Source: an uncultured Pelagibacteraceae bacterium
Lineage (GTDB): Bacteria > Pseudomonadota > Alphaproteobacteria > Pelagibacterales > Pelagibacteraceae
Direction: 5' to 3'
DNA: 64,000 nucleotides
NCBI GenBank assembly: GCA_902620525.1
Contig: CACNIK010000002.1
Coordinates: 124,001-188,000 of the forward strand
In this document: in pieces, positions 1 through 64,000 of the stretch
Position numbering within the stretch: position 1 is the stretch's first letter
Layout of the letters: the number at the start of each line of letters is the position of its first letter
Notes under the pieces: generated by a model
What the model was told of the DNA's origin: nothing
Databases searched by the model: none
The model's input: only the letters and a program-made list of their open reading frames with translations
Made by a program: the position numbers and the translations under genes

Positions 1-2547
1 TGCCCTAGGGTTAACTTCAATAACAAATATTTCATCATGCTTAATTGCAAATTGTACATTCATAAAACCTTTTACCTTAAGTGCTAGGGCCAACTTTTTA
101 GTTTGGCTCTCAATCTCTTTAATTAAAAAAGGTTTAATAGAAACTGGAGGCAAACTGCAAGCTGAATCACCAGAATGAATACCTGCCTCTTCAATATGCT
201 GCATGATACCTGCAACAAATACTTGCTTGCCATCTGATAGCGCATCAACATCTACTTCCATCGCATTATCTATAAATTTATCGATTAAAATTGGATTTTT
301 TTCTGCCGCCTTAAATGCCTCCTGTACAAAATTCTTAAGTTGCTTTTTTTCATGTACAATTTCCATTGCTCTTCCTCCTAAAACATAGGAAGGTCTAACC
401 ATAAGCGGTAATCCAATTTTTTCAGCTATTTTAAATGCTTGTGAAAATGTTTTTGCTATTCCACTTTTTGCTTGCTTTAATTTTAATTTATTCAAAAGAT
501 TTCTAAATCTATCTCTATCTTCAGCTAAATCAATCGAAGTATATTGAGTCCCTAATATTGGAAGTTTGTTTTCATGCAAGAACTTGGCCAACTTTATAGG
601 TGTCTGTCCACCAAATTGAGTTATGACGCCCACCAATTTTCCTCTAACTTTTTCTCTTTTAATAATATTAAAAACAAATTCTTCTATTAATGGCTCAAAA
701 TACAATCTGTCGCTCGTATCATAATCTGTTGAAACAGTTTCAGGATTACAATTAACCATTATTGTTTCATACCCAGCTTTTTTCAAAGCAAAACTAGCTT
801 GACAACAACAGTAATCAAACTCAATACCCTGGCCAATTCTATTAGGCCCACCTCCAAGAATAATAATTTTTTTTCTATTAGACGGATCCGCCTCACACTC
901 AGAGTCAACGGAAAAATTTCTCTGATAAGTAGAGTACATATATGGGGTAAATGATTTAAACTCAGAGGCGCAAGTATCTACTTTTTTATAAACAGGAAAA
1001 ATTTTCAATTTTGATCTTATTTTTCTGATATTATCCTCTGTGGTATTAGCTAATTCAGAAAGTTTTTTGTCTGAGAAACCTATTGATTTTATATAATTAA
1101 ATTCATTAAACGTTTTTGGCAAACCATTTTTTTTAATCTTATTTTCTTCATCTACAATTTCTTTTATTTGATTTAAAAACCAGTTATCAATTTTTGAAAG
1201 TTTTTGTATTCTTTTAAAATTGATTTTTTTTCTAAAAGCCTCACCAATTAGCAATATTTTATTAGGTATATTTTCTGCAAGTTTTTTTTCAATTTGTTTG
1301 ACTTTTAAATTGAATATTTGGTCTACACCCGAAAAACCAGTTTCAAGAGAAACCAAAGCTTTTTGCAAGGACTCCTTAAAGTTTCTACCTATAGCCATAG
1401 CTTCACCAACTGACTTCATAGATGTGCCTAAAACTGCAGCAGATGTTGAAAATTTTTCAAAAGTAAATCTTGGGATTTTAGTTACAACGTAGTCTATTGT
1501 TGGTTCAAAAGAAGCTGGAGTGACTTTAGTAATCTCGTTTTTTAACTCATCTAAAGTATAACCCACAGCAAGTTTGGCAGCTACTTTAGCAATTGGAAAT
1601 CCAGTAGCTTTTGACGCTAAAGCAGAAGATCTTGAAACTCTTGGATTCATTTCTATGATAACCATTCTTCCATCTTTTGGATTTATTGCAAATTGAACAT
1701 TTGAACCTCCAGTTTCAACACCTATTTTCCTTAAACAAGCTATCGATGCGTTTCTCATCAATTGATATTCTTTATCTGTAAGAGTTAATGCAGGGGCGAT
1801 AGTTACCGAGTCACCAGTATGAATTCCCATAGGATCGACATTTTCAATCGAACATATAATTATACAGTTATCATTTTTATCTCTTACCACTTCCATTTCA
1901 AACTCTTTCCAGCCCTCTAGACATTCTTCCACTAAGACCTGGTTAACGGGTGACTCATGTAGTCCATTTTTTAATATTTTAAAAAATTCTTTTTTATTTT
2001 TTGCTATTCCTCCGCCAAGTCCACCTAGGGTAAAAGCAGGTCTTATAATCGCTGGAAGGCCGATTTGTTTTAGAGCTTTTGAAGCTTGGTTAAAATTATT
2101 TACAATCTTTGACTTAGGCAGATCTAAGCCTATATCAAGCATATTTTTTCTAAATTTTTTTCTATCTTCGGCGTTCGAAATAGCTCTTGAATTAGCACCA
2201 ATAAGTTCAATTTTATATTTTTTTAAGATGCCCTTTTTTTCTGCCTCCATAGCTAAATTCAATGCGGTTTGACCTCCCATTGTTGGAAGAATTGCATCTG
2301 GTTTCTCTTTGGCTAAAATTTTCTCTAAAACTGTTAACGTTATGGGTTCAATATAAGTTTTGTCTGCAACATCTGGGTCTGTCATAATTGTTGCTGGATT
2401 AGAATTAATTAAAATTACTTTATATCCCTCGTCTTTCAAAGCTTTACATGCTTGAGTGCCAGAATAATCAAACTCACAAGCCTGTCCAATAATAATTGGA
2501 CCGGCGCCAACTACTAAAATTTTTTTAATATCTTTTCTTTTTGGCAT
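1..2547 (-). CDS. carB: carbamoyl-phosphate synthase large subunit (partial, C-terminus outside window)
   Basis: Minus-strand open frame from ATG at 2547 reading [37 protein letters not shown]..., typical CarB N-terminus; adjacent to carA. Confidence 0.95.
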
Positions 2548-3733
2548 TTTGTTTCATGGTTTTTATAAATTCTTCAAATAAATAAACACTATCTTGTGGC
2601 CCAGGATTTGACTCAGGATGATATTGAACTGAAAAAACTGGTTTAGATTTGAGTTTAATCCCTTCTATACTGTTATCAAAAAGAGACTGGTGAGTAATTT
2701 GAATATTATCGGGCAAATTTTTTCTTATTATTTCAAATCCATGATTTTGACTTGTAATTTCAACATTTCCTTTTAGTAAATTTTTTACAGGGTGATTAGC
2801 ACCTCTATGTCCTAAATTCATTTTTTGTGTTTTTGCTCCCAAAGTTAGACCTAATAATTGATGACCAAGACAAATTCCAAATATGGGCAAATTCATCTTA
2901 ATAAGTTTTTTTATAATTGGAATAGCATATTTTCCTGTAGCCGCTGGATCTCCAGGTCCGTTAGATAAAAAAACACCATCAGGTTTTAATTTTAAAATAT
3001 CATTTGCACTTGTTTTGCACGAAACAATTGTTACTTTGCAATTAAAATCAGAAAAATATCTTAGTATATTTTTTTTTATTCCATAATCTATTGCTATTAC
3101 ATGTAAATTTTTCTTTTTATTTTTTATAAAACCTGATTCTTTTTTCCAAGTTTTAAAATCTTTCCAAACATAACTTTTTTTAGTCGTAACTTGTTTAGCT
3201 AAATCTAAATTTTTTAAACCACTCCATTTTTTTGTAGTATTTAATATTTTTTTTAAATCAAATTTACCGTTTTTTAAAAAAACTATTGTGCCTTTAGGAG
3301 CACCTTTATCTCTAATGAAATTGGTTAAATTCCTTGTGTCGATACCAGTTATTCCAACAATTTTATTTTTTTTTAACCAAAAATCTAAATGCTTTAATGA
3401 ACGGTAATTGCTTGGATCAGTGATCTCGGTATTAAATATAACACCCTTCGTCCAAATTTTATCAGACTCATGATCCTCTTTATTTGTTCCAACATTTCCC
3501 ACATGAGGAAAAGTAAAATTTATAATTTGCTCAGCATATGATGGATCTGAAATTATTTCTTGATAACCAGTGATAGAAGTATTGAAGCAAACTTCTCCCG
3601 TTGCATGACCCTCATACCCCAACCCAAAACCTTTAAAAATATTTCCATTTTCTAGAACTAAAATAGCGGTACAATTGATCTTTTTAAGATTATTTTTTGA
3701 GTATATATTTTGATCAATCTGTTTCAAATACAA
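2525..3733 (-). CDS. carA: carbamoyl-phosphate synthase small subunit
   Basis: 402 aa ORF with glutamine amidotransferase motifs ([19 protein letters not shown]) and [11 protein letters not shown]; 23 bp overlap with carB. Confidence 0.97.
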
Positions 3734-3856
3734 CTCATGAGTTAAAGTAAAAAACTTATAAACATGATTTTGCGAAACATATGAAAAACTTTAAAAATCG
3801 TCAAGAAAGATCTTTTTATTTTAAATATAATTTGTGATTAAACTTACTAAAAAAAA

Positions 3857-4309
3857 ATGTCTCTAGAAAAAAAAATAGAAGAAAAATTAAACGAAAGTCT
3901 CAAAAATAAAGATAAAACAGTCTTTCCAACTTTAAGACTAATAATTTCTGCTATTAAAGATTTTAAAATTGCTTCTAAAATTAAGGAAGGTTCTTTGAAG
4001 GACCAAGAAATCATCTCAATATTAAAAAAAATGAACAAACAAAGAAATGATTCGTGTGAAGCTTACAAAAAGGCAGGTAGGGAAGATCTACTCAAAAAAG
4101 AACAAGAGGAAATTTCAATTATAAATAAGTTTCTACCTAAACAAATGAGCGATGAAGAAACAAAAAATATTTGCAAAAAAGCAATTGAAAATCTTCAAGC
4201 TAAATCTATTAAAGACATGGGAAAAGTTATGGGATCGCTTAAAAAAGAATATGGAGATGTTTTAGATTTTTCAAAAGTCAGCAACTTTATCAGAGAATTT
4301 TTGAAATGA
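3857..4309 (+). CDS. GatB/YqeY domain protein
   Basis: 150 aa, YqeY-like sequence (KDKTVFPTLRLIISAIKD...KQMSDEE...GKVMGSLKKEYG); upstream of dnaG as is common in alphaproteobacteria. Confidence 0.92.
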   Translation: MSLEKKIEEKLNESLKNKDKTVFPTLRLIISAIKDFKIASKIKEGSLKDQEIISILKKMNKQRNDSCEAYKKAGREDLLKKEQEEISIINKFLPKQMSDEETKNICKKAIENLQAKSIKDMGKVMGSLKKEYGDVLDFSKVSNFIREFLK

Positions 4310-6087
4310 TCATGAAGTATCCAAAAGAATATTTAGAAGAAATTAAACTTAGGGTTAAAGTATCACAAGTAGTCGGTAAATATGTTCAATTAAAAAAAAG
4401 AGGCAAAGAGTTTATTGGCTTGTCCCCATTTAAAAATGAAAAAACACCCTCATTTACTGTAAACGATGAAAAGGGGTTTTATCATTGTTTTAGCACTGGC
4501 GAACATGGAAATATTTTTGACTTTTTAATGAAGACTAGATCTTTAAGATTTGGAGAAGCTGTAAAAGTTTTAGCTTCAGAAGCGGGAATGCAAATATATA
4601 AATTTACAAAATATGATAAAGAAAAAGAGGAAAAATATAATAAATATAAAAAAATAATAAAAGAATACTCCGAGTACTCGCAAAGTGAATTATTTGATAA
4701 AAAAAATTTATTTGCGTTAAATTATTTAAAAGAAAGAAAACTTTCTGAAGAAGTAATTAAAAAATTTCAATTAGGATTTATGCCACCTAATAATTTTTTT
4801 GACCATTTATCGAAAAAATATTCTACAGAAGATATTAATTCAACAGGCCTCTATTATTTTGTTGAAAAAAATCAAAAATTTATAGATAGATTTAAAAATA
4901 GAATTATCTTTCCCATATTTAACTTGTCAGGAGATACCATTGCATTTGGTGGAAGAATAATTGGAGATGTAAACTTAGCAAAGTATATCAACTCTCCTGA
5001 AACAGAATTTTTTAAAAAAGGACGACAATTATTTAATTTAAACTTTGCAAAAGATGATAGATCTAATTCAAAAGAGGTAATTATAGTTGAAGGCTATATG
5101 GATGTAATATCATTATATTCGAGAGGGATCAAAAATGTTATTTCAAATTGTGGAACCGCAATTACAGAAAACCAGATTAATTTAATATGGAAATTTTTTT
5201 CAGACCCAATTATATGTTTAGACGGAGATAAAAGTGGTCAACAAGCAGCTCTTAGAATAGCAGAGAGATTATTTCCATTAATAAACGAAGAAAACAAAAT
5301 TTATTTTTCGGTCCTTGATGAAGGGAAAGATCCAGATGATATTATAAAAGCAGTGGGCAAAGAAGGTTTTTTGAAATTTTTGAATAACAAGACTATTATT
5401 CAATCATTTATTTGGGACACTTATGTAAAAAAGATTAACATTAATAATCCTTATGAGATAACTAAATTCGAAAAACAGATGAGAAAATTATGCTCCTCTA
5501 TTAATGATAATACACTAAAAAAATATATATTAGAAAATTTTTTAAGCAAAATTAATAGTTTGACTCCTAACGTAAATAGTAAAATAAGTTATGGTTTTCC
5601 AAAACGAAAAAATTTTAAAATGCTCAATGAAACAAAAAAAATACATATGCAAAAAAAGGATCTTACTAGAGAAAATATAATTGAATTTTCAATTCTTTTT
5701 ATAATGATATTTTATGGTGGAGCAGTAAAGAACAACTTAGAAAGTATATCGACAATTGATTTTTCAAATCAAGAGAATGAAGAACTAAAAATATTTTTAA
5801 TTGATCTAATAAAGTCAGATAAAACAGAAAAAGAGATTGAAAATGAAGTGCTAAAAACTCATTCTAATCTTGCTAAAAGTATCATCGAAAATTCAAATTT
5901 AAAAATGATTACGAATAAAAAAAACTATGACCAGATTAAAGAATTATTTGAGGATTTCATTAATGATCTTTTAGAGGGTCAAAATAAAAAAAAGATAGAA
6001 TCTTTAGAGAATAAATTAATAAATAATATGGAAGAGAAGGCATATTCAGAGCTTCTAAAGCTTAAAAGTCAAATAAATAGGGAATAA
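4306..6087 (+). CDS. dnaG: DNA primase
   Basis: N-terminal zinc-binding region and TOPRIM motifs (EGYMDVISL, CLDGDKSGQQAALRIAERL). Confidence 0.96.
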   Translation: MIMKYPKEYLEEIKLRVKVSQVVGKYVQLKKRGKEFIGLSPFKNEKTPSFTVNDEKGFYHCFSTGEHGNIFDFLMKTRSLRFGEAVKVLASEAGMQIYKFTKYDKEKEEKYNKYKKIIKEYSEYSQSELFDKKNLFALNYLKERKLSEEVIKKFQLGFMPPNNFFDHLSKKYSTEDINSTGLYYFVEKNQKFIDRFKNRIIFPIFNLSGDTIAFGGRIIGDVNLAKYINSPETEFFKKGRQLFNLNFAKDDRSNSKEVIIVEGYMDVISLYSRGIKNVISNCGTAITENQINLIWKFFSDPIICLDGDKSGQQAALRIAERLFPLINEENKIYFSVLDEGKDPDDIIKAVGKEGFLKFLNNKTIIQSFIWDTYVKKININNPYEITKFEKQMRKLCSSINDNTLKKYILENFLSKINSLTPNVNSKISYGFPKRKNFKMLNETKKIHMQKKDLTRENIIEFSILFIMIFYGGAVKNNLESISTIDFSNQENEELKIFLIDLIKSDKTEKEIENEVLKTHSNLAKSIIENSNLKMITNKKNYDQIKELFEDFINDLLEGQNKKKIESLENKLINNMEEKAYSELLKLKSQINRE

Positions 6088-6145
6088 TTAAAGATAGATT
6101 TTTAATATTTAGTGTTTATATATATTTCACTGTTAATTTCAGTTT

Positions 6146-8017
6146 ATGGGTGAAAAATTAATAACAAAATCATTTGAAAGAATTCTCGAAAAAGGAAAAA
6201 ATCGAGGATTTATCACATACGAAGAACTGGGAAAATCCCTGGGTAAGAGGGGTGGATCTTTTGAAAACACTGAGCGAGCTTTTTTAATTATCGCCGATAA
6301 TAAAATTACTTTAGTAGAAAAGAAATCAGAATTCCAATCAAATAAGAAAAAAGAAACTTCAAACAATCTTGAGGAAAAAACATCTGAGAAAAGCGATGAT
6401 CCAATTAGAATGTATCTGCGAGAGATGGGTGGAGTTGAGTTACTTTCTAGGGAAGGTGAAATTGCTATTGCAAAAAGAATAGAGGCTGGAAAAGACGTTA
6501 TGATTAACGCTCTCACCCAAAGTCCAATAGTTGGAAAAAAAATATCTGAGTGGAAAGATAAAATTGAAAATCAAGAGATGTTAGTTAGAGATATTATTGA
6601 CATAGATTCAACTTATGAAGATTTTGAAGCTTCAGATGATGAGGAGATAAAAACAAAAAAAGATCCAGAAAAAAAGATCAAAACAAAAGATGAAAATAGT
6701 AATAGCGTAAAAAATTCAGAGGAAAAAGCAGAGGTAACCGAAGAAGATGAGTTTAACGTTTCCCTAGCAAAAATGGAAGAAGAAATTAAACCTAGAATAC
6801 TAAAACTATTAGAATCTTTAAATAAAAATTACTTAAAATTACAAAAATATCAAAAAGAAAATTTAGACTGTATTTTATCAGGAAAAGAACTTTCAGTCTC
6901 AAAAAATAAAAATTTTAAAAAAATACAGTCTATTTTAGTAGATAATTTTAAAAACTTACAAATCGCACCCAATGTAGTAGAAGAACTAGTTCAATCCCAT
7001 TACAAAGAAAATAAGAAAATAGTTTCTCTGGAGGGTGTTTTATTAAGATTAGCTATGGATAATAAAATCTCTAGAGAAGAATTTTTGAAATATTATATTG
7101 GCAATGAAATAAACCCTAAATTTGAAACATTTCTAAATCAAAACCCTGTTTGGAAATCTTTTTTTAAGAAGTTTAAAAAAGATTTTGCAGAAATAAGAGA
7201 CAGATTAGTAGAATTTAGTAAAAAGATTGGGCTTTCAGTTGGAGAATTTAAGAGACTAGTAAGTAGGATTCAAAAGGGAGAAAGAGAGTCTAGAATTGCC
7301 AAAAAAGAAATGGTTGAAGCTAATCTAAGATTAGTAATTTCAATTGCAAAAAAATACACTAATAGAGGATTACAGTTTCTTGATTTAATACAGGAAGGGA
7401 ACATAGGCTTAATGAAAGCAGTTGATAAATTTGAATATAGAAGAGGTTATAAGTTCTCAACTTATGCCACATGGTGGATTAGACAAGCAATCACGAGATC
7501 AATTGCCGATCAGGCTAGAACAATTCGTATTCCAGTTCACATGATAGAGACAATTAATAAGATTGTAAGAACTCAAAGACAAATCATGAGTGAATTTGGC
7601 AGAGAACCTACTCCTGAAGAGCTAGCAAAAAAACTCGCAATGCCACTAGAAAAAGTTCGAAAAGTTTTAAAAATTGCAAAAGAACCAGTTTCATTAGAAA
7701 CACCTGTTGGGGACGAAGAAGATAGTAGTCTTGGAGATTTTATTGAAGATAAAAATGCTCTTCAACCTCTTGATACCGCTATCCAGTCCAACTTAAGCGA
7801 GTCAACGACAAAAATTTTAGCCTCTCTTACTCCAAGAGAAGAAAGAGTTCTTAGAATGCGGTTTGGTATTGGTATGAATACTGATCACACATTGGAGGAA
7901 GTGGGACTACAATTTTCTGTAACCAGAGAGAGAATTAGACAAATTGAAGCTAAAGCTTTAAGAAAATTAAAGCATCCAAGTAGATCAAAACAACTTAAAA
8001 GTTTTCTAGAAAAGTAA
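6146..8017 (+). CDS. rpoD: RNA polymerase sigma factor RpoD
   Basis: Sigma70 regions 1.1-4.2, including [57 protein letters not shown] and [20 protein letters not shown]. Confidence 0.98.
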
Positions 8018-8043
8018 CTTTTTCTAATGTAAAAGAATGTAAT

Positions 8044-8120
8044 GGGCCTGTAGCTCAGTTGGTTAGAGCAGTACACTCATAATGTATTGGTCCCAGGTTC
8101 GAGTCCTGGCGGGCCCACCA
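8044..8120 (+). tRNA. tRNA with CAU anticodon (Ile2 or Met; not resolved)
   Basis: 77 nt cloverleaf with GGGCCTG/CGGGCCC acceptor stem, CTCATAA anticodon loop (CAT at 8078-8080), GGTTCGAGTCC T-arm and encoded CCA. Confidence 0.93.
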
Positions 8121-8142
8121 ACAATTAGTTCAAAACAAAATT

Positions 8143-8901
8143 TTATTTCTTAATAGCTACACCGATTCCTAAAAATGTATTTCCTGTTTTACGAACTACT
8201 TCATCATATTGATCTTTAAATTCAAAAAAATTGTAATCCTTTTTGTTTTTCTTAAGTTCATTCCAGAACTTAACTACACCCTCAGCCGCGTTATTTACAA
8301 TGTCATGAAATACAAAAATTTTAGCTTTATTTTTAGTATATTCATAATCATTTTTTACTCCTGCATAGCTGTGATCTCCATCGATTAAAACTAAATCAAA
8401 AAAATTATTTTCCATATAATTTTTAAATAAATCAGATTTACTGTCTGCTTTCCAAAATTCAGTTTCATTGTTTTTCAAGCAATATTTTTGAACTGGCGAG
8501 TCTATTATATCAATGGCTAAACTTTTTTTAATTTTGCCGAATTTTTTTAAATATTCATTTGTAAGTATAAATGTTCCACCCCACCTACAACCAATTTCTA
8601 AATACGAGCTGATTTCTTGTTTTTGTAACAAAGATAAATATTTTGAAAATTGATTAGGGTATTGCCATATCAATAATCCCCCTCCATTTTGTTTTACAAT
8701 TTCGGGTTGTTCAATTAAGACTTCTTTGTTTAAACCTAATTTAGGAATTAATTTTTCTAAATACTCAATTCTTTTTAAATCCTCAATGCTACTCTCTCTT
8801 ATAAGCTCAATTCTCCTAAGATCTAATTGAAAATCTTGTTTTGTTTTCAATTCTCTCAACTTTTTTCTAATAAAACCAGGTAATAATTTTTTGATAGTCA
8901 T
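8143..8901 (-). CDS. class I SAM-dependent methyltransferase (Methyltransf_24/CmcI-like)
   Basis: SSYLEIGCRWGGTFIL and DLVLIDGDHSYAGVKNDYEY motifs. Confidence 0.7.
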   Translation of the reverse strand: MTIKKLLPGFIRKKLRELKTKQDFQLDLRRIELIRESSIEDLKRIEYLEKLIPKLGLNKEVLIEQPEIVKQNGGGLLIWQYPNQFSKYLSLLQKQEISSYLEIGCRWGGTFILTNEYLKKFGKIKKSLAIDIIDSPVQKYCLKNNETEFWKADSKSDLFKNYMENNFFDLVLIDGDHSYAGVKNDYEYTKNKAKIFVFHDIVNNAAEGVVKFWNELKKNKKDYNFFEFKDQYDEVVRKTGNTFLGIGVAIKK

Positions 8902-8941
8902 AGTATGAGTTACTATATTAAATTTTTTATCCTTTTGAAAT

Positions 8942-9544
8942 CTATTTTGAAACGAACTCTTGCAATTTATTTATCAGAGCATTTACATCATTATTATTTG
9001 AATTTAAAATTGATGCAAATTCCTCTTTCTGAGTTCTTGCCAAACTTAATCCTTCTACAATTAAATCTCTAATTAGAGGTTTTTGAGGATTTTTTGTATA
9101 AATTCTCCAATCTATTTTAACCTCCGGAGAATTTATACTTTCAGCTATTTTTGAATTTACAATTGTGTAATTTGAACTTTTTTGTTCAGAGTTGAAGACC
9201 TCAAATTTTTGAGATGAGTAATCAGTCAGTCTTGATGTTAAACTTTTTAAGAAGTATTTTTGGAAAAGTTCTTGATAGTTGTTCATTGTGTTTTCATCAA
9301 GATCTTTTCTAATACTTCCTAGAGTGTAAAGTCCTAATGCCTTAATATCCACATTTTCTAAAGCTATTTTTTCAATAGCATCGTTTTTCTCTTCTTCGGT
9401 TAATGACTTGTCACTCAAAGATTTTACTGCATCATCAACAAGTTCTTGTACAAAAATTTTTGGTTCAGAATTATATGTTACTGCAAAAATAGGACTTAAA
9501 TAAAGATAAAGAGCAGGTATTAAAAAAAATAGTCCTTTTTTCAT
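8942..9544 (-). CDS. mlaC: MlaC/Ttg2D-like phospholipid-binding ABC transporter auxiliary protein
   Basis: 200 aa with signal peptide; MlaC-like pattern (ALGLYTLGSIRKDLDENTMNNYQELFQKYF); next to mlaA. Confidence 0.8.
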   Translation of the reverse strand: MKKGLFFLIPALYLYLSPIFAVTYNSEPKIFVQELVDDAVKSLSDKSLTEEEKNDAIEKIALENVDIKALGLYTLGSIRKDLDENTMNNYQELFQKYFLKSLTSRLTDYSSQKFEVFNSEQKSSNYTIVNSKIAESINSPEVKIDWRIYTKNPQKPLIRDLIVEGLSLARTQKEEFASILNSNNNDVNALINKLQEFVSK

Positions 9545-9554
9545 TAAAAGATAT

Positions 9555-10307
9555 TTATTTATCTAAATCACCCCAGGCATCATCGTCTGTACCTGTCTCA
9601 TTTTGAATTTTTTTTGATCTATTTTGAAGATATAAACTTTTTGTTGCAGCATAGAGATCGATAGAATTTTTTTCTAAACTCTCAAAATTAATTATATTAT
9701 CACCTCTAAAATCTATAGCCTCTGCAGATTTTATCCCTACATAATCTAGTTTAGTTCCTGAAATACTTTTAATTTCTCTTTCATGCCATGTAACCCTAGC
9801 AAATGCATCTAGGTAATTATTATCAATTACCATTCCAACTGAGTCTCTCAATGTCGTTGGTCCTAAAATTGGTAAAACAAAATAACATCCACCTTTAACT
9901 CCGTATGCACCTAAAGTTTGGCCTAGATCTTCTCTCTGGTTTTTAAGACCCATTTTTGCAGCCGGATTACCTAAACCTAAAACTCCGACTGTTGAATTTA
10001 TGAGAAAGCTCCCAGTCGCATGACCTGCAGATCGTAATTCACCCTGAAGAAGATGATTTGGTATTGAGAGTAAAGTAGCAATATTTGAAGTAAAGTTTCC
10101 AGTCCCATTCTTAACTGGCTCAGGTAGTTTGTTGTAAGCCTTCGCTACTGGTTCTAATATTATATTATCAAATCCTTGATTAAACTTAAAAACTCCTCTA
10201 CTTATTTTTTCAAAACACTCATTTTCTGATTGAGCGTTTGCACTCCCTAATAGAAAAATATTAAGTAATATAGAGTACAAAATTATTTGTATTTTTTTAG
10301 TTTCCAT
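9555..10307 (-). CDS. mlaA: MlaA/VacJ-family lipid asymmetry protein
   Basis: VacJ signature (FNQGFDNIILEPVAKAYNKLPEPVKNGTGNFTSNI... REDLGQTLGAYGVKGGCYFVLPILGPTTLRDSVG). Confidence 0.92.
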   Translation of the reverse strand: METKKIQIILYSILLNIFLLGSANAQSENECFEKISRGVFKFNQGFDNIILEPVAKAYNKLPEPVKNGTGNFTSNIATLLSIPNHLLQGELRSAGHATGSFLINSTVGVLGLGNPAAKMGLKNQREDLGQTLGAYGVKGGCYFVLPILGPTTLRDSVGMVIDNNYLDAFARVTWHEREIKSISGTKLDYVGIKSAEAIDFRGDNIINFESLEKNSIDLYAATKSLYLQNRSKKIQNETGTDDDAWGDLDK

Positions 10308-10415
10308 AATGGCTATATATATAAAATATTGAGATAATGCACATAAATCATGGCTTTATTTTAAAAGAATTTGCATATAAATTCATGTGATTTTGGGAAT
10401 AATTATGGCTCAATT

Positions 10416-11123
10416 ATGAAGATAAAGATTAATAAATCGGTAAATTTTTCAAAAAAGACGAGAAATTTGAGAGACATTAAATATCTGATAATTCACTATA
10501 CCGGGATGCAATCTGCACGTGTATCTATGAAAAGACTTAAGAATCCTAAATCAAAAGTGAGTTGCCACTATTTAATTGATAGGAATGGCGACACTTACAA
10601 AATGGTAGACGATAATAAGATAGCTTGGCATGCAGGAAAATCTAAGTGGAAAAATGTTAGTAATTTAAACAAAAACTCAATCGGTATTGAAATTCAAAAT
10701 AAAGGTCATCTAATTTATTATCAACACTTTTCAAATAAACAAATTTCTTCTTTAATAGTTTTAATAAAATTACTTATAAAAAAATATAAAATAAATAAGA
10801 GTAATGTGCTAGGCCATTCAGACATTGCTCCTCTTAGGAAGAAAGACCCAGGCGAAAAATTCCCTTGGAGTTTTTTAAGTACAAAAGGAGTATCTATTTG
10901 GTATCCAAAATTTAAATTAAAAAAAAAAGAAATAAAATCAAAAACGAAAAGAAGAATTTTTTTCAAAAATATTCATAAAATTGGATATAGATTTTTTAAT
11001 TTATCTAAAAAATCCAAAAGAGATCGTGAGATAATCATGGCTTTTCAAAGAAGATTTCTTCCGAGAGAAGTAGATGGAAAAATTACTGCAAAAACCCTTA
11101 AAATAAGCCAATTATTAGCGTAA
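10416..11123 (+). CDS. N-acetylmuramoyl-L-alanine amidase (AmpD-like)
   Basis: YLIIHYTGMQSA, WHAGKSKW, GIEIQNKG, GHSDIAPLRKKDPGEKFPW amidase_2 motifs; start at 10416 (MKIKINKS) fits the family better than the longer track ORF at 10371. Confidence 0.88.
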   Translation: MKIKINKSVNFSKKTRNLRDIKYLIIHYTGMQSARVSMKRLKNPKSKVSCHYLIDRNGDTYKMVDDNKIAWHAGKSKWKNVSNLNKNSIGIEIQNKGHLIYYQHFSNKQISSLIVLIKLLIKKYKINKSNVLGHSDIAPLRKKDPGEKFPWSFLSTKGVSIWYPKFKLKKKEIKSKTKRRIFFKNIHKIGYRFFNLSKKSKRDREIIMAFQRRFLPREVDGKITAKTLKISQLLA

Positions 11124-11171
11124 AAGTCTAATTTTTCTTGATTTTTGTCTATATAAATATTATTTAACTTC

Positions 11172-11523
11172 TGCCAGATAATTGGACAGTCGCTATTTTA
11201 AATAGAGGAAAGTCCGGGCTCCGTAAAGACAATTTGCCAGTTAACGGCTGGCGAGGGCGACCTCAGGGCTAGTGCCACAGAAACAAACCGCCTAATCAAG
11301 GTAAGGGTGAAAAGGTGTGGTAAGAGCACACCGGGTTTTTGGTAACAAAAATCGCTAGGTAAACCCCAAATGGAGCAAGGCTAAATAGGGATGACACTGC
11401 GTTTTACGCTAAAAACAGTCTTTAGTTCGTCATCCGGGTTAGCTGCTTGAGCATATTCGTAAGTATATGCCTAGATAAATGACTTCTTAAATGACAGAAC
11501 CCGGCTTATAGATTATCTGGCTG
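11172..11523 (+). ncRNA. rnpB: RNase P RNA (bacterial type A)
   Basis: Conserved GGACAGTCGC...AGAGGAAAGTCCGGGCTCC, CGAGGGCGACCTCAGGGCTAGTGCCACAGAAAC, ACCGCC and terminal ACCCGGCTTATAGATTATCTGGC pairing with CCAGATAATT at the 5' end. Confidence 0.95.
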
Positions 11524-11581
11524 CTCAAAACCACTCAATAAATGTTCCATTTTTGTACTAAGAACAGATAAAACTATTATA

Positions 11582-11609
11582 TTGACTAACTTATTAAATC
11601 CCATATTAT
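11582..11609 (+). promoter_or_regulatory. candidate sigma70 promoter of the dcw cluster
   Basis: TTGACT (11582-11587), 16 bp spacer, TATTAT (11604-11609), upstream of mraZ. Confidence 0.6.
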
Positions 11610-11623
11610 CCCAAATAATCCCA
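11599..11623 (+). promoter_or_regulatory. candidate MraZ operator: three TCCCA (TGGGA on minus strand) repeats at 10-bp period
   Basis: TCCCA at 11599, 11609 and 11619, each separated by 5 nt (TATTA, AATAA); overlaps the -10 and lies just upstream of mraZ. Confidence 0.75.
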
Positions 11624-11674
11624 AATTGGAGGATTTATTGATTAAAGAAAAAAAAGAGAGAAAATTTAAACAGT

Positions 11675-12127
11675 ATGTTTTTATCGAGTTACGAAAACAA
11701 AATAGACAAAAAGGGAAGGGTATCTGTGCCAGCCTCATTTAGATCATTTTTAACAACCCAAGGTTACAATGGTTTTGTATCCTACCCTTCTTTTAGCAAC
11801 CCAGCTTTAGAATGTTGCACTCAAGAGAGAATAGAAAAACTATCAAATTCGATTGATACCTTAAACCCATTTGAAGAAAAAAGAGATTATTTTGCAACTG
11901 CTGTTTTATCTGAAAGTTCAAACTTGATTTTTGATACCGAGGGTAGAGTGCAATTTCCGAAAAAACTTTTAGATGTTGCCAAGATCAAAAATGATATTTT
12001 ATTTATTGGACTAGGTAAAACTTTTCAAGTTTGGAGCCCTAGAAATTTCGAGAAATTTAAATCTTTTGCAAAAAAAAAGGCCTTACAGATTAGATCAACG
12101 CTTAAATGGGATAACAACAATAAATAA
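11675..12127 (+). CDS. mraZ: transcriptional regulator MraZ
   Basis: MFLSSYENKIDKKGRVSVPASFR and second repeat DTEGRVQFPKKLL; first gene of dcw cluster. Confidence 0.96.
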   Translation: MFLSSYENKIDKKGRVSVPASFRSFLTTQGYNGFVSYPSFSNPALECCTQERIEKLSNSIDTLNPFEEKRDYFATAVLSESSNLIFDTEGRVQFPKKLLDVAKIKNDILFIGLGKTFQVWSPRNFEKFKSFAKKKALQIRSTLKWDNNNK

Positions 12128-12141
12128 TGAAGGAGGGGTAT

Positions 12142-13578
12142 ATGAGTATAAATATAGGAGGAGGTGAATTAAAAGAATTAAAACCGAGAATTTTAGTAAT
12201 GGGAATTGGTGGAGCAGGCGGAAATGCAATTAATTCCATGATCGAGTCAGGTATGCAAGGAGTGGAATTTGTTGCAGTAAATACTGATGCGCAAGACCTT
12301 AGAGTTAATAAAGCAGAGTCTAAAATTCAAATTGGAATGAATTTAACGAAAGGACTTGGCGCAGGGGCAAAAAATGACATTGGTCAAGCAGCAGCGGATG
12401 AGTCTTTGAATGAAATTGTAAGTTATATTCAAGGAAGTAATATGATTTTTATAACATCTGGTATGGGTGGAGGGACTGGAACAGGTGCCTCTCATATAAT
12501 TGCACGTGCTGCGAAAGAATTAAATATACTTACAGTTGGTGTTACAACTCTACCGTTTGCTTATGAAGGACCTAAGAGAATGAGAAGAGCAGTTTCAGGA
12601 TTAGAGGAATTAAAAAAACACCTTGATACAGTAATAGTCGTACCTAACCAGAATCTTTTTAAGATTGCAAATGAAGGCACGACATTGAAAGAAGCTTTTA
12701 CTTTATCTAATGATGTTCTTAAACATGGAGTTCAGAGTGTTACAGATTTAATGGTAAGGCCTGGTATGGTTAACTTAGATTTTGCCGATGTTGAAACTGT
12801 AATGAGTTCAATGGGCAAAGCTATGATGGGCACTGGCGAAGCTGAAGGTGAGAATAGAGCTAATGTTGCTACCGAAATGGCTTTAAACAATCCACTTATA
12901 GATGAGTATTCTCTAAAAGGTGCAAAAGGCCTTTTAGTAAATATTACTGGAGGCGAAGATATTACTTTATTTGAAGTAGACCAGTCAGTAAACAAAATCA
13001 GAGCTGAAGTTGACCCAGAAGCTGAATTAATTTTTGGTGCTATACAAGACGAAAAACTTAATGGGAAAATGAGAGTTTCGATTGTTGCAACATCTTTAGA
13101 TGGACACAGGCCTGAGTCAAAAACTGTTTTAAATATGGTAAATAGAATTCAGAATAGAAACCCAGGTTACTCTGATAATATTTTTAAAAACCCAAACATT
13201 GAGCAAAATCCTATAAGCTCAATCGATGGCGCTACAGCTTTAAAACTGGATGAACAATTAGAAATTGATACAACGCTTTCCAATACAAATGAATCATCGT
13301 TGGGGCAAGAAATATCTGAAAACCAAAAATTTTCTCATAAACTTAATCCTCAGGATATTTCGATGGAAAACGCTTCTTATATTGAAAACAATATAGACGT
13401 AGAAAAAGAATTAGAAAATATTGGAAACAACGAAGAGGAAACTCCAAAACTATTTTCTGAGGATGATAATCAAAAAGTTGAAGAGGCAGAAACTCAAAAT
13501 GAAAAATTATTTAATCAAACTACACTAGATGATGAAGAATTTGAAATACCTGCTTTTTTAAGAAAGCAAAAGTTTTAA
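12142..13578 (+). CDS. ftsZ: cell division GTPase FtsZ
   Basis: Tubulin signature GGGTGTGAS, NTDAQDL, and C-terminal peptide DEEFEIPAFLRKQKF. Start at 12142 follows an AAGGAGG-like RBS; track ORF begins 15 nt earlier. Confidence 0.98.
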   Translation: MSINIGGGELKELKPRILVMGIGGAGGNAINSMIESGMQGVEFVAVNTDAQDLRVNKAESKIQIGMNLTKGLGAGAKNDIGQAAADESLNEIVSYIQGSNMIFITSGMGGGTGTGASHIIARAAKELNILTVGVTTLPFAYEGPKRMRRAVSGLEELKKHLDTVIVVPNQNLFKIANEGTTLKEAFTLSNDVLKHGVQSVTDLMVRPGMVNLDFADVETVMSSMGKAMMGTGEAEGENRANVATEMALNNPLIDEYSLKGAKGLLVNITGGEDITLFEVDQSVNKIRAEVDPEAELIFGAIQDEKLNGKMRVSIVATSLDGHRPESKTVLNMVNRIQNRNPGYSDNIFKNPNIEQNPISSIDGATALKLDEQLEIDTTLSNTNESSLGQEISENQKFSHKLNPQDISMENASYIENNIDVEKELENIGNNEEETPKLFSEDDNQKVEEAETQNEKLFNQTTLDDEEFEIPAFLRKQKF

Positions 13579-13599
13579 GGCAAATTTTGACCGACTATA

Positions 13600-14604
13600 A
13601 TGAAATTACCCCACACATCACTGGAAGGCAAACATCTTCCAGTGATGATCGATGAGGTTATAAAAATTTGTAATCCTAAAAATGGTGGAAATTTTATGGA
13701 TTGCACCTTCGGTGCAGGTGGTTATTCGAAAGAATTGCTAAGATTTCAGGAAACTAAAGTTGTTGGATTAGATAGAGACAGTCACGTAATTAAATTTGCA
13801 AATAAATTAAAAGATAATTTCAAATCGAGATTTGTATTTCATAATAAAAAATTCAGCAACTTAGATGTTGTTTCAACAGATAAATTTGATGCAGTAATTT
13901 TTGATTTAGGATTGTCCTCAATTCAACTTGATAATCTATCAAGAGGTTTTTCCTTTAAATCTAAAAGTGAATTAAACATGTCAATGGGACAAACGGAAAT
14001 ATCTGCAAAGGAAGTTTTAAACACATACAGCAGTGAAGATCTGAAAAATATTATAAAGGTTTTTGGTGAGGAAGTAGATGCATCAAAAATATCAAGAAAT
14101 ATTGTAAAAGAAAGAACCAAAAATAATATTAAAACTACTGATGAATTAGTTAAAATTATAAAAAAATCCAAAAAAAGAAATTTTAAAAAAATCAACGAAA
14201 GCACTAAAACTTTCCAAGCTATTCGAATTTTTGTGAACAAAGAGGTAAACGAACTTATTGAAGGAGTAATAAAAGCTACTAAAATTCTTAAACCTGGAGG
14301 AAAACTAATTGTAATAAGTTTTCATTCTATAGAAGATAAAATTATAAAATTCTATTTTAAAAATTTTTCTAAAAATCGCTCAAGGTCTAATAAATATTTT
14401 CCTGATAATAATGATAAATTACCTTTATTCGACAATTATAAAAATAAGATTATCAAAGCATCACAAAAAGAGGTTAAGAGAAATCCAAGATCACGATCAG
14501 CAAAATTAAGAGTTGCAATAAGAAGTGCTGACAAATTTATTGATCCTGAAGAATTAAGAAAAAAATTTAAATACCTTACTGATTTGGAGAAAAGAATTGC
14601 CTAA
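13600..14604 (+). CDS. rsmH: 16S rRNA (cytosine(1402)-N4)-methyltransferase RsmH/MraW
   Basis: HLPVMIDEVIKICNPKNGGNFMDCTFGAGGYS, GLDRD, FDLGLSSIQLD, ISFHSIEDKIIK, NPRSRSAKLRVA. Confidence 0.96.
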   Translation: MKLPHTSLEGKHLPVMIDEVIKICNPKNGGNFMDCTFGAGGYSKELLRFQETKVVGLDRDSHVIKFANKLKDNFKSRFVFHNKKFSNLDVVSTDKFDAVIFDLGLSSIQLDNLSRGFSFKSKSELNMSMGQTEISAKEVLNTYSSEDLKNIIKVFGEEVDASKISRNIVKERTKNNIKTTDELVKIIKKSKKRNFKKINESTKTFQAIRIFVNKEVNELIEGVIKATKILKPGGKLIVISFHSIEDKIIKFYFKNFSKNRSRSNKYFPDNNDKLPLFDNYKNKIIKASQKEVKRNPRSRSAKLRVAIRSADKFIDPEELRKKFKYLTDLEKRIA

Positions 14605-14902
14605 TAAAAAATTAACATTATCTATAGTGGTTTTTTCTTTATTATTATTTTGTACTTCAGTGGTCAAAAACAAAACAAATATAATTGAAAAAAATATATT
14701 ATTTTATGAAAAGCAAATTTTTGCCCTAGAAAAAGAAATATATGAAAGTCAATTAGAATTTAATTATTTAACTTCACCAAAAATATTGCAGAAAAAATTA
14801 TCTTTTTTAACAAATGATCAATTTCAAAACATGGATATTTCCAATATCTATTTAGACTATAACAGCTTTATTTTGGATCAAAAAAAAATTACGCAAAAAT
14901 AA
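14597..14902 (+). CDS. ftsL: FtsL-like division protein
   Basis: Short bitopic protein with N-terminal TM and coiled-coil, located between rsmH and ftsI; assigned mainly by position. Confidence 0.65.
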   Translation: MPNKKLTLSIVVFSLLLFCTSVVKNKTNIIEKNILFYEKQIFALEKEIYESQLEFNYLTSPKILQKKLSFLTNDQFQNMDISNIYLDYNSFILDQKKITQK

Positions 14903-14905
14903 TTT

Positions 14906-16633
14906 ATGAAAAAAATAAAAAATAAAAAAAATTTTAATAAAAATCAACAAAGTTTTTTCTTTGAAGACTATTTAAGCACTAATCAAAAATTTAGAAAAGA
15001 AAAGAATTATCTCATCAATGAAGATAGAATGTATATACTTTTTTTTTCTTTTTTTTCTCTTATCTTAATTTTTTCTTTAAAAATTATTTTTATTTCTTTT
15101 CAAAGTTCAAATTTAAGTATCAATAAAAATTATCAATATAATTTTAATCCTATAAGAAATGATATTGTTGATAGAAATGGAGTTTTACTGTCAAGAAATA
15201 TCACCGCATATCATGCAGCAATAAAACCAAGTTTTATTAAAGACAAAAAGAAATTTTTAGTCAAAGTCAAACTAGTTCTTCCAGAGATAGATAGTAAAAA
15301 ACTAATTTTAAATTTAAATAATAAAAAATATTTTTATTTAAAAAAGAGATTGACTGACATTGAAAAGGAAAAATTGTGGAAACTGGGAGAAAAAGGTATT
15401 ATTTTTGAACCCTTTCAAACTAGAGTTTACCCTCATTCTAATCTTTACAGTCATATTATAGGACAGACCGATTATGACAACTATGGTATTTCTGGTGTTG
15501 AAAATTATTATGATAACTATTTAAGAGATAAAAAGAAATTTGGAAAACCGTTACAGCTCTCATTAGATACAAATATTCAATATCTTATTAAAAATGAACT
15601 TGAAGAAGCAATTAAAATTTTCAAAGCTGAAGGAGCCGCTTCTTTACTCATGGACTCAGAAAATGGAGAAGTTCTATCTTTAGTCTCATTACCCGACTTC
15701 GACATAAACAAAAGAATAAATTTAAGCGATAAAGCTTACATGAATAAAGTTACAAAGGGTGTTTTTGAATTAGGATCAATATTTAAGACGTTTACAGTTG
15801 CGCTAGCTTTAGAAGAGGAAATAGTTGAAACTGACACTATTATTAAAAACATAACAAAAAGCATTAAATGTTCAATTCATAATATTTCAGATATAAAAGA
15901 ATTTCCTAATTCTATGACAGTAGAGGATATTCTTGTTCAATCTTCTAATATTGGCGTAATAAAAATAGCTAGAAAAATTGGAGAAGAAAAATATAAAAAT
16001 TTTTTAAAAAATTTAAATTTATTTAACAGCCCAAAATTTGAACTAGATGAAATAGGCAATCCTATTCCTTTTAATTGGAACAAATGTAAACTTGAAACAG
16101 TTTCATTCGGTCACGGGATTACAACTACTCCTCTTCAAGCTACTGCAGCTTATGCAACTTTAATTAATGGCGGGAAACTTGTATTGCCAACATTAGAAAA
16201 AAATAAAAATAACAATTTAAAATCTAGAAGAATAATTTCTGAAAAAACTAGTATTAAATTAAAAAAAATTTTAAGAAAAGTTGTAACTGACAAACAAGGA
16301 ACAGCCAGTTTAGCGAATATTTATGGATACAATGTTTCTGGAAAAACTGGAACTTCTCAGTATTACGATGATGAAAGCAAAAATATCAATACTTTTATAT
16401 CATTTTTCACTGTCTCGAACAAAAGTTATACTCTTTTGGTAATGCTAGATGATCCCCAGATTGCAGAAAATTTAATCTATAATTATAGGGGATTTAAAAT
16501 TAGGGGAACGAGAAACGAGGCTGGTTGGAACGCTGTTTATTCGTCAGGCAAAATTATAGAAAAAATTGGACCTATTTTAGCCATAAATAATAAAGAAGTT
16601 TCTAATCATCATGTTGTTAAAAAAACTAATTAA
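14906..16633 (+). CDS. ftsI: septal peptidoglycan transpeptidase (PBP3-like) FtsI
   Basis: NDIVDRNGVLLSRN, active-site GSIFK, SSN and SGKTGTSQ transpeptidase motifs. Confidence 0.93.
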   Translation: MKKIKNKKNFNKNQQSFFFEDYLSTNQKFRKEKNYLINEDRMYILFFSFFSLILIFSLKIIFISFQSSNLSINKNYQYNFNPIRNDIVDRNGVLLSRNITAYHAAIKPSFIKDKKKFLVKVKLVLPEIDSKKLILNLNNKKYFYLKKRLTDIEKEKLWKLGEKGIIFEPFQTRVYPHSNLYSHIIGQTDYDNYGISGVENYYDNYLRDKKKFGKPLQLSLDTNIQYLIKNELEEAIKIFKAEGAASLLMDSENGEVLSLVSLPDFDINKRINLSDKAYMNKVTKGVFELGSIFKTFTVALALEEEIVETDTIIKNITKSIKCSIHNISDIKEFPNSMTVEDILVQSSNIGVIKIARKIGEEKYKNFLKNLNLFNSPKFELDEIGNPIPFNWNKCKLETVSFGHGITTTPLQATAAYATLINGGKLVLPTLEKNKNNNLKSRRIISEKTSIKLKKILRKVVTDKQGTASLANIYGYNVSGKTGTSQYYDDESKNINTFISFFTVSNKSYTLLVMLDDPQIAENLIYNYRGFKIRGTRNEAGWNAVYSSGKIIEKIGPILAINNKEVSNHHVVKKTN

Positions 16634-19370
16634 AAATTGTCCAAAAAAACTCTCAAATATAGAAGTAAAAGGACTTTCTTCAGATTCTAGAAATATTAAA
16701 AAAGGTGATTTATTTTTTGCTTTAAAAGGATCTAAAACTAACGGTGAAAAATTTATAAATCATGCTTTCAAAAAAGGGGCTTGTGCGATTGTTTCAACGA
16801 AAAAAGTTAAAAAAAATTTAAAAATTTTAAAAACAAATAACATTAAAGATTTATTAGGGAAAATTTGCTCTAAATTTTACAAATTAAAACCAAAAAATAT
16901 TATTGCAGTAACAGGCACAAATGGAAAAAGTTCTGTGGCTGATTTTTTTCACCAAATATTAACTTTAAATGGTTTACCCGTTGCAACTATTGGAACTCTA
17001 GGAATAAAGACAAAAAAGTTTAAAAAAAATAATCTCACAAGCCCAGACATAATTAGTCTTCATAAAGAACTAAGTTATTTAAAAGAAAAAAAAATTGACA
17101 ACGTTTTGTTAGAAGCTTCTAGCCACGGTTTAGATCAAGGGAGACTTAATGGAATAAATCTTAAGGCTGGTATATTCACTAATTTCAGTCAAGATCATAT
17201 GGACTATCACAAATCGATGAAAAATTATTTAGATTCTAAACTGATACTTTTTAAAAAATTATTAAAAAAAGATAACTATATAATTACTGATAAAGCTATA
17301 CCTGAATTAAATAAAATAAATAAAATCGCAAAAAAAAAAAAATTAAAAAAAATATACATTGACTTTTCTAAAAAAGACTATGATTTAAACGAATTCAATC
17401 CTATTGGTAATTTCCAAAAAAAAAACTTAACAATGGCAATCAAAGCTTGTGAGATACTCGGTTTGAACAAAAAAAAAATTTTAGAATGCATTAGTAAATT
17501 AAAAAATGTTAAGGGAAGATTAGAACTAGTAAAAGAATTTCCTGATAAAACGAGGGTGTTCATAGACTTTGCCCATACCCCTGATGCAATTAATTCCGCT
17601 ATTTCTTCATTAAAAACACACTTTAAAAAAGATGTAACAATCGTTTTTGGTTGCGGAGGTGAAAGAGATAAAAACAAAAGAAAAAAGATTGGAAAAATTG
17701 TTAATAGACTTTGTAATAAAATTTTTGTTACTGATGATAATCCGAGAAGAGAAAAACCAGAATTAATAAGAAAAGCAATAATAAAACATATAAATAAAGA
17801 AAAAGTCGTTGAAATAGGAAATAGAACTTCTGCAGTGCACTTAGCTATCAAAAATTCCAATCCAAACGAAATAATTTTAATTGCAGGTAAAGGTCATGAG
17901 GATATCCAAGACTATGGAAACAAGAAATATAAAATTTCTGATTACAAAATTGTTAAAAGTCTTCAAATAAAAAAAAATAAAACAAAACAAGAAATTAATT
18001 TCCAGCACAACAATTTTTTAATAAATAAAATAACAAATAAAAAATTGAAAAAAGACTTCTATGGAGTTTCTATAGACTCCAAGTCAGTAAAAAAGGGGGA
18101 CTTATTTTTTGCAATAAAAGGAAAAAATAATGATGGACACAATTATTTAAATGAAGCTGTTTTAAAAGGAGCTAATTATTGTGTGATATCAAAAAATTTA
18201 AATAAAATTTCAAAAAACAAAGTTATTAAAGTTACTAATACTTATAATTTTTTAAAAAAATTAGCTATTCTAAAAAGAAATTACTCAAATGGAAAAATTA
18301 TTGCTGTAACTGGTAGCTCCGGCAAAACTACAGTAAAAGATTTAATAGGAAACTTGCTCAACAGTTATGGTTGCACATACTTCTCTCCTAAATCATTTAA
18401 TAATTCGTATGGGGTACCCCTTAGCCTTTGTAATCTTAGACACGAACACGAATATGGAGTTTTTGAAATCGGAATGAGTAAAAAAGGTGAAATTGATAAT
18501 CTTTCAAAACTCGTTAAACCTAATATTGCAATTATCACAAATATAGCTGAGGCACACATCGAAAATTTTAAAAATCTAAACCACATTGCAAAAGCTAAAG
18601 GGGAAATTATTGATAACATTTCAAATTTCGGTTATTTAATAATTGATAGAGAAAATAAATTTTTCAATTATTTTAAATCCAAAGCTGAAAAAAGAAATAT
18701 TAGGGTGGTTTCTATAGGGCATAATAGCAAATCAGACATTAAAATAGTAAAAATCAAAAAGTTTCCCAAATATAAATTATTAACAATTAAAGCATTTGGA
18801 AAGAAATACAAAATAAAAACTAAAGACCAAATAGTTCAAAATATAGCTTTCGCAATCGCAGTGCTAGAAATTTTAGAATTAAATGTAGATAAGATAAAAA
18901 ATAAAATCAAAGATATAAAAGTCTTAGCGGGAAGAGGAAAAATTTATAAAATTAAATATAAAAATTTAAATTTTAATTTGATAGATGAAAGTTACAATGC
19001 AAATCCATTATCCATGAAACAGTCTATTTTAAATTTATCAAAAATAAATAAAAACCATCAAAAATACATTTTGCTGGGAGACATGCTAGAGCTAGGTAGT
19101 AAATCCCAAATTTTACATGAGAATCTATCCCCGATTATAAATCATTCGAAAATAAATAAACTATTTGTTCACGGAAAACATATAATGAATACTTATAAAA
19201 ATGTGAATAAAAATAAACGAGGTAATATTCTACAAGAAAAATCTGATTTTAAAGAAATATTACTTCCAATTTTACAAAATAACGATTATTTGATGATAAA
19301 AGGTTCTAATGCAACAGGATTAAAAAAAATTTCTCAAAATTTAACCAAGGGAAGAATAAATGCTATTTGA
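16611..19370 (+). CDS. murEF: fused MurE-MurF: UDP-MurNAc-tripeptide synthetase / UDP-MurNAc-pentapeptide synthetase
   Basis: 919 aa single ORF; MurE half with TGTNGKSSVADFF and DDNPRREKPE; MurF half with VTGSSGKTTVKDLIG and DESYNANPLSMKQ; no stop between them. Confidence 0.94.
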   Translation: MLLKKLIKNCPKKLSNIEVKGLSSDSRNIKKGDLFFALKGSKTNGEKFINHAFKKGACAIVSTKKVKKNLKILKTNNIKDLLGKICSKFYKLKPKNIIAVTGTNGKSSVADFFHQILTLNGLPVATIGTLGIKTKKFKKNNLTSPDIISLHKELSYLKEKKIDNVLLEASSHGLDQGRLNGINLKAGIFTNFSQDHMDYHKSMKNYLDSKLILFKKLLKKDNYIITDKAIPELNKINKIAKKKKLKKIYIDFSKKDYDLNEFNPIGNFQKKNLTMAIKACEILGLNKKKILECISKLKNVKGRLELVKEFPDKTRVFIDFAHTPDAINSAISSLKTHFKKDVTIVFGCGGERDKNKRKKIGKIVNRLCNKIFVTDDNPRREKPELIRKAIIKHINKEKVVEIGNRTSAVHLAIKNSNPNEIILIAGKGHEDIQDYGNKKYKISDYKIVKSLQIKKNKTKQEINFQHNNFLINKITNKKLKKDFYGVSIDSKSVKKGDLFFAIKGKNNDGHNYLNEAVLKGANYCVISKNLNKISKNKVIKVTNTYNFLKKLAILKRNYSNGKIIAVTGSSGKTTVKDLIGNLLNSYGCTYFSPKSFNNSYGVPLSLCNLRHEHEYGVFEIGMSKKGEIDNLSKLVKPNIAIITNIAEAHIENFKNLNHIAKAKGEIIDNISNFGYLIIDRENKFFNYFKSKAEKRNIRVVSIGHNSKSDIKIVKIKKFPKYKLLTIKAFGKKYKIKTKDQIVQNIAFAIAVLEILELNVDKIKNKIKDIKVLAGRGKIYKIKYKNLNFNLIDESYNANPLSMKQSILNLSKINKNHQKYILLGDMLELGSKSQILHENLSPIINHSKINKLFVHGKHIMNTYKNVNKNKRGNILQEKSDFKEILLPILQNNDYLMIKGSNATGLKKISQNLTKGRINAI

Positions 19371-20445
19371 ATTTTTAACTTCGCTTATTGATCAATACTC
19401 GTTTTTAAATGTTTTTAAATATCTTACATTTAGAACTGGTTTGTCTTTAATGACGTCACTAGTAATTGTCTTTCTTATAGGAGGACCCCTTATTAAATTT
19501 TTTTCAAAAATGGATATTACTGGCCCTATAAGACAAGATGGACCTATTGATCATATAGTAAAAAAATCTGGTACACCAACTATGGGTGGAATCATAATTA
19601 TAATTGGAATGTTAACCAGCACACTTCTATGGGCAGATCTTAAAAATATATATATTTGGACATTAATATTTATCTCTATCGGCCTAGGCACATTAGGTTT
19701 TATAGATGATTTATTAAAAATAAAATATAGAAATTCAAGTGGATTAAATTCAAAACTTAAATTTTTTGGTCAATTTATTATTGGTTTTATTACTTTATTA
19801 ATATTAATTTATTTTTCAGGTCATGACTATATCAATAATATTTATTTTCCTTTTTTTAAAAATTTAATATTAGATATTGGAATATTTTTTATACCGTTTG
19901 GTTTATTTGTTATTATTGGTTCATCAAATGCTGTGAATTTAACAGACGGATTAGATGGATTAGCCACCGTTCCTATTATGTTGGTCGCGCTATCATTTAC
20001 ATTTATAAGTTATGTAGTTGGAAATATCATCTTTTCTGAATATTTACAGATACAATATATTCCTGGAGTTGGAGAAACAGCTATTTTTTGTGGATCAATT
20101 GTAGGGTCTTGTCTAGGCTTTCTTTGGTACAACGCTCCACCAGCAAAAATTTTTATGGGAGACACCGGATCTTTATCGTTAGGAGGTTCTTTGGCAGCAG
20201 TCGCAATAATAGTTAAACATGAAATCGTTCTTGCAATAATCGGGGGACTATTTGTCTTGGAAACTATTTCTGTAATTATACAAGTAATATCTTTTAAACT
20301 AACTGGAAAAAGAGTTTTTATGATGGCTCCTATTCATCATCATTTTGAAAAAAAAGGATGGGCAGAATCTACGATAGTTATAAGATTTTGGATCATCGCT
20401 ATTATTTTAGCTTTAATTGGATTAGCAACACTTAAATTAAGATAA
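19360..20445 (+). CDS. mraY: phospho-N-acetylmuramoyl-pentapeptide transferase
   Basis: Multi-TM with GTPTMGGIIII, NAVNLTDGLDGLA, APIHHHFEKKGW. Confidence 0.97.
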   Translation: MLFEFLTSLIDQYSFLNVFKYLTFRTGLSLMTSLVIVFLIGGPLIKFFSKMDITGPIRQDGPIDHIVKKSGTPTMGGIIIIIGMLTSTLLWADLKNIYIWTLIFISIGLGTLGFIDDLLKIKYRNSSGLNSKLKFFGQFIIGFITLLILIYFSGHDYINNIYFPFFKNLILDIGIFFIPFGLFVIIGSSNAVNLTDGLDGLATVPIMLVALSFTFISYVVGNIIFSEYLQIQYIPGVGETAIFCGSIVGSCLGFLWYNAPPAKIFMGDTGSLSLGGSLAAVAIIVKHEIVLAIIGGLFVLETISVIIQVISFKLTGKRVFMMAPIHHHFEKKGWAESTIVIRFWIIAIILALIGLATLKLR

Positions 20446-21719
20446 TGTGTGGATCATTTAATTTTAATGATAAAAGTTTTGCTGTCTATGGTTTAGGGCT
20501 TACAGGTAAGTCCGTAGTGAAATTTTTAAAAAAAAATAAAGTTAAAAAAATCTCAATATGGGATGATAATTTATTTAATAAAAATTCAAAATTAAAAATA
20601 AATTTCAAAAAAAAATTAGATATTGTAAATTACATTATTTTAAGCCCTGGAATAAATATTAAAAAATCTAAATTTAAAAAAATATTATTAAAATATAAAA
20701 AAAAAATTATTACAGATTTAGATTTATTTTATTTAAAAAATAACGTTAAAAAATCAGTCATGATAACTGGAACAAATGGAAAATCAACCACATGCTCTTT
20801 AATTCATCATATTTTAAAAAAAAACAAAATTAAAAATAGATTAGTGGGCAATATAGGAAAACCAATTTTAGATTTAGAATTTGAAAAAAATTGTGTTTAT
20901 GTCATCGAGGCATCTTCTTTTCAATTAGAGTATTCAAATTTTATAAAACCATACTGTGCAGCTGTGCTCAATATTTCACAAGATCATCTAGATTGGCATG
21001 GTACAAAAAAAAATTACATAATGTCAAAAATAAAAATTTTCAATAATCAAACAAAAAATAATATCGCATATTTAAACGACATTAATCTTAAAAAAATCTA
21101 CAAAAAAAATAAATTTCAAGGAAAACTAAAGTATATTAAAAAAAATTCTTTAAACTTTAGAAATTATAAAAATCGATATCTTCAGCTTGAGGCTAATAAA
21201 AATAATGTTGAATTTGCATATTTTATTACAAAACTTTTTCAAATTAATAAGAAAAACTTTTTAAAATCATTAAAAACTTTCAGCGGTCTGCCACACCGAC
21301 ATGAAACATTTTTAAAATTAGGTAAAAGTACTTTTATTAATGATTCTAAAGCGACATCATTTGAGTCTACAAAATATGCTCTAAATTCAAATAATAATAT
21401 TATTTGGATAACTGGTGGGCAGCCAAAAAAAAACGATAAAATAAAAATTAACAAGTTTAAGAAAAAAATTATTAAAGCTTATATTATAGGAAAACATAAA
21501 AATTTCTTTATAAAACATTTACGTAAAAAAATTAAATATGAAATTGTTAAAAATTTAAGAGTAGCAGTAAATAGAATTTTTAAATCTTTTAACAAAGAAA
21601 AAAAAATTACTTTTTTATTTAGTCCTGCAAGCGCATCTTACGATCAATTTAATAATTTTGTTGAGAGAGGAGAAAAATTCAAACATTTGGTAAACAGTCA
21701 TGCTAAAAAATTTAATTAA
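20445..21719 (+). CDS. murD: UDP-N-acetylmuramoylalanine--D-glutamate ligase
   Basis: Mur ligase motifs ITGTNGKSTTCSLI, NISQDHLDWHG, FINDSKATSFEST, FSPASASYDQFNNFVERGEKF. Confidence 0.95.
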   Translation: MCGSFNFNDKSFAVYGLGLTGKSVVKFLKKNKVKKISIWDDNLFNKNSKLKINFKKKLDIVNYIILSPGINIKKSKFKKILLKYKKKIITDLDLFYLKNNVKKSVMITGTNGKSTTCSLIHHILKKNKIKNRLVGNIGKPILDLEFEKNCVYVIEASSFQLEYSNFIKPYCAAVLNISQDHLDWHGTKKNYIMSKIKIFNNQTKNNIAYLNDINLKKIYKKNKFQGKLKYIKKNSLNFRNYKNRYLQLEANKNNVEFAYFITKLFQINKKNFLKSLKTFSGLPHRHETFLKLGKSTFINDSKATSFESTKYALNSNNNIIWITGGQPKKNDKIKINKFKKKIIKAYIIGKHKNFFIKHLRKKIKYEIVKNLRVAVNRIFKSFNKEKKITFLFSPASASYDQFNNFVERGEKFKHLVNSHAKKFN

Positions 21720-22827
21720 TTCTGACAGAGTAAGCGATTATTGGAGAAATATTGATAAAAACATTCTTTTTAGTTTTTTGGCTTTATTTTTTTTGGGGAT
21801 TTTTTTTTCATTTTCTTCAACATCATCGTTAGCAGGGGAGAGACTTAACAAAGATTTTTATCATTATTTTTCCAGACATTTAATATTTTCTACTTTTGCT
21901 ATTATAGTTATGTTTTTTATCTCTTATATAAAAATGTCTTTTCTAAGAAAATTAATTTTACCTATTTTCGTAATTTCCCTAACATTGTTAATTTTAGTTC
22001 ATTTTATTGGCATTGAAATTAAAGGTGCAAAAAGATGGCTTGATTTATTCATTTTTCGTTTACAACCAATAGAGTTAATTAAACCTTTTTTTGTTTTAAT
22101 TACTGCAAACATAATTGCCAACGGAAAAGATAAAAATCCAAATTATTCTTATTTTCTCAGCTTAATACTTTTATCAGTGATAATAATCTTGCTTTTAAAT
22201 CAGCCAGATGTTGGTCAATCGATTTTATTAATAACAACTTGGGTTTCTATATTATTTATTTCTGGAATTAAGATAGGCTATATTCTTCTTCTATTTGGTT
22301 TATTAATCATTTGCGCAATTTCAATTTTAATAATTTTTCCTGAAAAATTTGGTTATATAATACAAAGATTTAACACTTTTTTTGATCCAACTAAGGGGGA
22401 TAATTTCCAAACTGATAAAGCTTTAGCGGCAATTAAACAAGGAGGACTTACAGGCCAAGGTATGGGAGAAGGTATCTTAAAAGAAAGCGTGCCTGAAGCT
22501 CACACAGATTATATTATAGCTGTAATAGCAGAAGAGTTTGGTTCTATTATATCAATAATAGTAATAACTATTTTTTTATACATTTCTTATAGAATAATAA
22601 AAAATTGCTTTAAAACTTCTAATGAAAGTTCAAAAATTGCTTTATGTGGACTATCGTCGTTGTTAATTTTTCAAACTTTCATACATGTGAGTGTTAACAC
22701 GAGTTTGTTACCAACCACAGGTATGACTTTGCCTTTCTTGAGTTACGGGGGATCCTCTCTAATTGGTAGCTCTATTCTGGCTGGAGTTATTCTTAATTTA
22801 ACAAAAAATAGATTTGAAAATGAATAA
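21700..22827 (+). CDS. ftsW: SEDS-family division protein FtsW
   Basis: SEDS motifs (GAKRWLDL, QPDVGQSIL, EAHTDYIIAVIAEEFG, LPFLSYGGSSLI) in dcw position. Confidence 0.94.
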   Translation: MLKNLINSDRVSDYWRNIDKNILFSFLALFFLGIFFSFSSTSSLAGERLNKDFYHYFSRHLIFSTFAIIVMFFISYIKMSFLRKLILPIFVISLTLLILVHFIGIEIKGAKRWLDLFIFRLQPIELIKPFFVLITANIIANGKDKNPNYSYFLSLILLSVIIILLLNQPDVGQSILLITTWVSILFISGIKIGYILLLFGLLIICAISILIIFPEKFGYIIQRFNTFFDPTKGDNFQTDKALAAIKQGGLTGQGMGEGILKESVPEAHTDYIIAVIAEEFGSIISIIVITIFLYISYRIIKNCFKTSNESSKIALCGLSSLLIFQTFIHVSVNTSLLPTTGMTLPFLSYGGSSLIGSSILAGVILNLTKNRFENE

Positions 22828-23905
22828 TTTAAAGAAAGATATAATAATAGCTACAGGAGGTACTGGCGGCCACATTTTCCCCGCTGTAAGTTTAGCTGAT
22901 TATCTTAATAAAAATGGATTTAATACGATTATTACCACAGACAAAAGAGGTTTAAAATTCATTGATGATAAATATTCAAAAAAAACAGTTTTAATCAATA
23001 GTTCATCCCTCAATAAAAAAAATATATTAACATCAATTTTTAAAATAATATTTGCTTTCTTAAACTCATTATTTTTTCTTATCAAAAAAAAACCTAAATT
23101 TATTTTTGGCATGGGTGGTTATGCGTCCTTTCCAGTCTGTTTAGCGGGAGTGATTTTAAGAATACCGTTTGTGATTTATGAGAATAATCTGTTAATTGGA
23201 AAAGCCAATAGATATTTGACGCCTTATGCAAAAAAAATCTTTGTTTCGTATAAAGATACTCAAGGAATTAATATAAAATATGAAAGCAAAATTATTATTA
23301 CAGGAAATATTTTAAGAGAAAATATACTTAATTATTCAAAATTCAGTAAAGATAAAACGCAAAGCAAACTGAATATATTAGTACTAGGCGGTAGTCAGGC
23401 TGCGAAAGTTTTCGCCGAAAAACTACCGGATGTATTTATAAAATGTAAAAATAATCATATAAATCTTAAAATTTACCAGCAATGTTTAGGTGAGCAAAAA
23501 GATGATTTACAAAAGAAATATAACAATAATAGTGTTGACCACGAACTTTTTAATTTTACCTTTGATATTATAAAATATTATAGTTTGGCTAATTTAGTCA
23601 TTACAAGAGCAGGCTCCTCAGCCTTAGCAGAACTATTAAATTGCAAAATCCCTTTTATTTCCATACCTCTAGTTTCATCGTCAGATAATCATCAATTCAT
23701 AAATGCTCAATATTTTAGTGAAAAAGGCTTTGGTATTATGTTAGAGGAAAAAGACATAAATATTGGTCTATTTAATTTACTTCAATCAATACATAACGAC
23801 AAATCAGTGTTAAAATCGATTGAAACAAATCAGAAGAAACACTCTGATAAAAATGTATTTGCAATTATAAGAAAAGAAATAACAAAACTTTTTTATGAAA
23901 ATTAA
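22814..23905 (+). CDS. murG: UDP-GlcNAc:lipid I transferase MurG
   Basis: ATGGTGGHIFPAVSLA, FGMGGYASFP, ITRAGSSALAELL. Confidence 0.95.
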   Translation: MKMNNLKKDIIIATGGTGGHIFPAVSLADYLNKNGFNTIITTDKRGLKFIDDKYSKKTVLINSSSLNKKNILTSIFKIIFAFLNSLFFLIKKKPKFIFGMGGYASFPVCLAGVILRIPFVIYENNLLIGKANRYLTPYAKKIFVSYKDTQGINIKYESKIIITGNILRENILNYSKFSKDKTQSKLNILVLGGSQAAKVFAEKLPDVFIKCKNNHINLKIYQQCLGEQKDDLQKKYNNNSVDHELFNFTFDIIKYYSLANLVITRAGSSALAELLNCKIPFISIPLVSSSDNHQFINAQYFSEKGFGIMLEEKDINIGLFNLLQSIHNDKSVLKSIETNQKKHSDKNVFAIIRKEITKLFYEN

Positions 23906-25289
23906 TATAGGTCAAAAAGAAATTATACACTTTATCGGAATGGGCGGAATAGGTATGAGCGGTCTTGCCCAAATTATGAAAATAATGGGTTTTAAAGTTC
24001 AGGGAAGTGATATCAGTATGAATAAAAATATTGAGAATTGCAAAAAATTAGGAATTAAGTTCTTTCTAGGCCAGAAGAAAAAAAATATTAAAAAAGCAAC
24101 TATTCTCGTAAAGTCATCTGCAATTAAAAGTAATAACCAAGAAGTTAAAGAAGCAAAAAAAAGAAAACTACCTATTTATGAGAGGGTAGAAGTACTAGCT
24201 AACATTGTTTCATTAAAAAAAAATATAATTATTTCTGGTTCACATGGAAAAACAACAACTACATCATTAGTTTCAAAAATACTATTAGAGTCTAGATTGG
24301 ACCCAACGATAATAAATGGTGGTGTAATAAACTCTATCAAAAACAATGCAAAGCATGGAAAGGGAGAATGGGCCGTTCTAGAGGCAGACGAGTCTGACGG
24401 AAGTTTTTTAAAACTTCCTATTAATTATTCAATAGTTACAAATATTGATAACGAGCATATAGATTATTACAAAAATTATAAAAATTTAGAGAATAGTTTT
24501 TTACAGTTTATAAACAAAACTCCACCAATTGGTAAATGCATAATATGTATAGATGATAAAAATATCAAAAAACTCAAAAAAAAAATCAGAACGAAAAATA
24601 TTTTAACGTACGGTTTTGCATCATTTGCAGATTATCAAATTACAAATCCAAAATATAATAACAAAAATTGTAAATTTAATTTAATTGTTAAAAATTTTTT
24701 AGGAAAAAAAAAGGTTTTTAAAAACATAATTGTTAATCTCATTGGTAAACATAATATATTAAATTCTGTCGCTGCCATTAGTGTATGTCTAAATTTAGGT
24801 ATAAAAATTGAAACAATTAAAAGTGCTTTGATTAAATTTACAGGAGTTCAAAGAAGAATGACAAAAATATTTGAAAAAAATGAAAATGAGTTTTATGATG
24901 ATTATGCCCATCACCCAACAGAAATTTATTCTGTGCTAGAAGGAATTAAAAAAGTTGCAAATGAAAAAAAAATCACCTCAGTCTTTCAACCACATAGATT
25001 CAGCAGAGTGAATTTATTAAAACAAGAATTCTCAAAATCTTTTAAATTTTCAGATAGAGTGATTTTGTGTCCAATTTATGCCGCTGGTGAAAAAATAATC
25101 AATAATTTTGATCTTGTAAAGTTTGGAAGAATGATTTCTCTGAATTCCAGTGTTGAAGTTATCATTATTAAAAATGAAAAAGACTTTAAAAATTTTTTTA
25201 AAAAAAATTTGATTAAAAAGGAAATAATTATCGGTATGGGAGCTGGATCAATATCGAACTGGATGAGAGATTTAAAACAATCATTATGA
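23895..25289 (+). CDS. murC: UDP-N-acetylmuramate--L-alanine ligase
   Basis: HFIGMGGIGMSGLAQ, ISGSHGKTTTTSL, EADESDGSF, DDYAHHPTEI. Confidence 0.96.
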   Translation: MKINIGQKEIIHFIGMGGIGMSGLAQIMKIMGFKVQGSDISMNKNIENCKKLGIKFFLGQKKKNIKKATILVKSSAIKSNNQEVKEAKKRKLPIYERVEVLANIVSLKKNIIISGSHGKTTTTSLVSKILLESRLDPTIINGGVINSIKNNAKHGKGEWAVLEADESDGSFLKLPINYSIVTNIDNEHIDYYKNYKNLENSFLQFINKTPPIGKCIICIDDKNIKKLKKKIRTKNILTYGFASFADYQITNPKYNNKNCKFNLIVKNFLGKKKVFKNIIVNLIGKHNILNSVAAISVCLNLGIKIETIKSALIKFTGVQRRMTKIFEKNENEFYDDYAHHPTEIYSVLEGIKKVANEKKITSVFQPHRFSRVNLLKQEFSKSFKFSDRVILCPIYAAGEKIINNFDLVKFGRMISLNSSVEVIIIKNEKDFKNFFKKNLIKKEIIIGMGAGSISNWMRDLKQSL

Positions 25290-26200
25290 AATTAGAGAAG
25301 AATAAACTATTAGATAAATTTGGAAAAAATATTATTTTTAAAGAAAACTTATCAAAATATAGTTGGTTTAATCTTGGTGGTGCAGCAGAAATTTTTTTTA
25401 AACCAGACAGTACTAAACAATTAACAGATTTTTTGAAAACCATAAAAAATTTTCACAAAATAATTTGCTTAGGTGCTGGATCTAATACTTTAATTAGAGA
25501 TGGTGGTTTTAGTGGAGTAGTAATAAAATTAAGTCCTAAATTTTCATACATAAATAGAATTGAAAAAAATGTTTTGGAAGTAGGAGCCGGGACTTTAGAT
25601 AAAACTTTATCTAAATTTGCAGCTGACAATTCTATTATTAATTTTGAATTTCTATCTTGTATACCAGGCTCAATAGGCGGCGCTATAATAATGAATAGTG
25701 GTTGTTATGGGGAAGAAATTTCTAACATACTAATTTCAATTAAAACAATAGATTTCAATTGTAATTTAAAAGAATTTAAAAAGGATCAAATAAAATTTGA
25801 TTATAGAGGCACAAACTTACCTAAAGATTTAATAATTCTTTCAGCCAAACTCCATGCAAAAACCGGTGACAAACGTTTGATTAATGAAAAAATTAAAAAT
25901 TTTATTGAGAATAAAAAAAATTCTCAACCTAGCCAAATTAAAACTTGTGGTAGCACTTTTAAAAATCCAAAAAATAAAAAAGCTTGGGAGCTGATTAAAG
26001 ACTCTAACTGTAATCTCTTATCATTTGGTAAAGCAAGTATATCAAAAAAACATTGTAATTTTTTTGTAAACGAGGGTGGAGCATCATCTGAGGATATTGA
26101 GAAATTAATTGAGTCAGTAAGGCAGAAAGTATTTGAAAAACATAACGTTAACCTAGAATTAGAACTGAAAATAATAGGTGAAACAAACAAAAATGATTAA
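25286..26200 (+). CDS. murB: UDP-N-acetylenolpyruvoylglucosamine reductase
   Basis: YSWFNLGGAAEIFFKP, GAGSNTLIRDGGFSGVVI, IPGSIGGAIIMNSGCYG, CGSTFKNP. Confidence 0.95.
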   Translation: MKLEKNKLLDKFGKNIIFKENLSKYSWFNLGGAAEIFFKPDSTKQLTDFLKTIKNFHKIICLGAGSNTLIRDGGFSGVVIKLSPKFSYINRIEKNVLEVGAGTLDKTLSKFAADNSIINFEFLSCIPGSIGGAIIMNSGCYGEEISNILISIKTIDFNCNLKEFKKDQIKFDYRGTNLPKDLIILSAKLHAKTGDKRLINEKIKNFIENKKNSQPSQIKTCGSTFKNPKNKKAWELIKDSNCNLLSFGKASISKKHCNFFVNEGGASSEDIEKLIESVRQKVFEKHNVNLELELKIIGETNKND

Positions 26201-27122
26201 AAAGAAAATTTTAGTAGTTTTAGGTGGAAATTCAAGGGAACGAGAAATAAGTTTAAAAACCGGAAAGGCTTGTATAGTCGCTATAAAAAAACTAGGTCAT
26301 AAGGTAGAAATATTTGACCCTAAAAAAAAATCATTTTTTGATATTAAAAAAAGCAATTCAGATATTATTTTTAACGCGCTTCATGGAGAAGAGGGTGAAG
26401 ATGGTTATGCGCAAAGTTTTTTTGAATACTCTAAAATTCCTTATACTCATTCAGGTGTACTATCGTCTATGAATGCAATGAATAAATTAATATCAAAAAA
26501 AATATTTATTAGACATAAAATTACAACACCAAAATACATGGTCATAACAAAAAAAAACTATAATTTTAAAAATCTTAAAAAGAATATTAAAATTCAAAAA
26601 TTAAAATATCCAATGGTAATTAAACCAAATAATGAAGGATCAAGTATTGGTGTAAGAATTTGTAAAAATTTAATTTCTTTAAAAAAAAATATTAATATTT
26701 TATTAAAAATTTACGATACATTAATAATAGAGAATTTTATTGGTGGGCAAGAAATTCAAGTTGCAGTTCTAAATGGTAAAGCACTAGGGGCTATTGAATT
26801 AAAACCAAAACGAAAGTTTTATGATTATAAAGCTAAATATACGAAATCAGCTAAAACTGATCATATAATGCCAGCTAATATTTCCAAAAAAAAATATTAT
26901 GAAGTATTAAAAATTGCACAAAGAACACACAAAATTTTAGGATGTAGAGGTGTGACGAGATCGGATTTTAAATTCAAGAATAATAAATTTTATTTGTTGG
27001 AAACTAACACTCAACCAGGAATGACGGATTTATCTTTGGTTCCAGAAATAGCTAGTTATAAAAAAATCTCATTTAAAAAACTTATTCATAAGCTAATTTC
27101 AGATGCAAGCTTAAATAAATGA
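26178..27122 (+). CDS. ddl: D-alanine--D-alanine ligase
   Basis: VVLGGNSREREISLKTG, FNALHGEEGEDG, KPNNEGSSIGV, ETNTQPGMTDLSLVPE; true start may be slightly downstream of 26178. Confidence 0.95.
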   Translation: MKQTKMIKKKILVVLGGNSREREISLKTGKACIVAIKKLGHKVEIFDPKKKSFFDIKKSNSDIIFNALHGEEGEDGYAQSFFEYSKIPYTHSGVLSSMNAMNKLISKKIFIRHKITTPKYMVITKKNYNFKNLKKNIKIQKLKYPMVIKPNNEGSSIGVRICKNLISLKKNINILLKIYDTLIIENFIGGQEIQVAVLNGKALGAIELKPKRKFYDYKAKYTKSAKTDHIMPANISKKKYYEVLKIAQRTHKILGCRGVTRSDFKFKNNKFYLLETNTQPGMTDLSLVPEIASYKKISFKKLIHKLISDASLNK

Positions 27123-27787
27123 AAAAAAGTGTAACCGTTTTATCATTATTTTTATTAATAATAATGCTCACAACATTTAATCCTAATAATTTTAATTTTG
27201 GTTTACAGTTTTTTAAGATTAAACAGATAGAAGTTAAAAATCTTAAATTTCTTGAAAAAAAAAAAATAGAAAATCAATTTTTAAAAGAACTATCAGGCTC
27301 AAGTTTATTTATTTTTGATGATAAAAAAATTAAAAAAATGCTTAATAATAATGACTTTATAAGTTATTTGGAATTTAAAAAAATTTTTCCATCCAAACTT
27401 CAAATTATTGTTTATGAAAAAGAAGTAATAGCAATACTTAATGATAAGCGAGATAAATACTATTTAGCTAAAAATGGAGAAAAAATTAAGTTTTTCAAAA
27501 ACCCAAGTTTAGAAAAATTACCGAATATTTTTGGTAAGCAAAAAAACTTTTTAAATATTTATTCTACTTTGATAAAAATTAATTTTCCAATTTCTAAAAT
27601 TAAGTCATTTTACTATTTTGATGTAGGAAGATGGGATATTTTATTGGAAAATAAAAAAGTAATCAAACTGCCTGTTAACAATTTCAATCTTAGTTTAAAA
27701 AATTATATGGAAATTAGTAAAGAGATTAATTTTGATAAATATACAATTTTTGATTATAGAGTCGATGATCAACTAATTTTAAAATAA
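27119..27787 (+). CDS. ftsQ: FtsQ/DivIB-like division protein
   Basis: Bitopic protein with POTRA-like segment (FFKIKQIEVKNLKFLEKKKIENQF...PSKLQIIVYEKEVIAIL), between ddl and the ftsA-like gene. Confidence 0.8.
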   Translation: MKKSVTVLSLFLLIIMLTTFNPNNFNFGLQFFKIKQIEVKNLKFLEKKKIENQFLKELSGSSLFIFDDKKIKKMLNNNDFISYLEFKKIFPSKLQIIVYEKEVIAILNDKRDKYYLAKNGEKIKFFKNPSLEKLPNIFGKQKNFLNIYSTLIKINFPISKIKSFYYFDVGRWDILLENKKVIKLPVNNFNLSLKNYMEISKEINFDKYTIFDYRVDDQLILK

Positions 27788-27788
27788 G

Positions 27789-28979
27789 ATGAATAAATTT
27801 AAAAAAAAAAATCTTTACGTAGAAATAAAAGACGAAAGTTTTTTAGTGGCAATTGGTGAACACGATGATGAGCTCAACTTTAAAATTTTAGAGCATGAAT
27901 TATATTCACCTTCAGGCTTTAAAGATGGAAAAATAATAAATTTGGCAACTACAGTAGAAAACTTAAAAAAAGTGGTCAAGAAAGTTGAGAATAAATCTAA
28001 CCTTTTTTTTTCTGAAATTAATGTAATTATTAATCAAACTGACATTGACTGCATTAATATAAGTGGTTTTAAAAAGCTAAATGGAAATCAAATATTATCG
28101 GATGATATTTCATATATTTTAAATGATGTTAAATCAAAATTATTAGAATCTGAAAAAGATAAAACAATAATTCATCTTTTTAATACAAAATACTCATTAG
28201 ATAATAAGCAAATTAAAAACTTACCAATCGGTTTATATGGTAATTTTTATTCTCATCAGCTTACTTTCTTTTTAATAAAAAATAATGAACTTAAAAATTT
28301 AAAAACTTTATTTAATAAATGTAACTTAGATATAAATAAGATAATTCTTAAAAATTTCTCTGATGGGATAAAAATAATAAATAGTTATAAAAATGATACT
28401 TTTATCAAATTTAAAATAAGTAAAAATGAGACAAATTTATTATTTTTTTTCGAATCTGCTTTTTGTTTCTCTCAAAAATTTAATTTTGGATCAGATATTA
28501 TACTTAAAGACATTTCCAAGGTTTGTTCACTTGAAATTTCATCAGTACGAAAAATAATTTCAGAATCTAATTTAAAAATTTCTGATAAAAACTTATATAT
28601 AGATAAAAAGTATTTTGATAAAAATAATTTTAGAAAAATCAGTCTTGATCATATAATGGAAATTTCTTCTGCGAGAATAGAGGAAATAACTAACATTATA
28701 TTCAATAAAAATAAAAATTTATATGATATTAAAAATAAAGAAATTGATTTATATTTTGATTTTGAAGATAAAGATATTTTAGATAAATTTCACTATATTT
28801 TTGAAAACAGTCTAAAAAAATGTAAATTTAAAATCCTAAAAAATAAAGAAGATGATCCTTTAGATTCCATTAAAATATTCGGTCAACTTTTGTCTAATGG
28901 GTGGGCTAAAGAGGCAATACCAGTCGTAAATAAAAAAAGTTCGCTGATTTCGAGGATTTTTTCTAGTTTATTTGAATAA
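27789..28979 (+). CDS. ftsA: highly divergent FtsA-like protein
   Basis: dcw position between ftsQ and lpxC; N-terminus (LYVEIKDESFLVAIGEHDDELNFKILEHELYSPSGFKDGKIINLATTVENLKKVV) lines up with FtsA; amphipathic C-terminal tail KKSSLISRIFSSLFE. Confidence 0.72.
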   Translation: MNKFKKKNLYVEIKDESFLVAIGEHDDELNFKILEHELYSPSGFKDGKIINLATTVENLKKVVKKVENKSNLFFSEINVIINQTDIDCINISGFKKLNGNQILSDDISYILNDVKSKLLESEKDKTIIHLFNTKYSLDNKQIKNLPIGLYGNFYSHQLTFFLIKNNELKNLKTLFNKCNLDINKIILKNFSDGIKIINSYKNDTFIKFKISKNETNLLFFFESAFCFSQKFNFGSDIILKDISKVCSLEISSVRKIISESNLKISDKNLYIDKKYFDKNNFRKISLDHIMEISSARIEEITNIIFNKNKNLYDIKNKEIDLYFDFEDKDILDKFHYIFENSLKKCKFKILKNKEDDPLDSIKIFGQLLSNGWAKEAIPVVNKKSSLISRIFSSLFE

Positions 28980-29044
28980 AAGTGTTATTTTTTGAAACAT
29001 TATTTGTTTTAAGAATATCTGACTAATTTAATATACCTAAAAAA

Positions 29045-29971
29045 ATGTTATCAACTAATCAAAAAACAATTAACAAACCAATAAAATTAAATGGTGTGGG
29101 TTTACACAACGGGATTAACGCTGAATTAATAATAAAACCAGCAGCTGAAAATTTTGGCATTAAATTTTGTAGAGTTGATATTGATAAAAATGATTTAATT
29201 ACTGCAAATTTTAAAAATGTAATTGAACCAATATTATGTACGAAAATAGCAAATGAAAATGGCACTTCTATTTCAACTGTAGAGCATTTAATGGCAGCGT
29301 TTTTTGGAGAAGGTATAGATAATGCTCTAGTTGAGGTGAATTCATCAGAAATTCCAATATTAGATGGTTCTGCAAGTGATTTTGTCGAAGCTATTAGATC
29401 TGCTGGTATTAAAGAACAAAGAATAGAAAGACAATTTATTCAGGTTGAAAAAAAAGTAGAGATTCAAGAAGGGGAAAAATTTATTTCAATTGAACCTTCA
29501 AATGATGATTTAATTATAGATTTTGAAATTGTTTATAAAAATCCATTAATTAGAACAAGAAGAAAAGAATTTAAATTAAGTCAAGATACACTAACAGAGA
29601 TTTATAATTCTAGAACATTTTGTCTTTACGAAGATATTGATTATATTAAAAGCAAAGGTTTAGCTAAAGGTGGTTCGTTAGAAAACGCGATAGTAGTAAA
29701 AGATAATGAAATTTTAAATGAAGATGGTCTGAGAAATAGACATGAATTTGTTAACCATAAAATTTTGGATTGTATTGGAGATCTCATGTTATCTGGAAAT
29801 AGAATTTTAGGACATGTTATCACATCCCAGGGAGGTCATGCACTGACAAATAAATTACTAATTAAATTTTTTTCTGATAAATCTAATTGGTCTCTTAAAA
29901 GCTCTAAATCAATTAATAAAAAAGCTCGTATTGAAGAAACATACAAAAAACCACTGACAGCAAGTATTTAA
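29045..29971 (+). CDS. lpxC: UDP-3-O-acyl-N-acetylglucosamine deacetylase
   Basis: GVGLHNGINAELIIKPA, STVEHLMAAFFGEGIDNALVEV, HEFVNHKILDCIGDL. Confidence 0.97.
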   Translation: MLSTNQKTINKPIKLNGVGLHNGINAELIIKPAAENFGIKFCRVDIDKNDLITANFKNVIEPILCTKIANENGTSISTVEHLMAAFFGEGIDNALVEVNSSEIPILDGSASDFVEAIRSAGIKEQRIERQFIQVEKKVEIQEGEKFISIEPSNDDLIIDFEIVYKNPLIRTRRKEFKLSQDTLTEIYNSRTFCLYEDIDYIKSKGLAKGGSLENAIVVKDNEILNEDGLRNRHEFVNHKILDCIGDLMLSGNRILGHVITSQGGHALTNKLLIKFFSDKSNWSLKSSKSINKKARIEETYKKPLTASI

Positions 29972-30016
29972 AAAACAAAATTTTACCTAATATAATTTTT
30001 TTGATATGAATAAAAA

Positions 30017-34583
<4,567 letters not shown>

Positions 34584-34596
<13 letters not shown>

Positions 34597-36629
34597 TTTA
34601 TTAATTTCTTTTTAAGTCTGTTCCATCCAGGACTTCTATACTCTTCTCCTAATTCAATTGAGTTATCCTGGTTAAAATCAAAATCATTATCATTTTCTTT
34701 TTCTACGATTTCATTTTTTTCTATATTATTTTCAGGTAATTCATTTATAAATCTAGACGGCACAGCATCCATCCAGTCACCTTGATAAGCTCTTCTCATT
34801 GCAAAAGAAAGAAAAGCCTCTTTTTTTGCTCTTGTAATTCCAACATAGGCTAATCTTCTCTCCTCTTCTAAAGCTAAATCACCTTTTTCTTGTAAGGATT
34901 TTTGATGAGGAAATAAACCTTCTTCCCAGCCAGGTAAAAAAACGACATCAAATTCTAAACCTTTAGCCGCATGCATTGTCATTAAATTTACTTTTTCTCC
35001 TTCCCATTCTTGATCAGCCGAAGTAGCAAGAGATACATGCTCTAAAAAATCTTGTAAATTTTCATAATCTTGCATTGCTCTTAATAATTCCTTCAAGTTT
35101 TCCAATCTATTTTCATTCTCTAAATCCTTTTTATTTTTTAATGAAGATGAATAACCTGACTCATCTAAAATTAATTTTAATAAGTCATAGTGTTTAATTG
35201 TTTTTGCATCGTTTCTCCATTTCTGTATGATTTTTATCAAAACAGAGAATGTTTTTTTTATTTTTGGTTTAAACTGATCTAAATTAATTAATTTTATTAT
35301 AGTGTCCTCTAGACATAATTTTTCTTTAGATCCGTACTCGAATATTTTTTTTAGAGTAGCATCACCGATTCCTTTCTTAGGAGCGCCAATAACTCTTTCC
35401 AATGCTAAATCATCAAATTTTTGATTAACTATTCTTAAATAACTTATTGCATCCTTTATTTCAGCTCTTTCATAAAATCTTATACCGCCTAACACCCTAT
35501 ATCCTAAGCCAATTTTAAGAAATCTTTCTTCAAACTCTCTAGTTTGGTAAATAGCTCTTACAAGTATGCATACATTATTTAATGAGTATTTATTTTTAAT
35601 TTTAGTTTCAATAATATCACTTACTCCTGTAGCCTCATCTTTTCCATTGCTGTAACAGTTCAATTTTACAAGATCACCATCATTTCCAGAGGACCAAAGC
35701 TTTTTGCCCACTCTACTATTATTATTTGAAATTAAACTGGATGCTGTTTCTAAAATATTTTTGGTAGATCGATAATTTTGCTCTAATTTATAAACTTTAC
35801 AATCTGGATAAATTTTATCAAAAGTTAAAAAGTTTTTAATTTCAGCACCTCTCCAACTATAAATTGATTGGTCATCGTCCCCAACACAGCATATATTTTG
35901 ATTAGAGTTTACAAGTAAATTTAACCATTTATTTTGAATAAAGTTAGTATCTTGATACTCATCGACTAAAATATATTTAAAATTTTTTCGATATATTTCA
36001 GCAATATCATTATTGTTTTCGAATAATTTAACTGTAAATAAAATTAAATCACCAAAATCCATTGCATTTAAATCTTGTGCTTTTTGCTGATAAATTGAAT
36101 AAACTTTTAAAATTTGTGACTCTAACGTATTGCTTTTATTAATCTTCACATCTTTGTGAGTTAATCCTTTATTTTTCCAATTATCTATAAAAGAAATAAT
36201 AAATTGAGGAGATATTTTTTTTGCGTCTATATTTTCAGCTTCACATATTTTTTTTATTAATTTTTTTTGATCATCTGTATCTAGTATTGTAAAATTACTT
36301 TTAAAGCCTATAGCCTCTGCATGTCTTCTTAAAAATTTAACGCTAATCGAGTGAAATGTACCAAGCCAAGGAACAGCACTATTTTTGCCTTTAATAAATC
36401 CTAAAACTCTATTTTGCATTTCTTTTGCCGCTTTATTTGTAAAAGTCACGCATAAGACTTGATTAGGCCATGCTCTTTTTTCACTTATTATGTAAGCTAG
36501 TTTGGTAGTAAGCACTCTTGTTTTTCCAGAGCCAGCGCCAGCGACTATTAAATTTGGTCCCTCAGTATCTAATACAGCTTTTTTTTGTACACTATTTAAG
36601 TTATCTAATAATTTATTTTCAGATGACAT
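34584..36629 (-). CDS. uvrD: UvrD/PcrA superfamily 1 DNA helicase
   Basis: Walker A AGAGSGKTRVL, TFTNKAAKEM, VDEYQDTNFIQ, DDDQSIYSWRGAEI, LMTMHAAKGLEF, YVGITRAK. Confidence 0.95.
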
Positions 36630-36711
36630 GACTTCTATTTAACTTTTATACACTACCTAGAATAATAAAAAAGATGATATTTAATACCTTTGTTAAAAAG
36701 TGTATTAGAAC

Positions 36712-38100
36712 TTATTTTGGCTTAGTCATTTGAATTGGATCCGTAATCTTATCATATTCTTTTTCAGAAATAAGATTAGTTTTCAAAACTTCTTCTTTTA
36801 AAGTAGTTCCATTTTTATGTGCTGCTTTAGCAATTTTAGCAGCATTGTCGTAACCTATTTTGGGAGCTAGTGCTGTTACAATCATTAAAGAATTATCCAA
36901 TAAATTTTTGATTCTTTTTTTATCTGCTTTAATTCCCTTTATACAATAAAGAGCAAAAGTTTTAGATGAGTCCGCCATTATCTCAATAGACTGAAGAATA
37001 TTATGTATTATTAAAGGTTTAAAAACATTTAATTCAAAATGACCATGAGAGCCCGCCATAGTTATTCCATTGTGATTACCAATAACTTTTACACAAACCA
37101 TAGTTACTGCTTCAGACTGTGTTGGGTTCACCTTTCCCGGCATTATTGATGAACCAGGTTCATTAGATGGCAATATTAACTCTCCATATCCTGCACGTGG
37201 TCCAGAACCAAGAAATCGAATATCATTAGCAATCTTCATCAAACAAACTGCCGTAGTATTCATAGTGCCAGAAAAATTTACAATTGCATCATGCGCTGCA
37301 AGAGCAGCAAATTTATTTTTAGCTGGTTTGAAAGGTAATTTTGTAATTTTTGAAATTTCTTTAATTATTTTAACATCAAAATTTTTTTTTGTGTTTAAAC
37401 CAGTTCCAACAGCGGTACCACCTTGAGCAAGATAATAAATTTCTTTTAAAGCATCTTCGATCCTATTTATGCATTCCTTAAGTTGTGCATGATATCCTGA
37501 AAATTCTTGTCCTAAAGTGATTGGTGTTGCATCTTGTAAATGTGTTCTTCCAACTTTGACAATTTTATTAAATTCTTTTACTTTTTTATAAAGCTCTTTT
37601 TCTAAGATTTTTAATGAGGGCAAAAGTTTTTGCGTCGTTTTCATTGCTATCGAAATATGCATAGCAGAAGGAAAAACATCATTTGTTGATTGTGATTTAT
37701 TAACATGGTCATTAGGGTGCACAGGTTTTTTTGATCCAAGTTTTCCTCCAAGCATTTCTATAGCTCTATTAGAAATAACTTCATTAACATTCATATTTGT
37801 TTGAGTGCCTGACCCTGTTTGCCAAACTTTCAGCGGAAAATGGTCATCTAGTTTCCCTCTTATAACTTCCTCTGACGCTTTAACTATGTATTTTGAAATT
37901 TTAGCATCTAAGTCACCATTATTTTTATTGACGATAGCTGCAGCTTTTTTGATTATTGCAATTGAATGAATAACTATCGGTCTAACTAAAAAATCACCAA
38001 TGTTGAAGTATTTATTTGATCTCTCTGTTGATGCACCCCAATACTTATCACCAGGTACTTTAATTTTGCCTATACTATCAAATTCGTTTCTATACTTCAT
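36712..38100 (-). CDS. fumC: class II fumarate hydratase
   Basis: [50 protein letters not shown]. Confidence 0.97.
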
Positions 38101-38159
38101 TTATGATTCTTTGATATATTATATTTATATTTAATTTAAAAAAATATAAAGGCGGAAAT

Positions 38160-38537
38160 ATGAGTAATTTTGAAAAAGTGGGAAAATTTATGAAAACATT
38201 TGGACAAGAAGTCAAAAATAAAGCTAAATTTCCTGAAGAAAAAATTGTTAAGCTTAGATACGATTTAATCGCTGAAGAACTAGAGGAATTTAAAGTTGCT
38301 TTAAAAGATAAAAACATAAAAGAGGTGGCAGATGCTTTGACTGACATACTTTATGTAACTTATGGCGCAGGTCATGCCTTTGGAATTAATTTAGACAAAT
38401 GTTTTGATGAAGTGCAAAATTCTAACATGAGTAAACTTGGAGAAGACGGCAAACCTATTTACAATGAATTCGGTAAAGTAATGAAAGGACCCAATTATTT
38501 CAAACCAAATTTAGAAAAACTGATAAATGAAAGATAA
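38160..38537 (+). CDS. MazG-like/PRA-PH family nucleotide pyrophosphohydrolase
   Basis: RYDLIAEELEEFKVALKDKNIKEVADALTDILYVTYGAGHAFGI matches the EExxE...ExxD metal-binding pattern. Confidence 0.8.
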   Translation: MSNFEKVGKFMKTFGQEVKNKAKFPEEKIVKLRYDLIAEELEEFKVALKDKNIKEVADALTDILYVTYGAGHAFGINLDKCFDEVQNSNMSKLGEDGKPIYNEFGKVMKGPNYFKPNLEKLINER

Positions 38538-38607
38538 AATATTCTGGATTATTACTGGTATAGCTTTGGGACTATTACTTTATTTAGGAGATAAATATAT
38601 TTTTTAA
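38527..38607 (+). CDS. candidate 26 aa single-TM microprotein
   Basis: ATG at 38527: MKDKIFWIITGIALGLLLYLGDKYIF*; overlaps the end of the preceding gene in another frame. Confidence 0.35.
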   Translation: MKDKIFWIITGIALGLLLYLGDKYIF

Positions 38608-38723
38608 AAACCCATGTTCGACCAATTGTCATTATCCTTAAATCTTTTTAGCTCTTCTTTGGAAGTAGGTCTAAAAAGATAATAGACTAGAAATAATCCA
38701 ACAATTATAAAAATAATTTCCAT
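38604..38723 (-). CDS. candidate 39 aa single-TM microprotein
   Basis: MEIIFIIVGLFLVYYLFRPTSKEELKRFKDNDNWSNMGF*; not in the ORF track because of its length. Confidence 0.4.
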   Translation of the reverse strand: MEIIFIIVGLFLVYYLFRPTSKEELKRFKDNDNWSNMGF

Positions 38724-38732
38724 TTCGTTTAT

Positions 38733-38996
38733 TTATTTATATTTGATTTTATACACTAAAATAAAAAAACTTAAAACAAGAGTTATTGCATTTGCCAATA
38801 TAATTGGAACTGATGAAATAATTACTCCATATATTAACCAACAAGAAGTTCCAATCGTAAAAATTAAAAACATGTATAGAGAAATATCTTTTGTGCTTCT
38901 AGATTTATAAACTTTAATTGCTTGAGGCAAAAAAGAAATAGTGGTGCAAAATGCTGCAAAAAAACCAATATATTTTATAATAAAATTTAGTACCAT
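38733..38996 (-). CDS. SemiSWEET/PQ-loop (MtN3-like) sugar transporter
   Basis: 87 aa, three TM helices: GFFAAFCTTISFLPQAIKVYKSRSTKDISLYMFLIFTIGTSCWLIYGVIISSVPIILANAITLVLSFFILVYKIKY. Confidence 0.88.
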   Translation of the reverse strand: MVLNFIIKYIGFFAAFCTTISFLPQAIKVYKSRSTKDISLYMFLIFTIGTSCWLIYGVIISSVPIILANAITLVLSFFILVYKIKYK

Positions 38997-39001
38997 AATT
39001 T

Positions 39002-39026
39002 GCAGGGGCGTTCTGTTGCCAGGTGC
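39002..39026 (-). repeat. displaced copy of tmRNA coding-piece 3' segment (att-like repeat R1)
   Basis: GCAGGGGCGTTCTGTTGCCAGGTGC, identical over 25 nt to 40626-40650 in the tmRNA gene. Confidence 0.9.
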
Positions 39027-39242
39027 TTAATATTTCTTTTTTTTACCTTTAGTTAATATTTGAGAAATTTTTTCCCAATTAGCAATTAAACTTCCGATAG
39101 AAAAAATTGCTAAGCCGTGATGTGAAGCAAAATCATCAAATTCATGGAGTCCAAGTTCTGCACCTATTTCTATCAGAGCAGAAAATAATAATATTCCATA
39201 AGTGAACAATGCTAATTTAGGATTTTTTTTAAAATCAATCAT
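39027..39242 (-). CDS. hypothetical 71 aa membrane protein
   Basis: ORF bounded by R1 and R2; MIDFKKNPKLALFTYGILLFSALIEIGAELGLHEFDDFASHHGLAIFSIGSLIANWEKISQILTKGKKKKY. Confidence 0.6.
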   Translation of the reverse strand: MIDFKKNPKLALFTYGILLFSALIEIGAELGLHEFDDFASHHGLAIFSIGSLIANWEKISQILTKGKKKKY

Positions 39243-39276
39243 GCTTGATTATTTATCATGCTTAATTGTAATGCAA

Positions 39277-39298
39277 GGGGCGTTCTGTTGCCAGGTGC
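39277..39298 (-). repeat. displaced copy of tmRNA coding-piece 3' segment (att-like repeat R2)
   Basis: GGGGCGTTCTGTTGCCAGGTGC, identical over 22 nt (23 with the next C) to the tmRNA copy at 40629-40651. Confidence 0.9.
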
Positions 39299-39422
39299 CG
39301 TGAACCTTTTAACGTTATACAACAATTCTAGACCATAAAAAACGGCTATTTCTTTGCTGGGTGAGTCCGTATTGTGCCCGCCAGTGAGTCCGGATATAGT
39401 GTGTATATTATAAAGGATACTT

Positions 39423-39839
39423 ATGTTTGGATTATTTGAAAATAAACAAGGGAAAGCTTTGGTAGCTGAAACGTTAAGAACTATAGAACATGCTGATCTG
39501 TTAAGTACTAAAGATAAAAACAAAGTAGCTAAAAATGTATTTACAAAAATTATAAAAGCAATAAATGAGATTGACGGGGTACCTCATGGTCCAAAACTCG
39601 ATAAAATTATGCAAAGACAAATTCAAGATGCAACCAAACAAAGACAAAAACAAATTACTGCAGATGAAGAAAGAAATCCAAAATGGATTGAAACTGCTTT
39701 ATTTGAAAGTTTCTTGTTAATGAATTGTGGAAAATTTGGAGAAAAAATATCCAAACAAAGTATAATCGTTGGCGGTTGGTGCAGAGAAAATATGACACAA
39801 GCTGAGCTTAATAAATTTGAAAAAAAACTACCAAAATAA
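39423..39839 (+). CDS. hypothetical protein (138 aa)
   Basis: Open ORF in the R2-R3 segment; no family recognised. Confidence 0.65.
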   Translation: MFGLFENKQGKALVAETLRTIEHADLLSTKDKNKVAKNVFTKIIKAINEIDGVPHGPKLDKIMQRQIQDATKQRQKQITADEERNPKWIETALFESFLLMNCGKFGEKISKQSIIVGGWCRENMTQAELNKFEKKLPK

Positions 39840-39842
39840 ATA

Positions 39843-40130
39843 GTGAAAAAAAGAAAGAGCCAATATTCAACGCGAGATTATACCAAAAAGGTTTATTGGT
39901 CTGGAGATAAAAAAGATTTAAGAAAATCATTCCCTAAATGGACGATGATTGCTTGGGCGTTAATTGATCTAACACTTGGAGTAGGTTTAATTTGGCTTGC
40001 AATTAGTTGGGCTGAAAGCACTTGGGCTTATTATCTATTATTTATTGGCGGACTTCTATCTTTTAGAATGTGTTACGTTCATTTAAGTTATCTATGGGGT
40101 GGAAAAATCTGGGGACCAAGCAATGGATGA
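39843..40130 (+). CDS. hypothetical membrane protein (95 aa, two TM)
   Basis: GTG start; hydrophobic segments WALIDLTLGVGLIWLAISWA and YYLLFIGGLLSFRMCYV. Confidence 0.55.
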   Translation: MKKRKSQYSTRDYTKKVYWSGDKKDLRKSFPKWTMIAWALIDLTLGVGLIWLAISWAESTWAYYLLFIGGLLSFRMCYVHLSYLWGGKIWGPSNG

Positions 40131-40383
40131 TGATAAAATGATTTGGCCTCCTCCAATACCAAGAGTCTATAGGGATCACCGAAAATTTATTTATCAACTA
40201 ACTGTCTCTAAAACACTCACACACTCAGACAAAGACAAAGAAGGCAAGAAACATTGGTGCGTTGTACAATATAGAAATATTTCTCCACCTCAACCAATGA
40301 ATTCCTGGAACTTCGAAACTAAAGAAGAAGCGGAGGATTTTATGAAAAAAAATAATATGGTTTCTTTAGAAAATCAAAATTAA
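40123..40383 (+). CDS. hypothetical protein (86 aa)
   Basis: MDDDKMIWPPPIPRVYRDHRKFIYQL...; start at 40123 overlaps end of previous ORF; track start 40099 is an alternative. Confidence 0.55.
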   Translation: MDDDKMIWPPPIPRVYRDHRKFIYQLTVSKTLTHSDKDKEGKKHWCVVQYRNISPPQPMNSWNFETKEEAEDFMKKNNMVSLENQN

Positions 40384-40388
40384 AAATC

Positions 40389-40532
40389 ATGGATATACTA
40401 TTAGCAATTTTTTTATTAATTATATTAGTTGTTCTAGTGCAATATGAATTTTATTTTTTATCAGCAATTGTTGGTTTAGTTTTTGTTGCAGTCCTTTTTT
40501 TTGGGTGGACTATTTATGATCATTATAAATAA
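40389..40532 (+). CDS. candidate 47 aa two-TM microprotein
   Basis: MDILLAIFLLIILVVLVQYEFYFLSAIVGLVFVAVLFFGWTIYDHYK*; read directly, not in ORF track. Confidence 0.5.
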   Translation: MDILLAIFLLIILVVLVQYEFYFLSAIVGLVFVAVLFFGWTIYDHYK

Positions 40533-40617
40533 TTCCCCCGCCAACGCTATTTGTCTTTTCTCACTGAGTCCTATGTGAGTCCAAGATAAAAAAAGTTGTG
40601 AATTAATAAGTGTTAAC

Positions 40618-40880
40618 GCCAATACGCAGGGGCGTTCTGTTGCCAGGTGCCCCAAACCCCGTTCACTTAATTAACAAGTTAATTAAGCAGCAAGTGCAAA
40701 TTTATTATTTGCATTTATAATTAGCCCGTTACGTCGGAACTATCTCGAACGAAAGAAAAACTTTTAGACACCCGTCGAGCCTAATTCACCCCCTCAAGTT
40801 GTAAATGGTGGAGGTGGTGGGTACTGCCCCCACGTCCGCAATGTTTATTACGAGATTCGTTTATCGTCATAGTTGGAAAA
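40618..40880 (-). ncRNA. ssrA: two-piece (circularly permuted) alphaproteobacterial tmRNA
   Basis: Minus strand: acceptor piece ending GCGGACGTGGGGGCAGTACCCACCACCTCCACCA (mature 3' end at 40806), 12 nt intervening, then coding piece starting GGGGGTGAATTAGGCTCGACGGG (5' at 40793) with tag GCA AAT AAT AAA TTT GCA CTT GCT GCT TAA = ANNKFALAA* (40683-40712), then GGGGTTTGGGGCACCTGGCAACAGAACGCCCCTGC. Outer ends approximate. Confidence 0.93.
40626..40650 (-). repeat. tmRNA-resident copy of the att-like repeat (R3)
   Basis: GCAGGGGCGTTCTGTTGCCAGGTGC within the tmRNA coding piece; parent of R1 and R2. Confidence 0.9.
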
Positions 40881-40933
40881 CCAACATTATTAATATAAAA
40901 CTCTTTTTTAGAGATTCAATAACTTTATTCAAA

Positions 40934-41881
40934 ATGAAACTAACAAAAGAACAAAAACAAGAAATTGCTGACCAACAATCTCAAAAACATGAGACTAAAA
41001 GAGTAACTTCACCAGAATTAGAAAATATTTTGTACGAAGCTTTACCTGTCCTAGACCATGGCTTTGTCAGAGTAGTAGATTACATGGGTGATGATACTTC
41101 TATTGTACAATCAGCAAGAGTTTCATATGGCAAAGGAACTAAAAAAGTTTCAACAGACGAAGGCTTAATAAAATATTTAATGAGACATTGGCATTCAACT
41201 CCATTTGAAATGTGTGAAATTAAATATCACGTTAAACTTCCCATCTTTATTGCAAGACAATGGATAAGACACAGAACTGCTAACGTAAATGAGTATTCAG
41301 CAAGATATTCTATTTTAGATAAAGAATTTTATATACCTGCAAAAGAACAATTATCTGCTCAATCTATTTCAAATAGACAGGGTAGAGGAGACTTAATTAC
41401 AGGTGAGCAAGCAGATGAAGTGTTAAAAATTTTAAAAGATGATGCGACAAGAACTTACAACAACTATGAAAAAATGCTTAACGAAAGATTTGACGGAACT
41501 ACAATTGATGAGGGCAAAGCGGGTTTGGCAAGAGAACTTGCAAGAATGAACTTAACTTTAAATTCATATACTCAATGGTATTGGAAAACAGATTTATTAA
41601 ACTTATTAAACTTTTTATTTCTTAGAGCTGATAGTCATGCTCAATATGAAATAAGAGTTTATGCAGAAACTATGCTTGAAACTGTTAAAAAATGGGTGCC
41701 AATAACTCATTCAGCTTTTTTGGATTATAGAGTTGGAGCAGTACATGTTTCTGCTAAAGGGAAAAAAGTTATTCAAAAAATGGCTAAAGGTGAAAAAATT
41801 ACTTATGAAGACTCTGGTCTTTCCAAAAGAGAATGGAATGAACTTATGAGTTCTTTTGATTTTAAAGAAAAGATAGTTTAA
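40934..41881 (+). CDS. thyX: FAD-dependent thymidylate synthase
   Basis: ThyX motif [19 protein letters not shown] (RHRxxSxNexSxR-type) and family N-terminus at [12 protein letters not shown] (40934); track start 40805 runs into the tmRNA. Confidence 0.95.
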
Positions 41882-42656
41882 TTTTTTCAGCTATACTTTT
41901 AAATACCTTTGATACATCGTGATCTGGCTGAGAATAGGTCAGAGGATCACCAATGTCTGCTGAATTTCTTAAATCTTGATTTAAAGGAATGTGACCTAAA
42001 AATTCTTTGTTAAATTCTTTCGCTGTTTTCTCTACTCCACCTTCCCCAAATATTTTATATTCTTTTCCATCATCTCCTTTAAAAAAACTCATATTATCGA
42101 TTAATCCTAAAATTTTTACACCTGTTTTATCAAACATTTGTATTCCTCTTTTTACATCGAGTAGGGCTAAATCTTGTGGAGTTGAAACAATAATAGTCCC
42201 ATCAACTTTTACCTCTTGAGCAAATGTCAATTGTGTATCTCCTGTGCCTGGAGGCATATCTATTATAATTACATCTCTATCTTTCCATAATACTTTTTGA
42301 GTCATTGTTTTAATTGCACTAATAACCATTGGTCCACGCCATATCATTGGAGTTTGCTCATCAACTAAAAAACCCATGGACATACATTGAGCATTGTACT
42401 TTTCAATTGGAATAATTTTATTACCATCTTCAGTTTTTGGCTTTTCATTTAAATTAATTAATTTTGGAAGTGATGGACCGTAAACATCAGCGTCAAGTAT
42501 TCCAATCTTTAACCCTAGGTTTTGTAAAGCAAAAGCAAGGTTTACTGCCACCGTTGATTTTCCAACTCCACCTTTTGCACTAGAAACTAATATAGTGAAT
42601 TTTGTTCCATTTATTGGAGTTTTGATAAATTGCTTAGGAGGTGGTTTTTTACTCAT
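41862..42656 (-). CDS. mrp: Mrp/ApbC/NBP35-type P-loop iron-sulfur carrier ATPase
   Basis: [49 protein letters not shown]. Confidence 0.93.
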
Positions 42657-42732
42657 AATGTTTCAATATTTTGGTCATAATATCGCTATTACTTAACTTG
42701 TTTTTACAATAAAAGTCACTATATAAAGTGTC

Positions 42733-43836
42733 ATGAGTTTAATAGGAAGTATATTCAAAAATCAATCACCTTGGGGATCTTCGGGTCCTACAGGTGGAAG
42801 TGGGAATGGATCTGGATCAAGAAGAGAACCTCCAAATATTGATGAGCTTATAAGAAATATTCAAAACAAAATAAATAGATTTATGCCTGGTGGAAAATCA
42901 GGCGGCGGAAAACCAATAGTTTTGGGTTTAATAATATTATTAGTAATCTGGGTTTTGAGCGGTCTTTACAGAGTGCTACCTGACGAACAAGGAGTTGTTT
43001 TAAGATTTGGAAAATTTGTAAATACTACACAACCTGGATTGAATTATCATTTACCTTTCCCAGTCGAAAGAGTGCTTAAGCCTAAAGTAACAAAAGTTAA
43101 TAGAATAGATGTTGGCTTTCGAGGAGCTAGCGACAGTGGAAGATCTTCTGGTGTTGGAGAGGTTCCAGAAGAAAGCTTAATGTTAACTGGAGACGAAAAT
43201 ATTGTAGATATAAATTACTCAGTTTTTTGGGTTATTAAAGACGCTGGCAAATTTTTATTCAATATTCAAAGTCCAGTTGAAACTGTAAAAGCAACTTCCG
43301 AAACAGCAATGAGAGAGGTTATAGCGAAGAGTGAAATTCAATCAATTTTAACTGAAGGAAGATCTAATATAGAAGTTGAAGTGCAAGAAATTACTCAAAA
43401 TATTTTAGATGAGTATGGATCTGGTATTCAAATCACCCAAGTTCAAACACAAAAAGCTGACCCGCCAAGTCAAGTTATCGATGCATTTAGAGATGTACAA
43501 GCAGCTAGAGCAGATAAAGAAAGATCAAAAAACGAAGCAGAGGCTTATGCTAACGATGTAATTCCAAGAGCTCGAGGAGATGCAGAAAAAATATTACAAG
43601 AAGCTGAGGCATATAAAAAAGAAGTTGTTGCAACTGCTGAGGGTGAAGCTTCTAGATTTTTAGCGATTTATGGCGAATACAGAAACGCAAAACAAGTAAC
43701 TCAAGAAAGAATGTTTCTTGAGACCATGGAAAAAGTTTTAGCAGATATAGATAAAGTAATAATCGATAAAGAATCAGGTTCAGGGGTAGTACCTTATTTA
43801 CCCTTACCAGAAATTAAAAAGAAGAGTGGTAGTTAA
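42733..43836 (+). CDS. hflK: FtsH protease modulator HflK
   Basis: SPFH protein with glycine-rich N-terminus, LPDEQGVVLRFGKFVNTTQPGLNYHLPFPVE; followed by hflC. Confidence 0.93.
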   Translation: MSLIGSIFKNQSPWGSSGPTGGSGNGSGSRREPPNIDELIRNIQNKINRFMPGGKSGGGKPIVLGLIILLVIWVLSGLYRVLPDEQGVVLRFGKFVNTTQPGLNYHLPFPVERVLKPKVTKVNRIDVGFRGASDSGRSSGVGEVPEESLMLTGDENIVDINYSVFWVIKDAGKFLFNIQSPVETVKATSETAMREVIAKSEIQSILTEGRSNIEVEVQEITQNILDEYGSGIQITQVQTQKADPPSQVIDAFRDVQAARADKERSKNEAEAYANDVIPRARGDAEKILQEAEAYKKEVVATAEGEASRFLAIYGEYRNAKQVTQERMFLETMEKVLADIDKVIIDKESGSGVVPYLPLPEIKKKSGS

Positions 43837-44708
43837 TGAAAGTATCTAAATTTTTTATACCATTTATTGTTGTTTTAGGAATAACTGCTTTTCAATCAAT
43901 TTTTATTGTTCAAGAGATTAACCAAGCTATCGTTCTACAATTTGGTGACCCTAAAAAAATTGTAAATAAATCAGGTTTAAATTTTAAATTGCCGTTTATC
44001 CAAAACGTTGCATACTTGGACAAAAGAGTTTTAAATTTAGATAACCCACCGGAAGAAGTTATAGCTGCAGATCAAAAAAGATTAATTGTTGATGCGATTG
44101 CTAGATTTAAAATTGTTGATCCACTTAAGTTTTATATTTCTGTTGGTAACGAGAGAGTTGCTAGACAAAGACTTGCAACAATTATTAACTCAAGAATAAG
44201 AGGTGTTTTAGGTAAACAAGAACTTGCTACTCTTTTATCTAAAGATAGAGCGAAACAAATGGCTATTATTCAAAATGATGTAAACATTGAGGCTAAAAAC
44301 TTTGGAATAGAGATTGTTGACGTTAGAATTAAAAGAGCTGACTTACCACAAGCAAACAGTGAAGCAATTTATGCTCGAATGCAAACTGAAAGACAGAGAG
44401 AAGCAAAAGAATTTAGAGCCCAAGGAGCTGAGATAGCTACGAGAATTAAATCTACAGCCGATAAAGAGGTAACAGTAATTCTAGCAAATGCTAAGAAAAA
44501 ATCAGAAATTATGAAAGGTGAGGGAGATGGCCAAAGAAACAAAATATTTGCAGATGCTTTTGGTAAGGACCCACAATTTTTCAGCTTTTACAGAGCAATG
44601 CAATCTTATGAGAAATCTCTTATAGGCGGAGATACATCTCTAATACTTTCACCAGACAGCGATTTCTTTAAATTTTTTGGAAAATCTGGTCTAATCAAAA
44701 AAAACTAA
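43836..44708 (+). CDS. hflC: FtsH protease modulator HflC
   Basis: SPFH domain: QEINQAIVLQFGDPKKIVNKSGLNFKLPFIQNV...; overlaps hflK stop. Confidence 0.93.
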   Translation: MKVSKFFIPFIVVLGITAFQSIFIVQEINQAIVLQFGDPKKIVNKSGLNFKLPFIQNVAYLDKRVLNLDNPPEEVIAADQKRLIVDAIARFKIVDPLKFYISVGNERVARQRLATIINSRIRGVLGKQELATLLSKDRAKQMAIIQNDVNIEAKNFGIEIVDVRIKRADLPQANSEAIYARMQTERQREAKEFRAQGAEIATRIKSTADKEVTVILANAKKKSEIMKGEGDGQRNKIFADAFGKDPQFFSFYRAMQSYEKSLIGGDTSLILSPDSDFFKFFGKSGLIKKN

Positions 44709-44716
44709 TCTAAAAT

Positions 44717-44902
44717 ATGAGTGATCTTATTACGGCTATAGGATTACTTTTTTTTATAGAGGGTCTTTTACTTGCCATGTTTCCGTCAAGAATAAAAAAT
44801 ATGCTTAAAATTATAGAAACTATGTCTGAAAATAAGTTAAGATACTCTGGCATTTTTTTCTTATTAATTGGATTTGTAATAATTTGGTATATGAGACATT
44901 AA
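44717..44902 (+). CDS. DUF2065-family small membrane protein
   Basis: 61 aa, two TM, in the hflKC-degP context usual for DUF2065. Confidence 0.75.
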   Translation: MSDLITAIGLLFFIEGLLLAMFPSRIKNMLKIIETMSENKLRYSGIFFLLIGFVIIWYMRH

Positions 44903-46318
44903 ATGAGAATATTTAAAAAATTTATTATAGTTTTATTAATTTCTTCTTTTTCTAGTAATATAAGCGCAAATACTAGACCAGACTCTTTTGCAGATTTAGC
45001 TGAAAAACTCATGCCATCAGTCGTTAACATTTCAACTACACAAACAATTCGTACAACAAATAATAATCAATTTCCTTTCCAATTTCCTCCGGGATCACCT
45101 TTTGAAGATATGTTTAAAGAATTTCAAAGACCAACTGAACGAAAAGCCTCATCTTTGGGATCTGGCTTTATAATAAAAAAAGAAGGTGTTGTAGTAACAA
45201 ATAATCACGTTATCGCTAATGCCGAGGATATAATTGTGCGAATTGGTGATAAGGAATATAAAGCAGAAGTTTTAGGCTCAGATCCTTACGCAGATGTTGC
45301 TGTTTTAAAAATTAAAGATAGCAAAAATGATTTTGAAGTAGTGGAGTTTGGTGACTCTGATAAAGCTAGAGTTGGAGACTGGGTTGTGGCAATCGGAAAT
45401 CCTTTTGGATTAGGTGGCACTGTAACTTCAGGAATTATTTCAGCAAGAAATAGAGATATTAATTTAACACGTTACGATGATTTTATTCAAACTGATGCAT
45501 CTATAAATCAGGGAAACTCCGGTGGACCTCTTTTTAATTTAAAGGGTGAAGTAATTGGAATTAACACAGCCATAATTGCTCCTGGTCAAGCTGGATCAAT
45601 TGGAATTGGTTTTGCAATTCCTGCAAATGCTGCATCAAACATTATTGATCAATTAATAAAATATGGTGAAACAAGAAGAGGTTGGCTTGGAGTTAGAATT
45701 CAAGAAGTCACGAAAGAAATAGCAGAAGTAGAAAATTTAAAAAAACCATCTGGAGCATTAGTTGCAAGTGTAGGGGAAAAAAGTCCAGCAGACAAAGCTG
45801 GTATTAAAGCTGGAGACATCATTCTAGAGTTTGATGGAAAAAAAATTGATACAATGAGAAAACTACCTAAAGTAGTTGCAAGCACTGATGTCGGAAAAAG
45901 TGTTACACTTAAAATTTGGAGAGATAAAAGGATGATCGATAAAAGACTTACTCTAGGTAGACTTGAGTCTTCGAGTGAGTTTAAAGAAAAGAAAGCTGAG
46001 TTACCCAAAAAAACTAAAGAATTAGATGTAGACACATTAAAAATAACTGTAAGAGATCTAAACTCAAATGATATTAAAACAAGAAATTTAAATAAAAGTT
46101 TAAAGGGAGCAGTCATCGTAGAGATATCGAAGAGAAGCCCTGTAGTAGGTTTATTAAACGTAAATGACGTGATAATTGAAATCCAAAAAAAACCGATACA
46201 AAAAATTGATAACTTAGATAATTTAATTAAAAAAGTTAAAGACAAAGGACAACCTTTATATCTAACAATTATCAACAATAATAATCAACGTAGATACCTT
46301 GGTGTAAAACTCAAATAG
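44903..46318 (+). CDS. degP: DegP/HtrA (Do) serine protease
   Basis: Catalytic triad in VVTNNHVI, PYADVAVLKI, QGNSGGPLFN; two PDZ domains. Confidence 0.95.
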   Translation: MRIFKKFIIVLLISSFSSNISANTRPDSFADLAEKLMPSVVNISTTQTIRTTNNNQFPFQFPPGSPFEDMFKEFQRPTERKASSLGSGFIIKKEGVVVTNNHVIANAEDIIVRIGDKEYKAEVLGSDPYADVAVLKIKDSKNDFEVVEFGDSDKARVGDWVVAIGNPFGLGGTVTSGIISARNRDINLTRYDDFIQTDASINQGNSGGPLFNLKGEVIGINTAIIAPGQAGSIGIGFAIPANAASNIIDQLIKYGETRRGWLGVRIQEVTKEIAEVENLKKPSGALVASVGEKSPADKAGIKAGDIILEFDGKKIDTMRKLPKVVASTDVGKSVTLKIWRDKRMIDKRLTLGRLESSSEFKEKKAELPKKTKELDVDTLKITVRDLNSNDIKTRNLNKSLKGAVIVEISKRSPVVGLLNVNDVIIEIQKKPIQKIDNLDNLIKKVKDKGQPLYLTIINNNNQRRYLGVKLK

Positions 46319-46320
46319 TT

Positions 46321-47238
46321 TTGAAAAAAAAAATTATTTTATTAGCTGGTCCAACTGCATCAGGTAAAACAAAAATAGCAATTAGATTAGCTAAAAGTGT
46401 TAATGGTGAGATTATAAATGCAGACAGCATGCAAGTATACAAAGATTTTGAAATTTTATCGTCTAGACCAAGTAGAGATGAAATAAAATTAGCAAAACAT
46501 CATTTATATGGATTTCAATCTTCTGGAGCTATTTTTTCTACAGGTAAATGGCTTAAACTTGCTTCGGATAAAATTAATCAAATAGTTAAAAAGGGTAAGG
46601 TGCCTATACTAGTGGGTGGGACTGGTCTTTATTTTAAGGCGATAACTGATGGTATAAGCCAAATTCCAAATATAAAATTTTCCGATAGAAATAGAATAAG
46701 AAATTTACATAAAAAATTAGGCCAGAAAAAATTTTTTGAAAAATTAATAAAATTGGATCCTATTTCCGAACATAAAATTTCTTCATCTGACACTCAAAGA
46801 TCACTTAGAGCATATGAGGTAAAAAAATTTACAAAAAAATCAATTTATGAATGGGCAAAAAAAACAAAACCTTTATTTAAAAATTATGTATTTAAAAAAT
46901 TATTTATTAATATACCAAAAAATCAACTACTTAAAAATATTGAGTTAAGGACTAATTCTATGATTAAAAAAAAGTGTATAAATGAAGTCATAAAGTTTAA
47001 GAAAAGAAAGCTAAAAAAATCACTTTCACCCAATAAGATAATTGGAGTCCAAGAAATTCAAAGATTTTTAAGTGGAGATTTAGACCAAAAGAATCTTGTA
47101 GAATTAATGAATATTAAAACAAGACAGTATGCTAAGAGACAAAAAACTTGGTCCAGAGCTCATATGAGTGACTGGCATATGATATATTCAAGTAATTCTT
47201 CTATTCTTTTAAAAAAAATTTTAAATCTCGTTAGCTAA
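46321..47238 (+). CDS. miaA: tRNA dimethylallyltransferase
   Basis: LAGPTASGKTKIAIRLAK, NADSMQVYKDFEILSSRP, LVGGTGLYFKA; TTG start. Confidence 0.94.
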   Translation: MKKKIILLAGPTASGKTKIAIRLAKSVNGEIINADSMQVYKDFEILSSRPSRDEIKLAKHHLYGFQSSGAIFSTGKWLKLASDKINQIVKKGKVPILVGGTGLYFKAITDGISQIPNIKFSDRNRIRNLHKKLGQKKFFEKLIKLDPISEHKISSSDTQRSLRAYEVKKFTKKSIYEWAKKTKPLFKNYVFKKLFINIPKNQLLKNIELRTNSMIKKKCINEVIKFKKRKLKKSLSPNKIIGVQEIQRFLSGDLDQKNLVELMNIKTRQYAKRQKTWSRAHMSDWHMIYSSNSSILLKKILNLVS

Positions 47239-47275
47239 AACTTGACCAAAAGAGATTCTCCGGTAGATTGTATAA

Positions 47276-49041
47276 ATGTCTAAATTATTTACTGGTGCAG
47301 AAATAGTTTTTAAGGCCTTAGAGGATCAAAAAGTTGATTACATTTTTGGTTATCCTGGAGGGGCCGTTCTTCCTATTTATGATGAACTTAAAAACCATAA
47401 ATCAATAAAACATATTTTAGCAAGACATGAACAAGGTGCAGGACATGCTGCTGAAGGTTATGCTAGATCAAGTGGCAAACCAGGCATCTTGTTAGTTACT
47501 TCTGGTCCTGGTGCAACAAATGCTGTTACAGCTTTAACGGATGCATATATGGACTCAGTTCCGCTAGTTTGTATATCTGGGCAAGTACCAACTCATTTAA
47601 TTGGGACTGATGCTTTTCAGGAATGTGACACAACTGGTATTACTCGTCCTTGCACAAAACATAATTGGTTGGTTAAAGATGTTAATGATCTAGCGAGAGT
47701 TTTACATTTAGCTTTTGAAGTAGCCACAACGGGAAGACCTGGTCCAGTATTAGTTGATATTCCAAAAGACATTCAATTCAAAAAAGGGAAATATAATTTT
47801 TCTAAAAGCACTCTTAAGAAAAAACTTAATGGCAGAGCTACACATAAAATTTCAAACAATGAATTAGATAAATTTATTGATTTATTAAAAAAATCTTCAA
47901 AACCAATTTTTTATACTGGGGGAGGAGTAATTAATTCTGGGCCTCAAGCCAGCGAATATTTAAGAGAGTTGGTATCTTTAACAGGCTTTCCAATCACTTC
48001 AACATTGCAAGGACTAGGTGCTTACCCTGGAGATGATCCACAATTTTTAGGAATGTTAGGTATGCATGGAACATTTGAAGCTAATAACGCCATGCATGAT
48101 TGTGATTTAATGATAAACATTGGTGCAAGATTTGATGACAGAATTACTGGCAAGGTTGATGAGTTTTCCCCTGGATCAAAAAAAATACATGTTGATATTG
48201 ATCCATCCTCTATAGGAAAAAATATAAAAGTTGACTTAGCAATTGTAAGTGATGTTTCTGAATTTTTAAAATCATTAATAAAACGATTTAAAGAAAAAAA
48301 TAAAAATTTTTTAAGTTCTAACAAACAGAAAACATCGAAATGGTGGAGCACAATTGAAAAATGGAGAGAAAAGAAATCTCTAAACTTTATTAATAGTAAC
48401 AAAATAATTAAACCACAACACGCAGTTCAAAGACTATATGAGTTAACAAAAGACAAAGACACATTTGTTACAACTGAGGTTGGTCAACATCAGATGTGGG
48501 CAGCACAACATTATAAGTTCAATAAACCTAACAGATGGATGACTTCCGGAGGGTTAGGTACTATGGGCTATGGTTTACCAGCCGCAATTGGTGTTCAAAT
48601 AGCCAATCCTGGCAAATTAGTAGTAGATATAGCTGGGGAAGCTTCAGTTCTAATGACAATGCAAGAAATGTCTACAGCAGTGCAATATAAGTTGCCAATT
48701 AAAATATTCATTTTAAACAACGAATACATGGGAATGGTCAGACAATGGCAGGAATTGTTGCATGAAAAAAACTATTCTGAAAGTTATACCGCTGCACTAC
48801 CTGACTTTGTAAAACTTGCTGAGTCATATGGATGCGTTGGCATGAGAGCAAAAACTCCTGATGAGCTTGACGAAAAGATAAAAGAGATGGTTAATATAGA
48901 TAGACCAGTAATTTTCGATTGTTTGGTTGATAAAGCTGAAAATTGTTTTCCAATGATACCTTCCGGTAAACCACATAATCAAATGATTTTAGGACCTGAA
49001 GAAGAGGAAGAAATTTCTGATGAAGGAAAGATTTTAGTTTA

Positions 49042-49042
<1 letters not shown>
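47276..49042 (+). CDS. ilvB: acetolactate synthase large subunit
   Basis: ThDP enzyme: GYPGGAVLPIYDEL, HEQGAGHAAEGYARSSGKPG, MTSGGLGTMGYGLPAAIGVQ. Confidence 0.96.
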
Positions 49043-50612
<1,570 letters not shown>

Positions 50613-50653
50613 CCCAATCTGAACTAAATTTTCCAGGATTTAACTATAAGTAT

Positions 50654-50681
50654 TTGCATATTCTCGTTTTGCTTGTAATAT
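50654..50681 (+). promoter_or_regulatory. candidate sigma70 promoter upstream of leuA
   Basis: TTGCAT (50654-50659), 16 nt spacer, TAATAT (50676-50681); leuA ATG at 50694. Confidence 0.35.
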
Positions 50682-50693
50682 GTTTTTCAGTTT

Positions 50694-53310
<2,617 letters not shown>

Positions 53311-53325
53311 TGGACAAAGAAAAAA

Positions 53326-54177
53326 ATGTCCTCAAGCAGAGATGATTTTGGAATAGCTATAAGGTCAGCTCTATTAAAAAAGGGAGCTAGACAGAAATTT
53401 TCTTTAGTATTTCTCTTAATTTTAGCAATAATAATATTTCTATTAGACGCCTATCAATTTAAGGCTATAAAATTTACAAAAGTTTTAATTAATGATGGGA
53501 TTTATAGATTAACAAATATCTCAACCGCACCTTTTAAATTATTACCAAAACTAAATGATAAAATAAATGAAACTGCATTCGCGATGAAAGAAAATAAAGC
53601 TTTAAAAGCTGAACTTGAAAATCTAAAGAATAAAGAATTTCAAGTTGAATTTTTAAAAAATCAAAATGATAGTTTAAGAAAAATATTAGAGTCAGATGTA
53701 AAAATTAAAGGAAAAAGTATTATAGCAAAAGTTCTTCTTGATAAAGATAGTCCATTTCTTAAATCAATTGTTATCAATAGAGGATCAAAGTCAGGAATAA
53801 ACAAAGGTATGCCAGTTGTAGATGGAAACTATTTAGTAGGTAAAATAGTTGAGGTAAATTATTTATCCTCTAGGGTTCTTTTATTAAATGATCTTAATAG
53901 TAGGATACCTATTACTTTTGGAGAAGATTCTGTTCAAGCTATTTTATCAGGTAAAGGTGAAAGTAAACCAGTTCTTGAGTATCTACCAGAATTGTACGAA
54001 CCCTATGGAAATTTAACGGTTTTTACATCTGGAAAAGATGGAATATTCATTCCAGGAATACCAGTAGGCAAAACTGAAATGGATGAATTGGATGTCAAAG
54101 TAAATTTGTTTTCTGATCCAAATCAGTTATCTTTTGTTACAGTTCAATTAATAAATATCAGTAAGGATAATTTATAA
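53326..54177 (+). CDS. mreC: rod shape-determining protein MreC
   Basis: N-terminal TM, coiled coil and MreC core (INRGSKSGINKGMPVVDGNYLVGKIVEVN); between mreB and mreD. Confidence 0.93.
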   Translation: MSSSRDDFGIAIRSALLKKGARQKFSLVFLLILAIIIFLLDAYQFKAIKFTKVLINDGIYRLTNISTAPFKLLPKLNDKINETAFAMKENKALKAELENLKNKEFQVEFLKNQNDSLRKILESDVKIKGKSIIAKVLLDKDSPFLKSIVINRGSKSGINKGMPVVDGNYLVGKIVEVNYLSSRVLLLNDLNSRIPITFGEDSVQAILSGKGESKPVLEYLPELYEPYGNLTVFTSGKDGIFIPGIPVGKTEMDELDVKVNLFSDPNQLSFVTVQLINISKDNL

Positions 54178-54695
54178 TGGCAATTTTATATAAAAATTTA
54201 AGACATAGTATTATAAATTCTTTTCCTTTAATAACTTTATATTACTTATCAATAAGTGAGATTGACACTCACTTTAGTAATATGTTTGAAATTTTATCAT
54301 TTAATTTACAAATAATAATCATTTATTACTGGATGCTCAAAAACTCTAGTGTCTTGGGAAATGGGCATATATTCTTTGCAGGTATAATTAATGATGTTGT
54401 AATGGGCTTACCATTAGGTATAAGCTCGATATCTTACTTAACTGTTTCTTTCGTGGCATCTTATATTCGTCAAGTTACTGTAAATATGTCTTTATTTACA
54501 GATTGGTTTACTTTTATACTTGCAATATTCTTTTCAAATTTAGTTTACTTGGTCTTAATTTTGAACTTTTCTGATTTACAACTTTCTTATGTAGACATAT
54601 CGTACAATGCATTTTTTACTTTTCTCTTTTATCCATTTATTTGGGCAATATTTAATTTTTATAAAAAGATAATGTTTTTGAGGGCCGATGATTAA
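54177..54695 (+). CDS. mreD: rod shape-determining protein MreD
   Basis: Multi-TM 172 aa protein with GIINDVVMGLPLGISSISYL; position in mre cluster. Confidence 0.85.
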   Translation: MAILYKNLRHSIINSFPLITLYYLSISEIDTHFSNMFEILSFNLQIIIIYYWMLKNSSVLGNGHIFFAGIINDVVMGLPLGISSISYLTVSFVASYIRQVTVNMSLFTDWFTFILAIFFSNLVYLVLILNFSDLQLSYVDISYNAFFTFLFYPFIWAIFNFYKKIMFLRADD

Positions 54696-56619
54696 TTTTG
54701 GATCAGGAAATACTGTTATCAAATCTAAGTTAATAAGTAGAAGAATGTTTGTTTTAACTGCCGCTAAAACAATTGTTTTTTGTGGAATTTTTGGAAGATT
54801 GGTTTCATTACAAATTAATGAGGCGACTAAGTATAAAACATTATCAGACAAAAATCGTTTTAGAGAATGGAAATTAGCACCTCAAAGAGGAATAATTAGA
54901 GACTACTTTGATAAAGAAATTGCATCCAATGAAAAAGTTTATCAATTACATATTACTCCTGAGAATTCACCAAACTTAGAAACACTCTTTTTTAGACTTA
55001 AAACAATACTTAATCTTTCTGATAGGAGAATTTTTTATTTAAAAAGAAAAATTGCTAAACAAAAACCTTGGGAACCAATTATAGTTTCAGACAATTTAAC
55101 TTGGTCAGAATTTTCTCGAATAAATTTGTTTTTACATGAACTTCCCGGGGTTGAACCTATCGTGTCAGTAGCTAGACAATATCCTGATCAATCCACGGCC
55201 CATTTAGTTGGTTATGTTTCTCAAGTTAGCCAAAAAGACCTTCAAAAAAAACAATATTTAAAAGATATGTCAGTTGGAATAGCTGTTGGAAAAACTGGAT
55301 TAGAAAATAAATTAGATAAAGATATTATAGGAAAAGTTGGATTTCAAAGATATGAGGTTAATGCTTTTGGAAAAAGAATAAAACAAATTCAAATCGATCC
55401 AGGAGAGTCGGGAAAGAATTATAGAACTACATTAGATCTTGAGGTACAGAAATACACTTCTGAGGTTTTAGAAGATAAAGCAGCTTCCGTGTGTGTTATG
55501 GATATCTATAACGGTGATATAATAACAATGGCCTCTTCACCAAGTTACGATCCAAACTCTTTCGTTCATGGAATTGATAAAAAATATTGGAATGAATTAA
55601 TTTCAAATGAAAAGAAACCTCTCAATAATAAAGCAATAGCTGGATTATACCCACCAGGTTCAACCATCAAAATAATCGTCGCGTTAAGCGCTTTAGAAAA
55701 CGGTATATGGAATCCCAAAAAATATTTGAATTGTAGTGGAGTAACAGAGTTATATGGTGAAAAGTTTCACTGCTGGAAAAAAAAAGGTCACGGCCCTATG
55801 AATATGAGATCAGCAATACAAAGATCTTGTGATGTTTATTTTTATGAAGTAGCGAGACTACTTGGTGTAGATAGATTGTCTGAAACTGCAAAAAAGTTTG
55901 GTTTAGGAAAAAAAGTTTTAGATGGATTCATAGAGGAAAGAGCAGGAGTTGTTCCAAGCACCGCATGGAAAAGAAAATTTATAGGGAAAAATTGGTATTT
56001 AGGTGAAACTTTGCACTCCGGAATAGGCCAAGGTTATTTTCAAAGTACTCCGTTACAACTATGTTTAATGACCGCTCAAATTGCTAATGGTGGATTTGAA
56101 ATAAAACCTAGAGTTCTTACAAATGAGAAAAAAAATAATTTAAGAGAGTATATTAAATATAAAAATGAAAATCCAAACGAGCCTTTACCGGTAGATATGT
56201 TAGTCTCAAATTTTGATCTTAAACCCCTTTTTAGAAATCAAGAGAATATAAATTTTGTTAAAGATGCAATGTTTGCGGCAACTAATGAAGCGGGAGGGAC
56301 ATCTTTTAGATCAAGATATAATGATCAAAAATTTATGTTTGCTGGAAAAACTGGGTCTTCTCAAATAAAAAGATTTACAGAATTACAAAGAGAGCTAGAA
56401 ATTAAACAAAAAGATATTGATTATAAAGATCGAGACCATGCACTATTTGTTGCATTCGCACCTTATTCCGATCCAAAATATGCAATTAGCGTTGTCGTAG
56501 AGCATGGTGGAACTGGAAGTGGTTCGGCTGCTCCTATTGCAAAAAAAGTAATTAAAAAAGTTTTAGAAAGAGATCAATTAAGAGAAAATGTTAAAAATTT
56601 AACTGGAGAAGAAATATAA
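54688..56619 (+). CDS. mrdA: penicillin-binding protein 2
   Basis: QRGIIRDYFDKEIASN, active-site YPPGSTIKI, SCD, AGKTGSSQ; mre cluster context. Confidence 0.95.
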   Translation: MINFGSGNTVIKSKLISRRMFVLTAAKTIVFCGIFGRLVSLQINEATKYKTLSDKNRFREWKLAPQRGIIRDYFDKEIASNEKVYQLHITPENSPNLETLFFRLKTILNLSDRRIFYLKRKIAKQKPWEPIIVSDNLTWSEFSRINLFLHELPGVEPIVSVARQYPDQSTAHLVGYVSQVSQKDLQKKQYLKDMSVGIAVGKTGLENKLDKDIIGKVGFQRYEVNAFGKRIKQIQIDPGESGKNYRTTLDLEVQKYTSEVLEDKAASVCVMDIYNGDIITMASSPSYDPNSFVHGIDKKYWNELISNEKKPLNNKAIAGLYPPGSTIKIIVALSALENGIWNPKKYLNCSGVTELYGEKFHCWKKKGHGPMNMRSAIQRSCDVYFYEVARLLGVDRLSETAKKFGLGKKVLDGFIEERAGVVPSTAWKRKFIGKNWYLGETLHSGIGQGYFQSTPLQLCLMTAQIANGGFEIKPRVLTNEKKNNLREYIKYKNENPNEPLPVDMLVSNFDLKPLFRNQENINFVKDAMFAATNEAGGTSFRSRYNDQKFMFAGKTGSSQIKRFTELQRELEIKQKDIDYKDRDHALFVAFAPYSDPKYAISVVVEHGGTGSGSAAPIAKKVIKKVLERDQLRENVKNLTGEEI

Positions 56620-57743
56620 TGTTTCAACCTAGATCAATTCAATCATCAATGACATTAAGAGATAAAATTGTTTCTATGGATTATGTTTTAGTTTTATCAA
56701 TATTACTATTAGGCATTATAAGCATGTTCGCAATGTACTCAACGGATGGAGGAAAGTTCGATTATCATACCAAAAGTCATATTTTAAGATTTGGAGTTTT
56801 CTTCTTGATGTTTTTAGTAATATCCTTGTTTCAAATTAGATTTTGGTATCAAACAAGTACTCTTTTATATCTTTCATTTTTTGTTTTACTTTTAGGAGTT
56901 AAATATTTTGGTCTAACTTCCTCTGGATCACAAAGATGGCTTAATTTCTATTTCATGAATCTTCAACCATCAGAATTAATGAAAATTGGTTTAATCTTAT
57001 TTTTAGCAAAATATTATCATCGAATATCTACACAAGATGTAAACAGAATAAAATTTTTATTCCTTCCTGTAGTAGCATTAGTTGCTCCAGTTTTGTTAGT
57101 TGTTGCCCAACCAGATTTGGGAACTTCAATTCTTATAGCTTTAGGAGGAATTACTGTCTCATGGCTCGCAGGTGTACGTGTTAAATTTTTTGCTTACGCA
57201 TCGATCTTATTTATATCGTTAACACCTATAGCTATTGCATTTTTAAAACCCTACCAGAAGGCAAGAATATTAACGTTTCTTAATCCTGACAGAGATCCAC
57301 TAGGAGCAGGATATCAAATAATACAATCCAAGATAGCAATTGGATCAGGTGGTATTTTTGGTAAAGGGTTCTTAAATGGATCCCAAAGTTATTTAGATTA
57401 TCTTCCTGAAAAGCATACAGACTTTATTTTTACCTTATTTTCTGAGGAATTCGGCTTTGTTGGCTCTTTGTTTATCTTAATTCTTTATAGCATAATAATA
57501 TTTAGATTAATAAGCATAGGAGATGTTACAAGAAGTAGCTTTGGGAAACTATACTGTTACAGCTTTGCCACGGCATTCTTTATATATGTAGCAGTAAATA
57601 TGGGCATGGTTCTTGGTCTTTTGCCTATAGTTGGAGCTCCACTACCAATTATGTCCTATGGGGGATCTTCAATGTTGGCAATAATGCTAGGTTTAGGAAT
57701 AGCGATGTCTTGTAAAATTTATAAAGACACACCGGTCAATTAA
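56619..57743 (+). CDS. rodA: SEDS glycosyltransferase RodA
   Basis: SEDS motifs GSQRWLNFYFMNLQPSELMK, QPDLGTSIL, PEKHTDFIFTLFSEEFG, PIMSYGGSSML. Confidence 0.95.
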   Translation: MFQPRSIQSSMTLRDKIVSMDYVLVLSILLLGIISMFAMYSTDGGKFDYHTKSHILRFGVFFLMFLVISLFQIRFWYQTSTLLYLSFFVLLLGVKYFGLTSSGSQRWLNFYFMNLQPSELMKIGLILFLAKYYHRISTQDVNRIKFLFLPVVALVAPVLLVVAQPDLGTSILIALGGITVSWLAGVRVKFFAYASILFISLTPIAIAFLKPYQKARILTFLNPDRDPLGAGYQIIQSKIAIGSGGIFGKGFLNGSQSYLDYLPEKHTDFIFTLFSEEFGFVGSLFILILYSIIIFRLISIGDVTRSSFGKLYCYSFATAFFIYVAVNMGMVLGLLPIVGAPLPIMSYGGSSMLAIMLGLGIAMSCKIYKDTPVN

Positions 57744-57842
57744 TTAAAAAACATTAAAAAATTGGACCAAAATGAACCCAATTTTAAAAAATTAACTCTT
57801 GCTTTAATATTGTTTAGATGATCTAATTTTAATTATAAAATT

Positions 57843-58304
57843 ATGTTTGGTGATAAAAAATCGTTAAAAGATACTGAAAGATCTCTAATAAGTGAAACAG
57901 TCAGCATTGATGGAACTGTTAACAGCTCTGGTGCCATAGACGTCGCTGGGTTAGTTAAAGGTCCAGTATACTCAAAAGAGATTGTAATAAAAGAAACAGG
58001 ATCAATTTCTGGTGGGGTTGAGGCAGAGACAGTAGAAATACACGGTCATCTTGATGGCAAAGTTTCCGCAGATAATGTTGTGATAGGATCTTCAGGAGTA
58101 GTAAAAGGTGATATCGAATTTTCTCAAAATTTAAGAACTGAAAACGGTGCTGATATAGAGGGATATATCAAAAAAACTGCCGCAAAAAGTAAAATCACAG
58201 GAGATTTTCTATTTTCAAAGACAAAAGAGGAAAAGAAACCCAAGAAAAACGGGAAACCTGAGTCTGGTGTAAATAAAGATAAAGAGAACGAAGCACTTAT
58301 TTAG
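57843..58304 (+). CDS. bactofilin (polymer-forming cytoskeletal protein)
   Basis: Repetitive beta-helix core SETVSIDGTVNSSGAIDVAGLVKGPVYSKEIVIKETGSISGGVEAETVEIHGHLDGKVSADNVVIGSSGVVKGDI. Confidence 0.93.
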   Translation: MFGDKKSLKDTERSLISETVSIDGTVNSSGAIDVAGLVKGPVYSKEIVIKETGSISGGVEAETVEIHGHLDGKVSADNVVIGSSGVVKGDIEFSQNLRTENGADIEGYIKKTAAKSKITGDFLFSKTKEEKKPKKNGKPESGVNKDKENEALI

Positions 58305-58359
58305 TTTAGTCTAATCTATCGCACTATAAAATCTACTATTTTTAAATTATATTTATAAC

Positions 58360-59607
58360 ATGAACAATTATAAGTGTAATTCTGTAGGTATTATTGGCGC
58401 TGGTATACAAGGAGTATGCATAGGACTACAATTAATTAAAAAAGGAATACCAGTAACAATTTTTGACAAAGAAGATCCTGGAAGCATGAGTTCATATGGT
58501 AATGCAGGCCATTTCTCTCCTTACGCAGTTGTTCAACTTAACAGACCTGATGTAATTTACGATATACCCAAAATGCTTTTAAGTTCTTATGGACCTTTAG
58601 CTTTAAAATGGAATTATATTCCTAAAATGATCCCATGGATTTTAAAATATTTAAAATCATCAACAAAAAAATCAATGATGCACACAACAAAATTTATGCA
58701 CCAAATATTAGATTTATCTCTTGATGCGTACGATGAAATTTTAAGCGAGATAGATACTACTAATTTGGTTGAACGGAAAGGAATTATATATATTTGGACT
58801 AATAAAAACTTAAAAAGTAGAAAGATGGAAATTAAAATTAGAAATGACTTAGGAATTAAACAAAGGCTTTTAAGCAGAGAAGAAGTTTTAGAATTAGAAC
58901 CCAATCTTAATCCAGTGTTTGATGCTGGCGTTATTTACGATTATGCATATCATGCAAGAGATCCAAAAGGGATAACAAAAAAACTTTTTGAGCTTTACTT
59001 AAAATTAGGAGGGAAGTTCAAAAAGGAAGAAGTTACTAATGTAGAACAAACAAGATTTAATCTAACGCAAGTAAAGACAAATTCAGGAAATTTCAATTTT
59101 GAAAAAATCGTTTTAGCTTGTGGAGCTTTTTCAAAAAAACTGACTGATCAATTAGGCGAGAAAATTCCTTTAGATACAGAAAGAGGATATCATATTCATT
59201 ACAAAAAGATGGATCACCTCCTTAAAAGACCAGTTATTTTTTTAGATAGAGGTTTTGGCATGACCCCAATGAACCAAGGTTTAAGAGCGGTAGGCACTGT
59301 TGAGCTTGGTGGATTTGATAATCCAATATCAAAAAAAAGAATTGATTACATAGATAAATGCGCAAAAGAGTTACTACCTCAGCTTGGAGAATTTCAAGAT
59401 GAGTGGTTAGGTTTTAGACCCACTCTTCCAGATTTCTTACCTGTTATAGGACCTTCTTTGAAAAATAAAAATATCATTTATGCTTTTGGACACCATCATT
59501 TAGGCTGGACTTTGGGAGCAATTACTGGAAAGATTGTTTCTGGAATAGTTAATGAGGAGAAGACTAATTTAGATTTAACTCCTTACAGTTCCGCTAGATT
59601 TAACTAA
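58360..59607 (+). CDS. DadA-like FAD-dependent oxidoreductase (D-amino acid dehydrogenase family)
   Basis: VGIIGAGIQGVCIGLQLIKKGIPVTIFDKEDPGSMSSYGNAGHFSP dinucleotide fold and C-terminal FGHHHLGWTLGAITGKIV. Confidence 0.85.
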   Translation: MNNYKCNSVGIIGAGIQGVCIGLQLIKKGIPVTIFDKEDPGSMSSYGNAGHFSPYAVVQLNRPDVIYDIPKMLLSSYGPLALKWNYIPKMIPWILKYLKSSTKKSMMHTTKFMHQILDLSLDAYDEILSEIDTTNLVERKGIIYIWTNKNLKSRKMEIKIRNDLGIKQRLLSREEVLELEPNLNPVFDAGVIYDYAYHARDPKGITKKLFELYLKLGGKFKKEEVTNVEQTRFNLTQVKTNSGNFNFEKIVLACGAFSKKLTDQLGEKIPLDTERGYHIHYKKMDHLLKRPVIFLDRGFGMTPMNQGLRAVGTVELGGFDNPISKKRIDYIDKCAKELLPQLGEFQDEWLGFRPTLPDFLPVIGPSLKNKNIIYAFGHHHLGWTLGAITGKIVSGIVNEEKTNLDLTPYSSARFN

Positions 59608-59615
59608 GGATATAA

Positions 59616-60509
59616 TTGTCAAAAAATTACTTAGCATATTTACTACTTGTTTTTGCGACATTATGTTGGTCAGGCAATTTTATTGTAGGTAAATTTGCCT
59701 ATCTATTTGAAGTACCTCCATTAACTTTAAATTTTTTAAGATGGGTTTCAGTTTGGATAATTTTAATTCCATTTACTTATAAAGAAATTTTAAACAATTT
59801 TAATTACATAAAAAAAAATTGGATGGTAATAAGTTTTATGGGAGTTATTACTATAAGTACGTTTAACTCTGTAGTATATTTTGCGCTGAATTATACCCAA
59901 GTAATAAACGCAGTATTAGTTCTTGCTGCAATTCCAGCTATAACGATAATTATTTCATCCTTAATGAAAGTAGATAAAACAAATATTTTACAAGTAATAG
60001 GATTATTATTATCAATTATAGGAATTAGCGCAATTATTTCAAATGCTGACCTAAATAGGATCCTATCTTTAAGCTTTAATAAAGGGGATATATGGATGTT
60101 GGTTTGCGTTCTCTCTTGGTCAATTTACTCAACATTACTTAAGAAATATAGTTTTAAATTTTCTCAATTCACTTTGATACAATTAATGGTCACAGTTGGA
60201 ATAATATTTTTAATTCCACAATTTTTTTATGAAAGATCAATCGGTCTAGAAGTAAATTTCAATAAAGCTTTTTTCGTTATTCTTTTTTATGTTGTAATTT
60301 TCCCTGCGTTAGCAGCTTATTACTGCTGGCAGAAAGGTGTAGAGATAGTCGGACCAAATCGAGCAACAATGTTTGTTCAATTAATGCCATTACTGAGCGC
60401 TTTATTAGCAATTATAATATTTAGAGAAAAACTTGAATTATACCACTTTATAGGTGCCTCATTTATTTTGTCAGGTATTTATTTATCAAACAGGAAATTA
60501 AATGCTTAA
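59616..60509 (+). CDS. EamA/DMT-superfamily transporter
   Basis: About ten TM segments, FATLCWSGNFIVGKFA and YCWQKGVEIVGPNRATMFVQLMPLLSALLAIIIFREKLELYHFIGASFILSGIYL; TTG start. Confidence 0.88.
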   Translation: MSKNYLAYLLLVFATLCWSGNFIVGKFAYLFEVPPLTLNFLRWVSVWIILIPFTYKEILNNFNYIKKNWMVISFMGVITISTFNSVVYFALNYTQVINAVLVLAAIPAITIIISSLMKVDKTNILQVIGLLLSIIGISAIISNADLNRILSLSFNKGDIWMLVCVLSWSIYSTLLKKYSFKFSQFTLIQLMVTVGIIFLIPQFFYERSIGLEVNFNKAFFVILFYVVIFPALAAYYCWQKGVEIVGPNRATMFVQLMPLLSALLAIIIFREKLELYHFIGASFILSGIYLSNRKLNA

Positions 60510-61452
60510 AGTTGCAGTTTTAGATGATTATCAAAATATTTTTAGTCAAATTATAAATTTAGATGAGTATAAATCAAAATATGAGTTTACAATTTTCAAT
60601 GAGCCTTTCCAAAATGAATTAGAAACTACTGAAGCTTTAAAGGGCTTTGAAGCTCTTTTTATAATGAGAGAAAGAACAAAAATTACAAAAACTCTTATTT
60701 CAAACTTACCTAAGTTAAAATTTATAATGACTTCTGGAACTAGAAATAAAGCTATCGATCTAAGCGCAACAAAAGAAAAAAAAATATTAGTTTGTGGCAC
60801 AGATATTAATCCTAATCCAGCCGCAGAGGTAACTTGGGCTTTAATACTTGGACTAATGAGAAACTTAAAACAAGAAATTGACAATATGTTCCAAGGATAT
60901 TGGCAAACAACTATTGGTTATGAGCTTAAGGGAAAAAGATTAGGAATAATAGGTCTAGGTAAAATTGGATGCCAAGTTGCTAAAATCGGTCAAGCATTTG
61001 GTATGGAAGTTTCTGCCTGGAGTGAAAATTTAAATTTATCTGAAGCTAATAAGTTAAATGTCTTACCCATGAGCAAAGATGATTTAATTAAAACTTCAGA
61101 TATTTTATCCATTCATGTTGTATTAGGTGACAGATATAAAAACTTAATTACAAAAAAAGAATTAAAAGAAATGAAAAAGTCCTCCTTTTTAATTAATACC
61201 TCAAGAGGAGAGATAATAAATGAAAAAGATCTAATAGAAGCTTTAGAAAGTGATGAGATCGCTGGCGCAGGCCTAGATGTTTATAGTCAAGAACCTTTAC
61301 CCCAAGACCACAAACTAAGATTTTTACCTAACGCTTTTTTATTGCCGCACTTGGGATATGTTACTGTGGAAAATTATTCAAAATTTTATTTTCAGATGAT
61401 TGAAAACCTCAATTCGTGTATGAATAACAAGCCGATTCGAGAAATTAAGTAA
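60502..61452 (+). CDS. D-isomer-specific 2-hydroxyacid dehydrogenase
   Basis: KRLGIIGLGKIGCQVAKIGQAFGMEVSAWS, INTSRGEIINEKDLIEAL, GAGLDVYSQEPLP, LLPHLGYVT. Confidence 0.9.
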   Translation: MLKVAVLDDYQNIFSQIINLDEYKSKYEFTIFNEPFQNELETTEALKGFEALFIMRERTKITKTLISNLPKLKFIMTSGTRNKAIDLSATKEKKILVCGTDINPNPAAEVTWALILGLMRNLKQEIDNMFQGYWQTTIGYELKGKRLGIIGLGKIGCQVAKIGQAFGMEVSAWSENLNLSEANKLNVLPMSKDDLIKTSDILSIHVVLGDRYKNLITKKELKEMKKSSFLINTSRGEIINEKDLIEALESDEIAGAGLDVYSQEPLPQDHKLRFLPNAFLLPHLGYVTVENYSKFYFQMIENLNSCMNNKPIREIK

Positions 61453-61485
61453 ATAAATATTACAATTTCTGGTTGTTTTTGATAA

Positions 61486-61531
61486 GCTCATTGTGAGCAA
61501 ATAAGTGTTTTTATGTTAGCGAAATAACATA
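61486..61531 (+). promoter_or_regulatory. two hairpin-forming inverted repeats upstream of a lipoprotein gene
   Basis: GCTCA-TTG-TGAGC (61486-61498) and TATGTTA-GCGAAA-TAACATA (61512-61531). Confidence 0.45.
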
Positions 61532-61560
61532 TAAGCATTTGTAAAAAAAGAGAGGGATTT

Positions 61561-61902
61561 TTGAGAAAAATTTTAATTAGCTTGTTGCTAACTTTATTTG
61601 TTTCTGGCTGCGCTGAGACTATGGCTTTGTTAGGTCCAGCATCTACATCACTAGGTGGTGGAAACTTAGCCCAATCAGCTGTTTCAACAGCAGTAAATTA
61701 TGGCGTAAAGAAACAAACAGGTAAAAGTCCAATGGAACATGCAATTGCTTATGCAGAGAAACATAATCCAGAAAGAAAAAAAGTAAAATGTGTTAATTTT
61801 CTTGAAATCACAGAAACTGAAGTTTGCTCTCTACTTAAGAAAAGAGTTTCTGAGTTAAGAAGAAAAATAGACGTCAATTCTAAAATTAAGATTTTAGATT
61901 AA
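61561..61902 (+). CDS. small putative lipoprotein of unknown function
   Basis: TTG start; signal peptide with lipobox LFVSGC; 113 aa. Confidence 0.65.
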   Translation: MRKILISLLLTLFVSGCAETMALLGPASTSLGGGNLAQSAVSTAVNYGVKKQTGKSPMEHAIAYAEKHNPERKKVKCVNFLEITETEVCSLLKKRVSELRRKIDVNSKIKILD

Positions 61903-61941
61903 TTCACTGGCTGACATTAAATTTTTTTGGTACCTTAGGTT

Positions 61942-63192
61942 GTGAAAAAAAAATATTCAATTACAAGCTTAATTAAAAATTCACTTTCAGATAACGAAAA
62001 TTGGGGAAAAATGTGGAGAAACCCCAATCCAAAAAAACATTACGATGTTATTATAGTTGGAGGCGGCGGACATGGTCTAGGTACTGCTTACTATCTTGCT
62101 AAACATCATGGGATAAAAAATATTGCGGTCATAGAAAAAGGTTGGTTGGGTAGTGGAAACACAGGACGTAATACTACGATCATTAGATCTAATTACTTAT
62201 GGGATGAAAGTGCAAATCTGTATGACCATGCGGTTAAATTATGGGAAAATTTATCTGAAGATTTAAACTACAATATGATGTTTAGCCAAAGGGGAGTTTT
62301 AAATTTAGCGCATAACGAACATGATATTAAAGAAATTAAAAGAAGGGTATCTGCTAATAGACTAAATGGTTTGGATACTATGTGGTTGGATAAAAACGAA
62401 GTTAAAGATTTAGTTCCTATCATGAATACAGACAATTTAAGATATCCAGTTCTTGGAGCGGCATATCAACCACGAGGAGGAGTGGCCAGACATGATGCTG
62501 TTGCTTGGGGATATGCTATGAGAGCTGATGAATTGGGAGTAGATATAATTCAAAACTGTGAAGTAAAAGGAATTAAAACTGATAATTATAAAGTAGAAGG
62601 AGTTGAAACAACAAAAGGTTTTATCAAATCAAGTAAAATTGGTGTCGTAGCTTCTGGACACACAAGTGTACTTGCAGCAACAGCAGGAGTAAGGTTGCCA
62701 TTACAAAGTAGACCTTTGCAAGCTTTAGTTTCTGAACCAATTAAACCAGTTATAAATACAGTAGTTATGTCAAATGCTGTACATGCTTATGTAAGTCAAT
62801 CTGACAAGGGAGAATTAGTAATTGGAGCTGGTACAGATGGTTACAATTCTTTCACTCAAAGAGGTGGTTATGATGTAATCGAAGAAACTGTTAGAGCAAT
62901 TGTTGAGTTGTATCCAATTTTTGGAAAAATGAAAATGTTAAGACAATGGGGAGGTATAGTAGACATTTGTCCGGACGCAAGTCCAATTATAAGCAAATGT
63001 GATGTTGAAGGTTTATATTTTAATTGCGGTTGGGGAACTGGTGGCTTTAAAGCTACCCCTGGAAGCGCAAATGTATTTGCGCACACAATTGCAAAAGATG
63101 AACCACATAAAATAAATGCTCCATTTGCTTTAAGTAGATTTTCTGACGGAAGATTAATAGATGAGCATGGCGCTGCAGCTGTTGCACACTAG
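61942..63192 (+). CDS. soxB: sarcosine oxidase beta subunit
   Basis: FAD-binding [52 protein letters not shown]; followed by soxD and soxA; GTG start. Confidence 0.95.
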
Positions 63193-63194
63193 TC

Positions 63195-63545
63195 ATGATT
63201 TTAATTAAATGTCCATATTGTGGTGAAAGAGATCAATCAGAATTTTCCAATGGTGGGGAAGCTCACGTAATTCGTCCCAAAAATCCAGAAAGTTTATCAG
63301 ATAAAGATTGGGGAGAATATGTTTTCTATAGAAACAACCCTAAAGGAATTTTTTATGAGAGATGGGTTCATTCTCATGGATGTAAAAAATGGTTTAATGC
63401 AGTGAGAAACACATCTACCGATCAAATATTGAGGGTTTATAAAGTGAATGAAAAAAGGCCAGATCTAAGTGATTTTAAAAATACTTTAAAATCACCTTCT
63501 GGTGAACCATTAGTAGGATCAGGAAATTTTGCAGTAAAGAAGTAA
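63195..63545 (+). CDS. soxD: sarcosine oxidase delta subunit
   Basis: MILIKCPYCGERDQSEFSNGGEAHVIRP...ERWVHSHGCKKWFNAVRNT. Confidence 0.95.
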   Translation: MILIKCPYCGERDQSEFSNGGEAHVIRPKNPESLSDKDWGEYVFYRNNPKGIFYERWVHSHGCKKWFNAVRNTSTDQILRVYKVNEKRPDLSDFKNTLKSPSGEPLVGSGNFAVKK

Positions 63546-63548
63546 AGT

Positions 63549-64000
63549 ATGTCAGCTATAAATAATAACTGTGAATATATCTCAAAAAGACTAATTAAAA
63601 TTACCTTTGATGGTAAAACTTATGAAGCTTATGAGGGTGATACTATTGCCTCTGCACTTTTAAGAAATAACATCAGATTAGTTGGTAGAAGTTTTAAATA
63701 TCATAGACCTAGAGGAATATATACTTGTGGAATTGAAGAGCCTAATGCGTTGGTTCAGATAATAAGTGAACATAATGAGCCTAACACTCGAGCAACGATT
63801 AAACGAGTTTATGATGGAATGGAGATTACAAGCCAAAATCGATGGCCTTCCTTGAGATATGACTTTGGAGCAATCAATAACATTCTTTCACCAATATTCT
63901 CAGCTGGCTTTTATTACAAAACTTTTATGGGTCCAAAAGGTTTTTGGAAAAATCTTTATGAACCTTTGATAAGACGTTCAGCTGGATTAGGCAAACCACC
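63549..64000 (+). CDS. soxA: sarcosine oxidase alpha subunit (partial, runs off window)
   Basis: ATG at 63549: MSAINNNCEYISKRLIKITFDGKTYEAYEGDTIASALLRNNIRLVGRSFKYHRPRGIYTCGIEEPNALVQ. Confidence 0.93.
   Translation, partial: MSAINNNCEYISKRLIKITFDGKTYEAYEGDTIASALLRNNIRLVGRSFKYHRPRGIYTCGIEEPNALVQIISEHNEPNTRATIKRVYDGMEITSQNRWPSLRYDFGAINNILSPIFSAGFYYKTFMGPKGFWKNLYEPLIRRSAGLGKP

Follow-up and report, generated by a model that had tools for sequence, protein, structure and literature searches.

The tmRNA 3' end as a probable docking site for integron-like cassette arrays in SAR11 bacteria

Judged from sequence comparison, the 3' end of the tmRNA gene (ssrA) in SAR11 bacteria is a docking site for small interchangeable cassettes, which form integron-like arrays. 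The locus described here lies in a window of 64,000 nucleotides (the whole stretch of DNA that was analysed) from an uncultured Pelagibacteraceae bacterium. It is probably an integron-like array of non-autonomous cassettes at the ssrA 3' end, integrated in trans by the integrase of rare elements. The comparisons reveal the site and the array, pairs of empty and filled sites, exchange between species, polarity, shared arms, and an integrase at the tmRNA locus. No earlier description of tmRNA cassettes in SAR11 was found in the open-access literature searched.

The tmRNA gene and its insertions in the window

The ssrA gene (40625-40923, minus strand) encodes a permuted (two-piece) tmRNA of the alphaproteobacterial type. 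ARAGORN predicted the tmRNA at 40592-40901 (minus strand), and Rfam gave an RF01849 match at 40625-40923 (minus strand, E=3e-60). Both predictions make the repeat core the 3' end of the tmRNA coding piece, as the initial annotation had proposed. The repeats which it described, all in one orientation, were confirmed by exact-position search. A 25-mer is exact (25/25) at the distal displaced att copy (39002-39026) and at the att copy nearest the tmRNA (40626-40650); the latter is the end of the coding piece, and its left half would derive from the last cassette inserted. A third copy (39274-39298), which divides the two cassettes of the window, has two mismatches, both among the first three bases, and is 22/22 identical at 39277-39298. 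All three copies are on the plus strand, and the distances between them are about 0.27 and 1.35 kb. The 25-mer had 0 matches across 100 shuffles. With up to 2 mismatches allowed, the 22-mer has no copy beyond these three in the whole 1.09-Mb assembly, so the 25-mer is not a repeat dispersed genome-wide and unrelated to ssrA.

Cassette 1 (39299-40628, plus strand, 1,330 bp) consists of a 5' arm, four ORFs of 138, 95, 85, and 47 aa pointing toward the tmRNA, and a 3' arm. The 5' arm carries three iterons (39362-39391, plus strand; TGAGTCC / TGTGCCC / TGAGTCC) spaced 11 and 12 bp, and the 3' arm carries two (40565-40582, plus strand; TGAGTCC twice) spaced 11 bp. Each end of cassette 1 is about 80-98% identical to the ends of dozens of other cassettes, and its internal genes are each shared singly with other cassettes. 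Cassette 2 (39027-39276, minus strand, 250 bp) is nearly filled by a 71-aa ORF (39027-39242, minus strand), and no iterons or arms were recognised in it. No confident family was found for the window's ORFs in the array, and neither cassette has its own integrase gene. The spacings, the tiny ORFs, and the lack of an integrase inside the segments are all as first annotated.

The conserved left neighbour is a PRA-PH/MazG-like nucleotide pyrophosphohydrolase gene (38160-38537, plus strand); the conserved right neighbour is thyX (40934-41881, plus strand), recognised from sequence. The original left flank of the empty site (38541-38606, plus strand) matches two relatives, L076 and L080, in which it abuts the tmRNA core. 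Since the alignment to these empty sites ends the original flank at 38606, the segment 38607-39001 is interpreted as a third, older insertion with a decayed core. It contains a PQ-loop/SemiSWEET gene (38733-38996, minus strand), and no outer core was recognisable.

Cassette arrays across the Pelagibacterales

Within the genus, 75 of 101 genomes contain the core, frequently as 2-8 copies that share one orientation. Displaced cores (one to eight) were found at 80 of 106 Pelagibacterales tmRNA loci. From this set of loci, 172 core-to-core cassettes were delimited, with a median length of 840 bp. No integrase was found in the 172 cassettes by tblastn, and no PF00589 integrase was found inside the arrays. 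The relatives are mostly incomplete single-cell or metagenome assemblies. At loci with assigned flanks, the variable segment sits between the pyrophosphohydrolase gene and tmRNA-thyX. At the empty sites L076 and L080, the flank ending in gataaatatatttttta runs straight into the tmRNA core; at the filled sites L067 and L051, the flank gataaatatatttttta meets a displaced core, and the tmRNA lies 4.3 or 1.4 kb beyond. The window locus has the features of a tmRNA-integrated island: its far boundary is marked by a displaced duplicate of the gene's end, and relatives have an empty site. An independent version of the system, with the core GTGGGAGACTTCTGTTGCCCGGTG, exists in a second family of the order, where five empty sites (L164, L166, L168, L169, and L171) and three occupied sites (L165, L167, and L172) were identified. 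The small island array first annotated at this locus is real, and its scope is wider, namely a genus- to order-wide cassette system. The arrangement is not identical in all relatives, among which many different occupants and exact empty sites were found.

Cores and arrays were also observed away from the tmRNA, at L145, L146, L147, L155, L159, L161, L162, and L163; those of L147 and L161 abut the apparent 3' end of a protein gene. At L062 (18630-18721 and the neighbouring cores), a same-core array stops at a tRNA-Thr gene: the final bases of the gene, at its 3' end, supply the right half of the last core. This appears to be a secondary attachment site.

The cassettes differ from their host genomes in the degree of conservation. 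The window's 250-bp cassette was found at 98.2-99.6% identity in L068, L072, L079, L084, and L093, at different array positions; the fumC genes of L068 and L072 are 79.5% and 77.0% identical to that of the window. Between L188 and L199, which share 81.7% identity in fumC, a 1.33-kb cassette is 99.2% identical. Cassettes are 99-100% identical between genomes whose fumC is 77-82% identical. Distant species share intact core-to-core units at 94-100% identity, which suggests that many cassettes move as units. Lone cassettes turn up at different array positions beside unrelated neighbours, and identity ends at the cores. Among the relatives, L187 is the nearest that was found; its flanks are 90-95% identical to those of the window, and its array is different. 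Copies of the 250-bp cassette (L079:16000-16528, L084:14001-14529, and L093) were also observed about 170 bp upstream of tRNA-Leu(TAA) or one unit further.

The arrays are polarised. The mean number of core mismatches grows with distance from the tmRNA, from 0.5 at the first displaced copy to 2.0 at the fifth and beyond, and this gradient was reached by 0 of 20,000 within-locus permutations, a figure that is not an exact probability because related cassettes are not independent. The decay with distance suggests that arrays grow at the tmRNA end, by successive rather than nested insertion. The two insertions of the initial annotation, which had left both orders open, should accordingly be read as successive, and their number is three with the older one at 38607-39001.

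Arms, integrase, and alternative explanations

Of 125 5' ends, 54 carry iterons, which are short repeats 11 or 12 bp apart, and so do 60 of 125 3' ends; internal control segments gave expected counts of 1.8 and 1.5, respectively. Arms with such spacing have the layout of the arm-type sites of lambda-like integrases. The iteron sequences differ among cassettes (TGAGTCC, TGTGATC, TACGTGT, TTCGTGT, and others). Matches between the two ends of one cassette numbered 67, compared with a permuted mean of 25 and a maximum of 40 in 3,000 permutations; here too, the relatedness of cassettes means that the figure is not an exact probability. Besides the 250-bp cassette of the window, some other cassettes have no recognisable arms, and iteron binding does not account for these.

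These observations bear on whether a dedicated integrase is needed at all. RecA might swap cassettes by homologous recombination, using the 22-25 bp cores together with the flanking pyrophosphohydrolase and tmRNA/thyX genes. The conserved flanking genes could anchor such exchange, and cores of this length could permit rare RecA events. However, homologous recombination does not predict matched iterons at both ends or an integrase family at the same site, and single cassettes at varied array positions, with unrelated neighbours and identity stopping at the cores, also argue against it. We consider this explanation unlikely.

Full-size elements that use the tmRNA site are rare and 8-10 kb long, and combine a divergent tyrosine integrase with a cassette-like arm layout. 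An element of about 7.6 kb adjoining the tmRNA in G048, found via a resolvase search, has genes for a serine resolvase and a divergent tyrosine recombinase of 409 aa. The 409-aa integrase gene at L221 (980-2209) is associated with the candidate arm iterons GGTACATAGT. At a threshold of E <= 0.01, 11 of the 397 genomes searched in the order have a relative of the integrase, and three of these matches are weak. The tmRNA is within 10 kb of the integrase at 8 of the 11 loci (L221, L234, L235, L236, L239, L240, L241, and L243), although L234 and L243 may be near-duplicates. At L237 and L245, the contig ends cut the locus short, and the relative at L238 (about 28% identity) is near groEL instead. 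In an alignment of six integrases, R235, K269, R345, and Y377 are invariant; the usual histidine positions are substituted, and the Pfam scores are under the curated cut-off. The structure model has a pLDDT of 83, and its best PDB folds are Cre, Tn1549 Int, and XerH (E ~1e-4, modest TM-scores). The catalytic R, K, R, and Y and the matching predicted fold place the putative helper protein among the tyrosine recombinases.

The elements L221, L234, and L235 have three iterons on the side of the tmRNA and two on the distal side. A 3' arm with three copies of AACTTCGTGTA is common to the decayed integrase element L241 and the integrase-less restriction cassettes of L038 and L039. More AACTTCGTGTA triples lie beside the core in G308, G322, G365, and G507, none of which is among the integrase matches. 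Mobilisation in trans, as suggested in the initial annotation, is supported by the integrase family on rare full-size elements at the tmRNA site and by the identical arms on some integrase-less cassettes. No integrase for the TGAGTCC iteron type of the window was found in the 397 genomes of the order, where the absence of a helper from a genome is weak evidence because the assemblies are incomplete. Comparison of the L221 junctions narrowed the crossover to about GCGTTCTGT (~9 bp). Strand exchange is confined to this short part of the 25-mer rather than spanning its whole length.

In the proposed mechanism, a circular cassette would recombine at the tmRNA hairpin. The core copy of the incoming cassette would restore the tmRNA end, and the displaced copy would mark the far end of the cassette. 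Every new insertion would land beside the tmRNA, with growth at this end and decay of the older cores. The recombination would most likely be catalysed in trans by the divergent heterobivalent tyrosine integrase that the rare elements of 8-10 kb using this site encode, whose N-terminal domain might bind the 11/12-bp-spaced arm iterons. Cassettes would also be transferred from cell to cell. Several observations count against this reading: no excision junctions or circles were seen, few genomes have a helper integrase, none was found for the TGAGTCC iterons of the window, some cassettes are armless, one integrase relative is near groEL, and some cores are at sites other than the tmRNA.

Some of the integrase genes at the tmRNA site are decayed (L236, L240, and L241), and the segment 38607-39001 of the window is without its core. 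These features would fit deletion remnants of full-size islands that are no longer mobile, but the intact core-to-core units at 94-100% identity in distant species make this explanation very unlikely. Least probable of all is insertion by the chromosomal solitary Xer-like recombinase of the Pelagibacteraceae (304-317 aa, beside ogt), which occurs in almost every near-complete genome of the family, mostly as the sole PF00589 protein: its gene is not linked to the tmRNA site, no N-terminal arm domain that would explain the iterons is seen in its sequence, and it was set aside because the second family has ssrA cassettes yet carries XerC/XerD-type recombinases instead. As a separate observation, this recombinase (as at L122:1456-2409) is conserved as one gene beside ogt per Pelagibacteraceae genome, the other family having two of XerC/D type, and it is possibly a solitary-Xer replacement.

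Known systems, phage links, and cargo

The closest precedent found is the ssrA islands of Dehalococcoides, which are likewise tandem, delimited by short direct repeats of the gene's end, and in some cases without an integration module (PMC3146451). Many of those islands carry an integration module with a serine recombinase (CcrB-like) (PMC3146451), whereas the SAR11 enzyme is of the tyrosine type, and the SAR11 units have a median length of 0.84 kb and bear matching iteron arms. Chromosomal integrons share with the SAR11 arrays the small units, the co-oriented recombination sites, one fixed growing end, and, as proposed for SAR11, an integrase acting in trans. The polarised growth at one end was found in SAR11, but no IntI-type integrase lies beside the array; the site is the tmRNA 3' end instead of attC, the conserved primary sequence of the core is that of the tmRNA, and many cassettes are armed at both ends. 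In the SAR11 hypervariable regions, too, gene content varies at a fixed position; Wilhelm et al. (PMC2217521) reported no attC sites at their four regions, and the tmRNA does not seem to feature there, unlike in the arrays described here.

Phage satellites and hitchhikers of the tycheposon/PICMI type (PMC10803314, PMC11389934) are small and need a helper, as the SAR11 cassettes would. By analogy, the cassettes may be satellite-like. The full-size elements L235 and L234 encode a T4-like gp45 sliding clamp and a T4-like clamp loader, respectively, which slightly strengthens this analogy. When some of the element genes were scanned with PHROGs and Pfam, no packaging or capsid gene of the kind that phage satellites may carry was recognised, and only the recombinase, the clamp, and the clamp loader were matched. 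T4-like phage contigs (L124-L131) have their own permuted tmRNA with the exact 22-bp core, and related phages have been reported to carry tmRNA genes of their own (PMC9004378). The cassettes and helper elements might travel inside T4-like pelagimyophages, docking in the phage tmRNA gene with the same core, although we regard this as improbable. Among the viral contigs, core matches were restricted to T4-like phage tmRNA genes, with a single core each and no PF00589 match; scans for arms and integrase gave no match, and no occupied (cassette-bearing) phage tmRNA site was seen. The INPHARED phages had no match to the 1.35-kb cassette and none to the integrase. If phage docking were true, the system would amount to a counterpart of integrons that evolved independently and is carried by a virulent phage bearing the attachment site.

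SAR11 bacteria are the commonest bacteria of the ocean and are noted for their streamlined genomes. To our knowledge, little is understood of how they acquire genes across species. Near-identical exchangeable cassettes at one fixed docking site, including restriction-modification systems, offer a concrete and testable route for SAR11 gene flow and phage defence, and the system would extend the integron principle to a tmRNA-targeting tyrosine integrase. Large cassettes contain a type I restriction-modification system in L045 and a type III system in L039; methyltransferases were found in a cassette of L038, and a type IV restriction enzyme in one of L172. The array of L062 carries many paralogues of a secreted protein (MKKLLAIIILSLCF...DIRDFQIEGMSIGDSLL) as cargo, and this family has 19 members in the arrays clustered.
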